The translations under genes were made by a program, and so were the position numbers. 53,085 nt of DNA from a virus. Below the pieces are notes generated by a model, which searched no databases, was not told the origin of the DNA, and was given only the letters and a program-made list of their open reading frames with translations. Positions within the stretch are counted from its first letter, which is position 1. Each line of letters opens with the position of its first letter. This document shows positions 1-53,085 of the stretch, one piece after another. The DNA is taken from IMG/VR virus record IMGVR_UViG_3300036790_000232, positions 1 to 53,085 of that record; one strand, 5' to 3'.

Positions 1-99
1 CCGCCGCCCTCCGCAAGGGCCGCGAGGACGCCGAGCGCGCCATGGAGATCTACCGCGACTGCACCGAGTCGGGCATCTGGCCCGGCTACAGCCCGGAGA
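1..99. repeat. 99-bp terminal direct repeat, left copy
   Basis: These 99 bases are identical to the last 99 of the window (52987-53085). The reading frame of the exonuclease gene continues perfectly across the join, so the molecule is circular or circularly permuted. The length of 99 is also a common assembly k-mer, so the repeat is more likely an assembly overlap than a biological terminal redundancy. Confidence 0.95.
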
Positions 100-143
100 T
101 CGAGCTGCTTGACCTGCCCTACTGGGCCTACCGAGAGGACTGA
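1..143 (+). CDS. PD-(D/E)XK exonuclease, C-terminal end (5' part at 52272-53085)
   Basis: The reading frame begins at base 3 with no start codon and ends at TGA 141-143. It is the 3' end of the nuclease gene that starts at 52272. Joined across the circular junction with the 99-base overlap counted once, the protein is 285 residues. This end holds only the C-terminal tail; the catalytic residues lie in the other part. The possible single-strand annealing protein starts 8 bases downstream, as in two-component phage recombination systems. Confidence 0.85.
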   Translation, partial: AALRKGREDAERAMEIYRDCTESGIWPGYSPEIELLDLPYWAYRED

Positions 144-151
144 CTTTACCG

Positions 152-1315
152 ATGTCTAGTGGAGTAGTAGAGCTGCGCCCCGTCGCGACACCGCGCGTCG
201 GGCAGGCCACGGCCGTCGAGCAGAGCCGCGCCGTGGCCGAGGTCCAGGCGGCCGTCATCGTCGCCCAGCAGTGCCCCCGGTCGGTGCCCGCCGCCATCGT
301 CGCGATGGAAGAGGCGTGCGCCCAGGTCGAGCTGGCCGCCCGCGCGTTCTTCAGCTACCCGCGCGCCGGCGAGACCGTGAACGGGCCGTCCGTGCACCTC
401 GCCCGCGAGCTGGCCCGCTGCTGGGGGAACATCCAGCACGGCATCACCGAGCTGGCCCGCGACGACATGCGCGGCGAGTCCGAGATGCAGGCGTGGGCGT
501 GGGACGTCCAGACCAACACCCGCTCGTCGAACACCTTCCTCGTGCCGCACAAGCGGGACACGAAGAAGGGCGTCAAGGACCTCACCGACATGAGGGACAT
601 CTACGAGAACAACGCCAACAACGGGGCCAGGCGGCTCCGTGAGGCGATCTTCTCGGTGCTGCCCGCCTGGTACTCGGCACGCGCCCAGAACCTCTGCCAG
701 CAGACGATCGAGAGCGGCGGCGGCAGGCCGCTGGCCGTGCGGATCGCCGACGCGCTGAAGGCGTTCGAGCGGTACCGGGTGTCACCCGCGCGGATGGCCG
801 CGAAGTTCGGCCACGACGGCATCGACGAGCTGACCGCCTCCGACGTCGCGCAGCTCGGCGTCATCTACGACTCGCTGAAGCAGGGGACCGTCACGGTCGA
901 CGACGAGTTCCCGGCGGAGCCGGACCGGATCACCCCCGACAGCCTCGCGCCCCCCAAGAACGCCTCGCCCGCGGGCACGGAGATCCACCCCGGCTCCGTT
1001 CCGTCCGCCGCCCCCAGTGCGGACGTGCCGCCGCCCGCGGGCGAGGCCCACCGCAAGCCGCAGCAGGCCAGCAGCGGCCAGGTCGGCCTGATCCGGAAGA
1101 AGTTCACGGAGCTGTACCCCGGCGAGGAGACGCCGGCCGACCGCGATCAGCGGCTGGAGCAGACGGCGCAGCTCGCCAAGCTCGACGGGCCGCTCGGCAC
1201 CACGAACGACCTGACCGCCGAGCAGGCCGCGCGGGTGCGGCTGGCGCTCGACAAGGTGAAGACCGCTGCCGAGCTGGAGGCGCTGCTGGCGGACGGGACG
1301 GTGCCCGGTGAGTGA
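152..1315 (+). CDS. Putative single-strand annealing/recombination protein
   Basis: This 387-residue protein is encoded directly after the PD-(D/E)XK exonuclease, where RecT/Erf-type annealing proteins usually sit. Residues of about 65-200 hold the conserved-looking core, including FFSYPRAG, GPSVHLARELA and an AIFSVLPAW segment; this resembles a family of phage proteins I associate with single-strand annealing. Residues 255-310 are Pro/Ala-rich, and a helical C-terminal part (about 315-387) follows. It would pair with the exonuclease in recombination of phage DNA. The family is assigned from memory of similar proteins plus context, so the precise superfamily (RecT, Erf or another) is uncertain. 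Confidence 0.6.
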   Translation: MSSGVVELRPVATPRVGQATAVEQSRAVAEVQAAVIVAQQCPRSVPAAIVAMEEACAQVELAARAFFSYPRAGETVNGPSVHLARELARCWGNIQHGITELARDDMRGESEMQAWAWDVQTNTRSSNTFLVPHKRDTKKGVKDLTDMRDIYENNANNGARRLREAIFSVLPAWYSARAQNLCQQTIESGGGRPLAVRIADALKAFERYRVSPARMAAKFGHDGIDELTASDVAQLGVIYDSLKQGTVTVDDEFPAEPDRITPDSLAPPKNASPAGTEIHPGSVPSAAPSADVPPPAGEAHRKPQQASSGQVGLIRKKFTELYPGEETPADRDQRLEQTAQLAKLDGPLGTTNDLTAEQAARVRLALDKVKTAAELEALLADGTVPGE

Positions 1316-1484
1316 CCTTCCCGTCTACCCCTACGGCAGCCCGGAATGGTGGCGGCAGCTCGCCGACGGGCTTGAGCGGCTCGCGGCCACCTACGGCAGG
1401 CGCAGCCCGTGGAGGCTTGCCTGCGGCCGGGCGGCCCGGATGTGCCGACGCCGCGCCGGACGGGGTGAGCCCGGTGGCGAGTAG
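1308..1484 (+). CDS. Small basic hypothetical protein
   Basis: A 58-residue ORF whose GTG start overlaps the end of the annealing-protein gene by 8 bases, indicating translational coupling. It begins VSDLPVYPYGSPEWWRQLADG and has an arginine-rich C-terminus. No family is recognised. Support comes from position, overlap and GC-rich third codon positions. Confidence 0.5.
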   Translation: MSDLPVYPYGSPEWWRQLADGLERLAATYGRRSPWRLACGRAARMCRRRAGRGEPGGE

Positions 1485-1668
1485 CGAAGTCCTGCTCGGC
1501 ACCGTCCTCGACGCCGACGCCGACCCGGTCCACGTGTACGCCGACGCGGACGGCGTCGTCGTCCTGCGCTGGGAGCACGGCACCGACATGGTGCTCGGCC
1601 GCACCGCCCGCGACAAGCTGCGCGAGATGCTCGACCGCGCCGCGATGCCGGGGCAGGTGAGCGGCTGA
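1465..1668 (+). CDS. Hypothetical protein, 67 residues
   Basis: The start is taken as GTG 1465, with GTG 1474 as alternative; the frame is open further upstream but that part overlaps the preceding gene. The product (SSEVLLGTVLDADADPVHVY...) is acidic and looks like a small beta-rich domain followed by a helix. Its stop overlaps the next start in a TGATG junction. No family is recognised. Confidence 0.55.
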   Translation: MSPVASSEVLLGTVLDADADPVHVYADADGVVVLRWEHGTDMVLGRTARDKLREMLDRAAMPGQVSG

Positions 1669-1817
1669 TGGGTGAGCGCAGCGGCAGGCCGCCGTGGTGG
1701 CGCTGGTACGAGCCGCCGCGATGGTTCCCAGCGTGGCTGCACGTGCGCACCTGCACGTTCTGCCGGGGCATCGTCCGGCACCGCCGCGAGCAGGCGCGGG
1801 AGGCGAGCCGTGGCTGA
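1668..1817 (+). CDS. Small Trp/Arg-rich CxxC protein
   Basis: A 49-residue ORF starting at ATG 1668 inside the TGATG junction with the upstream gene. It is rich in Trp and Arg (PPWWRWYEPPRWFPAW) and has one CTFC motif. The single CxxC could bind metal only as a dimer or with other ligands. Function unknown. Confidence 0.5.
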   Translation: MGERSGRPPWWRWYEPPRWFPAWLHVRTCTFCRGIVRHRREQAREASRG

Positions 1818-2190
1818 GCCCGTCAACGGTCGCAGCCAGTACCGGCGCGGCGTCCGCTTCGAGCACACCACCCTCTACGACCTGCGCAGCAACGGCTACT
1901 ACGCCCAGCGCACGCCCGGCTCGCGCGGCGTCGCCGACGTCATCGCCGTCAGGCGCGGCCAGGTGCTGCTCGTGCAGTGCAAGATCTCCGGCAGCCTCGC
2001 GCCCGAGCCGTGGAACGACCTGTACGACGCCGCCCTGGATTGCGGGGCGGTGCCCGTCATGGCCGAGAAGGACGCGCCCGGCAGCCTGCGGTACTGGCGG
2101 CTGGAGCGGCGCAAGGACGGCCACGGCGGACGGCAGCCGAAGGTGCTGTTCCTGCTCGGCGAGGCCGCAGCCGCGCAATCAGGTGCCTAA
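1810..2190 (+). CDS. Holliday-junction-resolvase-like PD-(D/E)XK nuclease
   Basis: The 126-residue product has the short Hjc/VRR-type nuclease layout: YRRGVRFEH with a candidate catalytic Glu18, a TPGSRGVADVIA loop carrying Asp43, then the strand VLLVQCK with Gln56 and Lys58. The usual E-x-K is Q-x-K here, a variant also tolerated in other members of the fold. GTG 1810 is chosen because it overlaps the preceding stop by 8 bases and the conserved region begins just after it. Next to exonuclease, annealing and replication genes, it probably resolves branched DNA during phage recombination or before packaging. Confidence 0.75.
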   Translation: MAEPVNGRSQYRRGVRFEHTTLYDLRSNGYYAQRTPGSRGVADVIAVRRGQVLLVQCKISGSLAPEPWNDLYDAALDCGAVPVMAEKDAPGSLRYWRLERRKDGHGGRQPKVLFLLGEAAAAQSGA

Positions 2191-2224
2191 TCACCCGTAG
2201 TCATTACGCCAGTCAGGAGAAATC

Positions 2225-2551
2225 ATGATCGAGAGCACCACAGGCGAGATAGCGCCGTTCGCGGACGTCCTCGCCTCCATCAACCGGGGCGCGCTCGCCG
2301 ACGAGGCCGCCGCCCTGCTCGCCAACCTCGTGCAAGAGGTCAGCCACATCGGCCGCAAGGGCAGCCTCACCCTGACCATCGAGGTCGCCCCGTTCACCGG
2401 CGGCGGCGACACCATCCGCCTGTCCGGCAAGGCCGCCGTCAGGGCACCCGCCCGCGACCCGCACGCCGGGGTCTTCTTCTACGACGAGGCGGGCGCGCTG
2501 ACCCGCAACGACCCGCGCCACAGCACCCTCTTCGACGACGCCAAGGACTGA
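2225..2551 (+). CDS. Conserved-looking phage hypothetical protein
   Basis: 108 residues, ATG 2225 preceded by a good ribosome binding site (AGGAGAAATC). The middle contains helix ALADEAAALLANLVQEV, then a beta segment (GSLTLTIEVAPF) and an acidic end. It sits 4 bases before the DUF2303 gene, and I recall similar small proteins beside DUF2303 in actinophages. It may act with that protein; no enzymatic motif is visible. Confidence 0.65.
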   Translation: MIESTTGEIAPFADVLASINRGALADEAAALLANLVQEVSHIGRKGSLTLTIEVAPFTGGGDTIRLSGKAAVRAPARDPHAGVFFYDEAGALTRNDPRHSTLFDDAKD

Positions 2552-2555
2552 GACC

Positions 2556-3383
2556 GTGACCGAGCACACCGACACCGCCGCCGTCGTCCGCGACCTCGCT
2601 TACACCGCCAGCGACCCGAGCGAGCTGGAGCCCGGCAAGGTCTACGGCTGGCTGACCAACGGCCAGGTCCACAAGATCGACCTCACCGCCGACGAGTACC
2701 GCGAGTACCCGCTGCGCAAGCGCGGCACCGTGACCGTGCGGAACGTCGCCAGCTTCGCCCACTACTACGCCAAGCACTCCAGCGGCTTCTCCGAGGTCTT
2801 CGCCGACCTCGACGCGGGCACGTTCACCGCCGTGCTGGACGCCCACGGCCCCGAGGGCGAGGACGTGGCATGGCAGCAGCACCGCCTCGTCCTCCAGCTC
2901 CAGCAGACGCTCCCGTGGCGCACCTGGCTCGCCAACGACCGGGCCATGATGCCCCAGCAGGCGTTCGCCGAGTTCCTCGAGGACAACGCCCGCGACGTCA
3001 CCGGCAAGCGCGTCACCGCCGCCGACCTGCTTGAGGTCGCCCAGCACTTCCAGGCGCACACCAAGGTCAACTTCACCCAGGGGCAGCGGCTCGCCACCGG
3101 CCAGACGCAGCTCACCTACGTGGAAGAGGTCGACGCCAAGGCAGGCCAGCGCGGCACGGTCGAGATCCCGGCCGAGTTCGACCTGGCCATCCTGCCCTAC
3201 GAGGACTGCGCGCCGAAGGTGATGGCCGCCCGCTTCCGCTACCGGCTGGCCAACGGGGAACTCAAGCTGGGCTATTTCCTTAACGACCCCGCCCGCACCG
3301 CACGGGAGGCGTGCGACGAGATCGCCGCCAAGCTCGCCGAGGCGTGCAGCGTCACCGTCATGCACGGCCAGCCGGCAAGGTAA
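2556..3383 (+). CDS. DUF2303 family protein (YfdQ-like)
   Basis: 275 residues from GTG 2556. The pattern VRNVASFAHYYAKHSSGFSEVFADLD, then TFTAVLDAHG and DHR/QQHRLVLQLQQT-like segments, is characteristic of DUF2303, a phage family found in early/recombination regions. The biochemical role of the family is unknown. The C-terminal half carries a long beta segment (FDLAILPYEDCAPKVMAARF). A strong hairpin directly follows the stop. Confidence 0.8.
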   Translation: MTEHTDTAAVVRDLAYTASDPSELEPGKVYGWLTNGQVHKIDLTADEYREYPLRKRGTVTVRNVASFAHYYAKHSSGFSEVFADLDAGTFTAVLDAHGPEGEDVAWQQHRLVLQLQQTLPWRTWLANDRAMMPQQAFAEFLEDNARDVTGKRVTAADLLEVAQHFQAHTKVNFTQGQRLATGQTQLTYVEEVDAKAGQRGTVEIPAEFDLAILPYEDCAPKVMAARFRYRLANGELKLGYFLNDPARTAREACDEIAAKLAEACSVTVMHGQPAR

Positions 3384-3396
3384 CGAGGCCCCGCCA

Positions 3397-3422
3397 GGCG
3401 GCACGGCTCCGGCTGTGCCGCC
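3397..3422 (+). terminator. Hairpin after DUF2303 gene
   Basis: GGCGGCAC (3397-3404) pairs perfectly with GTGCCGCC (3415-3422) around a 10-base loop. It lies 13 bases after the DUF2303 stop and 33 before the initiator-like gene. There is no U-tract, as usual in actinobacteria. It would separate the recombination genes from the replication genes. Confidence 0.6.
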
Positions 3423-3455
3423 TTGCCCGTCCACGGGAGACAAGGAAATACGTGA

Positions 3456-4295
3456 ATGGCAGTGGGCGCGGCGAAATGGATATGGGAGAACTCGCGCGCC
3501 TCGAACGGCTCACTGATTGTGCTGCTTGCAATTGCCGATGAATGCGGAGAGGGGGAATTCACGGAGATGAGCGTGGCCCAGCTAATGGTCAAGTGCCGCC
3601 TTTCAGATAAGGGCGTGCGGCGTTCCGTCGAGGCCCTGGAAGCGCTCGGGGAGCTGTCCGTGGAGCCCCGGCCGGGCGGCATCAGCCGGTACGCGCCGAC
3701 GCTGACCCCGGTCATTTTGACCGGACCCACCCCGGTCATTTTGACCGGACCCCCGGCTGACCCCGGTCAAAATGACCGGACCCCTACCCCGGTCATTTTG
3801 ACCGGACCCCCGGAGGAACCGCAGGTCAACGGAACCCCGGTCAAAATGACCGGGGTGGAAATCTCCGACATTCTTTTGACTGTTACAGGTAGTTCTCTGG
3901 TGGAGGTTAAAGAGACGCCGGCAAAGCCGCCGACGTCTCCTGACCGCCCCGACGTCGAGCGACTCTGCACCCGCCTCGCCGACCGCGTCGAAGCCAACGG
4001 CAGCAAGCGCCCCGTTGTCAGCAGGAAATGGCGCGACGCCGCCCGGCTGCTAATCGACAAAGACGGGCGCACCGAGGAACAAGTTGCCGCATGCATCGAC
4101 TGGTGCCAGGCCGATGAATTCTGGCGCGGCAACGTCATGTCAATGCCGACCCTCAGAGAGAAATACGACCGGCTAAGGCTCGACGCGCTTCGCAAGCTGA
4201 AAGCCCAGAAGCGGAATTCACGCCAGCCCGACGAAGCCGATCAGCAAGAAGCACTAGAGATCGCCCGGAAGCTCGACGCCATGGAGGCAATGTGA
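3456..4295 (+). CDS. Winged-helix replication initiator-like protein with internal origin repeats
   Basis: 279 residues from ATG 3456. Residues 1-75 resemble the helix-turn-helix domain of phage replication proteins (WIWENSRASNGSLIVLLAIADECG... MSVAQLMVKCRLSDKGVRRSVEALEALGEL). Residues of about 80-135 are a Pro/Thr-rich linker encoded by five palindromes; the peptides PVILTG and PVKMTG are by-products. The C-terminal domain (about 160-270) is helical and ends in a basic, charged helix. By analogy with lambda O, whose gene contains the origin iterons, this protein probably binds the repeats in its own gene and recruits the helicase. The next gene overlaps by 4 bases and may encode the helicase loader. 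Confidence 0.65.
   Translation: MAVGAAKWIWENSRASNGSLIVLLAIADECGEGEFTEMSVAQLMVKCRLSDKGVRRSVEALEALGELSVEPRPGGISRYAPTLTPVILTGPTPVILTGPPADPGQNDRTPTPVILTGPPEEPQVNGTPVKMTGVEISDILLTVTGSSLVEVKETPAKPPTSPDRPDVERLCTRLADRVEANGSKRPVVSRKWRDAARLLIDKDGRTEEQVAACIDWCQADEFWRGNVMSMPTLREKYDRLRLDALRKLKAQKRNSRQPDEADQQEALEIARKLDAMEAM
3708..3853 (+). repeat. Five palindromic iterons, probable replication origin
   Basis: The 17-base element CCGGTCATTTTGACCGG or its complement occurs at 3708-3724, 3732-3748, 3763-3779 (complement), 3789-3805 and 3837-3853 (complement). Each has 7-base perfect arms (CCGGTCA/TGACCGG) around an AT-only centre. Spacing is 24, 31, 26 and 48 bases. All copies are exact, whereas the coding frame between them varies, which points to selection on DNA rather than protein. 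The run lies inside an initiator-like gene, the arrangement of lambda-type origins. Confidence 0.8.
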
Positions 4296-4702
4296 CCCGC
4301 GAGGAATGCGTGAAGCTGGCCGCCTACGTCGGCGACCTGTGCCCGCAGCAGCGCATCGGCAAGGCGACCGGCCTCGTCTGGCACGACGTGCTCGGCCACC
4401 TGGACTACGCCGAGTGCCGCCAGGCCGCCGCACTGGTCGCCGGGCGTCAGCCGTTCGTCGCGCCGTCCGAGATCATCGCCGAGATCGCCGACGCCCGCAG
4501 CTCCGAGCAGCCGCACAGCGAAGCCTGCCGGGGCAGCGACTGCCGCAACTGCCGTTACCGCTGGTGCATGTGCGTCTGCCACCCGCGCGCCGTCCGGACA
4601 CTGGCAGGTCCCAGGCCGAAGCCGGCCGCACCTGAGCTGTCGGCCGGACCCAAGCGGTTCGACCCTGGCCAGCTCGCCATCGGCCGGTCACTTGACGAGT
4701 GA
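4292..4702 (+). CDS. Possible helicase-loader-like protein with Cys-rich tail
   Basis: 136 residues; GTG 4292 overlaps the initiator-like gene by 4 bases. Residues 1-70 (MTREECVKLAAYVGDLCPQQ... ATGLVWHDVLGHLDYAECRQAA) resemble the small helical domain of phage G39P-type helicase loaders/inhibitors that follow initiator genes. Residues of about 76-100 contain seven Cys and two His in a tight cluster (CRGSDCRNC..CMCVCH), likely a zinc site. Position supports a role in helicase recruitment; the family call is tentative. Confidence 0.5.
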   Translation: MTREECVKLAAYVGDLCPQQRIGKATGLVWHDVLGHLDYAECRQAAALVAGRQPFVAPSEIIAEIADARSSEQPHSEACRGSDCRNCRYRWCMCVCHPRAVRTLAGPRPKPAAPELSAGPKRFDPGQLAIGRSLDE

Positions 4703-4917
4703 TCATCGGCCCCTGCTGGCGGTGCGAGCAGCCCGGCCACGTCGCCGCCGAGTGCCAGCCAGCGCCCGCCGAAACCCGCCAGGAACTCGGCCAGCGAATC
4801 AGCCGGTACCTCGAACGGTGGGACGCCGGGTACGGCGTCATAACCACCGCGCAGAAAACGAAATGGATAAAGGACGAAATACGGATGTTCCCCAACGGAA
4901 AGGAAAAAGCGAAATGA
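4699..4917 (+). CDS. CCHC zinc-knuckle protein
   Basis: 72 residues from GTG 4699, overlapping the previous gene by 4 bases. The N-terminus contains CWRCEQPGHVAAEC, a textbook C-X2-C-X4-H-X4-C zinc knuckle, which in other proteins binds single-stranded nucleic acid. The rest is helical and charged with a basic end. Its place behind initiator and loader-like genes suggests an accessory nucleic-acid-binding role in replication. Confidence 0.6.
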   Translation: MIIGPCWRCEQPGHVAAECQPAPAETRQELGQRISRYLERWDAGYGVITTAQKTKWIKDEIRMFPNGKEKAK

Positions 4918-5291
4918 GCGACCTGGAATGCAAGACCTGCGACACGAATACCGCGGAGCCGGCAGCGCCGAAGGTGATCGTCGTCACCGAGGCACCCGTC
5001 GGCGAGCGTGCGCCGCTCGAGCGGCGGTACCTGGCTGATGCCGAGGAAGGCGCGGACTACGGCTACCTGCACCTCGTGCGTGACGGCCGCCAGATCGCCC
5101 GCTACCAGCCGATGGCGTGGCTGTCGGTGCGCGATGACGGCGCGCTCGTTCCCGACGTGACCCTGCGCAAGCTCGGCCTCGCGATGCAGGCGCTCCGGGA
5201 GATCGGGGCGACCGTCCTGGAGGCCGACGACAAGCGCCGCGTTCCCGTCAGGATCGCCCGCGACGCGCAGATCGCGGACGTGGACCTGTGA
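4914..5291 (+). CDS. Hypothetical protein with N-terminal CxxC
   Basis: 125 residues. ATG 4914 is chosen because it overlaps the upstream TGA in an ATGA junction and follows AAGGAAAAAGCG. The N-terminus has CKTCDT; the body (YLADAEEGADYGYLHLVRDGRQIARYQPM) looks like a small beta-rich fold followed by a helix. Function unknown. Confidence 0.6.
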   Translation: MSDLECKTCDTNTAEPAAPKVIVVTEAPVGERAPLERRYLADAEEGADYGYLHLVRDGRQIARYQPMAWLSVRDDGALVPDVTLRKLGLAMQALREIGATVLEADDKRRVPVRIARDAQIADVDL

Positions 5292-5830
5292 CCGCGACGC
5301 CAGGGCAGGCGGCGCGCGAGCCTGACCCGTGGCGGGACGACCTGAGGGTAGAGCAAGCAGCGCAGGCGGCCTCGCCCCTGCTGTGCGACAACCGGGAGGT
5401 GATGGACGGACTGATGGCGGCGATGGGCAATCCCGAAAGGTTCGTGCCCCGTGCGCCGATGGAGTCGTACTCGTCCTGGCAGCGCCGCGCGATCGTGGAG
5501 CACATCGCCCCGCTGATCATCGCGCACGCCGCCGCGCAGGAGCCGCACGCGGCGCCCGGCCTGCGGGCAGCCCTGGTCGACGCCATGCTGCGCTGGTCCG
5601 GACGCGACGCCTTCGACCAGTGCGCGAGCGATCTGGCCCGGATCCTCGACCAGCACCCGGAGCCGCAGCCCGCGCCCGAGCTGGCCGCCGCGATGCGCGA
5701 GAGCCGCCTGCGGGCCGAGGTCATCACCGAGATCCTCGACGCGTTCAGCCCGTCCGGCAGCGGCCACACCGCCCGCGTCGGCATGGTCCAGATCGCCAAG
5801 TGGCGCACCCGCGCCGGGCTCACGTCATGA
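5288..5830 (+). CDS. Hypothetical helical protein, 180 residues
   Basis: GTG 5288 overlaps the upstream gene by 4 bases. The protein is mostly helical with few Cys and no recognisable catalytic motif. It contains the motif ERFVPRAPMESYSSWQRRAIVEHIAP. Its end overlaps the next gene by 4 bases, making it part of a coupled chain. Confidence 0.55.
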   Translation: MTATPGQAAREPDPWRDDLRVEQAAQAASPLLCDNREVMDGLMAAMGNPERFVPRAPMESYSSWQRRAIVEHIAPLIIAHAAAQEPHAAPGLRAALVDAMLRWSGRDAFDQCASDLARILDQHPEPQPAPELAAAMRESRLRAEVITEILDAFSPSGSGHTARVGMVQIAKWRTRAGLTS

Positions 5831-6081
5831 CGCCGGGGGTCGACCCGTCCATCGCCGACGCGATCGTGGAAGCGATCGAGCCGCTGATCCGCGCCGCCGA
5901 CGCCGAGCAGGTCCGCCTCGCCCGCGAGGACCGCGACCAGCTCCGCAAGCGAATGCTCGACCTCGCCGCCGAGCTTGAGGACGAGGCGGCGAGCCTCAGC
6001 GCCACGGGCGTCACCAGGGGCAACCGCCTTCGCCATGAGACCGCCGCGAAGCTCCGCCGCGCAGCCGGGCCGCCGTCATGA
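5827..6081 (+). CDS. Small coiled-coil hypothetical protein
   Basis: 84 residues from ATG 5827 in a TCATGA overlap. Residues 20-60 form a charged heptad-like helix (EQVRLAREDRDQLRKRMLDL), so a short coiled coil is likely. Function unknown. Confidence 0.55.
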   Translation: MTPGVDPSIADAIVEAIEPLIRAADAEQVRLAREDRDQLRKRMLDLAAELEDEAASLSATGVTRGNRLRHETAAKLRRAAGPPS

Positions 6082-6155
6082 TCCGCCGCGCCCTGGCCGC
6101 CGTCCGCCGCCGCCTCGCCCGCAAGCCGGTTAGCGACATCCTGGAGGACTGGTGA
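6078..6155 (+). CDS. Tiny arginine-rich ORF, 25 residues
   Basis: ATG 6078 overlaps the upstream stop (ATGA) and its own stop overlaps the next GTG by 4 bases, so it sits in the coupled chain. The peptide is MIRRALAAVRRRLARKPVSD..., a basic amphipathic helix. It may be a real microprotein or a spacer that keeps ribosomes coupled. Confidence 0.35.
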   Translation: MIRRALAAVRRRLARKPVSDILEDW

Positions 6156-6472
6156 CGCCCCGCGACCTGCAAGCCGAGCAGGACCACGCCGAGTGGCTCG
6201 GCTGGGCTGAGGCCAACGGCTACGGCAACGAGTACGAGCGCGACTTCGGCTACGACGACATGCGCGACGCGTTCCGGGCTGGCATGCAGGGCGCCCGCGA
6301 CCTCGCGGCCGCGACCGCGGGCGGGGACGGAACGCTCCGCACCCGCGTCACGCGCCTCGCCGAGACCTGGGAAGGCAACCCGGAGCTGAGCACCGAAGGC
6401 GCGCTGCTGCGTGACCTCGCCGAGATCCTGCGCGACGAGCTGGCCCACGCCAGCGACGCGCCCGGCAAGTGA
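6152..6472 (+). CDS. Hypothetical acidic protein
   Basis: 106 residues from GTG 6152, overlapping the preceding tiny ORF by 4 bases. It begins with helix LQAEQDHAEWLGWAEANGYG and contains ERDFGYDDMRDAFRAGMQGARDLA. Acidic and probably helical; no family recognised. Confidence 0.55.
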   Translation: MTPRDLQAEQDHAEWLGWAEANGYGNEYERDFGYDDMRDAFRAGMQGARDLAAATAGGDGTLRTRVTRLAETWEGNPELSTEGALLRDLAEILRDELAHASDAPGK

Positions 6473-6552
6473 TACCAGCCATACCAGCCAGACCACACCG
6501 AAGGGCCCCGGCGGACCGTCCGCCCCGGCCGGAACCAACCGAAGGGAACCAC

Positions 6553-7470
6553 ATGAGGATCAAGGCAGCCGCCATCGCGGCCGTCATCGCGGCAGCGGCC
6601 GGAACGGCGGCCACCGCCGGGACCGCGCTAGCCGGCCCCGCGAACGTCACCGCGGTCACCCGCGTGACCGACAGGGCCGACTCGGGCAACGGCGGCACAT
6701 GGGCGTACGACGACCTCACCCGCACGCTGAACGTCGTCCGCGACCCGTCGCTCGACGCGGCAGCCCCCGCCGGCGACGTCGGCTACGACGCCACGGTCAC
6801 CGACAAGGGCACGTTCACCACCGTGGTCGGCGCGCTCTCGCCGAACCAGGCAGTGGCGGGCGTCAAGGTCGCGCACGCCGTCAAGGGCACCGTCACGGGC
6901 GGCATCAGCTACACCGTCTACGCGCCCGTCGCCGACGTCGCCGACGGCACCGTGCCAGCGACGGAGAACGACAACTTCGCCGCGACGCCGCTGGAGTCAA
7001 CGGGGAACTGGCCGCAGCAGGCGTTCGAGACGGCCACCGGCGTGACCGTCACCGAGGGCAGCACCTGGTCGTGGACCTACGGCACCGGCTGCGAGACCTG
7101 GACCGACAGCGCGGCGAACGGCGACGGCAACCAGGCCGCTGACGGCAACATCACGGGCAAGGCGTGCGCGGTGCCGGTCCTGTTCGGCGGGAAGCCCGTG
7201 TACGTCGCCCCGACCCGCGAGGAAGTGACCTACGAGCAGACGCTGCCCGGCTGGACCGAGTTCACCATCGTGGGCCCGGGTGCGATCAACGGCCACCGCG
7301 GGTGGGTTGACGGCGTCAAGGGGCTCAACGCCGGCTACTACTCCGGCCTGCTGCCGCTCCACGGCTACACGGTGCTGTACGTGCCGGTGACCGGACAGGG
7401 AAGCTCGCACCAGGTCCCCGGCACCCACGTGGGCATCGCGTACTTCGTGAGCGACACCGTCAACGCCTGA
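6553..7470 (+). CDS. Secreted protein with Sec signal peptide
   Basis: ATG 6553, preceded by GAAGGGA, is preferred over upstream in-frame codons because a clean signal peptide starts here: basic MRIK, a hydrophobic Ala-rich core, and a likely cleavage site after TALA (about residue 27). The mature part (about 278 residues) is beta-rich, with two Cys about 20 residues apart (GCETW...GKACAVP). I recognise no catalytic motif. It stands apart from the coupled genes and is followed by a strong hairpin, so it may be expressed separately, for example from the prophage. It could alter the host surface or act outside the cell. Confidence 0.65.
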   Translation: MRIKAAAIAAVIAAAAGTAATAGTALAGPANVTAVTRVTDRADSGNGGTWAYDDLTRTLNVVRDPSLDAAAPAGDVGYDATVTDKGTFTTVVGALSPNQAVAGVKVAHAVKGTVTGGISYTVYAPVADVADGTVPATENDNFAATPLESTGNWPQQAFETATGVTVTEGSTWSWTYGTGCETWTDSAANGDGNQAADGNITGKACAVPVLFGGKPVYVAPTREEVTYEQTLPGWTEFTIVGPGAINGHRGWVDGVKGLNAGYYSGLLPLHGYTVLYVPVTGQGSSHQVPGTHVGIAYFVSDTVNA

Positions 7471-7482
7471 TCCGCTACGGCA

Positions 7483-7523
7483 GCCGCCCGCAGCCTGTGC
7501 CCCGGCGCAGGCTGCGCGGCGGC
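7483..7523 (+). terminator. Strong hairpin after the secreted-protein gene
   Basis: GCAGCCTG (7490-7497) pairs with CAGGCTGC (7508-7515), and the stem extends outward through GCCGCC and GGCGGC with small bulges. It starts 13 bases after the stop codon. The sequence GGAAAGGAG directly after it is the ribosome binding site of the next gene, so read-through or reinitiation must supply that gene. Confidence 0.65.
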
Positions 7524-7540
7524 GGAAAGGAGAGCTGAGC

Positions 7541-7741
7541 ATGAGCGAGGACAAGCCCGCGTCGCCCGAGTCACCTGTCTACGCCAAGCGGCGCCAGCCC
7601 GACACCGGCAACTTCTGGATGATCACCTGCGACGAGGGATGGCGCTCGCTGATCGTCTGCACCGACATGTACGAGAACGTCGCAGACTGGCTGCTCGGCA
7701 TCATCGACGGCCAGCCGTACCCAGGAAAGGCGAGCACGTGA
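7541..7741 (+). CDS. Hypothetical protein, 66 residues
   Basis: ATG 7541 has a strong ribosome binding site (GGAAAGGAGAG). The sequence contains NFWMITCDEGWRSLIVCTDMYENVADWLLG with two Cys. Function unknown. Its stop overlaps the next GTG. Confidence 0.6.
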   Translation: MSEDKPASPESPVYAKRRQPDTGNFWMITCDEGWRSLIVCTDMYENVADWLLGIIDGQPYPGKAST

Positions 7742-7824
7742 CCGCCATCGGTGACGCGCTGAAGTGGGCGGTCGTGTGCGCGCTGCTCGCCTACTGCGTC
7801 TACGTGGCCACGGGAGGGCACTGA
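7738..7824 (+). CDS. 28-residue single-span membrane peptide
   Basis: GTG 7738 overlaps the upstream gene by 4 bases and the stop forms a TGATG junction with the next gene. The core WAVVCALLAYCVYVA is one membrane span. Such tiny membrane peptides are common in phage early regions; no function can be assigned. Confidence 0.4.
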   Translation: MTAIGDALKWAVVCALLAYCVYVATGGH

Positions 7825-8228
7825 TGGCCCGCGAGGAACTTGAGTCGGCAGCCAAAGACTGGCTCACAAAGCACCGCCGGGCGATCGATGACGGCCCCGG
7901 CATCCCGCCGCAGCTCGTCAGCGACCTTGCGGACTTCGCTGAGGCGCACGCGGCGCAGGTCGGCGTCATCGCCGTCAAGCGCGCCGATAACGTGCCGGAC
8001 GGCGAGATGACCGAGGCCGAGGCGGCGCTGCTCGCCCGCGAGATGGCACGGACGACGGCAGCGGCAGCCGACCTCGTGCTGCACCCTGGCGCGCCGCCCG
8101 CGCCGACCGATGCCCAGATCGCCGCGTGGATCGAGCGCAACCCGAAGGCGTTCGCCGACTGGGCGGCGAAGCAGGCGCGCACCGCCGTGCCCGCGAAGCC
8201 CGCGCCGCGAAGGAGGACCACGAGGTGA
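7824..8228 (+). CDS. Hypothetical helical protein, 134 residues
   Basis: ATG 7824 is in a TGATG junction. The protein is helical and ends in a Pro/Arg-rich tail (KPAPRRRTTR) that may touch nucleic acid. No domain is recognised. Confidence 0.55.
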   Translation: MAREELESAAKDWLTKHRRAIDDGPGIPPQLVSDLADFAEAHAAQVGVIAVKRADNVPDGEMTEAEAALLAREMARTTAAAADLVLHPGAPPAPTDAQIAAWIERNPKAFADWAAKQARTAVPAKPAPRRRTTR

Positions 8229-8440
8229 GCGACGGACTGCGGTTGCACCCGCGCACGATGCAGGTGCACGCCGCAGAGGCCGAGCTAAGCATGACGCTGG
8301 CCGCCTTCCAGTGCGAGCACGACCTGACCGACGTCGAGATGGCTAAGGCGCTCGCTGGCCAGCTTGACGGGGTGCTCAAGTACGTCCTGCGCAGGGAACG
8401 GCACCCGGACGATCCCGACCGGAAGGCGGATGAAGCCTGA
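8225..8440 (+). CDS. Hypothetical protein, 71 residues
   Basis: GTG 8225 overlaps the upstream stop by 4 bases. It is mostly helical (MQVHAAEAELSMTLAAFQCEHDL...) with a charged end. Function unknown. Confidence 0.5.
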   Translation: MSDGLRLHPRTMQVHAAEAELSMTLAAFQCEHDLTDVEMAKALAGQLDGVLKYVLRRERHPDDPDRKADEA

Positions 8441-8904
8441 TGCCCCGCATGCCCAGCTACGACGAGATCCGGGACGACTTCGAGCGCGGCGTCCGCACCG
8501 CCGAGCAGCACATCGAGCACCCGTTCCGCCGTCACGCCGCAGACGCGGCACCCCCGACCCCGGCCACCGTGCCGGCCACAATGAAGGCAGCGACCGCTGC
8601 CGCCCCGCCACAGGAGGACACCATGCCACTGCTCGACACCCTCAAAACCCACGTCGAGGCCGACCTCGCCGAAGTCGAGGCCAAGCTCAAGGGCCTCGAC
8701 GAGGCCGCCCTCGGCAAGCTCAACACCGTCATGGCCAACCCGGAGACCGCCGACATCCTCAACGACATCAACGGCCTCGCCTCCGTCGTCGGCATCCCGC
8801 AGGGAGCCATCGCGGGCGTCGCCAGCGGCCTCAAGGTGCTGCTCGGCCTGTACGCGCCCGACCCGGCCGCAGCGCCCGCGCCCGTGGCCGCGCCGGCGCA
8901 GTGA
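8440..8904 (+). CDS. Hypothetical protein with glycine-rich hydrophobic C-terminus
   Basis: 154 residues from ATG 8440 in a TGATG junction. Residues 1-60 are charged then Pro/Ala-rich. Residues 62-140 (LLDTLKTHVEADLAEVEAKLKGLDE... DINGLASVVGIPQGAIAGVASGLKVLL) combine a coiled helix with a hydrophobic Gly-rich stretch. An internal ATG 8623, preceded by AGGAGGACACC, could start a shorter 93-residue form. Function unknown. Confidence 0.55.
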   Translation: MPRMPSYDEIRDDFERGVRTAEQHIEHPFRRHAADAAPPTPATVPATMKAATAAAPPQEDTMPLLDTLKTHVEADLAEVEAKLKGLDEAALGKLNTVMANPETADILNDINGLASVVGIPQGAIAGVASGLKVLLGLYAPDPAAAPAPVAAPAQ

Positions 8905-9071
8905 GGACGCTCAAGGCTGCCGTGCACGAACTCAGGTGCGGCCAGTGCCGCGTGACGTGGTACTCGTGGGCGCTCCGGCTGCTGCACATTGGCGGCATGG
9001 CCCCGATGGTCCCCGGCTGGCGGAAGACGCTGGTCATCGTGGACGGCGAGTGGCCCGAGACAGCGCAGTGA
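8901..9071 (+). CDS. Small CxxC protein, 56 residues
   Basis: GTG 8901 overlaps the upstream gene. It carries LRCGQCRVTWYSW, a half zinc ribbon. The last gene of this coupled chain: a near-perfect terminator begins 6 bases after its stop. Confidence 0.5.
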   Translation: MRTLKAAVHELRCGQCRVTWYSWALRLLHIGGMAPMVPGWRKTLVIVDGEWPETAQ

Positions 9072-9076
9072 CAAAA

Positions 9077-9110
9077 TGCCGGGGCGGCGCGTGTGACCGC
9101 CGCCCCGGCA
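9077..9110 (+). terminator. 13-bp perfect hairpin terminator
   Basis: TGCCGGGGCGGCG (9077-9089) pairs perfectly with 9098-9110 around an 8-base loop. It is one of the strongest inverted repeats in the window and ends the 7.5-9.07 kb gene chain. Confidence 0.8.
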
Positions 9111-9139
9111 CTACCCGTTGCGAAAGGAAGGATGCGACC

Positions 9140-9457
9140 ATGGGCGACTCGCACAGGATCGTGCACGGGCGCATGTACCAAGACGGGCCGTTCTACCCGC
9201 GCCAGTACGTCCCGCCGGGCTCTGAGCCGTCCATTGATGCCCGGTCACTCAGCGACCAAGAGGTGACGGCGCTCCGCGAGGCGTTCCTGCGCAAGGCGCA
9301 CGGGCAGCCCAAGCTGCTGACGCCGCTGCCGCGCCGCGTACGGGCACGCCTGGCCTACAGGCGCGCGGTTGACGAGGCCGCCATCTGGCTCATCGACCAC
9401 GGGCGGCTACGGGCCGCAGAGCGGCTCTGGCGCGCGTTCGGGATGTGGCCGCGGTGA
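9140..9457 (+). CDS. Basic hypothetical protein, 105 residues
   Basis: ATG 9140 follows GAAAGGAAGG. The product is basic, with motif SDQEVTALREAFLRKAHGQPKLL and C-terminal helix AERLWRAFGMW. Shares a DARSLS/DARKLS motif with the next gene product, so the two may be distantly related. Confidence 0.55.
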   Translation: MGDSHRIVHGRMYQDGPFYPRQYVPPGSEPSIDARSLSDQEVTALREAFLRKAHGQPKLLTPLPRRVRARLAYRRAVDEAAIWLIDHGRLRAAERLWRAFGMWPR

Positions 9458-9807
9458 GCGGCATCGATGACTACTTCGCTCGGATGATGCCCGACGCAAT
9501 GCAGTGGCTTGAGGACCAAGCGACGGCGGAACCATTCGCATTTGGCCGCCCGGTCGCGCCCGGCGATCCGGTCAGCCCGTTCTCTCAGGTCTCCCTGGAC
9601 GCCCGCAAGCTCAGTGCCTCCATCGTGGTGCCCGACGAGCTGCTCATGGACTACGGGCTCATCCCGGACACCCGGCCGAAGCCACCACCGCCGTCATGGC
9701 GCACGCGGCTCCGCCGGAAGCTCGGCGACTGGCGCGAGCGGGCAGCACGGCGGGCATTCAAGGCCATCGCCGGGTACTGGCCTGACAACGGAGAGGACGA
9801 CTGGTGA
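9454..9807 (+). CDS. Hypothetical protein, 117 residues
   Basis: GTG 9454 is chosen for its 4-base overlap with the upstream stop; GTG 9445 is an alternative. It contains SPFSQVSLDARKLSASIVVPDELL and a basic C-terminal helix. Function unknown. Confidence 0.5.
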   Translation: MSGIDDYFARMMPDAMQWLEDQATAEPFAFGRPVAPGDPVSPFSQVSLDARKLSASIVVPDELLMDYGLIPDTRPKPPPPSWRTRLRRKLGDWRERAARRAFKAIAGYWPDNGEDDW

Positions 9808-10019
9808 GCGTGGACCTGGCCAAGGTCAAGCGCATACGCGGAACCCACCCGTACGCGTTCCGCAGCGGCAACTGGGCACGCCTGGTGACCACGGTCGAGA
9901 TCGACGGCCGCGCCAGCTACCTGGTCGAGTTCCCGGACGGAGCCACCGACTTCTGGGCCGTCGACGCCGCCGAGTACGGGTACGAGTTCAGTGAGGAAGG
10001 AGCACCTGATGGCACGTGA
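9804..10019 (+). CDS. Hypothetical small beta-rich protein
   Basis: 71 residues from GTG 9804 (4-base overlap). The sequence WARLVTTVEIDGRASYLVEFPDGATDFWAVD reads as a small beta barrel with conserved-looking aromatics. I have seen similar short proteins in actinophage early regions, but no function is known to me. Confidence 0.55.
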   Translation: MSVDLAKVKRIRGTHPYAFRSGNWARLVTTVEIDGRASYLVEFPDGATDFWAVDAAEYGYEFSEEGAPDGT

Positions 10020-10248
10020 GCCGCAGCGGCGCGACGAGCCCCGCCACCTCGACGCCGCGATCGTCCCGGTTGAGCGGGCACTACGAGCGCGGGCGCATGA
10101 ACTGTCGTCCGGCGCGATGCAGGCGTTCGCAATTCTCGGACCCGAGCGCGAGGACGGCACAGTCGACCCGGCGCGGATCGAGCCGAACCTCAAGCTGATG
10201 CTGGCCGCCGAGCTCCGTGCCCTCGCCGACGAGCTGGCGCACTGGTGA
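10009..10248 (+). CDS. Hypothetical helical protein, 79 residues
   Basis: ATG 10009 has a ribosome binding site (GAGGAAGGAG) inside the preceding gene. The protein is helical with an ELRALADEL tail. Function unknown. Confidence 0.5.
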   Translation: MAREPQRRDEPRHLDAAIVPVERALRARAHELSSGAMQAFAILGPEREDGTVDPARIEPNLKLMLAAELRALADELAHW

Positions 10249-10400
10249 CCGCCGGCCAGCTCCGGGCCGCCGTGGAGGCCCACAGGCCGTCAGACGGCAG
10301 CCTGTCGTGGTACGTGGACGAGTTCGTCATCGACTGCGACGCCGGGGAGTTCTGGGCCGTGATCGCCCGCGCCCTGGCCGACGACCCGGAGCGCCGGTGA
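10245..10400 (+). CDS. Small acidic ORF, 51 residues
   Basis: GTG 10245 and the stop at 10400 overlap both neighbours by 4 bases. Acidic, with SWYVDEFVIDCDAGEFWAVI. Accepted on coupling and codon use only. Confidence 0.45.
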   Translation: MTAGQLRAAVEAHRPSDGSLSWYVDEFVIDCDAGEFWAVIARALADDPERR

Positions 10401-10645
10401 GCGGCAGGCCCGACCCGGACGACGACGCCGAGGTCATCCGCCGCGAACGCGAGTACTACACCGCCATGCTCCGCGAGATACCGGGTGAGCGCGCCAGGCT
10501 CGGCCAGCGCGAGCGCGACCTGGTGCGCTACGCGCGGCTGCTCGGCATCGGGTGGGACGACATCGCCGAGGCGATCGGCCATGAGGACAACATCACCGTG
10601 CAAGAGAAGTACGGCGAGCCTGAGCCCGGCGCAGAGCCGTTCTGA
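10397..10645 (+). CDS. Small helix-turn-helix-like protein
   Basis: 82 residues from GTG 10397. Residues of about 45-66 (VRYARLLGIGWDDIAEAIGH) have the spacing of a helix-turn-helix. A DNA-binding role is possible, though no N-arm or wing can be seen. Confidence 0.5.
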   Translation: MSGRPDPDDDAEVIRREREYYTAMLREIPGERARLGQRERDLVRYARLLGIGWDDIAEAIGHEDNITVQEKYGEPEPGAEPF

Positions 10646-10657
10646 GGAGGCAGCCGG

Positions 10658-10930
10658 ATGCAGTGCAAGGACATCCCCGACGAGCGCGTCGTCGAACTGG
10701 CGCGGCGCTGGCAGGACTACGCGCGCAGCCACCCGATCGCCTGGCCCTCCTGGCAGCACCTGCACGACCAGGACCGGCCGCCCGGCGTCGTCCAGGCCCT
10801 GATGGACGAGTACGGCATCCCGTACAAGCTCGCCTACGTCAAGGTCGAGAGCCTGTGCGAGCGGAAGAACGGCAAGCCCGCGCTGCTCGAGTACGGCACG
10901 TCGCCCAACTACGCGTGGCCGGCCAGCTGA
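10658..10930 (+). CDS. Hypothetical protein, 90 residues
   Basis: ATG 10658 preceded by GAGGAGGCAGCC. It contains WPSWQHLHDQDRPPGVVQALMDEYGIPYKLAYVK, which could form a small winged-helix-like unit. Function unknown. Confidence 0.5.
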   Translation: MQCKDIPDERVVELARRWQDYARSHPIAWPSWQHLHDQDRPPGVVQALMDEYGIPYKLAYVKVESLCERKNGKPALLEYGTSPNYAWPAS

Positions 10931-10931
10931 G

Positions 10932-11267
10932 ATGCCCTGGGAGAAGACGGCCGCCGACCGAAAAGCGGAGAACGCGTTCTATAACGACCCGGTCTATAAA
11001 CGCAACAAGGTCATCGTCCTGCGCCAGGCCGGCGGGCGCTGCAGCGACTGCGGCCACAGGCACCAGCGGCTCCAAGTCGACCACGGCATCCCGCGGGCAC
11101 AGGGCGGCGGCCACGAGCTGGCCAACCTGTCCGCCAAGTGCTCCGGCGACGGATCTTGCAAGTGCCACGAGAAGAAGACCGCGACCGAGGGCCGTGGCTA
11201 CCGCAACCCGGCCAGCCGCACCACTACAGCGCGTGACCCGAAGCCGAAGCCACGGACGAGATGGTGA
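10932..11267 (+). CDS. HNH endonuclease
   Basis: 111 residues from ATG 10932. The HNH core is clear: zinc pair CSDC (37-40), DHGIPRAQGG with Asp50-His51, the middle HELANLSAKC with Asn65, and a second zinc pair CKCH (76-79). Phage HNH proteins of this size often assist terminase in cutting DNA for packaging. Here the terminase genes start 2 kb further on and on the other strand, so a different role is also possible. The Arg/Lys-rich tail fits DNA binding. Confidence 0.75.
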   Translation: MPWEKTAADRKAENAFYNDPVYKRNKVIVLRQAGGRCSDCGHRHQRLQVDHGIPRAQGGGHELANLSAKCSGDGSCKCHEKKTATEGRGYRNPASRTTTARDPKPKPRTRW

Positions 11268-11271
11268 CACG

Positions 11272-11430
11272 GTGAGCGACATGATCAAACATCGACGGAC
11301 CTCACTGCATAACTATACATACACGCACGTCACATACACGGAGGTGGATGTGGCGCGTCGTAACGCGGAAGTCCAGCGGGCTCCGGCGACAGAGCCCAGC
11401 CTGCCCCTAGATCCCCCTCCCCACCCCTAA
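11272..11430 (+). CDS. Doubtful 52-residue ORF
   Basis: GTG 11272 to TAA 11430. The codon use (CAT, ACA, TAT) is unlike the neighbours, and AT content rises here. It may be the start of the intergenic region rather than a gene. Confidence 0.25.
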   Translation: MSDMIKHRRTSLHNYTYTHVTYTEVDVARRNAEVQRAPATEPSLPLDPPPHP

Positions 11431-11655
11431 AACTTCGCCAAAATGTCACTTTCCGTCACCATAGACAGTAATCAATGCATGACTATGCAGTGACATCCGT
11501 CAATGTCGACGATCGTGAATGTTGTATCGCGTGTTTGGATTGTCCGTCGTGAATGTGGACGTTAAGCGACTGAAATCGAGGGGAGGCCGTCCTTGCCGGG
11601 ACGGAATAGCTTCAATACGGCACGGCATATATACCGTGATGATATGGTGTCTATT
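11431..11655. promoter_or_regulatory. AT-rich non-coding region upstream of first pentamer array
   Basis: No convincing gene lies between 11431 and 11745. The part up to 11655 is clearly more AT-rich than the genome. It has a direct repeat TCGTGAATGT (11513-11522 and 11547-11556), a perfect hairpin CCGTCC/GGACGG (11587-11604) and a small inverted repeat CACGG-N8-CCGTG around 11620-11640. A promoter for the 11.7 kb genes is expected here, but I could not pick a -35/-10 pair with confidence. Confidence 0.45.
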
Positions 11656-11725
11656 GCACGGCTGAGCGTGGCCGAGCATGGCGCGGTTTGGCAGGGCTAG
11701 GTGCGGCCCGGCAGCGCGAGGCAAC
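11656..11725 (+). repeat. Pentamer array A: 14 units of GCNNG
   Basis: Exactly 70 bases with a 5-base period. Twelve of 14 units start GC and 10 of 14 end in G; the last unit is GCAAC. A CCCCCGAAGGG hairpin follows and then ATG 11746. Arrays B and C have the same length, last unit and following hairpin, which makes chance unlikely. On RNA this gives regularly spaced GG pairs (GG-N3). Confidence 0.8.
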
Positions 11726-11745
11726 GACCCCCGAAGGGATCCACC

Positions 11746-12330
11746 ATGGACTTTCGTGTAACTCTCACAGGCACGAGCGCGCTGATCATGAACAACGCGC
11801 GCATGGCCAACCCGCTCGACCCCGCGACCAAGGCGTACAAGGCGGTCAGCGGGAAGCGGAGCAAGACCGAGCAAGACCTTGAAGGCGTTTTCCGGCTCGG
11901 CCACGCAGGGGCGATGTACCACGACGGCGACGTTGGCCCGTACTTGCCGGCCGACAACATATGGAAATCGCTGCAGGAGGGGGCCAAGAAGCACCGTCTC
12001 GGGCAGAAGGTGACCGAGGGCGTGATCATCCTGACGGACGTCAACCCGATCGCCTACAAGGGGCCGCGTGACATCCCTGGCCTGTGGTCCGACGAGAACT
12101 TCCGGTTCATGTCGATGCGCGTGACCGGCACCGGCTCGCAGCGTAAGCGCGTCCCGTTCTGCCGGCCGGTGTTCCGTGAGTGGCACACCGACTGCACGGG
12201 GACGCTTGACGACTCGATCATTGACCTGGATGAGTTCCGGTTGATCGCCGAGACTGCAGGCTCACGGGTCGGCGTTTGCGACTGGCGCCCTCGCTACGGC
12301 CGGTTCTCGGCGGTCGTTGAGGCGGCCTGA
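11746..12330 (+). CDS. Conserved phage protein of unknown function
   Basis: 194 residues from ATG 11746, just after pentamer array A and its hairpin. The signature is strong: VTLTGTSALIMNNARMANPLDP, then KRSKTEQDLE, GPRDIPGLWSDENFR and a C-terminal WRPRYGRF. I recognise this as a widespread phage family without a known function. The product is mixed alpha/beta with no membrane span. It is coupled to the next gene by a TGATG overlap, and the two probably work together. Confidence 0.7.
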   Translation: MDFRVTLTGTSALIMNNARMANPLDPATKAYKAVSGKRSKTEQDLEGVFRLGHAGAMYHDGDVGPYLPADNIWKSLQEGAKKHRLGQKVTEGVIILTDVNPIAYKGPRDIPGLWSDENFRFMSMRVTGTGSQRKRVPFCRPVFREWHTDCTGTLDDSIIDLDEFRLIAETAGSRVGVCDWRPRYGRFSAVVEAA

Positions 12331-12869
12331 TGTCGCCGTTCACCCCGAAGGGTGACCGTGCACGCTGGCGGGCGGTCTACGATCTGCTGCGCGGTTCTGC
12401 CGTGGGGGACGTGATCACGTACGAGCAGATCGGCGAAGCGCTCGACCTGGACCCGGAGGACGACCGCCACCGTATCCAGATGGCGGTACGGCGGGCCGCG
12501 AAAGAGCACGAGGAACAGGACAGGCGCGCGATCGAGGTCGTGCCCAACAGCGGGTACCGCATCGTGGAGGCACCTGAGCACCTGCGGCTGGCGCGCAAGC
12601 AGCAGAAGAAGTCATCGCGGGCGCTGGTGCGCGGGCACTCGAAGGTGACCCACGTGGACCTGTCCGGCATGGACCCGGACACGCGGCACGCCTTCGAGGT
12701 GGTAGCGCGGGCGTTCACGATGCAGATGGAATTCAACAAGCGGTTCGACGTCCGGCAGGAACGTATCGAGAACGCGGTCAGCGAGATGACCGAGCGGACC
12801 GAGCGGACCGAGCAGGAGATAGCCGACCTGAAGGCCAGGCTTGCCCGGCTGGAAGGCGAGCAGACCTAG
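12330..12869 (+). CDS. Winged-helix and coiled-coil DNA-binding protein
   Basis: 179 residues from ATG 12330 (TGATG junction). Residues 1-65 look like a winged helix (GDVITYEQIGEALDLDPEDDRHRIQMAVRRAAKEH). Residues 85-110 are basic and include RGHSKVTHVDLSGMDPDTRHAFE; residues 130-178 are a coiled coil (heptads around ERIENAVSEMTERTERTEQE). I recall this combination as the usual partner of the preceding family. The stop codon lies at the very start of pentamer array B. Confidence 0.65.
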   Translation: MSPFTPKGDRARWRAVYDLLRGSAVGDVITYEQIGEALDLDPEDDRHRIQMAVRRAAKEHEEQDRRAIEVVPNSGYRIVEAPEHLRLARKQQKKSSRALVRGHSKVTHVDLSGMDPDTRHAFEVVARAFTMQMEFNKRFDVRQERIENAVSEMTERTERTEQEIADLKARLARLEGEQT

Positions 12870-12938
12870 CAGGGCACGGCACGGCAGGGCTGGGCTTAGC
12901 CCGGCTTGGCGCGGCAGCGCGTGGCTAGGCAAGGCAAC
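12869..12938 (+). repeat. Pentamer array B: 14 units of GCNNG
   Basis: All 14 five-base units begin GC and 11 end in G; the last is GCAAC. The array starts on the final G of the preceding stop codon. It is followed by the hairpin CCTC-CGTA-GAGG (12941-12952), which keeps the shape of the hairpins after arrays A and C with different paired bases. Confidence 0.8.
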
Positions 12939-12956
12939 GGCCTCCGTAGAGGTGGC

Positions 12957-12996
12957 AGGGTGACCGGCAGTCATCCCGGTTCGAGACCGGGGCACC
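12957..12996 (+). other. tRNA T-arm-like hairpin between arrays B and C
   Basis: CCCGG-TTCGAGA-CCGGG (12975-12991) matches a tRNA T arm, including the TTCGA loop. An outer helix GGGTG/CACCC encloses it. There is no matching acceptor 5' strand, D arm or anticodon arm upstream, so this is a T-arm mimic or minihelix, not a tRNA gene. It lies exactly between two pentamer arrays. Confidence 0.55.
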
Positions 12997-12999
12997 CGC

Positions 13000-13069
13000 G
13001 CAAGGCTGGGCATGGCTGGGCCGGCCCCGGCTGGGCGCGGCCTGGCGCGGCATGGCGTGGCACGGCAAC
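13000..13069 (+). repeat. Pentamer array C: 14 units of GCNNG
   Basis: Thirteen of 14 units begin GC and 13 of 14 end in G; the last is GCAAC as in A and B. The following hairpin and ATG 13089 repeat the arrangement of array A. B and C together form a duplicated leader flanking the T-arm-like hairpin. Confidence 0.8.
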
Positions 13070-13070
13070 G

Positions 13071-13088
13071 ACCCCCGAAGGGGAGAGC
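13071..13088 (+). promoter_or_regulatory. Hairpin that hides a ribosome binding site
   Basis: CCCC and GGGG pair around CGAA (about 13072-13083). The GGGGAGAG used as ribosome binding site for ATG 13089 is partly within the stem, so the hairpin can control translation. The hairpin after array A at 11727-11739 is almost the same. Confidence 0.6.
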
Positions 13089-13331
13089 ATGACAACGACC
13101 ACCGTCACCACCGTCCGCTGTGACCAGTGCGGCAAGACCGTGCCGAAGGAACAGCGTGACGGGTGGCTGTTCCTGAACGTCATGAGCAAGGAAGCCCACA
13201 GGAGCAGGGTCGACTTGACCATCGCTGGACTTCGCTGGCCGGCCGCGCTCTCGTCTGACCTGTGCTCATGGGAGTGCGTCCGCGACTACGCGGCCCTCCA
13301 GTTGCTTGACCCGACACCTGAGCAGCCGTAA
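13089..13331 (+). CDS. Small zinc-ribbon protein
   Basis: 80 residues from ATG 13089. RCDQCGKTVPKEQRDGW near the N-terminus and DLCSWECVRDY near the C-terminus give four Cys in two pairs (CxxC and CxxxC), typical of a zinc ribbon. Its 3' end overlaps the terminase gene tail-to-tail by 66 bases. Function unknown; it is the gene directly controlled by array C. Confidence 0.65.
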   Translation: MTTTTVTTVRCDQCGKTVPKEQRDGWLFLNVMSKEAHRSRVDLTIAGLRWPAALSSDLCSWECVRDYAALQLLDPTPEQP

Positions 13332-14954
13332 CGCGACGATCATCCGTATCCGTGCCCGCTTCACCGCGGGGATCGTGAGCGCGAGCTTGACCGCGCCCGC
13401 CGCTGCGTAGGCGGCGTCCACGTGGCCCTCGTGCTTGCGGGTGAACCGCCAGCCGTCGCCGCTGCTGAGCTTGCTGGCGGCGCGGACGTGAGCGTCTAGC
13501 AGCGGGTCCGCGGGGTGCACGACGCGCAGCGCGCGGGCCAGGTCGGCCAGTTCCTGGCATGCCTCGGTGACCCTGGCGCCCGTGATGGCGCCGTCCTCGG
13601 GCACGTCGCCGGGCTCCCGCTTGCCGCCAGGCCGCCTGTTGTACCGCAGGGCGAGCGGCCGCAGGGTGGTGGCGATGCCCGCGGCGGGCCCGGACGGGTA
13701 CCAGCCGAACGCCGCGGGCTTGATCTCGGCGAGCAGCGCGGGCAGTTCGGCGCGCACGGCGTCGGTGCTGTCCCATGCGGCGGCGATCTCGACGCGCGGC
13801 CTGCCGTCGGCGAGGGTGGCGGAGACGGCGAGGGTGGCGTGCTTCCCGTCCGGCGCGACGTCGAGGCACGCGGCGATGCGCCCGCGGTGGGCGTCCATGG
13901 TGCCGGCGGGGTCGGCGCAGTTGTCCCATGAGGCGTGGTCGATGGCGGCGTCGAGGTTGGCGACACGCTGGCAGAGCACTTCCGTCCTGAATATCTCGGG
14001 CGGGTCCTCGCCGAGCGATGACCGGACCGCGGCTTCGCCGATGCCGTCGGCGTAGCCGAGGGCGGGGTTGGCCTGCGCCCAGGCTTCCTCGTCGTCCAGC
14101 TCGCAGCCGTCGGGGGCGCTGTACTCGATGAGGCAGAGCGCGGGGTTGGTGCCGGCCCGCCCGGCGGCCTGGAGCTGGTTGAGGACGACAGAGGTGTCGT
14201 CGCCGGCGTTGGACATCGCCCAGAGCTGGCCGTTGCGGCGGGCCATGGTGGTCTTGGACAGTGACCCCCAGGCCTTCCAGTCCTTCTGGGTGCGCAGCTC
14301 GTCGATGTTGACTTCGTCGTTGCTGCCGCCGCGGCCGGCCTTGTCGTTGGTGGCCTTGATGGCGTAGCACCCGGTTCCTGCCCAGAACATCTCGTCGCCG
14401 TTGACGTTCCGGACGTCAATCCACTCTTCTTGCAGGTCGGGGCAGGCGTGGATGGTTTCCTGGCACATCTGCCACTGCTTGCGGGCGAGGGAGAGATCCT
14501 GGGCGGCGCCGACGATGTCACGGGCGCCGTCCATGTACATGCGCCAGAGGGTGACGATCCGCTTGAGGTGGCTCTTGCCGTTCTGGCGGGCGACGATGAT
14601 CAGGACGGTGCGGAAGCGGTAGCTGCCGTCGGGGTTGAGCTCGAGCGCGTGGATGACGGCCCATCGCTGCCAGGGCAGGAGGGGCTGGCCGATCATCTCG
14701 GCGAAGTCGATGACCTCGTAGCCGCGGGTGGTCTTGCGGTTGAGCGGCCGCAGCGGCCTGGTCCACAGGCGCGGCTCGGTGCGCCCTAGGAGCTTGCGGC
14801 CGGGCCCGCGCCTGGCGGGGTCCTGCGGGCTGCCGGGCTTGTGGTCGGGGCAGCGCTTGCGGCCGGGGGCGGCGAGCTTGCGGCAGCCGGCGAAGCTGCA
14901 GCGCTTACGCGCTGCGCGCGTCGCGGAGCTTCGCGAGTCCGTTTGGCTTGGCAT
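13266..14954 (-). CDS. Terminase large subunit
   Basis: 562 residues, the motor and nuclease that fills the capsid with DNA. The ATPase domain shows Walker A VARQNGKS (121-128) and Walker B EVNIDE (about 214-219). The nuclease domain starts near CLDVAPDG (about residue 367). Residues 19-38 add a small zinc-type motif (CSFAGC...CPDH) before the ATPase, an extra N-terminal part. ATG 14954 overlaps the small-subunit gene by 50 bases. The gene is on the minus strand, opposite to all other virion genes, and converges with the zinc-ribbon gene. Confidence 0.9.
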   Translation of the reverse strand: MPSQTDSRSSATRAARKRCSFAGCRKLAAPGRKRCPDHKPGSPQDPARRGPGRKLLGRTEPRLWTRPLRPLNRKTTRGYEVIDFAEMIGQPLLPWQRWAVIHALELNPDGSYRFRTVLIIVARQNGKSHLKRIVTLWRMYMDGARDIVGAAQDLSLARKQWQMCQETIHACPDLQEEWIDVRNVNGDEMFWAGTGCYAIKATNDKAGRGGSNDEVNIDELRTQKDWKAWGSLSKTTMARRNGQLWAMSNAGDDTSVVLNQLQAAGRAGTNPALCLIEYSAPDGCELDDEEAWAQANPALGYADGIGEAAVRSSLGEDPPEIFRTEVLCQRVANLDAAIDHASWDNCADPAGTMDAHRGRIAACLDVAPDGKHATLAVSATLADGRPRVEIAAAWDSTDAVRAELPALLAEIKPAAFGWYPSGPAAGIATTLRPLALRYNRRPGGKREPGDVPEDGAITGARVTEACQELADLARALRVVHPADPLLDAHVRAASKLSSGDGWRFTRKHEGHVDAAYAAAGAVKLALTIPAVKRARIRMIVALRLLRCRVKQLEGRVVADALP

Positions 14955-15216
14955 CGGCAGGCTTGGTCTTCTTCATGGCGGCGCGCGCCGCGGGCGTCGC
15001 GCCGAGCTCGGCGAGGACCTTGAGCAGCTCGGGGCCTAGCCACCTGATGGCGGCGGCGTAGGCCTTGCCGGGCGGGGCCTCGTCGATGGTGCGGGCGTAC
15101 TGGAGTGCGAGCTTGGCGGCCGCGGCGTCCTGGCCGTCGGGGTCGAGCTTGAGGACGGCGACCGTCTGGCTGACGGCGGGCCAGAGCTGCTGGCTCACCT
15201 CTCGCAGCACCGTCAT
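14905..15216 (-). CDS. Terminase small subunit
   Basis: 103 residues from ATG 15216, which has GGAG six bases upstream; ATG 15228 would add four residues but lacks a ribosome binding site. The helical core (DGQDAAAAKLALQYARTIDEA... AIRWLGPELLKVLAELG) resembles small terminase proteins of actinophages. It would recognise phage DNA and load the large subunit. It is the first gene of a two-gene minus-strand operon. Confidence 0.7.
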   Translation of the reverse strand: MTVLREVSQQLWPAVSQTVAVLKLDPDGQDAAAAKLALQYARTIDEAPPGKAYAAAIRWLGPELLKVLAELGATPAARAAMKKTKPADAKPNGLAKLRDARSA

Positions 15217-15257
15217 TGTCGGCTCCATATAAAAACTCGCGCGTCACGTGCGTCTCT

Positions 15258-15286
15258 ATTGTGGACTTCCTCCAATCGAATGTTAA
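15258..15286 (-). promoter_or_regulatory. Candidate promoter of the terminase operon
   Basis: On the minus strand TTAACA (15281-15286) is followed after 17 bases by CACAAT (15258-15263). Both match sigma-70-type boxes at about 4-5 of 6 positions with ideal spacing, and transcription would start about 30 bases before the small-subunit gene. On the plus strand TAACCT (15284-15289) could serve as a divergent -10 box. Confidence 0.4.
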
Positions 15287-15296
15287 CCTGTGCGTG

Positions 15297-15359
15297 TCAC
15301 GAGAGCCGGGAGCGGTGAGATTGCCCCTGGCTCTTTCGTGACGCCCGCTCCCGGTTCTC
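15297..15359 (+). promoter_or_regulatory. Two competing hairpins before the head gene operon
   Basis: Hairpin 1 pairs 15297-15307 (TCACGAGAGCC) with 15329-15341. Hairpin 2 pairs 15301-15314 with 15346-15359, 14 bases with one G-T pair. They share 15301-15307, so only one can form at a time. This is the logic of an attenuator or translation switch; it lies directly upstream of the first gene of the plus-strand structural operon. Confidence 0.55.
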
Positions 15360-15377
15360 CCTTGAGGGGAGGGCCGC

Positions 15378-15620
15378 ATGGCCGCAGTCACCGTGCCGTC
15401 GGGCCGCTCCCTCATCGGCAAGATCGCCGCGACCCTGTCGGCCCGCTCCCGTGCGCGCACCGGCCGCCCGAGCAAGGCGGCCGCTTTCCTCGCTGATCAC
15501 ACGGGGACGATCGTGGCGCTGGGCTTCGCGGACTCTGCGGCGTGGCACGCGGGCACGACGTGGGGCCTGGTCGCTACGGCCGCCTGCGTCCTGGTCGCCG
15601 AGTTCAAGGTCAGAGGCTGA
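15378..15620 (+). CDS. Small membrane protein, first gene of head operon
   Basis: 80 residues, ATG 15378 after GAGGGGAGGGCC. The N-terminal 35 residues are basic; residues of about 42-76 are hydrophobic (TIVALGFADSAAWHAGTTWGLVATAACVLVAEF), giving one or two membrane spans. Small membrane proteins at this spot are known in Streptomyces phages but their role is unclear. Confidence 0.6.
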   Translation: MAAVTVPSGRSLIGKIAATLSARSRARTGRPSKAAAFLADHTGTIVALGFADSAAWHAGTTWGLVATAACVLVAEFKVRG

Positions 15621-15621
15621 C

Positions 15622-15843
15622 GTGGACTTGCCAGAGATCACCGAGGTCAAGCGGCTGACGCTCCGCCCTGGCGACTCGGTCATCGTGCGCCTTGAGTACG
15701 ACCCGTCGATGGACGAGGTCGACGGGATCCAGGCGGGCGTACTGAGTGCCCTGGGCCGGCTGGACTACGTGCCGCCGGTGCTGGTGCTCGGTCCCCGCAT
15801 GGACATCGAGGTCATCGGGCCGCCTGACGCGGACACCACCTGA
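15622..15843 (+). CDS. Hypothetical small beta-rich protein
   Basis: 73 residues from GTG 15622. LRPGDSVIVRLEYD is a beta motif. Its stop overlaps the portal start in a TGATG junction. Function unknown; it may be a head accessory protein. Confidence 0.6.
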   Translation: MDLPEITEVKRLTLRPGDSVIVRLEYDPSMDEVDGIQAGVLSALGRLDYVPPVLVLGPRMDIEVIGPPDADTT

Positions 15844-17264
15844 TGGGCTCGCTGCTGGGCCAGCTGCTCGCCCCGCGCAACGCCGCGAGCCCCGGCCCGC
15901 CGGTGCCGGGCGGGTCCGGCGGCATGGTGATGCCGGGCAGCAGCACGGGCGCGTCCCCTGACCTGACGCTGATCAAGGCGTACAAAATGAACGGCACGGT
16001 CTTCGCGAACGTCTCGCTGCTGGCGTCGAGCGTGGCCGCGCAGAAGTGGGCGCTGTACCGCTCGGCCGCCCCGTCGAGCAGGTACACCACGAGCGACCAG
16101 GGCAGCGACCAGCGGCAGCAGGTAGCGGTGCACGCGGCGCTGAACGTGCTGGAGAACCCGGCGAGCATCCTCGTTCCGTCCGGCCGCCGGTGGCCGATCT
16201 GGGACCGCTTCGGCCTCTTCGAGATCTCGCAGATCTACCTTGAGCAGACCGGCAAGTCGCACTGGGTCATCGACAACGCCGAGCGGTCCTCGCCCATCCC
16301 GCTGGGCCTGTGGCCGGTTCGCCCGGACCGGATGACGCCGGTCCCGGACAAGGAGCGCTACCTGGCGGGCTGGCTGTACAAGAGCCCGGACGGCCGCGAG
16401 GTAATCCCGCTTTACCCCGATGAAGTAATTTTTAACAGGTATCCCGACCCGGAAGATCCCTATGGCGGGGCGGGTCCTATCCGCTCGGTGATAACGGATA
16501 TCCAGGCGGCCGATTACGCGGCCGAGTGGAACAAGAATTACTTTATCAATAGCGCTGAGCCGGGCGGCGTCATCCAGGTTGACCATGAATTGCAGGAGAA
16601 CGAGTTCGATGAGCTGGTCGACCGCTGGCGGGAGACGCACCGGGGCGTTGCCAGGGCGCACCGCATCGCCGTGCTTGAGGCCGGGCAGACGTGGGTGGCG
16701 AACAACCACAGCGCCCGCGACATGGACTTCGCGAACCTCCGCTCGGTGAGCCGGGACATTATCCGCGAGGGCCTCGGCATGCACAAGGTAATGACCGGAG
16801 TAACGGACGATGTAAATAGGGCTAATGCGCAAACTGGGGAAGAAGTTTTCTCTTCCTGGAAAGTCGCGCCGCGCCTTGCCCGCTGGCGCAACGTGCTGAA
16901 TTCCCAGTTCCTTCCGCTGTTCGGCGCGACCGCTGTTGGCAATGAATTCGACTTCAATTACCCCACGCCCCAAAACAGGGAACAGGATAACGCGGAGCTG
17001 ATGGCGAAGGTGAACGCGGCGGGCATCCTGGTGCGCGCGGGCTTCGAGCGGCACGCGGTGCTGGCGGCGGTGGGCCTGCCTGACATGGAGACGTCGGTCG
17101 TGCAGTCGCCGATGCCGGCGCTGCCGCCGGGGTGGATGCCGGGGAGCGCGGGCGGCCAGCCGGCCGCGGCGCCGGACGACGACGCGGTATCGGCGGCCTT
17201 CCGCAACGCGGGCTGGGACCCGCGGGCGATGGCCGCTTACAACCAGCTGACGGGAGTGCGATGA
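15843..17264 (+). CDS. Portal protein (HK97 family)
   Basis: 473 residues from ATG 15843. Segments typical of HK97-type portals are present: an N-terminal VFANVSLLASSVAAQKWALYR, the LGLWPVRPDRMTPVPD wing, EVIFNRYPDPEDPYGG and REGLGMHKVMTGVTDDVNRANAQ. The portal forms the 12-fold ring at the capsid vertex, the docking site for the terminase and tail. The GC-rich tail after about residue 410 is variable. Bases 16400-16960 show more AT-ending codons than the flanks, which may indicate recombination in this stretch. The next gene overlaps by 4 bases. Confidence 0.9.
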   Translation: MGSLLGQLLAPRNAASPGPPVPGGSGGMVMPGSSTGASPDLTLIKAYKMNGTVFANVSLLASSVAAQKWALYRSAAPSSRYTTSDQGSDQRQQVAVHAALNVLENPASILVPSGRRWPIWDRFGLFEISQIYLEQTGKSHWVIDNAERSSPIPLGLWPVRPDRMTPVPDKERYLAGWLYKSPDGREVIPLYPDEVIFNRYPDPEDPYGGAGPIRSVITDIQAADYAAEWNKNYFINSAEPGGVIQVDHELQENEFDELVDRWRETHRGVARAHRIAVLEAGQTWVANNHSARDMDFANLRSVSRDIIREGLGMHKVMTGVTDDVNRANAQTGEEVFSSWKVAPRLARWRNVLNSQFLPLFGATAVGNEFDFNYPTPQNREQDNAELMAKVNAAGILVRAGFERHAVLAAVGLPDMETSVVQSPMPALPPGWMPGSAGGQPAAAPDDDAVSAAFRNAGWDPRAMAAYNQLTGVR

Positions 17265-18562
17265 GCACGAAGACGTACCCGCTGAAGTGCGCGGTCCGCG
17301 CCCAGGACGGCGGCGTGACCCGCGTGGACGTGTACGACGACATAGGGCCGGGCGGGTGGTTCAGCGAGGGCCTGACCGCGAAGGACTTCACGGCGCGGAT
17401 GGCCGGGATCGCGGGCCCGGTGGAGTGCCACGTCAACTCGGGTGGCGGCGACGTGTTCGACGGGATCGCGATCGCGAACGCGCTGCGCGCCCACAAGGGC
17501 GGCGTGACCGTAGTCGTGGACGGCCTGGCCGCGTCGATCGCGTCGGTGATCGCGCAGGCGGGCGGCACGCGGGTCATGCAGGCCAACAGCATGATGATGA
17601 TCCACGACGCGTTCGGCATGACGATGGGCAATGCCGCGGAGATGCGGCAGATGGCCGACACCCTGGACAAGGTCAGCGACAACATCGCCGACGTGTACGC
17701 GACCCGGTCGGGCACGGGTGACGCGGCGAGCTGGCGGGACACGATGCGCGGCGAGGCCTGGTACACGGCCGGCGAGGCGGTGACGGCGGGCCTGGCTGAC
17801 CGGGTCGGCGAGGGCCCGGCGTCGCTGCCGGCGGGGCTGGACGTGGCGGCGTTCACCGCGGTGCCGGGGCGGATCGCGGCGGCGCTGCGCACGATGCCGC
17901 GGGCGTCGGCCCCGGCCCCGGTGCAGGGAGCGGCGGGCGACGAGACGCCGGTGTGCCAGACGTGCACCGGGCGCGGCACCGTGGCGCACCCGAAGACGGG
18001 GCAGAACACGCTGCAGTGCCCCGGCTGCAAGGGGACCGGCCTGTACGACCCGGACGCCGGCAATGACACGGGCGCCCCGGCCGCACGGCACGCAAGGCGG
18101 GTGCTCGGCCTGGAGTCGATGCCGGTCGCCGACAAGGCGCTCGCCGTGCACCACACGGCGACCGAGGACAGCGCGTGGAACGGCCCCGCCGCGGTGGCCG
18201 CGATGCCGAACGACGACACGGTGCTCGAGTACTGCTTCGCCTGGCAGGACAGCGAGGCGGCGTCGGTGCCGCACCGCGAGGGCGACGACGACGCCGACGA
18301 CCAGAAGGGGAACTACAAGTTCCCCCACCACGAGCACAAGGGCGGCGCGGCGAACGTGAACGCCTGCAGCAACGGGCTGGCCCGCCTGTCCGGCGCGAGT
18401 ATCCCGGACGCGGACAGGGCCGGGGTTGAGGCGCACCTGCGCGCCCACCTGAAGGACGCCGGGCACGGCGACGACGACGCGGACGATCACGCGCACAGCG
18501 GCATCTCCGGGGCGGACGCCCTGGAGCAGATCAGATCAGCTCTGAAGGGAGCGCGCGCATGA
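17261..18562 (+). CDS. ClpP-type head maturation protease with C-terminal extension
   Basis: 433 residues from ATG 17261. Residues 1-190 are a Clp/S49-like protease: NSGGGD (59-64), catalytic Ser92 in DGLAASIAS and His115 in MMIHDAF. It would trim the capsid protein prodomain. Residues of about 228-255 hold a DnaJ-like zinc motif (CQTCTGRG...CPGCKGTG). Residues of about 290-410 form another domain with PHHEHKGGAANVNACSNGLARL and IPDADRAGVEAHLRAHLKDAG, known as a C-terminal part of some phage proteases. The protein is almost twice the usual length of the enzyme alone. It overlaps the capsid gene by 4 bases. Confidence 0.85.
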   Translation: MSTKTYPLKCAVRAQDGGVTRVDVYDDIGPGGWFSEGLTAKDFTARMAGIAGPVECHVNSGGGDVFDGIAIANALRAHKGGVTVVVDGLAASIASVIAQAGGTRVMQANSMMMIHDAFGMTMGNAAEMRQMADTLDKVSDNIADVYATRSGTGDAASWRDTMRGEAWYTAGEAVTAGLADRVGEGPASLPAGLDVAAFTAVPGRIAAALRTMPRASAPAPVQGAAGDETPVCQTCTGRGTVAHPKTGQNTLQCPGCKGTGLYDPDAGNDTGAPAARHARRVLGLESMPVADKALAVHHTATEDSAWNGPAAVAAMPNDDTVLEYCFAWQDSEAASVPHREGDDDADDQKGNYKFPHHEHKGGAANVNACSNGLARLSGASIPDADRAGVEAHLRAHLKDAGHGDDDADDHAHSGISGADALEQIRSALKGARA

Positions 18563-20058
18563 AGGGTCAGGTGGCGATCCCTGAAAGCTCAGAGGAGCTT
18601 GAGGAGCTGCTTCACGACGACAGCCGGATGGGCGACGTGGCAGGCAGCCCCGAGCTGCTAGCGGAGTTCACCCAGAAGTACCAGGGCGCGTGGAAGGCGA
18701 AGAACGCCGCCGCGATCCGCGAGTACGAGGAGAAGCGGCAGGTTGACCTGCAAGCCTTCATGAAGGAGCAGGTCGACAAGCACGGTGCGCGCGCCCCGGA
18801 GGGCTGGCAGCCCGGCGCGGCGGCGGCGGCCGGCGGCCCGCGGCGCCAGAAGGCACTCGGCCGCTCGCGGCTGCGGAACGCTGCGGCGCAGTTCGAGCGG
18901 CACCACCTGTTCAGCGAGCGGGCGATCGGGGCCGAGCTGGAGGACGCCGAGTACGGCGACAGCCTGCGGCAGTTCATCTGGGCGACGCTGAAGGGTGAGG
19001 CGGTCGCAGCCCGCGACGGCAACAGCGAGCTCGCCGCGAAGCTGCTGGCGCTCAAGGGCAGCATCGCGAAGACGCTGACGATCCGCAACGCGGGCATGTC
19101 CGAGCGGATCCCGGCCGAGGGCGGCTTCCTGGTCCCGGAGACGCTCAGGTCCGAGCTTCTCGCGCTGATGCTGGAAGAGTCGGTGATCAGCGACCAGGTG
19201 ACCACGATCCCGATGGACAGCCTGCGGGTGCCGCTGCCGACGATCGACGACACGACCCACGTGGGCAGTGTCTTCGGCGGCGTGTCGGGCGCGTGGACGG
19301 CTGAGGGCGCGGCACTGGACGAGAGCGAGCCGAAGTTCAGCCGGCTTGTCCTGATCGCGAACAAGCTCACTGCGTACACCGAGATCCCGAACGAGCTTTT
19401 GCAGGACAGCATCACGGCGATGGACGTGTGGTTCAACACGTTCTTCCCGCAGGCGCTGGCCTTCTTCCGTGACCTGGCGTTCATCGCGGGCAACGGCGTC
19501 GACCAGCCGCTCGGCCTGGTCAACGCTCCCGGCGCGGTCACAGTGACGGGCACCAGCGGGCACCACATCAAGTTCGCGAACGTGGTATCGATGTTCTCCC
19601 GGATGTGGCCGGGCTCGCTGAAGAACGCCGTGTGGCTGGCCGCGCCGGACACGCTGCCGGAGCTGGCGCAGATGGCGGTGTCCGAGGACGGCTCCGGTAC
19701 GACTGTGGCGCCGCCCGTGTTCCTGCCGGGCATGTCGGCGCTGAACGCGCCGGGCGAGTACGACGGCCGGTCGTTCACCCTGATGGGCCTCCCCGGGATC
19801 GTCAGTGAGAAGGTGCCGGCGCTTGCCGGGTCGGTGCCGGGCTCGCTCATGCTCGTCGACCTGAGCAAGTACCTCGTCGGCGACCGGCAGGCAATGCAGA
19901 TCGCGTCTTCGGCCGAGTACAAGTTCGGTAACGACAAGGTCGCCTACCGCGTCATCGAGCGCCTCGACGGCCGCCCGTGGGTCCAGTCGCCGATCACCCC
20001 GGCGAACGGGTCGGCGAACACCCTGTCCCCGTACGTCCTGCTGAACACCACGGCCTGA
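18559..20058 (+). CDS. Major capsid protein 1 (HK97 fold, with delta domain)
   Basis: 499 residues from ATG 18559. Residues 1-180 are charged and coiled, corresponding to the scaffolding delta domain that the protease would remove. The HK97 coat starts near 187-193 (EGGFLVP) and continues with TEIPNELLQDS and FIAGNGVDQPLGLVN; the C-terminal YRVIERLDGRPW is typical. It builds the icosahedral shell. A shorter paralogue follows immediately, coupled by TGATG. Confidence 0.9.
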   Translation: MKGQVAIPESSEELEELLHDDSRMGDVAGSPELLAEFTQKYQGAWKAKNAAAIREYEEKRQVDLQAFMKEQVDKHGARAPEGWQPGAAAAAGGPRRQKALGRSRLRNAAAQFERHHLFSERAIGAELEDAEYGDSLRQFIWATLKGEAVAARDGNSELAAKLLALKGSIAKTLTIRNAGMSERIPAEGGFLVPETLRSELLALMLEESVISDQVTTIPMDSLRVPLPTIDDTTHVGSVFGGVSGAWTAEGAALDESEPKFSRLVLIANKLTAYTEIPNELLQDSITAMDVWFNTFFPQALAFFRDLAFIAGNGVDQPLGLVNAPGAVTVTGTSGHHIKFANVVSMFSRMWPGSLKNAVWLAAPDTLPELAQMAVSEDGSGTTVAPPVFLPGMSALNAPGEYDGRSFTLMGLPGIVSEKVPALAGSVPGSLMLVDLSKYLVGDRQAMQIASSAEYKFGNDKVAYRVIERLDGRPWVQSPITPANGSANTLSPYVLLNTTA

Positions 20059-21170
20059 TGGATTACCGGACCTCGCCGCACTACAGGGCGGACGCGCCGG
20101 GCGCGCGGCTGGATGACCAGCCGTGGGCCCGGTCGTGGCCTGCCTTCCTCGCCGCGGTGTCCGGCGACGCGTCGGCGCGGCGGTTCATCATGAATGCCTG
20201 GACGGAGCGCGTGCCGAGCGAGGGCGGGTTCCTCGTACCGGAGAGCCTCCGTGCCCAGGTGATGAGCTACGTCACCCCGGCGGTAGTGCGGCCGCGGGCG
20301 ATGGTGCTGCCGATGGGCACGCTCCGCATGGGCGTGCCGTACGTCGACAACCCGTCGCAGGCGAACGGCAAGCAGGCGCTCGGCGGCCTGACGTTCAGCT
20401 TCACCGGGGACGGCGACGAGATCCCGAGCAGCACGCCGGGGCTCGGCCGTGCGCTGCTCGAGGCGCAGAAGCTGGCGGCCCTGGTCGGCATCCCGTCCGA
20501 GCTCGAAAGCGACGCCGCGGGCGCGCTGGGCGACTTCATCGCCCGGGTGATCGCCATCGGCTACGGCTGGGCGGAGGACGACTACTTCATCGCGGGCACC
20601 GGCGTGGGCCAGCCTCAGGGCATCCTGTCGGCCCCGTGCGCGGTGACGGTGGCGCGGGCGGGCAACTCGGCCCCGTACGTCGTGGCCGCCGACGTCGCGG
20701 GCATGCTCAGCAGCTTGCACCCGGCGTCGCTGGCGGCGGGCCTGATGCCGGGCATCACGGATGTCGGGTGGCTGGTCTCGGCGTCGCTGCTCGGCGCGTG
20801 GCTGCAGATGTACCTGGGGATCGGAACGCCGGCGGACACCGCGGTGGCGCTGCCGTCCTGGCTGTCGCTCGGTGACGGGCACCAGGTCGCCCCGTCGATC
20901 CTGGGCCTGCCCGCGTTCGTGACCGATCACCAGCCCGCCGCGGGGCAGCCCGGAGACCTCGCGCTCGCCGATCTCCGCAACTACCTGATCGGCGACCGGA
21001 TGGAGCTCACGATCGAGCGGTCGGCGGCCGGGTCCGGGTTCCCCGCGGACATCATCAACTACCGGGTCAAGGCAAGAATCGACGGCCGGTACTGGGCTCC
21101 CGGGCCCGCGACGACAGAGGCCGCGGAGACCGTCTCCCCGGTCGTCATTCTCGGCGCCGCTGCGGCGTAG
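20058..21170 (+). CDS. Second HK97-fold capsid protein, no delta domain
   Basis: 370 residues from ATG 20058. It can be matched along its length to the capsid protein upstream: EGGFLVPESLRAQVM (55-69), VGIPSELESDA, FIAGTGVGQPQGIL and YRVKARIDGRYW all have counterparts. The N-terminus before EGGFLVP is only 54 residues, so the delta domain is missing. It may be a minor shell protein for vertices (as T4 gp24 is to gp23) or an alternative capsid. The genes are translationally coupled, suggesting both are made together. Confidence 0.8.
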   Translation: MDYRTSPHYRADAPGARLDDQPWARSWPAFLAAVSGDASARRFIMNAWTERVPSEGGFLVPESLRAQVMSYVTPAVVRPRAMVLPMGTLRMGVPYVDNPSQANGKQALGGLTFSFTGDGDEIPSSTPGLGRALLEAQKLAALVGIPSELESDAAGALGDFIARVIAIGYGWAEDDYFIAGTGVGQPQGILSAPCAVTVARAGNSAPYVVAADVAGMLSSLHPASLAAGLMPGITDVGWLVSASLLGAWLQMYLGIGTPADTAVALPSWLSLGDGHQVAPSILGLPAFVTDHQPAAGQPGDLALADLRNYLIGDRMELTIERSAAGSGFPADIINYRVKARIDGRYWAPGPATTEAAETVSPVVILGAAAA

Positions 21171-21182
21171 GAGGAGAAGCAA

Positions 21183-21695
21183 ATGGCTGGCATCGAGAGG
21201 CTGGGACTTGACTTCGACCTGTCCCAGGGCTGGACCCCGCAGGACTTCCACAGCGCCGGGATCACCGGCGCGTGGGTGTCGCTGAAGGCGGCGGAGGGCG
21301 TGTGGTTCGTCGTCCAGTTCAAGGCGGGCACCAGCGGCGACAACGCGACGCTGACGCTGCAGGAGGCGAAGTCCGCCGCGGGCGGCAGCGCGCAGAACCT
21401 GGCGGTGATCGATCACTACTGGGTGAAGAAGAACGCGACGCCGACTAGCGACCTGACCGGCGCTGAGGTCTGGACCGAGGTGACGCAGTCCGCGGCGGCG
21501 ACGGTGCTGGCGACGGCCGCCGATTACGAGATGCTCGCGATCCCGGTGCTGAACGAGGACCTGGACGCGGGCTTCTCCTACGTGAACCTGTCGGCGGGGA
21601 CGACTGCGGCGGCGCAGATCGCGGGCTCGCTCGCGCTGCTGCAGGGGCTGGCCGTGCAGCGCAGCCCGGACAGCCTGGTGGCACCGGGCGCCTGA
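21183..21695 (+). CDS. Putative head decoration protein
   Basis: 170 residues, ATG 21183 after GGAGGAGAAGCAA. The protein looks beta-rich (WVSLKAAEGVWFVVQFKAGTSGDNATLTLQEAKSA). A gene of this type follows the capsid gene in many siphophages and often encodes a decoration protein or a related virion protein. The assignment rests on position. Confidence 0.55.
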   Translation: MAGIERLGLDFDLSQGWTPQDFHSAGITGAWVSLKAAEGVWFVVQFKAGTSGDNATLTLQEAKSAAGGSAQNLAVIDHYWVKKNATPTSDLTGAEVWTEVTQSAAATVLATAADYEMLAIPVLNEDLDAGFSYVNLSAGTTAAAQIAGSLALLQGLAVQRSPDSLVAPGA

Positions 21696-22039
21696 TGACT
21701 GAGGGCCGGTGGCGGTGCGGTGCGTGCGGGAGCCCGTGGGCTCCCGGTGCGCCGTGCTGCCCGTCGTGCCGCTCGACGGAGCACACGGAGGAGGACGGGA
21801 TGCCGAAGATCAACAGGTTCGGCCGCGTGTCGTACGAGGACGCGGCGGCCCCTGCCGTCGCTGACGTGGTTGCCGACGTGCCGGAGGCTGCCCCGGTGGC
21901 TCCCGTTGCTGACGTCCCGGTTCCTGCCGCTGAGCCCGTTCCCGTCGTCCCTGAGCCGGACCCTGCCCCGCCCGTGCCCGCTCCGCCGGCGCGTACCCCG
22001 CCGCGTCGTGCTGCCCCTCCGGGGGCTGCTGGTGGCTGA
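21695..22039 (+). CDS. Zinc-ribbon protein with proline-rich tail
   Basis: 114 residues from ATG 21695. Residues 8-25 carry two CxxC pairs (CGAC and CPSC), a zinc ribbon; residues 50-114 are a Pro/Ala/Val tail. An internal ATG 21800 with GGAGGACGGG could give a tail-only form. Function unknown. Confidence 0.55.
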   Translation: MTEGRWRCGACGSPWAPGAPCCPSCRSTEHTEEDGMPKINRFGRVSYEDAAAPAVADVVADVPEAAPVAPVADVPVPAAEPVPVVPEPDPAPPVPAPPARTPPRRAAPPGAAGG

Positions 22040-22280
22040 GCAGCGGGGCGGCTGGTACGGCCTGCACAGCGTCTTCGAGCAGAGCCGTCAGGAGTTCGAC
22101 GCGTACTGGAGCAACCCGCCGGTGGCGTGCCCGAATGACGGCGAGCCGCTGGTGAACGCCCCGAGCGCGAAGAGCGGCTCGGGCGTTGAGCTGTACTGCA
22201 AGTACGACGGGTGGCAGTACCCCCGTGACTGGAATCCGCCCACGCGCCTCGACAGCGGCGGCCAGGTGAGCCCGCTGTGA
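22032..22280 (+). CDS. Conserved phage protein, 82 residues
   Basis: GTG 22032 overlaps the previous gene by 8 bases. The sequence WYGLHSVFEQSRQEFDAYWSNPPVACPNDGEPLVNAP...YCKYDGWQYPRDW is one I have seen in Streptomyces phage structural regions. CPNDGEPL and YCKYDG resemble half of a zinc ribbon each. Role unknown. Confidence 0.65.
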   Translation: MAEQRGGWYGLHSVFEQSRQEFDAYWSNPPVACPNDGEPLVNAPSAKSGSGVELYCKYDGWQYPRDWNPPTRLDSGGQVSPL

Positions 22281-23038
22281 CCGCGAAGGTAACCACGGCT
22301 GCCAAGCCGAAGAAGGCCGCTGCCCCGGCGAAGGCCAAGTCGACGACGACGAAGGCGAAGACCGCGACCAAGAAGACGACGACGAAGGCGAAGAGCGCGA
22401 AGCCTGTAGCGAAGCACGCCGTTCCCGACGCGCATCAGCTGCACCTTGCACACCTGGCTCACCTGAAGGCCGAGGGGAAGGCCGGGTTCGCGGTCGGTGA
22501 CCTGCTGCCGGTGTGCTCGTTCGAGGCGGTCGCTCAGTCGCTAAGGCTGGCGGGTCAGTTCGTCCACGATGACGAGGTGGCCTGGCTGTGGGAGCTTGCC
22601 GGCTCGCCTGCGCTCGGCGCGAGTCTGGGTGCGGCGCTGGACACGGCGGGTGAGCACGGGCTTGCGGGGTTCCGGCCACAGCGGGTGCAGCTCGAACGGC
22701 TTCGACCAGTCTGCGCGCAGGATCATCTCCCGCTGCCACTCGCTCAGGATGAAGCCTTTGCGCTCGGCCCATTCGAGGACTTCCTCGCCGGTGACTTCCA
22801 TGACCCGATCCTAGGGGGGAGTGCCGGGCGGGACTCGAACCCGCGACAACCGTTTAACGCTAGGCCGGCTCGGTGCTCTGCCGCTGAGCTACCGGCACTC
22901 CCTGCGCTGATCCTACGTATCGACGTGCCCGGCCCGCACGCGGTGCTGGCCACGCGTGACGGCTGGTGGTCGTGGGGTGAGCTGTTCACGCCGTGGCCCG
23001 CGCGGGTCAGCGAGGCGTGGGCGGTGAGCTGGTCATGA
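22277..23038 (+). CDS. Lys/Ala-rich protein; 3' half overlaps antisense genes
   Basis: GTG 22277 overlaps the upstream gene by 4 bases. Residues 1-45 are histone H1-like (KPKKAAAPAKAKSTTTKAKT). Residues of about 48-90 look like normal protein (AHLAHLKAEGKAGFAVGDLLPVCSFEAVAQSLRLAG). Beyond this the frame stays open to 23038 but runs antisense to an 86-residue ORF and a tRNA-like gene. Codons in the middle part are less GC-rich at third positions, so they are probably not selected as protein; the last 40 codons look coding again. The true end of this protein is uncertain. Confidence 0.45.
   Translation: MTAKVTTAAKPKKAAAPAKAKSTTTKAKTATKKTTTKAKSAKPVAKHAVPDAHQLHLAHLAHLKAEGKAGFAVGDLLPVCSFEAVAQSLRLAGQFVHDDEVAWLWELAGSPALGASLGAALDTAGEHGLAGFRPQRVQLERLRPVCAQDHLPLPLAQDEAFALGPFEDFLAGDFHDPILGGSAGRDSNPRQPFNARPARCSAAELPALPALILRIDVPGPHAVLATRDGWWSWGELFTPWPARVSEAWAVSWS
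22541..22801 (-). CDS. Antisense 86-residue protein of the tRNA-like island
   Basis: Minus-strand ATG 22801 to TAG 22541. The sequence (VTGEEVLEWAERKGFILSEWQREMILRA... RRVQRRTQTRAERRRAGKL) has clear GC-ending codons on this strand and an amphipathic helix followed by a very basic region. It lies downstream of two tRNA-like genes on the same strand, so all three may be one transcript. The basic part could bind RNA or DNA. No family is known to me. Confidence 0.6.
   Translation of the reverse strand: MEVTGEEVLEWAERKGFILSEWQREMILRADWSKPFELHPLWPEPRKPVLTRRVQRRTQTRAERRRAGKLPQPGHLVIVDELTRQP
22821..22898 (-). tRNA. tRNA-like gene with abnormal anticodon region (1)
   Basis: The minus strand has a perfect 7-bp acceptor (GTGCCGG/CCGGCAC), D arm TA-GCTC-AGCGGCA-GAGC and T arm GCGGG-TTCGAGT-CCCGC. 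Between GAGCA and the T arm lie 29 bases instead of about 22; only CCG and CGG can pair and no 7-base anticodon loop with T33 forms. A GTTAA segment recalls an Asn anticodon loop but lacks its 5' stem. Flanking bases extend the acceptor to 11 bp. No CCA is encoded. It is either a degenerate tRNA or a functional tRNA-like RNA. Confidence 0.6.
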
Positions 23039-23044
23039 GGGGGC

Positions 23045-23148
23045 AGGTCGGGCGGGGATTCGAACCCCGCAACCTCCGATCCCAGGCGGTTACGCGTTCG
23101 GCCGATTGCGACTGCCACACGGTGCTCTGTCCATTGAGCTACCGGCCT
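23045..23148 (-). tRNA. tRNA-like gene with abnormal anticodon region (2)
   Basis: The minus strand has acceptor AGGCCGG/CCGACCT (one mismatch), D arm GCTC-AATGGACA-GAGC and T arm CGGGG-TTCGAAT-CCCCG. Between D and T arms are 52 bases, more than twice the usual. They can form two hairpins: CCG...CGG with inner TGTG/CGCA, and CCGA...TCGG with inner GCG/CGC. Neither gives a normal anticodon loop. The flanks again extend the acceptor, here to 12 bp. Total length is 104 bases. Confidence 0.55.
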
Positions 23149-23177
23149 GCCCCTGCCCAGCGTAGGCGGTGGTCGCG

Positions 23178-24338
23178 GTGAGCATCTACATAGACCGCGT
23201 CGCCTACTGCAACCGCTACGAGGCGCAGCGGAGCGTGGACTTCACGCCGGGCACCGACGTCAACAGCGCGATCGACCGGGCGCTGATGAGCGCGGCGGAG
23301 AACATCGACGGGGGACTGAAGCGCGTCTTCTACCCAAGCGACGACGTGAGGTTCTATGACTGGCCTTCGCAGGGAGGCAGCGGCGGCGGCCAGTACGCGA
23401 ACCCGTGGCGGCTATGGACGGACGACAACGACATGGTGTGCATAACGTCGCTGGTCTCCGGCGGCGTGACGATCACCCCCGATCAGTTCTTCCTGCTGCC
23501 GTGGAGCAACCCGGTCAAGGGCCGCCCGTTCTACTCCTACATCGAGCTGGACCGGAGCACGAACGCGCAGTTCGGGAACAACGCGCAGACCCCGCAGAAC
23601 AGCATCGCGATCACCGCGACGTGGGGTTACGGCGCGGACGCCGACCCGGCCGGGACGCTCGCCGACGACGTCGGCCTCACTGACACGACGGTCACGGTCA
23701 GCGACGGCAGCCAGGCGGGACCGGGCAACCTGGTCATCCTGGGCTACGGGCGGGGCGATGCCCCGTTCCCGCTGCTGGCTCCGCACGCCGGGGCGGTACA
23801 GCCGTACCTGGGCGAGCGGGTGCTGATCACCGACGCGTCCCCGGTGGCAACCGGCCTCACCCAGTCCGGCGCGGGGGCGGGTACCGCTGACACCGCCGAC
23901 CAGGCGCTGACCGTGACCGGCTCGGGGGCGCTGAACGCGGGCGAGGTGATCACCCTCGACAGCGAGGACATGTACGTGGAGAAGATCGTCTCCGGCGTGG
24001 CCACGGTGCGGCGCGCGTTCAACGGCACCACCCTCGCCTCTCACTCCGACGCGACGGTGTACGCGATGCGGCAGTGGTCGGTGCTGCGCGGGGTCCTCGG
24101 CACCACCGCCTCTACCTACACCGAGGGCGCGGCGGTGTTCCGGCACCGGGTGCCGCACCTGATCAGGGACCTCGCTATCGCCGAGTCGAACAACCAGCTG
24201 ATGCAAGAAGGCAGCGGCTACGCGCGGACGGTCGGCACGGGGGAGAACCAGGCTCCCGCGCCCGGCGTCGCGCTGGCCGACAAGTGGGCTGAGGCCAGGG
24301 TGCGGCACGGTAGGAAAGCGAGGCAGCGCGGTGTCTAA
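23178..24338 (+). CDS. Putative head-tail connector/adaptor with inserted beta domain
   Basis: 386 residues from GTG 23178 (GTG 23169 would add three). The N-terminal part (NSAIDRALMSAAENIDGGLKRVFYP) and the end (RDLAIAESNNQLMQ...) resemble phage neck adaptor proteins; the middle (about 155-310) is a beta-rich insertion (VTVSDGSQAGPGNLVILG..., TVRRAFNGTTLASHS). It lies where connector genes occur between capsid and tail genes. Confidence 0.65.
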   Translation: MSIYIDRVAYCNRYEAQRSVDFTPGTDVNSAIDRALMSAAENIDGGLKRVFYPSDDVRFYDWPSQGGSGGGQYANPWRLWTDDNDMVCITSLVSGGVTITPDQFFLLPWSNPVKGRPFYSYIELDRSTNAQFGNNAQTPQNSIAITATWGYGADADPAGTLADDVGLTDTTVTVSDGSQAGPGNLVILGYGRGDAPFPLLAPHAGAVQPYLGERVLITDASPVATGLTQSGAGAGTADTADQALTVTGSGALNAGEVITLDSEDMYVEKIVSGVATVRRAFNGTTLASHSDATVYAMRQWSVLRGVLGTTASTYTEGAAVFRHRVPHLIRDLAIAESNNQLMQEGSGYARTVGTGENQAPAPGVALADKWAEARVRHGRKARQRGV

Positions 24339-24570
24339 CCCAGAGTTCCCGATCATCGGCGACGGCCTAGACCGGCTGAAGCTGCCCAATTTCGCGCTGA
24401 CCATTGCCGAGGGATTCTGCGCGTACGGCCACGGGCCGCTGCAGCGCGTGCAGCTGCACGGCCATGAAACCGGAGCCTGCTTGCAGTGCGGCTGCTCATG
24501 GCGTGCCGTCGGCGGCCAGATATACGCGGCCGCTTGCGTTCCCGGCAAGCACACGTGCGGGGTGCACTGA
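24331..24570 (+). CDS. Small Cys-rich protein
   Basis: 79 residues from GTG 24331 (8-base overlap). C-x-C and CxxxxxxC motifs (ACLQCGCSW, ACVPGKHTCGVH) suggest metal binding. Function unknown; position suggests a virion assembly factor. Confidence 0.5.
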   Translation: MSNPEFPIIGDGLDRLKLPNFALTIAEGFCAYGHGPLQRVQLHGHETGACLQCGCSWRAVGGQIYAAACVPGKHTCGVH

Positions 24571-24983
24571 TGGGCTCGCTGAAGATCAAGGTCGACTGCC
24601 GCACCGAGGGCCCGCTGTCCAACGGCGAGGCGGAGAAGGCCGCGCAGGACTGGGCGACGAACACCACGCAGGCCATCGCCGACAAGGGCGTGGAGATGCT
24701 GCGCGCGTTCCCGATGAACAAGACCGGCCGCGCCCGTGGCGGCTTCCAGTCGGCGCTGAAGGTCGTCCGCAAGTCGCCGACCGTGGCGGTCATCCCCGGC
24801 CCGCAGCAGCGCGGCGTCGCCTGGGCACCGTGGCTGGAAGGCACCAGCAAGCGGAACACGTCGGCGAAGTTCAAGGGCTACCACCTGTTCCGCAAGACCC
24901 GCACGCAACTCAACAAGCTCGCCCCCGGCATCGCCCAGACGGAGCTTGAGAAGGTACTGCCCCGGATGGGCGGCGGCTCGTGA
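24570..24983 (+). CDS. HK97 gp10-like neck/tail completion protein
   Basis: 137 residues from ATG 24570 (TGATG). KTGRARGGFQSALKVV followed by a hydrophobic strand and GVAWAPWLEGTSKRN is the pattern of HK97 gp10-like proteins (TG-x-L/F...W..LEfGT). These complete the neck before tail joining. It is followed with overlap by the tail terminator candidate. Confidence 0.7.
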   Translation: MGSLKIKVDCRTEGPLSNGEAEKAAQDWATNTTQAIADKGVEMLRAFPMNKTGRARGGFQSALKVVRKSPTVAVIPGPQQRGVAWAPWLEGTSKRNTSAKFKGYHLFRKTRTQLNKLAPGIAQTELEKVLPRMGGGS

Positions 24984-25456
24984 TCCTCACCTTCGACCAG
25001 GAAGCCGTGAACACGCTGTTCGCGCGGATCGTCAGCCCGTGCGCGGAGATCGGCGCGTTCCGCAGCAGCGTCATAAAGCACGAGCCCAAGGCCGCGCCCA
25101 CGGCACTGCCAGCGCTGGCGCTGTGGTGGTCGGGTATCGGCCCGGCGCGCGGCTTCAGCGGACTGGCGGCGACGTCGGCGCGGATCGAGTTCCGCGGCCG
25201 TGTCTACATGAACTTCAGGTCCCGCCCCGAAGACGACATCGACCCGCAGCTGATGGCGCTGACCTCGCAGGTGATCGCCGCGTTCAGCGGCGCGTTCACG
25301 CTCAACGGCGACGTCGCCGCGGTCGACCTGCTCGGCGGGTGGGGCAACCCGCTGTCGGCGGAGGCGGGCTACATCGAGCACGACGGCCAGGACTTCCGCG
25401 TGGCCGAGATCGTCATACCCCTCATCGTCGATGACGTCTGGAGTCAGGTGCCATGA
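24980..25456 (+). CDS. Putative tail terminator
   Basis: 158 residues from GTG 24980. Size, position between gp10-like and tail-tube genes, and the alternating alpha/beta sequence (ARIEFRGRVYMNFRS... QLMALTSQVIAAFSG) fit the tail terminator fold. It would cap the tail tube and join the head. Confidence 0.6.
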   Translation: MILTFDQEAVNTLFARIVSPCAEIGAFRSSVIKHEPKAAPTALPALALWWSGIGPARGFSGLAATSARIEFRGRVYMNFRSRPEDDIDPQLMALTSQVIAAFSGAFTLNGDVAAVDLLGGWGNPLSAEAGYIEHDGQDFRVAEIVIPLIVDDVWSQVP

Positions 25457-26187
25457 GCGGAAAGCAGAGCGGACTCGCCGCGGCGCTCCTTGTCGGCGGC
25501 TACAACCTTTCCGGCGACATCAGCGCGGTGGACACGATCGGCGGCACGGTCGCGCTGCTCGACGTGACCGGCATCGACAAGTACGCGCACGAGCGGATCG
25601 GCGGGCTGCGCGACGGCACCATGTCGTTCACCTCGTTCTGGAACGACGCGAACAGCGTGCCGGTGCTGGACTCGCTGCCGGTCGCGGACGTGATCGCGAG
25701 CTTCCTCGTCCCGCCGCAGGCGATCGGCTCGCCCGCCGCCTGCCTCAAAAGCAAGCAGGTCAACTACGACCCGTCGCGCGGCAACGGCGGCGAGCTGACG
25801 ATGAAGACCGAGTGCCAGGGCCAGGGCTTCGGGACCGAGTGGTGCGAGCTGCTGACGCCGGGCCTGCGCACGGACACGACGGCGACCCACGGCGCGGACC
25901 TCGACGGCGGGGCGTCGTCCGCCTTCGGCGCGCAGGCCTACTTGCAGGTGACCGCGTTCGCCGGCACGTCGGTGACGGTGACCGTGGAGCACAGCGCGGA
26001 CAACTCGACGTGGTCGACGCTGCTGGCGTTCACCGCGGTCACCGCCGCGCCGGCCGGCCAGCGCGTCGCGGTGGCCAACACTGCGACGGTGGACCGCTAC
26101 CTGCGCGTGTCGACGTCGGGCACGTTCACGTCGGCCACGTTCGCCGCGGCGCTGGCGAGGAACCCCGTGGCGGGAGTTGCCTTCTGA
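25453..26187 (+). CDS. Major tail tube protein 1
   Basis: 244 residues from ATG 25453. Residues 1-135 contain the tube domain with GIDKYAHERIGGLRDGTMSFTSFWN and DPSRGNGGELTM. Residues 150-244 are a separate beta domain (VTVTVEHSADNSTWSTLL...), a surface decoration as on many siphophage tails. It shares the tube motifs with the protein at 26572-26988. Confidence 0.8.
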   Translation: MSGKQSGLAAALLVGGYNLSGDISAVDTIGGTVALLDVTGIDKYAHERIGGLRDGTMSFTSFWNDANSVPVLDSLPVADVIASFLVPPQAIGSPAACLKSKQVNYDPSRGNGGELTMKTECQGQGFGTEWCELLTPGLRTDTTATHGADLDGGASSAFGAQAYLQVTAFAGTSVTVTVEHSADNSTWSTLLAFTAVTAAPAGQRVAVANTATVDRYLRVSTSGTFTSATFAAALARNPVAGVAF

Positions 26188-26567
26188 TGGCGACTCGCGA
26201 CTACGTGATCAAGCTCCCGCGTGACACCACCATCGTCGCGGCCTGCGAGGACGTGGGCTGCGACCAGTGGCGCGACGGCTGGGAAACCGTCTGCGACGAG
26301 GCGGACGACATGGGCGGGAAGGTCGCGATGCTGATCCGCTCCGGGCAGACCGGCCGCGACTACGTGGAGTTCCCCGGCACGACGGTGACCGTGTTCCGGT
26401 TCGCCCCGCATCAGCGGTGCTTCCGCGAGCACCGCACCCGCCCGGCGAGGTTCCTGGTGCGCCCCGGCGGCGGCGCGCTGCCGGTCGCGCACACCCGCCT
26501 CGCCGACTGGGGCGACGACCTGATGGAGCACGGCGGCCGCCTGGCCGACGGCGCAAGGAAGGGGTAA
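26187..26567 (+). CDS. Conserved-looking hypothetical tail-region protein
   Basis: 126 residues from ATG 26187 (TGATG). IVAACEDVGCDQWRDGWETVCDE has three Cys; the remainder includes GQTGRDYVEFPGTTVTVFRF and a His/Arg-rich stretch. I recall relatives near tail genes in Streptomyces phages. No function is assigned. It separates the two tail-tube paralogues. Confidence 0.6.
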   Translation: MATRDYVIKLPRDTTIVAACEDVGCDQWRDGWETVCDEADDMGGKVAMLIRSGQTGRDYVEFPGTTVTVFRFAPHQRCFREHRTRPARFLVRPGGGALPVAHTRLADWGDDLMEHGGRLADGARKG

Positions 26568-26571
26568 CCAA

Positions 26572-26988
26572 TTGAAGACCTCCGGCCTCGGGGCGACAAT
26601 CTCAATCGACGACGCCAGCGGCGACGCGCAGGACGTCAGCAACGACGTCGGCGACTTCACCATTGCCACGCCGCGCGCGGTGCAGGACACCACCGGCGTG
26701 GACAAGTACGCGCACGAGCGGCTGCTGCTGCTCGCCGACGGCACGGTCCAGTTCAAGGGCGTCTTCAACGCGGCGGCGAACATGTCGCACGCGGTGCTGT
26801 CGTCGGTGCCGAGCACGAGCGTGACCCGCACCGTGGCGATCACCCCGACCGCGGTCAGCACCCCGAACCTGTCGATGGAGATGCTGTTCAGCTCCTACGA
26901 CGTGGCGCGCGGCAACGGCGGCGAGCTTACGTGGTCGGCTGACGCAGCCCTTCAGGACGGCACAAGTCCTTCTTGGGTCAACAGCTGA
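26572..26988 (+). CDS. Tail tube protein 2 (short paralogue)
   Basis: 138 residues from TTG 26572, after AAGGGG. GVDKYAHERLLLLADGTVQFKGVFN and DVARGNGGELTW match motifs of the upstream tube protein. It lacks the C-terminal beta domain. It may be the real tube subunit with the longer one interspersed, or form the tube end. The TTG start could lower its expression. Confidence 0.75.
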   Translation: MKTSGLGATISIDDASGDAQDVSNDVGDFTIATPRAVQDTTGVDKYAHERLLLLADGTVQFKGVFNAAANMSHAVLSSVPSTSVTRTVAITPTAVSTPNLSMEMLFSSYDVARGNGGELTWSADAALQDGTSPSWVNS

Positions 26989-27455
26989 TGGGTTACCGTC
27001 CGCCGTCGACCGGGTCCGACCTGGACTTCACGGGCACCCAGCACGAGGGCCTGCAGGTCCGGATGGACAGCGTGCCGCTCGGGATGCTGCTGGAGATCGG
27101 CGAGCTGGCCCAGGGGATGCAGAGCGGCGACCTGTCGCAGATGCGGGTCCTGTTCTCCATGTTCGCGGGCCTCGTCGAGGAGTGGAACGTCGAGGACCGC
27201 AAGGGCGAGCCGGTGCCGGCCACGCTCGACGGGGTCATGTCGCAGGACACGGCGTTCGTCATGGCGGTGATCACCGCGTGGATCAAGGCGGTGTCGTCGG
27301 CGCCGCCCCCTTTGCCAGGGAGCTCGGAATCTGGCGGGACCTCGGCGGAGGAACTCGCAGCGATGGCAGCACTGTCGAGCGCCCTGCCGAGCTCGTCGCC
27401 GCAGAGGTTGTTATCGGGCTCTGCGACCGCTGGCACTGCCTGCCGTCGCAGGTGA
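26988..27455 (+). CDS. Tail assembly chaperone, short form
   Basis: 155 residues from ATG 26988 (TGATG). Position between tube and tape-measure genes, a helical N-terminal domain (MGMLLEIGELAQ-like) and a Pro/Ser-rich end after the slippery site all fit the lambda gpG type. It coats the tape measure with the frameshifted form before tube polymerisation. Confidence 0.8.
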   Translation: MGYRPPSTGSDLDFTGTQHEGLQVRMDSVPLGMLLEIGELAQGMQSGDLSQMRVLFSMFAGLVEEWNVEDRKGEPVPATLDGVMSQDTAFVMAVITAWIKAVSSAPPPLPGSSESGGTSAEELAAMAALSSALPSSSPQRLLSGSATAGTACRRR

Positions 27456-27544
27456 TGAACGAGCCCGCGCACCTGCTGCGGATGCTCGACGTCTACGAGC
27501 TCGGCCACCGCGAGGAAGACGGGAAGCCGGAGGGGGGTGAGTAG
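26988..27544 (+). CDS. Tail assembly chaperone, long form by -1 frameshift
   Basis: A -1 shift at 27308-27314 joins the upstream frame to an open frame ending at TAG 27542-27544. The shifted part reads FARELGIWRDLGGGTRSDGS... LCDRWHCLPSQVMNEPAHLLRMLDVYELG, which is the usual helical T domain (lambda gpGT analogue). No separate start with a ribosome binding site precedes this frame. Confidence 0.8.
27308..27314 (+). promoter_or_regulatory. Slippery heptamer CCCTTTG
   Basis: The zero frame reads C-CCT-TTG, the X-XXY-YYZ form needed for a -1 shift. It lies at the end of the conserved part of the short chaperone, exactly where the T frame becomes needed. Confidence 0.75.
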
Positions 27545-27546
27545 TC

Positions 27547-30420
27547 ATCGCGGACAACTACGTATCGATATCGGTCAAAGCGACCGACGGCGCGAAGCCG
27601 GACCTCGACGAGCTCAAGGCGCGGCTCGCCGACCTGAACAAGCAGGTAGCGGAGGCGCAGGCCAACGTCGACACCAAGGACGGCGCGGCTAAGCTCGCCG
27701 CCCTGCAGGTCAGGCTCGACGCGATCGGCAAGCAGGTCGCCAACCCGAAGATCGACGTGGCCGGGGCGAACAAGGCGCTCGCCTCGGTGCTCGCCGTCGA
27801 CACGGCCCTCGACGCGCTCGGCAGCAAGGCGCCGGATAACGCGAAGCAGGCCGGAGAGAAGACGGGCGACAGCTTCGCGAAGGGCTTCGTCTCCTACGTC
27901 AAGCCGCCGATGTCGCTTCCCGCGCTGATCACGGGCGGGGTGCTGTCCGGGCTGGCGGCGCTCCCGGCGCTGACAGCCGGGCTCGGCGCGGCGGCTGGCA
28001 TCGGGCTGGGCGCGGCGTTCCTGATCTCGACGAACGCGAGCGTGAAGAACGCGGGGACGTCGCTGGTGTCCACGCTCAAGGGCGTGATGACGCAGGCGAC
28101 GCAGCCGCTGATCGCCCCGCTTGAGGACGCGTTCAAGCAGCTCGGCTCGTTCATGCAGCAGATTGGCCCGCAGGTCAAGGAAGTCTTCTCCGCGCTCGCC
28201 CCGATGATCCAGCCGTTCACCTACGCGATCGAGGGCCTGGTCGGCGGGATCCTGCCGGGGTTCATCTCGCTGATGAAGGCGGCTCAGCCGGCGGTGCAGG
28301 CGCTGGCCGGGATCATCGCCGGGCTGGGCTATGACCTGGGGAGCATGTTCCAGGCGTTCGCCCCCGCGGTGCAGGCGTCGGCGGGGGTGCTGAAGATGCT
28401 GGGTGACCTGCTCGACGGCCTGTTCCCGGTGATCGGGAAGCTGGCCGCGTCGCTGGCCGGGTCGCTTGCCCCGGTCATCCAGGCGTTCGGCGGGGCGATC
28501 GACGCGATCATGCCCGGCCTGCTGACCATCGGGAAGATCCTGGGCTCGCTGGCGGGCGCGATCCTGACGTCGCTGTCGGGGGCGCTGCAGGCGGTCGCCT
28601 CGGTGGTGAAGGCCGCGGCCCCTGGCTTCACCGCGCTGGCGGGGGCGCTCGCGCAGGTGTTCAGCGCGATGGAGAACACGGGGGCGTTCGGCGCGCTGGA
28701 GGACGCGATCGAGGACGTGGCGGGGCCGCTCGGCCAGCTCGTCAACGGGGTCCTGAAGGCGGCCGCCCCGATCATCAGCCAGCTGGCGGGGCTGGCCACG
28801 GGACTGGGGGCATCGCTGTCGGGGGCGCTGGCCGGGGCCGTCATGGCGATCCTGCCGCCGCTGACGAAGCTGGCCGAGACGGTGCTGACCTCGCTGGGCA
28901 AGGTGCTCGGCCAGCTGGTCGGCCCGGCGGAGGACTTCTTCGGCGCGCTCACCGTGGCTCTTTCTGACGGCCTGGTCGACGTGGTCGACGCCCTGATCAA
29001 GCTGGCGACGCAGGCGCTCGGCCCGCTGCTGCAGGTGCTGCCGACGCTCGCCGGGCTGGTCGGGAAGTTCTTCGAGTCGTTCACCACCGGCAGCACAGAG
29101 GACGCCATCCTCAAGATCGTCAACGCCCTGATCAAGGTCGCGACCTCGGCCCTCGGCCCGCTCGGCACCCTGCTGCCCGCGGTCGTCCCGCTGGTCGGCG
29201 CGCTGCTCGACGTGTTCACCCCGGTGGTCGCGACGGCGGTCGCGGACATCGCGACGGCGCTGGCGGCGATCGTGAGCGCGATCCCGCCGGGCGTCATCCA
29301 GGCGCTGGCGGTCGGCTTCGTGGCCATCGCGGGCGGCATCAGGCTGTGGGCGGTCGCGCAGGGCATCCTCGACGCGGCCATGGCCGTCAGCCCGTGGATG
29401 CTGCTCATCGGCGCTATCGCGCTGCTGTCCATCGGGATCGTCGAGCTGGTGAAGCACTGGCACGCGGTCGCCGCCGCGTTCGACACGGTGCGCCATGCCG
29501 TGGCCACGGCCGCGCATGACATCGCCAGCGTGTTCGACCGGATACGTCACGACATCGCCGCCGCAGTGGACGGGGTGATCAACTTCCTCAAGGCGCACTG
29601 GAAGCTGATCCTCTCCATCCTGCTCGACCCGATCGGCACCGCGGTGATGGAGATCCACCAGCACTGGGCGCAGATCAAGCAGGCGTTCGATCAGGGGTGG
29701 CACGACGTGGTAGCCGCCCTCGACGGGCTGCGCCATGACATCGCCTCGGCGTTCGACAACATCCGCCACGACATCGCGGCGAAGGTCGACGCGATCCCGG
29801 GTGACATCGTCAAGGCGTTCGACACGATCCGTCACGACATCGCCACCGCATGGGACAACGTGCGCCACGACGCGGCGACCGCCTGGGACAACCTGGTCGC
29901 CACCGTGAAATCCAAGATCAGCGAGGTGCTGCAGTACATCGGCCAGCTGCCCGGCAAGATCCTCTCGTTCCTGGCGCGGCTGCCCGGCGAGATGCTGACG
30001 GCCGGGGAGAACATCATCAAGGGCCTGATCAACGGCATCCTCAATGCAGCCGCTGACATCCCGTCGATCATGGCCGGCCTGGCGTCCGACGTGGCCAGCT
30101 ACTTCACCGACCCGCTGAAGATCTTCTCCCCGTCGCGGGTGTTCTTCGAGCACGGCGCCAACATCGTCCAGGGCGCCATCAACGGCGTCCAGTCCACGGC
30201 GCCGAAGCTGCGCAGCACGATGCAGCAGCTGGGGACGCAGGTGGCCCGCGCCGGGCTCGGCAGCTCTGCGGCCGGGGGAGCGGGTGCCGCGGGCACGAGC
30301 AGCGCGCACACGGTGCAGCTGCAGTTCCAGGGCAACAGCTCGGACAAGTTCGAGCAGTGGTTCCGCCAGCGGGTCCGCGTCATCGGCGGCGGCGATGTCC
30401 AGAAGGCCTTCGGCAACTGA
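27547..30420 (+). CDS. Tape measure protein, apparent ATC start
   Basis: The frame is closed upstream by TGA 27538 and has no ATG, GTG or TTG before GTG 27757, but codons 27547-27756 encode typical protein (ADNYVSISVKATDGAKPDLDELKARLADLNKQ) as expected for a tape-measure N-terminus. The best start is ATC 27547 behind GGAGGGGGG, giving 957 residues. Several long hydrophobic segments lie between about residues 120 and 620. Residues of about 640-780 repeat an F-D-x-I-R-H-D-I-A motif. The C-terminus SPSRVFFEHGANIVQGAINGV is typical. It sets tail length and is later released with the DNA. Confidence 0.8.
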   Translation: MADNYVSISVKATDGAKPDLDELKARLADLNKQVAEAQANVDTKDGAAKLAALQVRLDAIGKQVANPKIDVAGANKALASVLAVDTALDALGSKAPDNAKQAGEKTGDSFAKGFVSYVKPPMSLPALITGGVLSGLAALPALTAGLGAAAGIGLGAAFLISTNASVKNAGTSLVSTLKGVMTQATQPLIAPLEDAFKQLGSFMQQIGPQVKEVFSALAPMIQPFTYAIEGLVGGILPGFISLMKAAQPAVQALAGIIAGLGYDLGSMFQAFAPAVQASAGVLKMLGDLLDGLFPVIGKLAASLAGSLAPVIQAFGGAIDAIMPGLLTIGKILGSLAGAILTSLSGALQAVASVVKAAAPGFTALAGALAQVFSAMENTGAFGALEDAIEDVAGPLGQLVNGVLKAAAPIISQLAGLATGLGASLSGALAGAVMAILPPLTKLAETVLTSLGKVLGQLVGPAEDFFGALTVALSDGLVDVVDALIKLATQALGPLLQVLPTLAGLVGKFFESFTTGSTEDAILKIVNALIKVATSALGPLGTLLPAVVPLVGALLDVFTPVVATAVADIATALAAIVSAIPPGVIQALAVGFVAIAGGIRLWAVAQGILDAAMAVSPWMLLIGAIALLSIGIVELVKHWHAVAAAFDTVRHAVATAAHDIASVFDRIRHDIAAAVDGVINFLKAHWKLILSILLDPIGTAVMEIHQHWAQIKQAFDQGWHDVVAALDGLRHDIASAFDNIRHDIAAKVDAIPGDIVKAFDTIRHDIATAWDNVRHDAATAWDNLVATVKSKISEVLQYIGQLPGKILSFLARLPGEMLTAGENIIKGLINGILNAAADIPSIMAGLASDVASYFTDPLKIFSPSRVFFEHGANIVQGAINGVQSTAPKLRSTMQQLGTQVARAGLGSSAAGGAGAAGTSSAHTVQLQFQGNSSDKFEQWFRQRVRVIGGGDVQKAFGN
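29480..29900 (+). repeat. RHDIA-type repeats in the tape measure gene
   Basis: The protein motif F-D-x-(I/V)-R-H-(D/A) recurs at least six times (FDTVRHAVA, FDRIRHDIA, LDGLRHDIA, FDNIRHDIA, FDTIRHDIA, WDNVRHDAA), spaced by 11 or more residues. It is an amphipathic helical repeat, common as the length-determining part of tape measures. Confidence 0.6.
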
Positions 30421-30445
30421 TGACCATTAACCAAGGAGACAGCAA

Positions 30446-30916
30446 GTGGCCCTGACCGCGTACACGCAGCCGAAGTTCCTGCTCAACCACATGGGCAAGG
30501 CCCTGGTGAACATGTCGACCGACACGTTCAAGGTCGGCCTGATCGCCTCCGGCACCCTGAACGCCTCGCGGACGACCACCGAGGCGTACGAGTTCGTCAG
30601 CGACCTGCTCGCCAACAGCGGCTCGGCGCTGACCGAGGTGAGCGGCACCGGCTACAGCCGGCAGAGCCTGACTAGCGTCGCGTGGTCGCAGTCCGCCCTG
30701 GTCGTCGAGTTCACCGCGGCTAACCCCGCGTGGACTAGCTCAACGTTCTCAACGAACTACGCGTGGATCCACGACGAGACGGCCAGCTCGACGACCGATG
30801 CGACCCGCCCGCTGCTGGCGATCTTCGACCTCGGCGGCACGCAGTCGGTCTCCGGCACCACGTTCACGCTGACGGTCAACGCCTCCGGCCTGGCCACCTT
30901 CACCGCCGCGGTCTGA
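30446..30916 (+). CDS. Putative tail protein, 156 residues
   Basis: GTG 30446 after CAAGGAGACAGCAAG. The sequence (QPKFLLNHMGKALVNMSTDTFKVGLIASGT... SLTSVAWSQSALVVEF) is a beta-sandwich type common in phage tails behind the tape measure. Probably a distal tail or adhesion component. Confidence 0.6.
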   Translation: MALTAYTQPKFLLNHMGKALVNMSTDTFKVGLIASGTLNASRTTTEAYEFVSDLLANSGSALTEVSGTGYSRQSLTSVAWSQSALVVEFTAANPAWTSSTFSTNYAWIHDETASSTTDATRPLLAIFDLGGTQSVSGTTFTLTVNASGLATFTAAV

Positions 30917-30954
30917 CCCTTCCCGTACGGCGCGCAGGAGGAGGTGAGACCGCC

Positions 30955-30987
30955 GTGGCGCTGACGATCGCGGCGGGCTCGCCGTGA
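30955..30987 (+). CDS. 10-residue leader peptide before the large tail gene
   Basis: GTG 30955 with a strong ribosome binding site (GGAGGAGGTGAG) encodes VALTIAAGSP and stops at 30985-30987 overlapping GTG 30984 of the large tail gene. The tail gene itself has no good ribosome binding site, so it is likely translated by coupling from this leader. It may also be the remnant of a longer gene. Confidence 0.4.
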   Translation: MALTIAAGSP

Positions 30988-33900
30988 CCAGCCTGTTCAG
31001 CCAGGCCACCCCGACCGGCACGATCACCGCCGGCACCGGCAACAACGGCACCAACGGCCTGCACTTCACCGTCTCGGCCGCGGCCCCGCTAGAGGGCACC
31101 TGGCACTGGAGCTCGTCATCGGACACGCAGCTCCCGACGTCTATCGGCCTCTACAGCACGCAGGCCAGCCCGTCCACCGGCACCGTGGTGGTGGCCGCGC
31201 AGGCGGCCACCTGGCTCACGGGCCCCGGCGGAACCGCGGCGGCGGCCGGGTCGGGCTGGTGCTACGCGGCGTTCACCTCGCCGCCGACCCTGGCCAGCGG
31301 CACGAACTACATGGCCGTCGCGTTCAGGAACGACGCGGCTAACCGCTGGTTCTCGTTCTACTCCGTGACCTGGCCTGTTACCTCCGGCATCATCACCGCG
31401 CCGAAGGACGAGTCCACCTCGGCCCTGAGCCAGGGCTGGTACAACATCGGGACGGCGCTCGCCTTCCCGGCCACGCAGTCCGGTACCGCCGGCAGCAACT
31501 TCGGCATGGACGTCGAGGTCGGCTCGGGCACGTCCGTTTCCCTTCCTGTCGCGCAGGTCACCGCGGCGGCCCCGCTGCCCGCGCTCGCCGCGGGCCCCGT
31601 TGCGATCCCGGTCGCCCAGGTGGCCGCTGCCGCGAACACGGTGACCGGCGGCGGCATAACCGCCGGGGTGATCCGCAGCGAGGCGGGCGGCGGCCTGCTG
31701 ACGGAGGACGGCGGGTCGCTCGCCACCGAGGTACCCGCCGGGGCGCTGACCCTTCCCGTCGCCCAGGTTTCCGTGGCCGGCCTCGCCCTCGTTCCCGTCG
31801 TGTCGGTGCCGCTCCCGGCGGCCGCCGTCGCCGTCTCGGCCCCGCTCCCGTCACTGGCCGCGGGCCCGGTCGCCCTGCCCGCGGCACAGGTGGATGCCGC
31901 GGCCCCGCTGCCCGTCCCGGCCGTCTCCGTGCCGCTGCCCGTCGCCCAGGTCAACGCCGCGGGCTTCGCGCTGACCCCGGACACCAGCGTCTTCGTCGCC
32001 TTGCCCGTCGCCCAGGTCGCCGTCTCGGCGCCCGTCCCGTCGCTGGCAGCCGGACCTGTCGCGCTTCCTGCCGGGGCTGTCGAGGTGGCCGCCCCGCTGC
32101 CGGCTCCTGTCGCATCGGTCCCGCTGCCGGTCGCGCAGGAGGCGGTAGCCGCCTACTCCCCGGCGTCGGCCGCGGGGCCCGTCTCGCTCCCGGCTGCCGC
32201 GGTCACCGTGGCCGCCCCGCTGCCGGCTCCGGCCGCCAAGGTGCCGCTCCCTGCCGCGCAGGTCAACGTAGCGGCGCCGCTACCTTTGCCGTCGGTATCC
32301 GTCCCGCTCCCTGCCGCGCAGGTCACGGCGGCCGGGCACCCGCTGGCGCCGTCGGCCCCGGTCTTCGTCGCGCTCCCGGTCGCCCAGGTCACCGCCGCGG
32401 CGCTGCCCGTTACGCCCTTCGTCCCGCCGGTGTTCCCGTACGCGCCCCTCGACCTGCGCTGTGAACTGCTGCTCGGCACCACCTACACCGACGTCAGCGG
32501 CTACGCCTACCAGCGGGCGGGCACCTCGCCGCCCATCTCGATCACCCGCGGCCGTCCCGACGAGTCGAGCACCGCCAACCCGGCGGCGTGCACGTGGGAG
32601 TGGAACAACCGCGACGGCCGGTTCAGCCCGCTCAACCCGCTGTCCCCGTACTTCGGGATGCTCGGCCGCAACACGCCGGTGCGCTGGTCGGTACCCGCCG
32701 CGAGCACGTACCTGCGGCTTGAGGCAGGCGTGGGCGCCTACGCCTACGCCCCGGAGGCGAGCCGCCTGGACATCACCGGCAGCCTGGAAGTGCGGATCGC
32801 GCTGCGCATGTCGGACTGGCGGGCGTGCGACCTGGCCGGCAAGTTCGACGGCACCTCGGCCAGCAGCTGGATCTGGAACACCGACGCTGACGGGACCATG
32901 CAGTTCTGGTGGTGGGACGGCAGCGCGCTGCACTTTGTCCAGTCGACGGCCCCGCTGCCGGCCGGGACCAGGGCCGTCAGGGTCACGCTCGACGTCACCA
33001 CGGGCACGGTCACCCACTACACCTCGACGGGGATCGACGGGACGTGGACGCAGCTGGGGACCGCGGCCAGCGGGACCGGCGGCGCGTCCACCAGCGTGCA
33101 CTCCGGGTCGGGGTCCTCGGTGCCGCTCACGGTCGGCTGGTCGGCGAACAACCCGACGTGGCAGCTGTACGGGCGGGTGACCGGCTTCCGCCTGTACAAC
33201 GGCATCGGCGGGACCGTGGTGGCCGACGCGGCGTTCAGCGCCCAGGCGGCGGGCGCCGCGACGTGGACGGACTCACCGGGCAACACGTGGACGGTGACGG
33301 GCGGGGCGGAGCTGTCCGGCCGCGACTACCGCTTCAACGGCGAGATGTCGGCCCAGCCGCCCAAGTGGGACGTCACCGGCACCGACCAGGCGGTGACGGC
33401 GGCCGCGGGCGGGCCGCTGCGCAGGCTGTCCCAGGGCACCGCCAACGCGATGTCGGCGATGAAGCGCGCGATCCTGCTGCAGGGCGGGAGCCTGGCGCCG
33501 CAGGCGTACTGGAGCCTGGAGGACGCGGCGGGCGCGTCCGTGTTCGGCGCCTCTCTCGGCGGGCTGCCGATGACGTTCGACCAGAATCCCGCCCCGGACC
33601 TGGCCACCGACAGCAGCTTCATCGCGTCGGCCCCGCTGCCGACGTTCAACGGGTCGCGGTTTTACGGGCGGGTCGCGCCCTACTCCGGCGGCAGCAGCGT
33701 CATCGTCCGCTGGCTGTGCAAGCTCGGCACCGTCACCCTGCTGCCGGGCCTGACCTACGCGCCGCTGGCGCGCATCTCGACCTCCGGTACCGTCCGCGCC
33801 CTGTACGTGGTCGCGTTCGCGGGCAGCGGCACGCTCGGCCTGATCGGCTACGACAGCAGCGGCACCGACGTCATCAACACCGGCCCCCTCTCGTTCGGCG

Positions 33901-35234
33901 CCGACGGGACCCCGCTGTACTACTCGGTTGAGATCCAGCTCGTGTCCGGCAACGTGCAGGCCTCCCTGGTGACGCTGGCGCCGGGCGCGTCGTCCGGCCT
34001 GGCGGAGACCGTGACCCTCGCCGGCGGCAACGTCGGCAACTGCTCGGTCGTGGCACTCAACCCGAACGCGCTGTTCACCGACACGGTCGCCGGCCACGTC
34101 ACGCTGCAGGCGACCGACTCCTCCCTGTTCGCGCTCGGCCAGCCGCTGAACGCCTGGACGGGGGAGATGGCCGCCGACCGCTACGCCCGGCTCGCGGGCG
34201 AGAACGGCTACCAGGCGCGCATCATCGGCAGCCCGGCCTACTCGGCGCAGATGGGCCCGCAGGGGATCGACACCCTGTCCGACCTGCTGACGGAGGTTGA
34301 GGCGGCCGACCTCGGCCAGCAGTTCGAGCCGCGCCAGGTGCTCGCGCTCGGCTACCGCACCCTGGCCTCAATGTGCGCCCAGCCGCCGCGGCTGACGATG
34401 GACTACGCCCAGTCGCAGCCGGGCGGGGTCAACGGCGGCGGCTCCGACTCGGGCCTTGACCCCACCTACGATGACCAGCTGCTCGCCAACGACTGGACGG
34501 TGACCCGCGGCTCGTCGACCGGATCCCAGGGCGCGACCGTTCAGGTGCAGCTTGACGACGGCAGCGCGATGAGCATCAGCAACCCGCCGACGGGGGTCGG
34601 GGACTACGCGAAAACGCAGACCGTCAACACCGAGTACGACGCGCAGCTGCAGGACGTGGCCGGGTGGATGGTGCACACCGGGACGGTTGACCAGGCGAGG
34701 TGGCCGGGCATCCCCGTCAACCTGGCGCGGCCGGCGATCCAGGACGGCGGCCTGTACTACCCGGTGCTGGACGCCGACGTCGGGGATTACCTCGAGCTGG
34801 CCAGCCTGCCGGACGTCGTGCTGTACGACCCGGTGAAGCAGCTGCTGTTCGGCAGCAAGGAGTCGCTCGGCGGATTCCATCACACGGTGGAGTTCAACGC
34901 GGTGCCTGAGGTGCCGTATGAGGTGATCGTGCTGGATGACCCGGTGTACGGCCGGGTGGATACCGACGGGTCCACGCTGCACACTACGGCCGCCTACCCG
35001 CAGTCGTCGCTGTCGGTCAGCACGGGTGCCGGCTTCCCGCTGTGGACGACGGCGGCGGCTGACTTCCCGTTCGACGTCAACGTCAGCGGCATGCGGCTGA
35101 CGGTTACGAGCATCACCGGCTCGTCGAGCCCCCAGATCTTTACTGTCACGCCCGCGGTTAACGGCGTTGAGAAGTCCCTTGCCGCAGGCAGCGACGTGCG
35201 CCTGTGGTTCCCGCCGATCCTGTCACTCACCTAG
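30984..35234 (+). CDS. Large tail tip/minor tail protein with VPLPxAQV repeats
   Basis: 1416 residues from GTG 30984. Residues 1-180 form an N-terminal beta domain. Residues of about 185-490 are repeats of a 15-20 residue unit around LPVAQVxxAAPLP. From about 495 a typical minor-tail region follows (ISITRGRPDESSTANPAACTWEWNNRDGRFSPLNPLSPYFG), then a LamG-like domain (about 575-780) and a long C-terminal region ending near PVYGRVDTDG. It would form the tail tip and bind the host surface. The repeats may act as a flexible spacer. Confidence 0.75.
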   Translation: MTSLFSQATPTGTITAGTGNNGTNGLHFTVSAAAPLEGTWHWSSSSDTQLPTSIGLYSTQASPSTGTVVVAAQAATWLTGPGGTAAAAGSGWCYAAFTSPPTLASGTNYMAVAFRNDAANRWFSFYSVTWPVTSGIITAPKDESTSALSQGWYNIGTALAFPATQSGTAGSNFGMDVEVGSGTSVSLPVAQVTAAAPLPALAAGPVAIPVAQVAAAANTVTGGGITAGVIRSEAGGGLLTEDGGSLATEVPAGALTLPVAQVSVAGLALVPVVSVPLPAAAVAVSAPLPSLAAGPVALPAAQVDAAAPLPVPAVSVPLPVAQVNAAGFALTPDTSVFVALPVAQVAVSAPVPSLAAGPVALPAGAVEVAAPLPAPVASVPLPVAQEAVAAYSPASAAGPVSLPAAAVTVAAPLPAPAAKVPLPAAQVNVAAPLPLPSVSVPLPAAQVTAAGHPLAPSAPVFVALPVAQVTAAALPVTPFVPPVFPYAPLDLRCELLLGTTYTDVSGYAYQRAGTSPPISITRGRPDESSTANPAACTWEWNNRDGRFSPLNPLSPYFGMLGRNTPVRWSVPAASTYLRLEAGVGAYAYAPEASRLDITGSLEVRIALRMSDWRACDLAGKFDGTSASSWIWNTDADGTMQFWWWDGSALHFVQSTAPLPAGTRAVRVTLDVTTGTVTHYTSTGIDGTWTQLGTAASGTGGASTSVHSGSGSSVPLTVGWSANNPTWQLYGRVTGFRLYNGIGGTVVADAAFSAQAAGAATWTDSPGNTWTVTGGAELSGRDYRFNGEMSAQPPKWDVTGTDQAVTAAAGGPLRRLSQGTANAMSAMKRAILLQGGSLAPQAYWSLEDAAGASVFGASLGGLPMTFDQNPAPDLATDSSFIASAPLPTFNGSRFYGRVAPYSGGSSVIVRWLCKLGTVTLLPGLTYAPLARISTSGTVRALYVVAFAGSGTLGLIGYDSSGTDVINTGPLSFGADGTPLYYSVEIQLVSGNVQASLVTLAPGASSGLAETVTLAGGNVGNCSVVALNPNALFTDTVAGHVTLQATDSSLFALGQPLNAWTGEMAADRYARLAGENGYQARIIGSPAYSAQMGPQGIDTLSDLLTEVEAADLGQQFEPRQVLALGYRTLASMCAQPPRLTMDYAQSQPGGVNGGGSDSGLDPTYDDQLLANDWTVTRGSSTGSQGATVQVQLDDGSAMSISNPPTGVGDYAKTQTVNTEYDAQLQDVAGWMVHTGTVDQARWPGIPVNLARPAIQDGGLYYPVLDADVGDYLELASLPDVVLYDPVKQLLFGSKESLGGFHHTVEFNAVPEVPYEVIVLDDPVYGRVDTDGSTLHTTAAYPQSSLSVSTGAGFPLWTTAAADFPFDVNVSGMRLTVTSITGSSSPQIFTVTPAVNGVEKSLAAGSDVRLWFPPILSLT
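31540..32440 (+). repeat. Coding repeats for LPxAQV units
   Basis: About a dozen units encode variants of VPLPAAQVTAAAPLPxxxAG, with strong bias to Val, Ala, Pro and Leu. Codons vary between units (CCGCTCCC, CCGCTGCC), so the repeat is maintained as protein. Expansion or contraction by recombination is likely. Confidence 0.7.
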
Positions 35235-35243
35235 GAGGCCAGC

Positions 35244-35744
35244 TTGACTGCTCTCGGCCAGGTTCAGGCCGGCGCCCGCCTGACGGCCGCGATGGCGCAG
35301 GGCGTGGCGCCGCTGTCCGCCTACAAGGGCACCAACCAGGCGGGGTCAGGCAGCACCCTGGCGAACGACAGCGCCCTGCTGCTGCCGGTGCAGGCCAACT
35401 CCGTCTACTACTTCGAGCTGGTGCTGGGCTACGAGGGCGGCACGGGGGGCAGCAGCGACATCAAGCTCGGCTGGTCGCTGCCGTCCGGGGCGACGATGGT
35501 CTACGCGCTGGAGGGGAACACGACGGGCGGGGTTGCCACCGCCGGGGCGTGGGAGACGCAGTCGTCTACGCCGGCGCTGGGCACCGCCGGGTCCGGTGTC
35601 CCGGTCGGCGCGGTCGCCTCCGGCACGATCTCGGTGGGCAGCACGGGCGGGACGATGCAGCTGCAGTGGGCGCGGAACGCGGGCAGCGGCACGTCGCCCA
35701 CCGTGCTCGCCGGGTCGGCGCTCGACGCGTGGCAGGTCCAGTGA
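35244..35744 (+). CDS. Tail tip-associated protein A
   Basis: 166 residues from TTG 35244 after TAGGAGGCC. MAQGVAPLSAYKGT...ANDSALLLPVQANSVYYFELVLGYEG and the end VLAGSALDAWQVQ are beta-sandwich-like. The next gene encodes a paralogue. Likely a trimer or cap at the tail fibre/tip. Confidence 0.6.
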   Translation: MTALGQVQAGARLTAAMAQGVAPLSAYKGTNQAGSGSTLANDSALLLPVQANSVYYFELVLGYEGGTGGSSDIKLGWSLPSGATMVYALEGNTTGGVATAGAWETQSSTPALGTAGSGVPVGAVASGTISVGSTGGTMQLQWARNAGSGTSPTVLAGSALDAWQVQ

Positions 35745-36256
35745 GCGCAGACGACGAGTTCTTCCCCGGCGGCCGGCTGAGCGGGCCCGCGATGCGCGGC
35801 ATCGCGCCGCTGGCCGCGTACAAGCCGGTGAGCGAGTCGGGGCCGAACAGCAACGTTCCGCAGGACGATGACGCGCTGCTGCTGCCGCTGCTGGCCAGCG
35901 CCGTGTACAGGTTCTCGTGCGTGCTCGGCTACACGGGCAACGCGACGGGGACCGGTGACATCAAGGTCGGCTTCACGGTGCCGTCCGGGGCGACGATGGG
36001 CTACGTCCTGTACGGCATGACCGGGGCGAGCGGCAGCCAGGTCGCCACGAACGGCTGGTGGGAGACGGAGTCGAGCCTGACGACGCTTGACTCCAACGGC
36101 GCGAGCAGCCCGGTCTCGTGCGTCATGAAGGGCACCATCGACACGGCGGCGACGCCGGGGACGCTGCAGCTGATCTGGTCGCAGCACTCGGCGACCAGCA
36201 CCGTCGCGACCACCGTCCTGGCCGGGTCGTCACTGCTCGCCTGGCAGGTGCAGTGA
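35741..36256 (+). CDS. Tail tip-associated protein B (paralogue of A)
   Basis: 171 residues from GTG 35741 (4-base overlap). It matches protein A throughout: IAPLAAYKPV, DALLLPLLASAVYRFSCVLGYTG, GDIKVGFTVPSGATMGY and final VLAGSSLLAWQVQ. Tandem duplication with divergence, as often seen in host-binding proteins. Confidence 0.6.
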   Translation: MSADDEFFPGGRLSGPAMRGIAPLAAYKPVSESGPNSNVPQDDDALLLPLLASAVYRFSCVLGYTGNATGTGDIKVGFTVPSGATMGYVLYGMTGASGSQVATNGWWETESSLTTLDSNGASSPVSCVMKGTIDTAATPGTLQLIWSQHSATSTVATTVLAGSSLLAWQVQ

Positions 36257-36549
36257 TGACGTGGCTGCTGGTGCCGCTGGCGTTCCTGGCGATGTTCTGC
36301 CAGGACGTGCTGTGCGTGGTCATGGTGCGGGCCGAGGGATCAGGCCGGGCGCACCGGGCGGCGCTGTGCGACCTGCTGCAGGACGCGTGCGGGCTGGCGT
36401 CGCTCGGCGCGGTCGGCGGGTCGCTGCTCGTCGGCGGCGACGTGCTGCTGTCCGGTGCGGTGGTCGCGGCGCGGCTGGCCGGGGACTACGCCGGCACGTA
36501 CACGGGCGTGCGGCTCGGCGTGTGGCTTGACGGGAGGGGATCACGGTGA
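36256..36549 (+). CDS. Small membrane protein, 97 residues
   Basis: ATG 36256 (GTG 36253 also in frame). Residues 2-25 (WLLVPLAFLAMFCQDVLCVVMV) and 45-80 are hydrophobic, giving two or three spans. Part of a run of small membrane proteins before the endolysin; a holin role is possible but not provable here. Confidence 0.5.
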   Translation: MTWLLVPLAFLAMFCQDVLCVVMVRAEGSGRAHRAALCDLLQDACGLASLGAVGGSLLVGGDVLLSGAVVAARLAGDYAGTYTGVRLGVWLDGRGSR

Positions 36550-36788
36550 GCCTGTGGCATCACTACTGGGCGTGGACCGGCGGGAACATCGGGGCGCTTC
36601 CGCTGGAGTTCGTCATCACGACGGCGGCCGCCTTCGTGTTCCGGGGGCCGATCGGCCGGCTGATCGGCGGCAGGGCGGCAAGGGACGCGGCGGCCGCGCG
36701 GCGGATCGCGGCTGACCTGTACAGGCATCACACCGGGCGCGCGCATCCGGACGCGCCCGCCCCTGATAGTGAAAGTGAGGCGAAGTGA
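36546..36788 (+). CDS. Small membrane protein, 80 residues
   Basis: GTG 36546 (4-base overlap). LWHHYWAWTGGNIGALPLEFVITTAAAFVF is an amphipathic start plus one span; the rest is a basic cytoplasmic tail (RDAAAARRIAADLYRHHTGRAH). I have seen this LWHHYW...FVI arrangement in actinophage lysis regions. Confidence 0.55.
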   Translation: MSLWHHYWAWTGGNIGALPLEFVITTAAAFVFRGPIGRLIGGRAARDAAAARRIAADLYRHHTGRAHPDAPAPDSESEAK

Positions 36789-37072
36789 AGTGGTGGCTGA
36801 CGGCACTGCAACTGCTCAAGGACGTGGTCGGCACGGGCCTGGGGGCATGGCTGCTCATCAGGCAGGGGCTGAGCGCGGTCCCCAACGGGGGACTGGAACT
36901 GACAGGGCTGTCACTCCTGGCCCCGGCGGCTATCTCGCACGTGGCCATGCTGCTGTTGTCCGGGCCGTCTGGTCCCGCGCCTGGTCATGGGGAGTCCTCG
37001 CCGCCGTCACCGTCGCCGTCACCGTCGCCCTCGTCGTCGCCTGCGGGAGGCCGTGATGCGCCTGGCGCTTAA
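36785..37072 (+). CDS. Putative holin
   Basis: 95 residues from GTG 36785. Two spans (WWLTALQLLKDVVGTGLGAWLL; LTGLSLLAPAAISHVAMLLL) are followed by a Ser/Pro-rich tail. The size, two spans and proximity to the endolysin fit a holin, though other membrane proteins of the cluster compete for the role. Confidence 0.5.
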   Translation: MKWWLTALQLLKDVVGTGLGAWLLIRQGLSAVPNGGLELTGLSLLAPAAISHVAMLLLSGPSGPAPGHGESSPPSPSPSPSPSSSPAGGRDAPGA

Positions 37073-37382
37073 CCGGCGGGTGAGTACGCCGCTGTGGTCG
37101 ATGGTGGTGCTGTTCGCGGTGGCGGTGGTGATCGGCGTGGCGGCGTACCTGGCGGCGGTGCACAACTACCAGGCGAGCCAGGCCGGCCAGCAGCGCCAGG
37201 GCGAGCTGCTTGAGCAGAAGCTGTGCACGTCCCTGGAACCGCTCGCCGGCGTGGCCAGGCTGAAGCCGCCCGCCGGCAACCCGGCTGACAACCCGTCGCG
37301 GGCGTTCGAGCAGCAGCTGGTGGTCAAGCTCGCGCCGCTTGCCCAGCTCGGCCCGGACCTCGGCTGTAAAGGGAAGCGATGA
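37056..37382 (+). CDS. Single-span membrane protein, spanin-like
   Basis: 108 residues from ATG 37056. One N-terminal span (MVVLFAVAVVIGVAAYLAAV) precedes an outside part with two Cys (KLCTSLEPL and GCKGKR). Type II anchoring and place in the lysis region recall i-spanins or envelope-lysis helpers; this remains a guess. Confidence 0.5.
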   Translation: MRLALNRRVSTPLWSMVVLFAVAVVIGVAAYLAAVHNYQASQAGQQRQGELLEQKLCTSLEPLAGVARLKPPAGNPADNPSRAFEQQLVVKLAPLAQLGPDLGCKGKR

Positions 37383-39019
37383 CTGACTACTCGATCGGCG
37401 GCTCGTCCGGCACCACGGGGCTGTCGCAGTGGGTGACCCCGACGCCGGCGGGGAAGATGGTGCTCGTCGACCCGGCCGACACCACGACGAACCCGCACGG
37501 GTCAGCCGGCGCGGACAAGTGGGCCACCCTCGCGGCGCTCGGCGCGGCGGTGCAGCCGGGGGTAATTAACATCGGGCTCGCCGGGGGCACCGGCACGAAC
37601 ACGAGCGCCGACACGACGCTCATCCAGGCCCTGATCAACGCGGCCCCGGCGGGCAGCACCATCCTGTTCGACAAGCTCTACACGGTCAGCAGCACGATCC
37701 AGTTCGCGGGCGGCCTCACCTACCAGGGCATCAACCAGGCCACCGGCCTGCAGATGGCCGACAGCAGCAACCTGGCCGCGCTCGCCGCCCCGGTCGGGTG
37801 GGCGGCCAACACCGCGACGCAGGCCAGCGCGCCGGTCACCATCCGGGACATGTACTTCGGCGGCCCGCCGTCGGTGCCGCAGGCCAGCGGCGACGGCCAC
37901 CTGCTCGTGATGAACAACTACTGGTCTTACGTCGAGGACTGCACGTTCGGCTACAACATCGGCGAGGGCATCAGGCTGGACGCCTGCACGGCGAACGGCA
38001 CGCAGATCATCAGCGGCGGGGGCGCGGTGCAGAACCGATTCCACCGCTGCCAGTGGTACCAGAACAACGGCGGCAGCCTCGCCTCCAACGACCCGTCCGG
38101 CGCGTTCACCGACGGCTACGTCACCGACAGTATCTTCGAGGCCGGCACCGGGGTTAACCCGGCGATCGCATTTGGGACGTTCGCGGGCTGGAAGATCGAC
38201 GGGAACCACTTCTTCGGCTACGACGGGTCCGTTATCGTCGGCCGCCCGTACGAGACCCGCGTGGTCGGCAACTACTTCGAGACGTGGGGCGACTCGGCCA
38301 CCAGCGACTTCTACATCGCGGTCGACTTCGGGTCAGTGTTCGTGGCCGACGGCGGCGCCGGGAGCGTCATCTCGGGGAACACGTTCAACCTGGGCGACGC
38401 TGGCAACGCGGGCAGCACACTGATCGCGGTCGCCTTCGCGGCCGCCTCCGGTGAGCAGGGCACCGTCGCGGTCACGGGCAACCAGTTCAGCGGGCCGACC
38501 GGCACGATCACCGGAACCATGTACGGCATCACCCTCAACGGCCAGGACAGCACCTCAACCGTAGTCGCCACCGTCGACGGGAACAGCTTCAGCGGCGTGT
38601 GGAACGGCGCCACGGTCTCGCTGTCGAACGAGGACTCCAGCGCGATCACCAACTTCACCGTCAACGGGTTCAACAGCGGCACCGCCGTGGGCCCCGTGGC
38701 CCCGGCGGTAACCGCCCTCACCTTCGGCACGAGCATCGCCGTCGACGCCGCTTTCGGCAACGCGTTCAACCTCACGCTCACCGCGAGCACCGGGACGATC
38801 GCCAACCCGACCAACCCGGTAGACGGGCAGGTCATCCGGTTCCGCATCAAGCAGGACGCCACCGGCTCGCGGACCGTGGCATGGGGCACCGCCTACGACT
38901 TCGGCGCGAGCAGTGCGCCGGTGCTGAGCACGGGCGCGAGCAAGACGGACATAGCGGCGTTCGAGTACGACGCGGGCATCAGCAAGTGGTGCTTCCTCGG
39001 CGCTGGGCTCGGTTACTGA
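37379..39019 (+). CDS. Beta-helix tailspike, pectate-lyase-like
   Basis: 546 residues from ATG 37379. Residues of about 80-430 show right-handed beta-helix spacing with repeated N-x-F and G-N-x-F turns (DCTFGYN, NRFHRCQWY, GNHFFGY, GNYFETW, GNTFNLG, GNQFSG, GNSFSGV). Residues 450-546 are a beta-rich C-terminal domain ending in EYDAGISKWCFLG, common on phage spikes. It probably binds or degrades a surface polysaccharide of the host. It is not next to the other tail genes but after the small membrane genes. Confidence 0.75.
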   Translation: MTDYSIGGSSGTTGLSQWVTPTPAGKMVLVDPADTTTNPHGSAGADKWATLAALGAAVQPGVINIGLAGGTGTNTSADTTLIQALINAAPAGSTILFDKLYTVSSTIQFAGGLTYQGINQATGLQMADSSNLAALAAPVGWAANTATQASAPVTIRDMYFGGPPSVPQASGDGHLLVMNNYWSYVEDCTFGYNIGEGIRLDACTANGTQIISGGGAVQNRFHRCQWYQNNGGSLASNDPSGAFTDGYVTDSIFEAGTGVNPAIAFGTFAGWKIDGNHFFGYDGSVIVGRPYETRVVGNYFETWGDSATSDFYIAVDFGSVFVADGGAGSVISGNTFNLGDAGNAGSTLIAVAFAAASGEQGTVAVTGNQFSGPTGTITGTMYGITLNGQDSTSTVVATVDGNSFSGVWNGATVSLSNEDSSAITNFTVNGFNSGTAVGPVAPAVTALTFGTSIAVDAAFGNAFNLTLTASTGTIANPTNPVDGQVIRFRIKQDATGSRTVAWGTAYDFGASSAPVLSTGASKTDIAAFEYDAGISKWCFLGAGLGY

Positions 39020-39702
39020 TGACGGTCACGCGAGGGCAGACCGCCACCGGGGTCAACGTCAACAGCGCCACCACGGCGGTACTGACGTTCGGGACGAACC
39101 CGGCTGCGGGGGCGAAGGTGCTGGTCTTCGTCGGCGGCACCGTCGCCCCGTCCGGCGTCGTCGACAACGGGACCACGCCGAAGACGTTCACCCGCGATGC
39201 CCACTTCACCAGCGGCACGTTCGGGCTGAACGACCTGTCCGTCTGGCGGGCCGACGGGATCACCCTGCCGGCGTCGGGGAGCTACCACGTCACGGTCACG
39301 TTCGGGTCGGCGGCGTTCGGGGTCACGGGCGCGCGCTCCTACGCCGGGGTGGCCACGGGTGCCCCGTCGGCCACCAACAGCGGCAGCGGCACCAGCGGCT
39401 CGGTCGCCACCGGCAACGTGACGCCTCCCGCGACCGGCAGCCTCGTGTTCGGCGGCTTCGTCGACGACACGGGCACAACTGAGACGATCACGCTGACCAC
39501 GTCCGGCGCGAGCAGCGTCTACTCGACCGGGAACGGGAGCATCGAGGCCGGCGCGGCGGCGGACAACATCGTCACCACGACGAGCGCGCAGGGCCTGGCG
39601 TGGACACTGTCAGACGCGCCGGACTGGGCGGGCATCGTCGCGGTCTACGCGGCGGCGGCAGCGCCGTCCGGTCACGGCCTCCTGCAAGTAGGGATCATCT
39701 GA
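39019..39702 (+). CDS. Putative tail fibre/surface protein
   Basis: 227 residues from ATG 39019 (TGATG). A Thr/Ser/Gly-rich beta protein (VTRGQTATGVNVNSATTAVLTFGTNPAAGAKVLVFVGG...). Similar domains occur at the ends of phage fibres. It may interact with the spike. Confidence 0.55.
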   Translation: MTVTRGQTATGVNVNSATTAVLTFGTNPAAGAKVLVFVGGTVAPSGVVDNGTTPKTFTRDAHFTSGTFGLNDLSVWRADGITLPASGSYHVTVTFGSAAFGVTGARSYAGVATGAPSATNSGSGTSGSVATGNVTPPATGSLVFGGFVDDTGTTETITLTTSGASSVYSTGNGSIEAGAAADNIVTTTSAQGLAWTLSDAPDWAGIVAVYAAAAAPSGHGLLQVGII

Positions 39703-39839
39703 TGACCTGCACCGCCTGCGGCTGCCCGAGTGGCACGCACCGCCACCACAACCACGGCACCTACTGCGGCCGGCCCGACGGCTGCAACCGCTACCGCCCC
39801 CGGCGCGACCGCTGGTGGCAGATCTGGAGGAAACCATGA
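39702..39839 (+). CDS. Cys/His-rich microprotein, 45 residues
   Basis: ATG 39702 (TGATG) to TGA 39839. CTACGCPSGTHRHHNHGTYCG has four Cys and four His in 21 residues, almost certainly metal-binding. Overlaps the endolysin start. I recall such small proteins next to endolysin genes in Streptomyces phages, with no known role. Confidence 0.5.
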   Translation: MTCTACGCPSGTHRHHNHGTYCGRPDGCNRYRPRRDRWWQIWRKP

Positions 39840-40429
39840 CACTCAACGGCATCGACGTCAGCGCCGCAGGCCAGGGCGCATCGTTCAACTGGAACACGTA
39901 CAAGGGCAAGGTCGGCTTCGCGTTCACCAAGGTCAGCGAGGGCCTGACCTTCACCGACCCGGACGCGCTGCGCAACATCGCGCAGATGCGCGCACTCGGC
40001 ATCACGCCCGGCGGCTACCACTTCCTCCACGCCGGGCTCAGCGGTGCCAGCCAGGCCGAGTACTTCCTGCAGGCCGCCAAGCGGGCCGGGCTCGGCGCGG
40101 GCTGCCTGCTCGCCCTCGACGCGGAAGACGGCGGCCTGGACGGGCTCACCGCGTTGCAGATGAACGGCGCGGCGGCCGGGTTCGCGGCCGAGCTCCAGAA
40201 GCACTTCCCCGGCTTCCACCCGGTGCTGTACACGGAGATCAGCATGGCGCCGGACCTTGTGAGCATGGGGCAGTGCCCGCTGTGGCTGGCCAACCCCAGC
40301 GGCGCGGTCATCAGGACCATCGGCCCGTGGAAGCAGGTCAGCTTCGAGCAGACCGGTCAGCGCGGCGTCGACACCGACGTGTTCTACGGTGACGCGGCGG
40401 CGCTGGCGAAGCTCACGGTCCCGGCCTGA
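39836..40429 (+). CDS. Endolysin, GH25 lysozyme
   Basis: 197 residues from ATG 39836 after GGAGGAAACC. GIDVSAAGQG, FAFTKVSEGLTF, GGYHFLHAG and the catalytic pair in LLALDAEDGG (Asp95, Glu97) define a GH25 muramidase. No separate cell-wall-binding domain is present, so it is a single-domain lysin. It cuts peptidoglycan at lysis, after holin action. Confidence 0.85.
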   Translation: MTLNGIDVSAAGQGASFNWNTYKGKVGFAFTKVSEGLTFTDPDALRNIAQMRALGITPGGYHFLHAGLSGASQAEYFLQAAKRAGLGAGCLLALDAEDGGLDGLTALQMNGAAAGFAAELQKHFPGFHPVLYTEISMAPDLVSMGQCPLWLANPSGAVIRTIGPWKQVSFEQTGQRGVDTDVFYGDAAALAKLTVPA

Positions 40430-40430
40430 G

Positions 40431-40751
40431 ATGCACTGGCTGCCCTGGTGGGCTTACCCGGCGGGCTGCTGCTTCCTGGTCGGCGGCGCGTGCGGGTGGC
40501 AGCTCGGCTACCTGCACCGTGGCCTGGTCGAGTGGGGGCGGCGCGCCGGGCGGCTGCTGGCGTGGCAGCGCAGGTACCGGGCGCGCGGCCCGCTGGTCAG
40601 CGCCTACCGGGAGCTGTGGCGCGGCAGTGAGCACCTGGCAGGCGCCTTCATTGAAAGTGCCCCGTGGATTACGGCCGGGGCCACGCCGTCGCAGAGAGCC
40701 GACCTCTGCGCCGTTTCCGTGGCCACCGAGGAGGCCGCGCGGCATCTGTAG
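40431..40751 (+). CDS. Single-span membrane protein after endolysin
   Basis: 106 residues from ATG 40431, 1 base after the endolysin stop. One span (WWAYPAGCCFLVGGACGWQLGYL) is followed by a basic helical part. It may assist lysis. Last gene of the late operon. Confidence 0.5.
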   Translation: MHWLPWWAYPAGCCFLVGGACGWQLGYLHRGLVEWGRRAGRLLAWQRRYRARGPLVSAYRELWRGSEHLAGAFIESAPWITAGATPSQRADLCAVSVATEEAARHL

Positions 40752-40755
40752 CCTG

Positions 40756-40778
40756 GTGCCGCCCGTACGCTGCGGCAC
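40756..40778. terminator. Convergent terminator after late operon
   Basis: GTGCCGC (40756-40762) pairs with GCGGCAC (40772-40778) around 9 bases. It lies between the plus-strand late genes and the oppositely oriented next genes, so it can serve both. Confidence 0.55.
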
Positions 40779-40785
40779 GCCAAGC

Positions 40786-40950
40786 CTAGCGCGCCCGGCG
40801 CATCAGGACCGCGAGCATCCGCAGGTCGCCCCGCGCCCGCTCCCGCTGCTCGTCGTCCAGCTCGTCCCACCGTTCCAGGAGCGCCGTCAGCGGCGGCGGC
40901 AGCGCCGGGCTCGCCACGGTCAGCAGGGCACGGCAGCATGACGAGTCCAA
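40786..40950 (-). CDS. Small helical protein, 54 residues
   Basis: Minus-strand TTG 40950 with GGAGGACCG just upstream. The sequence LTALLERWDELDDEQRERARGDLRMLAVLMRRAR is a charged helix. Start is uncertain because upstream codons in frame also remain open. Confidence 0.45.
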   Translation of the reverse strand: MDSSCCRALLTVASPALPPPLTALLERWDELDDEQRERARGDLRMLAVLMRRAR

Positions 40951-40982
40951 CGGTCCTCCGGGGGGCGGGCGCGAGTGCGCGG

Positions 40983-41210
40983 CTAAATCGTATCGCCCGG
41001 CTTCCGGTCCAGGTGCATCCAGTCCGGGCACGCCGGGTCCAGCTTCTCCCGGCGCACCACGTACCCGCAGATACTGCACACCGCCTCCGCCGGGTAATGC
41101 CACGGCAGCCGCAGGTTCGGAGGCAGCCCCGTGTTGCGGCCCGCCACCGAGTACGCCGACCCCGGCTTGATCGGCAGCTCGTGCGGGTCAGGACCCGGCC
41201 GCGCCGTCAA
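40983..41210 (-). CDS. Small zinc-motif protein, 75 residues
   Basis: Minus-strand TTG 41210, preceded by GGAGGACCGC as in the neighbouring TTG gene. CSICGYVV and later ACPDWMHLD suggest a metal site. Overlaps the upstream gene by 23 bases. Function unknown. Confidence 0.5.
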   Translation of the reverse strand: MTARPGPDPHELPIKPGSAYSVAGRNTGLPPNLRLPWHYPAEAVCSICGYVVRREKLDPACPDWMHLDRKPGDTI

Positions 41211-41451
41211 AGCGGTCCTCCAGGTAATCGACGAGGTGACCGAGCCGCACCCTCTCCGCCGTCACCGTCGTCCCGTCCTCCTCCCACACCGCCGTGTGCG
41301 GGTGGCCGGGGTCCGGGGCGCCGGCCGCGTTCACCGGCCGCAGCCACGTCACCCCCGGATGGCGGGCGAGGAACGCCTGCATCCGCGCCACGTCGTCCGT
41401 CCAGCCGCCCGCCTCCGACAGCGGCACCGGGCGCCTCCGGTTCGCGTCCAT
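41188..41451 (-). CDS. Hypothetical protein, 87 residues
   Basis: Minus-strand ATG 41451; the frame is open further upstream but that part would overlap another gene. MQAFLARHPGVTWLRPVNAAGAPDPGHPHTAVWEEDGTTVTAERVRLGHLVDYLE looks like a small alpha/beta domain common in actinobacterial genomes. Function unknown. Confidence 0.5.
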   Translation of the reverse strand: MDANRRRPVPLSEAGGWTDDVARMQAFLARHPGVTWLRPVNAAGAPDPGHPHTAVWEEDGTTVTAERVRLGHLVDYLEDRFDGAAGS

Positions 41452-41458
41452 CTCGGGC

Positions 41459-41605
41459 TCACTCCTCGTCCGGTTCGGTGCCGCGGGCGACCGCTGCCCA
41501 GTAGGCGCTGTTAAACGGCTTCGGCCCCTCAAGGCCGAGCACAGGGCGGTCCACGCCCTCCGGCTGGGCATCCGGGTCTACCCTCGTGGTGCCGAACCAG
41601 CTCAT
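41459..41605 (-). CDS. Hypothetical protein, 48 residues
   Basis: Minus-strand ATG 41605 in a TGATG junction with the upstream gene, with GGAG before it. MSWFGTTRVDPDAQPEGVDRP...GPKPFNSAYW. Accepted for coupling and codon use. Confidence 0.45.
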   Translation of the reverse strand: MSWFGTTRVDPDAQPEGVDRPVLGLEGPKPFNSAYWAAVARGTEPDEE

Positions 41606-41748
41606 CAGGAGTGCTCCTTAATCCACTGGTCCAGGTCCTCAACGGGCTGGCCGTCCTGGTCGATCGGGCCCTTGTAGCCGCTCTCGCGGAGGTCGAAGAA
41701 CCTCTTGTCGGCTGCCGTCTCCGGCTTGTCGTCTGCTCGCCTGCTCAT
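41605..41748 (-). CDS. Hypothetical charged protein, 47 residues
   Basis: Minus-strand ATG 41748 overlapping the next upstream stop. Highly charged (MSRRADDKPETAADKRFFDLRESGYKGPIDQDG). Function unknown. Confidence 0.45.
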   Translation of the reverse strand: MSRRADDKPETAADKRFFDLRESGYKGPIDQDGQPVEDLDQWIKEHS

Positions 41749-42116
41749 TGATCTCGTTTCCTCTCGGGTTCGACGGCGCCCCTGACCAGGGGCGCCCAGC
41801 TGGCCTCCCCGGCGGTCTCGCCGGGGAGCGTGTGAACGTAGTGGTGGTGCTCGATTACCTTCGGCGCGGTCATGTCGGCACGGAGGGCGGCGGCCTGCTC
41901 GGCGACCGACGCGGAGTAGTCCGGGTAGCGGTGCCGCATCCACACCGCGGCGCCGACGAGCAGGACGGCCAGGACCGCGAAGATGATCGCGAGGATCAGC
42001 ACGATGGTGGCCAGCCAGCCCGCGATCGCAACGGCCATGACAGCGGCGATTCCGGGGACGACAGGGATGTCCGGGCCGCCGCCCCCGGTGACCTGCCAGG
42101 TTCCGTGAAGGGGCAT
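41745..42116 (-). CDS. Membrane protein of the transfer-like block
   Basis: 123 residues from minus-strand ATG 42116, two bases after the upstream stop. One long hydrophobic stretch (about residues 18-58, AAVMAVAIAGWLATIVLILAIIFAVLAVLLV) gives one or two spans, followed by a cytoplasmic part with HHHYVHTL. Small membrane proteins next to TraB are typical of the Spd (spreading) genes of Streptomyces elements. Confidence 0.55.
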   Translation of the reverse strand: MPLHGTWQVTGGGGPDIPVVPGIAAVMAVAIAGWLATIVLILAIIFAVLAVLLVGAAVWMRHRYPDYSASVAEQAAALRADMTAPKVIEHHHYVHTLPGETAGEASWAPLVRGAVEPERKRDQ

Positions 42117-42118
42117 GG

Positions 42119-42352
42119 CTACCGCTCCGCCCATGCCTGCTGGAGCGACAGCTTCAGCTCGTGGACCTTCCGCGCGCCCAGCCGCCAGGTACGGCGCGTC
42201 CCCTTGCACCGCCCGCAGCGCAGGTGCAGGCGGGCGAACGCCCGGCACCAGCGGCAGTCACGCTCCGGGCTGGCGTACACGAACACCGCCCACGCGACGA
42301 CGGCCACCAGCACGATCGCCGCCGCGGCGAGTACCGCCTCGATAACGTGCAT
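42119..42352 (-). CDS. Membrane-anchored zinc-motif protein
   Basis: 77 residues from minus-strand ATG 42352. An N-terminal span (VLAAAAIVLVAVVAWAVFVYA) precedes CRWCRAFARLHLRCGRC, two CxxC motifs forming a zinc ribbon. Such small proteins accompany TraB/Spd genes in actinomycete elements. Function unknown. Confidence 0.55.
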   Translation of the reverse strand: MHVIEAVLAAAAIVLVAVVAWAVFVYASPERDCRWCRAFARLHLRCGRCKGTRRTWRLGARKVHELKLSLQQAWAER

Positions 42353-42353
42353 G

Positions 42354-42824
42354 TCACTCTCCCTCGTGCAGGCGCGGGCAGTCGTCCATCCCGCGCCAGT
42401 AGTTCTTGCACCCGTACTTCGGGCAGTCGCGGTCCCCGCAGGTGCCCGGCTCGTGGCCGTCGCCCTTCGGCCGCGGCGTGCGCGGCGGCCTGGTCTTGGC
42501 GGCCTTCTTGCGCGCGCGGTCGCGGGCCCGCCGCTCGGCAGCAGCCTGCTTGCGCCGCGCCGCCTGCCGCTCCCTGGCGGCCTTCCGCTTGCGCTGCCTC
42601 TCGGCGGTCGCGGCCTTCCGCTTGCGGCTCTTGAAGTCGCTCGGGGCGCGGCAGGTGTGCCGTAGGCCGCGGGGCTGATGGCACTTCAGGCAGTCCCACC
42701 CGACCGGGTTGCGCAGCGTGGTGCGACCCCGGCGTCGCCTGCCCGGCGAGCACGGGTGAGTACCGAAGCCGCGCGGATTCCCGCACGCCCCGCAAAGGAA
42801 GGGCCCGGTCAGCTTGAACCCCAT
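42354..42824 (-). CDS. Very basic protein with several CxxC motifs
   Basis: 156 residues from minus-strand ATG 42824. CGACGNPRG, DCLKCHQPRG and CGDRDCPKYGCKNYW flank a lysine/arginine-rich helix (about 65-115, KRKAATAERQRKRKAARERQ). Likely a nucleic-acid-binding protein with two or three zinc sites. It is the first gene after the TraB-like gene on this strand, separated by the 8-mer cluster. Confidence 0.55.
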   Translation of the reverse strand: MGFKLTGPFLCGACGNPRGFGTHPCSPGRRRRGRTTLRNPVGWDCLKCHQPRGLRHTCRAPSDFKSRKRKAATAERQRKRKAARERQAARRKQAAAERRARDRARKKAAKTRPPRTPRPKGDGHEPGTCGDRDCPKYGCKNYWRGMDDCPRLHEGE

Positions 42825-42885
42825 GGGGCCGGCATCCTTCGTTGTCGTCGATCAGCGCACGGAACCGCAAAACCGCAGGCCGGCG

Positions 42886-42980
42886 CGCGGCACGCCCCGC
42901 GGCACGGGCGGCGATGTGCCGCGCCCCGTGGCGTTTTCCCAGGTCAGCGCGTGCCGCGCCAGCGCGGCACATGTGCCGCG
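42886..42980. repeat. Six copies of GTGCCGCG: candidate TraB recognition (clt-like) site
   Basis: The 8-mer occurs forward at 42916, 42951 and 42973 and reversed at 42886, 42898 and 42963, giving an 18-bp palindrome at 42963-42980. This is the only non-coding gap of this block, directly behind the TraB-like gene. Streptomyces TraB proteins recognise clusters of 8-bp repeats (TRS) in the clt locus. The sequence differs from the pSVH1 TRS, as expected for another TraB. Confidence 0.55.
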
Positions 42981-42983
42981 GCA

Positions 42984-45086
42984 TCATGGCCGCCTCGCGG
43001 CGGCTAGGTCGGCCTTCTTGCACCCCTTGCGGTTGCTGCCAGCACGGCCGGGAGGCCACCGGACATCGGTGCTCGGCACGCCCCGGCCGCGCGCCGCGGC
43101 GCTCACCGACTCGGTGGTCGCGTCCGCGTGCCGCATCGGCCACCGCTTCTCAAGCCGCTCGGCGGCCGTCTCCCACCACAGCCCGGAGTCGCCCTCCATC
43201 ACGGCCAGGAGGTCGGCGACAATGTCCGACTCGGGCTCGTCGACCTCGAAGCCGGCCGCGTCACCGGACAGCGTGCGGTTCTTCTCCCGCAGCTTCCGCC
43301 CGGCGAGGCAGATGACCTCCGCGTCCTCGCCGTCGGCCAGGTAGGTCCGCACCGTGGGGGCGTCGTCCATCAGGGCGTACAGGATCCCGACGCCCTTGGC
43401 GTCGAGCGGCAGCCCGGAGGCGTCGTAGCCCTCGCCGTAGGATTCGTTGCCCATGACAGCCATGGACACGTCGCGGGTCGCGCACCGCAGCGCGAACCGG
43501 ACGATGAAGTTGTCGCGGAAGCGGGTGAACAGCCGCTGCACGTCGCCCGCGCCGACCTGGGCCGGCTTCTGGGAGGCGCCCACCAGGATCACCCCGGCCG
43601 ACGGGCCCAGCGCCCCGATCCGGGCCAGCAGGTTCGCGAACTCCTTGTTCTTCTTCTGGTCGTCCAGCTCGAAGTAGACCTGGAACTCTTCCAGGATCAC
43701 CACCTTGACGTGCAGGTCAGGACGCTTGTACAGCTGATCGGTCAGCTTCCCGTACGGGCATTCCGCTACCGTCAGCTTCTTTAGCTCGTCGTTCACGTGC
43801 ACGATGTGCTGGTCGATCTCGTACAGGGCGTCGAGGGCGCGCTGCACCGGGTCGCCGTCCTTCGTCGGGTGGGTGCCCTGGATGAACCGGTGCGCCACGT
43901 ACCGGAGTGACGGCCAGTCCGGGCTGGACTTGCCGTCGATCAGGATGATGTCGACGAACGGGTCCAGGGTCGCCCACAACGCGACCAGGCGGGCGGTGAA
44001 CGTCTTGCCCTTCCGGGGCTGCGCGCCGATCAGCAGCGACAGCCACATCAGGCAGAACGCGACCTTGCGGCCGAACTGGTCGAGCCCGAGCGGCATCTTC
44101 TGCCAGATGGACCGCTGCTTGCAGTCGAGCAGCGGCGTGCGCCCGGCGGCCTCGGACAGCGGGTCCGCGTCGAGGACCCGCACCGTGTGCCGCCGCTCGG
44201 ACTTCTTGTCGCGGGTGAAGTAGACCTGCGACTCGGCCACGTCCAGCCCGGACGCGATCTTGGACTTGGCGTTGACCACCGCGGCGAACGTGCCGCCGTA
44301 CGGCAGGATCACCACGACCTGGCTGCTCTTGTCGAGCACGTCACGGGACATCGTCGACCCGAACCCGAGGTGATCGGCCGTCTTCTTCGGGTCGGTCGAG
44401 CACAGGCCGGCGGCCTCGTAGGCGCGGATGATCCCGTCGCCGTTGATCTTCCGGATCAGCGGCGTCGTCACCGCGGACTGGACGATCGGCCGGTGCTTTG
44501 GCCTGCCCGCGTGAGCGAGCGGCGGCATGGCCACCGCGGCGACGATGAGCCACGCCCACCAGGGGGCGAACGCTGCGATCAACGTGAACGTGAGCAGGAT
44601 CGCGAACGCCTCAAGGCCGACCACGAATCCCCGCACGCGGCGGGTCTTGCGGGCCGCGGCCAGCAGGGCGCGGTACTCCGGCGAGTTACCCTCGACCACG
44701 GCCTTCGACCGCAGGTAGCCGTGCTCGGCCAGCCACCACCAGCTGACCTGCCGGCGAGTGAGCTTGACTGCGCCGACGCACGCCCAGACCGTGCCCATGA
44801 CCAGGTACATCGGGACGCGCAGCAGGTGGAACGCAGTGTGGAAGCGGGCGGCGTCACCGTGCTTGCCCGCCGTGCTCTTGATGCCCTTCCAGGTGCGGAG
44901 GTGCGCCGGGATGATCAGCTTGCGTTCCCCGCCGAGGGAGGGGATCTCGATTCCGTCGCCGTCGTGGACGGGCTCGGGCTTGGGTGCGGTCTCGTCCAGG
45001 GCGTGCTCGAAGGAGGTGTCGCGGGGGACCAGGTGCAGGTCCGGCACCGCGCCCTCGTCGTCGCCGGGGTGCAGCCGGGTCACCAT
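42984..45086 (-). CDS. FtsK/TraB-type DNA translocase
   Basis: 700 residues from minus-strand ATG 45086, overlapping the upstream stop; an upstream in-frame ATG 45125 is less likely. N-terminal membrane spans at about 92-107 and 153-187 are followed by an FtsK-like motor: Walker A GAQPRKGKT (354-362) and Walker B VVILEE (462-467). Residues of about 625-690 could form a winged helix for sequence-specific DNA binding. In Streptomyces conjugative elements TraB alone moves double-stranded DNA between hyphae. Adjacent DUF2637, Spd-like and GntR genes support TraB rather than chromosomal FtsK; a packaging or segregation role for the phage is an alternative. Confidence 0.8.
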   Translation of the reverse strand: MVTRLHPGDDEGAVPDLHLVPRDTSFEHALDETAPKPEPVHDGDGIEIPSLGGERKLIIPAHLRTWKGIKSTAGKHGDAARFHTAFHLLRVPMYLVMGTVWACVGAVKLTRRQVSWWWLAEHGYLRSKAVVEGNSPEYRALLAAARKTRRVRGFVVGLEAFAILLTFTLIAAFAPWWAWLIVAAVAMPPLAHAGRPKHRPIVQSAVTTPLIRKINGDGIIRAYEAAGLCSTDPKKTADHLGFGSTMSRDVLDKSSQVVVILPYGGTFAAVVNAKSKIASGLDVAESQVYFTRDKKSERRHTVRVLDADPLSEAAGRTPLLDCKQRSIWQKMPLGLDQFGRKVAFCLMWLSLLIGAQPRKGKTFTARLVALWATLDPFVDIILIDGKSSPDWPSLRYVAHRFIQGTHPTKDGDPVQRALDALYEIDQHIVHVNDELKKLTVAECPYGKLTDQLYKRPDLHVKVVILEEFQVYFELDDQKKNKEFANLLARIGALGPSAGVILVGASQKPAQVGAGDVQRLFTRFRDNFIVRFALRCATRDVSMAVMGNESYGEGYDASGLPLDAKGVGILYALMDDAPTVRTYLADGEDAEVICLAGRKLREKNRTLSGDAAGFEVDEPESDIVADLLAVMEGDSGLWWETAAERLEKRWPMRHADATTESVSAAARGRGVPSTDVRWPPGRAGSNRKGCKKADLAAARRP

Positions 45087-45265
45087 GCGAACCGCCTCCT
45101 GACGGGCTGGACGCCCCACCCGCACTCGGCCACCAGGATCGCGATGGACAGCCCGAGCGCCGCGAGGATCACGACGATGACGGCCGCGGCGACCGCGAGC
45201 GCCAGGTGCACGCCGAGGAAAGCCGCGGCGGCCGCCAGGACGGCGGCGAGGGCGCGGGCGATCAT
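45080..45265 (-). CDS. Small two-span membrane protein (Spd-like)
   Basis: 61 residues from minus-strand ATG 45265 in a TCATGA overlap. Almost entirely hydrophobic (ALAAVLAAAAAFLGVHLALAVAAAVIVVILAALGLSIAILVA), two spans. Placed between DUF2637 and TraB genes as in AICEs. It may be part of the spreading apparatus. Confidence 0.6.
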   Translation of the reverse strand: MIARALAAVLAAAAAFLGVHLALAVAAAVIVVILAALGLSIAILVAECGWGVQPVRRRFAW

Positions 45266-45942
45266 GACGCGCTCCCGTTCAGCGCCTGGAGGATCTCGTC
45301 GCCCGGCTCGCCGTGCGCCGCGATGACCAGCTGGCGGACGGTGTCGTGGTGGACGTCGAACGCCGCCCCGATTCCCCGGTAAGAGGGATTCGCGCCCAGG
45401 CAGTCGCGCAGGTGCAGGTAGGCGTCAAGTAGCCGCTCGTCGCGGTCGCCCGCCACCCCGTGCCCGCATCCGACGGTCACGGTAGCGGCGGCCGGGACGG
45501 AGGGGGTGACACCGTCCCGGCCGCGCCTGACGAGCCCCGCGAGGGACTCAAGTGCGAGGGTGAACGCCAGTGCAGGCCACCCGTTGACCAGCCACTTCGG
45601 CACGTCGTGCGGGTTGCCCGCCGCCACGTTCAGGGCGAGGGTGACCACGATGCCGACACTCAGCGCCACCATCGTCAGCCGCGGCCGGCCAAGGCCCGCG
45701 CGGGACGCGGCGAGCAGGTCGGCCGACGCGCCGAGGATGACGAGGTCCGCCAGTGCGGGCACGAGGTACGACACCGGCGGCCGGGCACCGGAGGCGTCCA
45801 CCACGGCGAAGGCGTGGAAGTAGCTGGCGACCCCGGCGATAAGGGAGACGCCGCCAAGGGCCAGCCAGCCGACGACACGCGGCGCGCGGGCGGCGCGGCC
45901 TGGCGCTGTAGCGGCTGCTGGGGGGGAATCTGTAGGCTCCAT
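45262..45942 (-). CDS. DUF2637 membrane protein (SpdB/Spi-like)
   Basis: 226 residues from minus-strand ATG 45942. Four hydrophobic segments (about 24-45, 58-78, 90-108, 118-135) with VGWLALGGVSLIAGVASYFHAF and YLVPALADLVILGASADLLA identify DUF2637, a family linked to TraB genes on Streptomyces plasmids and integrative elements. Residues 165-226 look like a helix-turn-helix (NPSYRGIGAAFDVHHDTVRQLV), so it could couple the membrane to DNA. First gene of the operon, divergent from the GntR regulators. Confidence 0.75.
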   Translation of the reverse strand: MEPTDSPPAAATAPGRAARAPRVVGWLALGGVSLIAGVASYFHAFAVVDASGARPPVSYLVPALADLVILGASADLLAASRAGLGRPRLTMVALSVGIVVTLALNVAAGNPHDVPKWLVNGWPALAFTLALESLAGLVRRGRDGVTPSVPAAATVTVGCGHGVAGDRDERLLDAYLHLRDCLGANPSYRGIGAAFDVHHDTVRQLVIAAHGEPGDEILQALNGSAS

Positions 45943-45990
45943 CTGGGCCTCTCCTGGTGATGTCAGGTTGTAGGTGAGGGCTTCGCCCCC

Positions 45991-46026
45991 GGGGCGTCAG
46001 GTTGGTTCGCAGCCACCTGGCGCCCC
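45991..46026 (-). promoter_or_regulatory. Leader hairpin of the DUF2637-TraB operon
   Basis: GGGGCG.CAGGT (from 45991) pairs with ACCTGGCGCCCC (to 46026), about 14 pairs including G-T pairs, with a short loop. It lies in the untranslated leader of the minus-strand operon and could attenuate transcription. Confidence 0.45.
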
Positions 46027-46040
46027 GCCGTCGTTTTATG

Positions 46041-46100
46041 GCGGCGTCAAGTGCAAATGTACGCCGCAATATGGAGCGGTGTATAGCGGCATGCCGCTCC
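46041..46100. promoter_or_regulatory. Operator region between DUF2637/TraB and GntR genes
   Basis: AGCGGCATGCCGCT (46085-46098) is a perfect 14-bp palindrome within a longer inverted repeat GGAGCGG/CCGCTCC (46073-46100). GCGGCGT/ACGCCGC (46041-46067) is a second one. In AICEs such as pSAM2 a GntR protein (KorSA) represses a divergent promoter in this position; these palindromes are natural candidates. Confidence 0.5.
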
Positions 46101-46142
46101 CTGGGTATATAGGCAGCTCAAGGGGGTGACAGGGTGCGGTGC

Positions 46143-46376
46143 ATGGCAGAGGAGATCGGCTACGAGTGGCAGCGGGTGGCGGCCGACGTCGAGCGGCGCA
46201 TCGCCAGTGGCGAGCTGCCGCCCGGCTCGATGCTGCGCGGGGAGCGCGCCATGGCCGAGGAGTACGGCGTCGCCCTCGGCACCGTCCGCCGTGCCATCAG
46301 GGACCTGCGAGACCGCGGGCTCGTCGTCACGCTCCCGCACAAGGGCACCTTCGTGGCGGCACGGCCGGCCGAGTGA
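46143..46376 (+). CDS. Short GntR-type regulator 1 (KorSA-like)
   Basis: 77 residues from ATG 46143, with GTG 46134 as alternative. The winged helix is clear: VAADVERRIASGELPPGSMLRGERAMAEEYGVALGTVRRAIRDLRDRGLVVTLPHKGTFV. There is no effector domain, so it would act as a simple repressor. Likely represses the divergent transfer operon and itself. Confidence 0.75.
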   Translation: MAEEIGYEWQRVAADVERRIASGELPPGSMLRGERAMAEEYGVALGTVRRAIRDLRDRGLVVTLPHKGTFVAARPAE

Positions 46377-46415
46377 CCGGCTTACGGGGTGACCGGGGGT
46401 GTCCGGGTGTGTCCT

Positions 46416-46433
46416 GCGGTGGCAGGCCACCGC
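46416..46433. promoter_or_regulatory. Perfect inverted repeat before second GntR gene
   Basis: GCGGTGGC-AG-GCCACCGC, 8-bp arms. It lies 27 bases before ATG 46460 and is probably an operator. Nearby GTGTCC direct repeats (46407-46416 region) may be part of the same control region. Confidence 0.5.
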
Positions 46434-46459
46434 GTGACACGGTCGGCCACGCTCTCTGC

Positions 46460-46699
46460 ATGCGACAGATCGACCGGGCGTCGCGCGTGCCCCCGTGGCA
46501 GCAGATCGCTAGCCACCTGCGCGCCGAGATCAAGGCCGGCCGCTACAGCCCCGACGGCCCGGCCCTGCCGTCCGTCACCACGCTCAGCCAGGAATGGGAC
46601 GTCGCCAGGAGGACGGCCAACAAGGCGCTGCGGCAGCTCGCCGCGGAGGGGCTGATCGAGGTCGAGGCAGGAATGGGCTACTACCTCAGGAAGCGCTGA
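46460..46699 (+). CDS. Short GntR-type regulator 2
   Basis: 79 residues from ATG 46460. IDRASRVPPWQQIASHLRAEIKAGRYSP...LPSVTTLSQEWDVARRTANKALRQLAAEGLIEVEAGMGYYL is a GntR winged helix without effector domain. It differs from the first in the recognition helix (VARRTANKAL versus VALGTVRRAI), so it should recognise another site. Two such genes in a row may set up a switch between transfer and quiescence. Confidence 0.75.
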   Translation: MRQIDRASRVPPWQQIASHLRAEIKAGRYSPDGPALPSVTTLSQEWDVARRTANKALRQLAAEGLIEVEAGMGYYLRKR

Positions 46700-46716
46700 G
46701 CCCCCGGTCGGCGGCG

Positions 46717-46812
46717 GTGCACATGCAGTGCACATGAGTAATACCTAATAGTACCGGATAAGAAACAATAAGAATTAATAGTTTCGCAGACCAGATAAGG
46801 CGAATCGAAAAC
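46717..46812. other. AT-rich region behind integrase, candidate attP
   Basis: Bases 46737-46812 are the most AT-rich stretch of this half (AATAAGAATTAATAG). GTGCACATG is repeated at 46717-46725 and 46728-46736, with a third copy at 46926-46934 in the integrase 3' end. Tyrosine integrases commonly use a core next to their gene with short arm-type repeats. No tRNA 3' end can be recognised, so the core is not defined. Confidence 0.35.
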
Positions 46813-46829
46813 GCGGGCCTCTGGCCTGC
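46813..46829. terminator. Bidirectional hairpin between GntR and integrase genes
   Basis: GCGGGCC-TCT-GGCCTGC, seven pairs including one G-T. It lies between converging genes (GntR 2 on plus, integrase on minus). Confidence 0.45.
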
Positions 46830-46869
46830 ACCGGCTCAATCCCGCTCCCTATTACCGGGTCAAGTGCTG

Positions 46870-48231
46870 CTACACCACCCTGGCCAGCGGTGACGTCCGG
46901 TTACCCGCTTCCGGTTGCACAGACCGTGCACATGCACCGAGGAAAGCGGCCGACGCCGCGCGGCCCGCGTCCTCGCCGTCGTGGTCGTCCGGCATCAGGT
47001 GAAGGTAGGCCTGCGTCACCATCTCGACCGTGTCGCCCAGCCACGCCGCGGCCCGCACGACGTCGATGCCCCCGCGCAGCCACGCCGACGCGGCGGTGTG
47101 CCGCGTCCGGTGGATGCCGTAGCCCCGCGCCAGCGCCCGGCGCCCGCCCAGCACCTGCGGCGCCCGCCAGCGGCTCACCCCGGTACGCCACGCCGCGTCC
47201 ATGACGTTCCTGCCGGCGGCCGTCCCGTCCTCGTGCGACAGCACCAGGCGCACCGTGACCAGCGTGCCGTGGAGCTTCGACCCCGGCTCGTGCCACGGCA
47301 GCGTCACCGCCAGCGGCGGGAACCGCTCCGCGTGCGCGTCGATCCGCTCGACCAGCTCGGGCGGCACGGGCACGTCGTGCGGCTTCTTGTTCTTCACCGG
47401 CCCGAAGCGCAGCTCCCCGCCGATTTCCTTGAGCTGGCGCGTGACGCGGACCTTCGGCTTCTTCCCGCGGACGATGTCGTCGGCACCCAGGCCGGCCATC
47501 TCCATCTCGCGCATGCCGGTGCCCGCGCCCAGGTAGGGGACGAGCCCGAAGCGCTCCGGCATGCACGCGGCGATCCCCGCCACCTCGGCCGGCGCGTATG
47601 GCTGCGCCTCGCCGCCGCCCTTCCCCGGCCGGTCCACCGCCTTCGACTTGACTGGGTCGCGGCCGACGATCCCGTCCTCGGCCGCGGCCTGGAAGACGGC
47701 TGAGACGTCGCCCATCACCAGGCGCCTGGAGCTGTCGGCCAGCGGCATCGCGGCGGCCCACGCGGCGACGATGCTCGGGCGCGCGGCGAGCAGCCCCATC
47801 GGGTACTGGCCGATCGCCGCGCCGCCCTTGGGTGTCTTCCCGCTGCCCGGCTCGCCCTCGTAGACGTGGCAGCGCAGGCGCGCCTCCAGCCCGGCCGCGG
47901 CCGACTCGCCGTGCTTGCGCGACTTGCGCCACTGCTCGGCGTACGCCCGCAGCGTCACCTCCCCTGCGTCGGGGTCGGTGTAGGTGCGGGTGTCGATCTC
48001 CCGCCGGATCTTGACGTCGAACGCCTCGGCGTGGAGCTCGGGGTTCTTGCCCTCCCTGAGGGCGAAGTTCCTTGCCTTCTGCTTCCCGGTGACCGGGTCG
48101 CGCCAGCGGACCTGCCAGCGGTCACCGCGCTGGTGGTCCCTGCCGGGGTAGAGCTTGTTGCGCCCGCGCCCGCAGTGGCACGGCTGGCCGCCGTCCCGCT
48201 GGTCGCGGTGCCACCTGTCGTAGACGGCCAT
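46870..48231 (-). CDS. int: Tyrosine integrase
   Basis: 453 residues from minus-strand ATG 48231. Catalytic residues are visible: Arg241 in GTGMREMEMAGL, His374 and Arg377 in YGIHRTRHTA, and Tyr409 in VTQAYLHLMPD; the WLGD motif (397-400) stands before the tyrosine. Residues 1-60 contain CHCGRGRNK...DRWQVRWRDPVTGKQKARNF, the arm-binding start typical of actinobacterial integrases. It integrates and, with the excisionase, excises the element. The coupled upstream gene overlaps by 1 base. Confidence 0.9.
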   Translation of the reverse strand: MAVYDRWHRDQRDGGQPCHCGRGRNKLYPGRDHQRGDRWQVRWRDPVTGKQKARNFALREGKNPELHAEAFDVKIRREIDTRTYTDPDAGEVTLRAYAEQWRKSRKHGESAAAGLEARLRCHVYEGEPGSGKTPKGGAAIGQYPMGLLAARPSIVAAWAAAMPLADSSRRLVMGDVSAVFQAAAEDGIVGRDPVKSKAVDRPGKGGGEAQPYAPAEVAGIAACMPERFGLVPYLGAGTGMREMEMAGLGADDIVRGKKPKVRVTRQLKEIGGELRFGPVKNKKPHDVPVPPELVERIDAHAERFPPLAVTLPWHEPGSKLHGTLVTVRLVLSHEDGTAAGRNVMDAAWRTGVSRWRAPQVLGGRRALARGYGIHRTRHTAASAWLRGGIDVVRAAAWLGDTVEMVTQAYLHLMPDDHDGEDAGRAASAAFLGACARSVQPEAGNRTSPLARVV

Positions 48232-48530
48232 TAGCGGAACTTCGTGACCGATCGCTTAGACCGCTTGCGGCTGGCGTAGACGGGATACCACAGGCCGCAC
48301 GAGCAGATGATCATGCACCAGTGGAACATCTCTTCCCCGTAGCCGAGCTTGCCCTGGGTGACGGCGCGGCGCGGGCCGTTCTGGCTGACGTTCACCTGGA
48401 CGGGCGGCTGCTGCCACTGCTGTGGCTGCTGGTACCCGTAGGGCTGCTGCTGCGGCTGGTACTGGGGTGGCCTTTGAGTGCGACTGGAATGCGAATTCGG
48501 GTAACCCTGAGATGGCTGCCACTGGTTCAT
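48231..48530 (-). CDS. Gln/Pro-rich small membrane protein upstream of integrase
   Basis: 99 residues from minus-strand ATG 48530 (AGGAG nine bases before); an upstream ATG 48566 adds 12. Residues 1-55 are Gln/Pro/Tyr-rich; GEEMFHWCMIICSCGLWYPVYASRKRSKRS is one hydrophobic hairpin or span with a basic end. Similar small proteins with a CGLWxPV motif occur in Streptomyces. Its stop overlaps the integrase start (TAATG). Function unknown. Confidence 0.5.
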   Translation of the reverse strand: MNQWQPSQGYPNSHSSRTQRPPQYQPQQQPYGYQQPQQWQQPPVQVNVSQNGPRRAVTQGKLGYGEEMFHWCMIICSCGLWYPVYASRKRSKRSVTKFR

Positions 48531-48561
48531 CGTGCCCCGCTCCTGTTGATGATCTTGGCTG

Positions 48562-48574
48562 GTCACAGTGTGAC
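48562..48574. promoter_or_regulatory. Operator-like palindrome GTCACAGTGTGAC
   Basis: A perfect 13-base palindrome, with related GGTGACC and GGTGACCAC half sites 8 and 26 bases further on. It lies between the divergent integrase operon and the gene at 48700. Confidence 0.45.
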
Positions 48575-48606
48575 TAGGGTGACCGGGTTATTTTGATGGT
48601 GACCAC

Positions 48607-48635
48607 TTGTGTGCGTGCAATAACACGAGTACTTT
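48607..48635 (+). promoter_or_regulatory. Candidate promoter for the gene at 48700
   Basis: TTGTGT (48607-48612), 17 bases, TACTTT (48630-48635). Both fit actinobacterial sigma-70-type boxes, and the region is AT-rich. Confidence 0.4.
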
Positions 48636-48699
48636 AGCGAACCGAAAGGAAACTGTAAGTTAATTTACTCATTTCGCCATTGCCAAGGGGTGGGGACTC

Positions 48700-48978
48700 A
48701 TGCGGCTGCGGCTGCTTTTGTCGACGGTAATTCTCAGTACGGGCGCGCTCGCCCTGTGGGCGGGCGCTGCTGCCACGACGTGGGCGGACTTCCTCTCGGG
48801 GCGCGGGCTCACCATCGAGTGCGTAGGCGCGGGCGTGCTCACCCTGCTCGCGGACAGGCGCTGGAGCGAGAGGTGCAACCGCGACCGCACGATGCTCTAC
48901 CTGATCAACCGCGCCGTGACTAGCCGGCGTGCTGCTCAGACGGAGGAAGTTCCTCTCCGCGTCGCTCGCGGTCGATAG
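48700..48978 (+). CDS. Small membrane protein, 92 residues
   Basis: ATG 48700 after AAGGGGTGGGG. Two hydrophobic parts (LRLLLSTVILSTGALALWAGAA and LTIECVGAGVLTLLA) then a basic cytoplasmic end. It stands alone between integrase and repressor and overlaps the repressor gene 3' end by 59 bases, a place typical for prophage-expressed genes (superinfection exclusion or similar). No proof of function. Confidence 0.5.
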   Translation: MRLRLLLSTVILSTGALALWAGAAATTWADFLSGRGLTIECVGAGVLTLLADRRWSERCNRDRTMLYLINRAVTSRRAAQTEEVPLRVARGR

Positions 48979-49324
48979 CCTCTAGTGCCTCGATGGCCTT
49001 GCGCTGCCGCTCAGGCGAGTAGTTCCGCCTGATCACCCGCAGCACTTCAGGCGGGATCGTGGAGTCCGGACCCCGCTCCACGGGATCGCTGTAGTAGTGC
49101 CACGCCTTTAGCAGCTGGTCGGCCAGCTCCGGGCTGTCACCGCGGACGGCATCGGAAAGGCTCCGGACGGCAGACCAGCCGGGCAGGTGAGTGCCCTTGG
49201 CCCACCTGCTGGCAGCCGACCCGTCACGCCCGGCCAGGTGCCCTATCTGGGTCCTGGTGCGGCCGGTCTTCTCGATAGCGGCGATCACGGCGGCTAGCCG
49301 AGGGTATTTCACCGTCGCTTGCAT
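48920..49324 (-). CDS. HTH immunity repressor candidate
   Basis: 134 residues from minus-strand ATG 49324. Residues 8-55 are an HTH_3-like domain (LAAVIAAIEKTGRTRTQIGHLAGRDGSAASRWAKGTHLPGWSAV); the C-terminal half is helical (VLRVIRRNYSPERQRKAIEALEAID). An operator covers its start codon and another its -35 region, and the divergent HTH gene completes a cI/cro-type arrangement. It most likely keeps the lytic genes off in the prophage. Confidence 0.7.
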   Translation of the reverse strand: MQATVKYPRLAAVIAAIEKTGRTRTQIGHLAGRDGSAASRWAKGTHLPGWSAVRSLSDAVRGDSPELADQLLKAWHYYSDPVERGPDSTIPPEVLRVIRRNYSPERQRKAIEALEAIDRERRGEELPPSEQHAG

Positions 49325-49417
49325 ACGTGCAATTTAACACGCGCGCATGCACTTGCAAGAGTGCAACAGGACTGCAATTTTGCGCACGCCTACGCGGCTT
49401 GACTTGCATGTATGCAA
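49319..49417. promoter_or_regulatory. Three operators TTGCA-N4-TGCAA
   Basis: Exact sites at 49319-49332, 49353-49366 and 49404-49417, with TTGCA half sites near 49445 and 49458. The first overlaps the repressor start codon, the second its -35 box, the third lies within the divergent promoter. Centre spacings are 34 and 51 bases. Confidence 0.8.
49331..49358 (-). promoter_or_regulatory. Repressor promoter, likely leaderless transcript
   Basis: Minus-strand TTGCAA (49353-49358), 16 bases, TAAATT (49331-49336). The -10 box ends only 6 bases before ATG 49324, so transcription should start at or next to the start codon. Leaderless repressor mRNAs are known from lambda cI and are efficiently used in actinobacteria. 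Confidence 0.5.
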
Positions 49418-49428
49418 CCAACTAGCGA
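49399..49428 (+). promoter_or_regulatory. Early lytic promoter candidate
   Basis: TTGACT (49399-49404), 18 bases, TAGCGA (49423-49428). The third operator fills the spacer, so repressor binding would block it. Confidence 0.5.
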
Positions 49429-49485
49429 AGCACCTGGTCACAACTTGCATGAAGGACTTGCACGCGTACATGCAGGACTGGCAGG

Positions 49486-49743
49486 ATGTCTCCCATGCAC
49501 CCCACAGCACCACTCCTGCCAGGGCCCTACGTGCGGCTCCGGATCGAGCGGTTCGACAAGCGGGCCGCTGAGCTGGGACTGGCCAACGAAACGCAGATCG
49601 CCGAGCGGCTAGGCGTCCACCTGGCCACCGTCAACCGCGTCCGCGCCGGCCAGGTCGTCGCCGGCCACCGGTTCATCGCGGCGGTAGTCAGCGAGTTCGG
49701 GCTGCCCTTCGAGCAGCTCTTCGAGATCGCGAGCGCGCCCTGA
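49486..49743 (+). CDS. Cro-like HTH regulator
   Basis: 85 residues from ATG 49486, or 82 from ATG 49495, both with AGGA nearby. ANETQIAERLGVHLATVNRVRAGQVVAGHRFIAAVVSEFGLPFEQLF is an HTH_3 domain. Divergent from the repressor and first in the plus-strand early operon, it would act as a Cro-type switch protein. Confidence 0.7.
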   Translation: MSPMHPTAPLLPGPYVRLRIERFDKRAAELGLANETQIAERLGVHLATVNRVRAGQVVAGHRFIAAVVSEFGLPFEQLFEIASAP

Positions 49744-49946
49744 TGGCCGCCGTCCGGCACCTGACCGAGGCGGAGTTCGCCGAGCGCGAGGGCGTCGACG
49801 AGGAGACCGCCAAGAAGTGGCGGAAGAACGGCACCGGGCCGCGGTACCTCCAGCTCACCAAGAGCGCGACCAAGGGCACCGTCCGCTACCGCGAGGCCGA
49901 CGTCGAGGCGTGGGAGCTAGAGCGCCTCGTCCCCGCCACCGCCTAG
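49743..49946 (+). CDS. xis: Excisionase-like MerR/HTH_17 protein
   Basis: 67 residues from ATG 49743 (TGATG). LTEAEFAEREGVDEETAKKWRKNGTGPRYLQLT...VRYREADVEAWE is the compact winged helix of excisionases of actinobacterial elements. With the integrase it should direct excision. Placement under the Cro-side promoter ties excision to lytic induction. Confidence 0.75.
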   Translation: MAAVRHLTEAEFAEREGVDEETAKKWRKNGTGPRYLQLTKSATKGTVRYREADVEAWELERLVPATA

Positions 49947-49955
49947 AACGCGGCA

Positions 49956-50002
49956 GCCCCCGGTGCACGGGGGCCGCCAGCAGTGGCAGCCGCTAGCTGC
50001 CA
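49956..50002 (+). terminator. Two consecutive hairpins after xis-like gene
   Basis: GCCCCCG-GTGCA-CGGGGGC (49956-49974) and TGGCAGC-CGCTA-GCTGCCA (49984-50002), both with perfect 7-bp stems. A pair of terminators or a processing site between the regulatory genes and the early operon. Confidence 0.6.
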
Positions 50003-50053
50003 GCCCGGCGGGAGAACGCCACGCCGGTCACATCAAGGTAACAGGAGAACGCA

Positions 50054-50683
50054 GTGAAAGAACCGACCAAGGCAGACCTGGCCACCGCAGTCGCGAAGCT
50101 GACCGAGGAGAACGCGGGCCTGCGCGACCTGCTCGCAGCGGTCAGCCTGGCGGCCGACACGGTGCCGGTAGCCAGGGGCGCCGGCTACATCGACGAGTGG
50201 AAGCGCTCCACCCACGTGCTGTCCGTCATCAAGCACGCCGCCGCGCTCAGCGACTGGAACGGCTACCTCGCGTGGGCTGCCGGGGAGGTGCGCTCGCTCG
50301 CCGCCGAGCCGGTCGGCTACGAGGTGCACGTCAAGCCGGAGCCCGTCAGTGACGCTGAGGCAGCCGGGATCCTGGTCGCGTCGATCATCACCGGCACGCC
50401 GCTGGTGGTCACCGGCGACGAGCCCGAGTACCCGGCCGTCGGCAGCGCCATCCCGCCCGAGAGCAACGGCGGCCAGTCCGGCTACCGCGTCGGCGAGTGC
50501 GGGCACCGCGTCGCCGGGTCCGAGTGGCAGGCCGGTTTCCGCCGGTGCGAGCACTGCGGGCCAGACCTCGGCGACGACGAGCGCGAGTACTGCCCGGAGT
50601 GCGGAGCCGACGAGGACGCCGGCGAAGAGCACGCGGACAAGTGCACGATCGGTGACGAGGCTGCCGCGAGCGTGTCCGCATGA
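50054..50683 (+). CDS. Hypothetical protein with C-terminal zinc ribbon
   Basis: 209 residues from GTG 50054 after AACAGGAGAACGCA. Residues 1-35 form a coiled helix (TAVAKLTEENAGLRDLLAAV). The C-terminus has CEHC, CPEC and a further Cys/His (about 155-195), a double zinc ribbon. First gene of an early operon with several zinc proteins. Function unknown. Confidence 0.6.
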   Translation: MKEPTKADLATAVAKLTEENAGLRDLLAAVSLAADTVPVARGAGYIDEWKRSTHVLSVIKHAAALSDWNGYLAWAAGEVRSLAAEPVGYEVHVKPEPVSDAEAAGILVASIITGTPLVVTGDEPEYPAVGSAIPPESNGGQSGYRVGECGHRVAGSEWQAGFRRCEHCGPDLGDDEREYCPECGADEDAGEEHADKCTIGDEAAASVSA

Positions 50684-51210
50684 CCGCCGTGCCGCTGCTC
50701 GACTCCCACAAGGGCTGCCACTGCCGCAAGCCCGTCTCCCCGGTCGCCTCATTCTTCCGCCGCGCGATTGCGGCCGTGCGGCGGAGGCTGGCCGTTCCTG
50801 CTGCTATCGCGACAGCAGGGGCGGCCACGACGCTGCTCACTCCGCCGGACGGCCAGCCTGTGCTCCGCGACCGGATGCTGTCCGAGGTCCGCGCCGAGCA
50901 CGACCTGCTGTCCACCGCCGAGCTTGCCGCCCTGCACCCGCGCGGCCGGCACCCGTACCCAGCACCGCCCGTCAGGCTGCCGCGCCCCGGCGGCGAGATC
51001 GTCATCGACGAGCGCGGCCACGTCTCGGTGTGCCCGTGGCCGGCCGCGCAGCCGCCCGCCTTTGCGCGACCGCCGGAGCCGGAGCGGGCCGACGTGACGA
51101 GCGTCGACCTGAACCGCGCCCGGCCGTACGTACCCGCGCCCGCCTACGGGCAGGCTCCCGTCGCGCGGGTGCTGGAAGCCGAGCGGCTGGCGGGGGCGAT
51201 GCGGCCGTGA
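50680..51210 (+). CDS. Hypothetical proline-rich protein, 176 residues
   Basis: GTG/ATG: ATG 50680 overlaps the upstream stop by 4 bases. The N-terminus has CHCRKPVSP and a possible membrane span (LAVPAAIATAGAATTLL); the rest is Pro-rich with PGGEIVIDERGHVSVCPWP. No domain recognised. Confidence 0.5.
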   Translation: MTAVPLLDSHKGCHCRKPVSPVASFFRRAIAAVRRRLAVPAAIATAGAATTLLTPPDGQPVLRDRMLSEVRAEHDLLSTAELAALHPRGRHPYPAPPVRLPRPGGEIVIDERGHVSVCPWPAAQPPAFARPPEPERADVTSVDLNRARPYVPAPAYGQAPVARVLEAERLAGAMRP

Positions 51211-51407
51211 GCACCGCTTGGTACTGGCCCGACTGGGGCGCTTGCAGCGACCCGCCAGCGGAATCGTGCAGCGACCCCGGATGCCCCGTCCACGGCGAGT
51301 TGCCGGCCCCGGGCGACCAGGCCGGCAGCATCGCGGCGCAGGCCGCTATCGGCAGTCGGTGCACAAGCTGCAACCAGAAGCGCGTCAACTGCCGGTGCGC
51401 CTCATGA
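51207..51407 (+). CDS. Cys-rich protein, 66 residues
   Basis: GTG 51207 (4-base overlap). Eight Cys in ACSDPPAESCSDPGCPVHG and CTSCNQKRVNCRC suggest two metal sites. Function unknown. Confidence 0.5.
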   Translation: MSTAWYWPDWGACSDPPAESCSDPGCPVHGELPAPGDQAGSIAAQAAIGSRCTSCNQKRVNCRCAS

Positions 51408-51535
51408 CCGGCTACGAGGCCATCGTCGCCCTGGCCGCCATCGAGGGCGCGGTCAGGCTCTACCGCATCCGCGCGGAGAACAAGGCGGCCGCCGCCAAGA
51501 TCGCCGCCGCCACGGAACGGAGGGCTGCGCAGTGA
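51404..51535 (+). CDS. 43-residue helical microprotein
   Basis: ATG 51404 overlaps the upstream TGA. MTGYEAIVALAAIEGAVRLYRIRAENKAAAAKIAAATERRAAQ is one amphipathic helix. Coupled to neighbours on both sides. Confidence 0.45.
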   Translation: MTGYEAIVALAAIEGAVRLYRIRAENKAAAAKIAAATERRAAQ

Positions 51536-51729
51536 GCACCGCAGACGTCACCCACTACCTCGGCCGGGCAGAAGTGGAATGTATCGCCGCTGGCCAGACA
51601 ACCATCTGCATGGGCTGCAAGGTGCTCAGACTGCGGAGGGACTTGAGCTTCGGCGATAACCGCCGGGACGCCGTGACCGAGTGGCGCGAAGAACTCGGCT
51701 ACGACCCGATCACAGGAGAGGTTCTGTGA
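51532..51729 (+). CDS. Hypothetical protein, 65 residues
   Basis: GTG 51532 (4-base overlap). Contains ICMGCKVLRLRRDLSFG with one CxxC. Function unknown. Confidence 0.5.
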   Translation: MSTADVTHYLGRAEVECIAAGQTTICMGCKVLRLRRDLSFGDNRRDAVTEWREELGYDPITGEVL

Positions 51730-51956
51730 CCACCCGCGAGAAGCAAGACCAGCTTGAGGCGTCCCTCTGGCGTTCCCTCGCCGCGCACAAGCGCCACGGC
51801 AACGACCGCCAGGCCTACGGCGAGATCACCGCCGCGATGAACGGCTACCTCGTCACCTTCGCCGAGCAGTACGTCGCCCGCATGACCCCCGAGCAGTGGC
51901 ACGCCCGGCTGCGGCTCGCCGAGGCCACCGCCGAGGCAGACCGGAGGGCGACCTGA
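51726..51956 (+). CDS. Helical hypothetical protein, 76 residues
   Basis: GTG 51726 (4-base overlap). LEASLWRSLAAHKRHGNDRQAYGEITAAMNGYLVTFAEQYV is helical. Function unknown. Confidence 0.5.
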   Translation: MTTREKQDQLEASLWRSLAAHKRHGNDRQAYGEITAAMNGYLVTFAEQYVARMTPEQWHARLRLAEATAEADRRAT

Positions 51957-52279
51957 TGGGCGCCCTGGTCGCCGCCGCCGTGCTCGGCAGCGGCTTCTTC
52001 TCCAGCCTGTGGCAGCTCTCCGAGTCCCTGTGGGCGATCCCCGTCGCGGTCGCCGCGCTCTGCACCGCCGCCGTCGGCGTCCTCGTCTGGCGGGCGCGAC
52101 GGCGGCCGGTCAGCCCCGGAGACCCCCGCGACGAGCTCGGCGACGACACGATCGCCATGCTCAGGTACTGCCCGTGGTGTGAGCCGTTCCCGTCGCGCCC
52201 GGTCGGCGCGGGCGAGTGCACGTGCACCCGGCCGTGCGAGGGCGTCAGCTACTGCCTCGCGGCGGTGAGCCGTGGCTAG
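51956..52279 (+). CDS. Membrane protein with Cys-rich tail
   Basis: 107 residues from ATG 51956 (TGATG). One or two spans (LVAAAVLGSGFFSSLWQLSESLWAIPVAVAALCTAAVGVLV), then CPWC and CTCTRPCEGVSYC, a likely metal site. It overlaps the exonuclease start by 8 bases. Confidence 0.5.
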   Translation: MGALVAAAVLGSGFFSSLWQLSESLWAIPVAVAALCTAAVGVLVWRARRRPVSPGDPRDELGDDTIAMLRYCPWCEPFPSRPVGAGECTCTRPCEGVSYCLAAVSRG

Positions 52280-53085
52280 GCCCGTCATCACCGAGCCCGG
52301 CGTCTACGACATCCCCGAGGACGCCTACCACCGCGATCCCGTCAAGGGCGGGAGTCTCAGCTACAGCGGCGCGAAGAAGCTGCTCGCCGAAGGCGGCCCG
52401 GAACTGTACGCCTACGAGCGCGAGCACCCGCCCGAGCCGTCCAAGGAGATGGAGCTAGGCACCGCCGCCCACAAGCTCATGCTCGGCGTAGGCCAGGAAC
52501 TGCACGAGGTCAAGGCCGACAACTGGCGCGGCAAGAAGGCGCAGGACGAGGCCGACGCTGAGCGGGCAAAGGGCAAGCTGCCGCTGCTGACCAAGGAGCT
52601 GGCGACCGTGCGCGCCATGGCCGCCAGGCTGCGCGAGCACAAGCGGGCATCCCAGCTGCTCGCCCAGCCCGGACGCCCCGAGATGTCCGCGTTCTGGACC
52701 GACCCGGCGTACGGCACCTGGTGGCGCTGCCGCTGGGACCACATGCCCGAGCCCGACCCCCGGTACCGCCCCGTCATCGGCGACTACAAGACGACGGCCA
52801 AGGACGGCGCGGCCCCGGCGAAGTTCGCCAGGTCCGTCGCCGACTTCCGCTACTACCTCCAGGCGTACGTCTACAGCGCCGGCTACGCCGCCGTGTTCGG
52901 CGACCGGATCAGCGCGCCGCCCGGCTATGCCCTGATCGCCCAGGAGCGCACCGCGCCTTACCGCGTCGCCGTCTACGAGCTCGACCCCGCCGCCCTCCGC
53001 AAGGGCCGCGAGGACGCCGAGCGCGCCATGGAGATCTACCGCGACTGCACCGAGTCGGGCATCTGGCCCGGCTACAGCCCGGAGA
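52272..53085 (+). CDS. PD-(D/E)XK exonuclease (RecE/Cas4-like), 5' part
   Basis: GTG 52272; the frame runs off the window and finishes at 1-143 for 285 residues in all. Motifs of the lambda-exonuclease/RecE/Cas4 group are present: GTAAH (63-67, His67), Glu137 in PEMSAFW, Asp156 in RWD and GDYKTT with Asp171/Lys173. C-terminal FRYYLQAYVYSAGY matches the helix after the active site. It would resect DNA ends for the annealing partner encoded next. Length and motifs recall the DUF3799 subgroup. Confidence 0.85.
   Translation, partial: MARPVITEPGVYDIPEDAYHRDPVKGGSLSYSGAKKLLAEGGPELYAYEREHPPEPSKEMELGTAAHKLMLGVGQELHEVKADNWRGKKAQDEADAERAKGKLPLLTKELATVRAMAARLREHKRASQLLAQPGRPEMSAFWTDPAYGTWWRCRWDHMPEPDPRYRPVIGDYKTTAKDGAAPAKFARSVADFRYYLQAYVYSAGYAAVFGDRISAPPGYALIAQERTAPYRVAVYELDPAALRKGREDAERAMEIYRDCTESGIWPGYSPE
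52987..53085. repeat. 99-bp terminal direct repeat, right copy
   Basis: Identical to bases 1-99. It lies in the exonuclease gene, which supports circular permutation rather than defined ends. Confidence 0.95.

Follow-up and report, generated by a model that had tools for sequence, protein, structure and literature searches.

A probable VIPR locus of an actinobacterial phage with three guide-RNA genes and a recurring tRNA-like minihelix between guides

The stretch of DNA analysed here (IMG/VR: IMGVR_UViG_3300036790_000232, positions 1 to 53,085; called the window below) very probably carries a VIPR system of an actinobacterial phage, in which three pentamer arrays (A, B and C) are vrRNA genes and B and C are split by a recurring tRNA-like minihelix. 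VIPR, first presented in a 2026 preprint (PMC13142463), is a phage-encoded RNA-guided system that combines a Cas7-like protein with guides made of 5-base repeats. The preprint's main text defines a vrRNA as 9-16 YNNGG repeats with a tail, located beside a RAMP gene in phages, and describes a Vipr-vrRNA complex that reads DNA with 1-nt skips and represses transcription of competing phages (PMC13142463). The experiments presented there come so far from E. coli and Pseudomonas examples, and vrRNAs of the SUSP1 clade have a structured tail with a pseudoknot (PMC13142463). The features of the locus are as follows.

11660..11724, + strand: vrRNA A repeat tract, 13 GGY-NN units (NN: TG GT CG AT GC TT AG TA GC CC AG GA AA)
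11725..11739, + strand: vrRNA A tail, hairpin CCC-CGAA-GGG; the tail sequence is repeated after C
11746..12330, + strand: vipr, RAMP (Cas7-like) protein of 194 aa, phrog_4652; from homology and the fold of a model
12330..12869, + strand: vap accessory gene, 179 aa, predicted DNA-binding with a C-terminal coiled coil, phrog_5926; from homology
12873..12937, + strand: vrRNA B repeat tract, 13 units (NN: AC AC AG TG TT CC TT GC AG GT TA AA AA)
12938..12956, + strand: vrRNA B tail, hairpin CCTC-CGTA-GAGG; from sequence and folding against shuffles
12957..12998, + strand: tRNA-like minihelix AGGGTGACCGGCAGTCATCCCGGTTCGAGACCGGGGCACCCG, with acceptor stem GGGTG/CACCC, linker CCGGCAGTCAT and T-arm CCCGG-TTCGAGA-CCGGG; from a covariance model
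13004..13068, + strand: vrRNA C repeat tract, 13 units (NN: TG AT TG CG CC TG GC CT GC AT GT AC AA)
13069..13086, + strand: vrRNA C tail, hairpin CCCC-CGAA-GGGG; from sequence and folding against shuffles

The order on the + strand is thus array A with its tail, vipr, vap, array B and its tail, the minihelix, array C with its tail and a short ORF. The gene for the terminase large subunit lies just downstream of the locus on the opposite strand, with the portal gene beyond it. The short ORF after array C (13089-13331) encodes 80 aa with a CxxC...CxxxC pattern and has no match in PHROG or Pfam; it may encode a genuine phage protein that binds zinc. Three perfect 9-base repeats (12788-12813; GACCGAGCG) lie in the coiled-coil end of vap. 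Elsewhere in the window, a 26-base unit is repeated in tandem at 3701-3813 and includes the palindrome CCGGTCATTTTGACCGG; these units could form an operator or terminator cluster. ARAGORN detected a tRNA-Gly(gcc) and, as a doubtful call, another tRNA whose anticodon is odd (22817-22899 and 49929-50014).

The three arrays lie on the + strand of the 53 kb window (70% GC) and keep a strict 5-base period from their starts at 11656 (A), 12869 (B) and 13000 (C). The preliminary description, made from the sequence of the window, had reported 14 GCNNG units in each array, a GCAAC at every end and a non-coding nature of the repeats, all of which we confirmed. Fits to the fixed positions were 36 (A), 39 (B) and 40 (C) of 42, whereas ten Markov-shuffled versions of the window reached no more than 31; the next-best place on the + strand reached at most 29 of 42 and itself overlaps array B. 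Read in the GGY-NN frame, each array consists of 13 units with 36/39 (A), 37/39 (B) and 38/39 (C) conforming positions, and array A contains three imperfect units. The hairpin described after each array is present in all three, common to A and C and in a variant form in B, but its folding is weak against shuffles (z -0.5 for A, -1.9 for B and -1.4 for C). A location before start codons applies to A, which ends about 21-22 bases ahead of the vipr ATG (11746), and to C, which ends 20 bases ahead of the ATG of the predicted short ORF (13089), but not to B, which begins at the vap stop codon and has the second RNA element and then array C downstream. The 15 bases directly upstream of tract A (TGGTGTCTATTGCAC) are identical in a relative (L062), consistent with a conserved start region before A. 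A consensus promoter scan found no promoter before A, and consensus promoter and terminator scans of the + strand gave no useful result.

With a GG tract every 5 bases in all three arrays, the repeats might also be taken for two-layer G-quadruplexes, as had been suggested for the GG-N3 spacing. We consider this extremely unlikely. A quadruplex does not need the conserved pyrimidine at the third base (GGY at 36-38 of 39), and it leaves the variable NN letters and the linkage to Vipr unexplained; the arrays can be accounted for without it.

Vipr of the window shows 32% identity to Vipr of the Escherichia phage SUSP1 (E 5e-33), and both proteins match phrog_4652, a PHROG family without assigned function. 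The closest homologues are found in actinobacterial-type prophages and metagenome phages, e.g. in Planomonospora venezuelensis (57%) and in phages of Gordonia and Mycobacterium. An alignment-based AlphaFold model of the window Vipr reached a pLDDT of 95 (single-sequence AlphaFold: pLDDT 30). The best PDB matches of this model were RAMPs of the Csm3/Cas7 type (Foldseek E 2e-5; Z 10.9, rmsd 3.5 over 154 residues for Csm3/Cas7 (VIA)), and the predicted fold of the window Vipr is the RAMP fold. For Vap, a chain of homology leads from the window over gp77 of MakoManhole, annotated as 'DNA binding protein' (E 8e-27), to the SUSP1 vap (E 1e-6), compared with E 0.005 for the direct alignment of the two ends; LittleE provides a further connection. 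Through this chain, vap is assigned to the DNA-binding, type II kind of accessory gene.

Arrays and Vipr find each other in both directions. A DNA search of IMG/VR with the pattern (GGCNN)5GGCAAC alone returned at least 119 stretches, and among the matches listed a Vipr homologue is encoded on 96 of 119 contigs, with arrays of about 6-31 units, many of which end in GGCAA followed by a hairpin. Conversely, 99 loci were fetched by the Vipr protein only, and 89 of these relatives carry arrays on the vipr strand, compared with one locus with arrays on the other strand, so that the arrays do recur in related phages. Their absence there, which the preliminary description had named as a refutation, was not observed. 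Both sets contain some near-duplicates. The array finder recovered the arrays of SUSP1 as a positive control. Some loci depart from the usual picture. One (L014:8584-9260) contains at least nine dense, near-contiguous GGCNN arrays in series instead of the usual one to five, and may represent the staggered type mentioned in the preprint's main text (PMC13142463). Another (L030:7333-7860, the same as L220) has arrays of 20, 25 and 31 units, beyond the 9-16 reported for vrRNAs. In the M. abscessus prophage prophiT49-3 (L284), 84 bases (19434-19517) are shared with the flank of the VIPR locus in L192 and the rest of the queried stretch is unmatched; this may be a site from which VIPR is absent.

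Comparison of the NN letters revealed strong divergence. Within the window, NN identity is 8% for A-B, 33% for A-C and 21% for B-C. In four Mycobacterium abscessus prophages, NN letters at matching positions are on average about 30% identical (range 12-50%), whereas the inter-array spacer RNAs of the same prophages are 93-96% identical. The spacer thus behaves as scaffold and the array as payload. The variable letters, hypervariable beside a constant scaffold, appear to be the information and not filler.

These results bear on the reader of the repeats. The preliminary description had proposed that an oligomerising protein which binds RNA reads the period at the RNA level, and the linked Cas7-like RAMP agrees with this general expectation. 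It had further proposed a ring protein such as Bacillus TRAP, with the arrays as cis-acting RNA leaders that control translation or transcription of the following gene. The distances of 21 and 20 bases between arrays A and C and an ATG, with a hairpin beside the ribosome-binding region, would suit such leaders, and TRAP is likewise a protein oligomer that reads RNA triplets at about 5-base spacing. The repeated triplet, however, is GGY and not NAG, and the encoded neighbour is a RAMP and not an mtrB-type ring protein. Array B is followed by no gene, many arrays in the Vipr-fetched relatives stand in series or downstream of genes, and NN letters diverge to near chance while spacers stay constant. 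Cis-acting leaders are therefore very unlikely. Instead of TRAP-type leader attenuation, we favour separate guide-RNA genes whose products act in trans with a protein of another fold. A class 1 CRISPR-Cas array was rejected, as the tracts are pentamer repeats without spacers. The likeness to these systems lies in the RAMP fold and, by analogy with Cas7/Csm3 filaments on crRNA, in one subunit per short RNA period; the difference lies in the lack of a repeat-spacer array and in pentamers with 2-base information units.

The known type II system of SUSP1 (PMC13142463) is also phage-encoded and has a homologous Vipr, a homologous DNA-binding vap and GGY-NN vrRNAs up- and downstream of the vipr-vap pair. 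In contrast to SUSP1, the window belongs to an actinobacterial phage of 70% GC, its units are GGC rather than GGT, its tails are short hairpins rather than a pseudoknot and a tRNA-like minihelix stands between its serial vrRNAs. By analogy with the preprint, each vrRNA would be a run of 13 GGY-NN pentamers with a short hairpin tail, along which Vipr copies would line up, one per GGY. The NN pairs would jointly define a DNA target with gaps, in the form NNxNNx, following the code given in the main text (PMC13142463). Transcription of the competitor, a phage or mobile element, would then be repressed by guided binding, with vap as a DNA-binding helper. We infer that the window copy is expressed and guides DNA binding.

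Searches for targets allowing up to 3/24 mismatches revealed none for B in 299 genomes from the order to which the Planomonospora host genome of L141 belongs and none for A and C in 101 genomes of its family. Patterns of eight NNxNNx units matched viral contigs exactly (A: 5, B: 13, C: 1); these were rejected as targets, since extension to 12 units gave additional matches at chance level. Many of the B matches share the conserved peptide TLANGKQL, showed no further extension and were likewise rejected. Two M. abscessus guides had 5 and 20 matches, which were rejected for lack of a convincing extension, and no targets were found in the two M. abscessus prophages examined. An all-against-all comparison of 401 vrRNAs over 2.2 Mb, a small set not enriched for competitors, revealed no convincing 1-nt-skip preference. 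The lack of a convincing target, the weak tail hairpins and the imperfect units of array A count against the VIPR reading of the window. When one vrRNA (L213:4267 and L213:5153) is read with 1-nt skips, 18/20 of its NN bases fit the minus strand of the locus that encodes it, possibly a self-target or a chance match.

The element between the tail of B and array C resembles the acceptor and T-arm half of a tRNA. The D arm and the anticodon arm are absent, and the 11-base linker has no room for either. ARAGORN called no tRNA at 12957-12998, and a tRNA gene was rejected at this place because no cloverleaf with D and anticodon arms can be formed. In the window, the covariance model gave one strong match (12957-13001, E 4.7e-12), followed by a match of E 0.1 on the real tRNA-Gly. 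An Rfam search of six relatives was without a match, and in the window region it gave nothing beyond chance matches below threshold.

Among 95 Vipr loci, covariance model R1 detected 61 matches in 28 loci, every one on the vipr strand and within the VIPR locus, while 82 other array loci contained almost none. An array is present on both sides of 42 of the 61 matches. The minihelix occupies 36 of 40 gaps between adjacent vrRNAs of the 28 carrier loci (38 of 40 by eye) and starts 3-19 bases past most arrays; in some loci a copy precedes the first or follows the last array, with copies ahead of the first array in MakoManhole and Trine. In the Vipr tree, carriers fall mainly into one actinobacterial-phage clade, outside of which are L193 and the pair L209/L211. 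A search for T-arms in the array-fetched and isolate-phage loci (2.27 Mb, both strands counted) found 15 beside arrays and 11 elsewhere. A minihelix-like element without an adjoining array was detected at L104:9873-9917 (E 2e-6).

In an alignment of 28 copies of equal length, both partners change in 11 of 12 pairs, and 95.8% of cells are paired; this percentage is partly given by construction, since the covariance alignment was drawn from elements picked for their paired stems and a fixed length of the linker. None of 500 shuffles showed covariation as good, and the signal collapses upon a 1-base slide; as the aligned sequences are related, these shuffle counts are not probabilities. Three properties lie outside the selection criteria: the one-strand placement, the GG of the linker and a pairing between linker and T-loop. 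The GG was found near the linker start in 40 of 44 acceptor-linker-T-arm elements, a wider set collected without requiring an array. By analogy with tRNA structure, it would be placed to mimic G18-G19 of the D-loop. Position 60 of the T-loop is paired with a base of the linker (AU 7, CG 6, GC 5, UA 3; contact missing in 7/28), and position 59 with the neighbouring linker base.

Phages often carry tRNAs or integrate at tRNAs, and the minihelix, with its tRNA-like T-arm, might be a decaying fragment from integration or tRNA capture. Against decay, compensatory changes keep the pairing across copies, D and anticodon arms are missing throughout, and the copies stand between arrays and on one strand only. 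We regard this origin as very improbable.

Bacterial RNase P recognises the stacked acceptor and T stems, and the remainder of the tRNA is dispensable for binding (PMC11221534). The structure of the minihelix fits such a minimal substrate with coaxial acceptor and T stems, and we predict that it is one. At the 5' border, where the tail of B meets the minihelix, a cut by host RNase P would generate the 3' end of the guide before it. At the 3' border, RNase Z or another enzyme for tRNA 3' ends would generate the 5' end of the following guide; if this cut fell past the terminal purine of the minihelix, CGCA(A/C)-GGC would remain, which is similar to the GCAC-GGC found where array A begins. We consider it slightly better than an even chance that these host enzymes separate the guides at the minihelix.

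The main rival to processing is that the minihelix is retained as the 3' handle of the upstream vrRNA, kept in the RNP by Vipr or Vap as the counterpart of the structured tail of SUSP1. The pseudoknot tail of the SUSP1 clade, described in the main text of the preprint (PMC13142463), the short distance between most arrays and the minihelix and its own pairing of linker and loop all argue for a handle. The lack of a 3' CCA, the only 5-6 acceptor pairs with mismatches at their ends and the copies that lie ahead of the first array or behind the last one in some loci speak against processing. Against a handle, the window arrays A and C are followed by no minihelix. It is also often missing after the vrRNA nearest to vipr, which has much the same short tail; in the M. 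abscessus prophages, the tails of the vrRNAs are similar and short (mostly ACAAGGGNTACA), with a minihelix after the first two only. The copies ahead of the first array in MakoManhole and Trine and the mimicry of tRNA by T-loop and GG linker likewise speak against a handle. A retained handle is possible but, at roughly one chance in four, unlikely.

Separation of guides by an RNA element has parallels. Hammerhead ribozymes interspersed in other VIPR arrays, according to the main text of the preprint, are likewise RNA elements between successive vrRNAs that could separate them; these are self-cleaving, whereas the minihelix would need host enzymes (PMC13142463). The present element is new relative to that main text, which mentions neither tRNA nor RNase P; the comparison covers the main text, and the authors of the preprint may already be aware of the spacer.

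In the case of MALAT1, the tRNA-like mascRNA follows immediately after an RNA that receives its 3' end from RNase P. The position directly downstream of an RNA is common to both elements; the minihelix differs in belonging to a bacterial phage, in its repetition between guides and in its reduction to acceptor and T-arm.

The finding places a complete system of vipr, vap and several guides in actinobacterial phages and prophages, including those of Mycobacterium abscessus and Gordonia, and thereby offers a setting in which phage-phage conflict can be studied. We hold the chances to be evenly balanced that actinophage VIPR uses a reduced tRNA mimic, repeated between guides and with its own tertiary contact (linker dinucleotide to T-loop 59-60) beside a D-loop-like GG, so that host RNase P, together with a tRNA 3'-end enzyme, processes a poly-guide transcript. 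If the minihelix is a processing signal, guide arrays would mature without a dedicated nuclease, in analogy to Cas6 or tracrRNA/RNase III in CRISPR, and several VIPR guides could be expressed compactly from one transcript. If true, the machinery of tRNA processing would here run a natural guide array, within a RAMP system for which an origin before CRISPR has been proposed.
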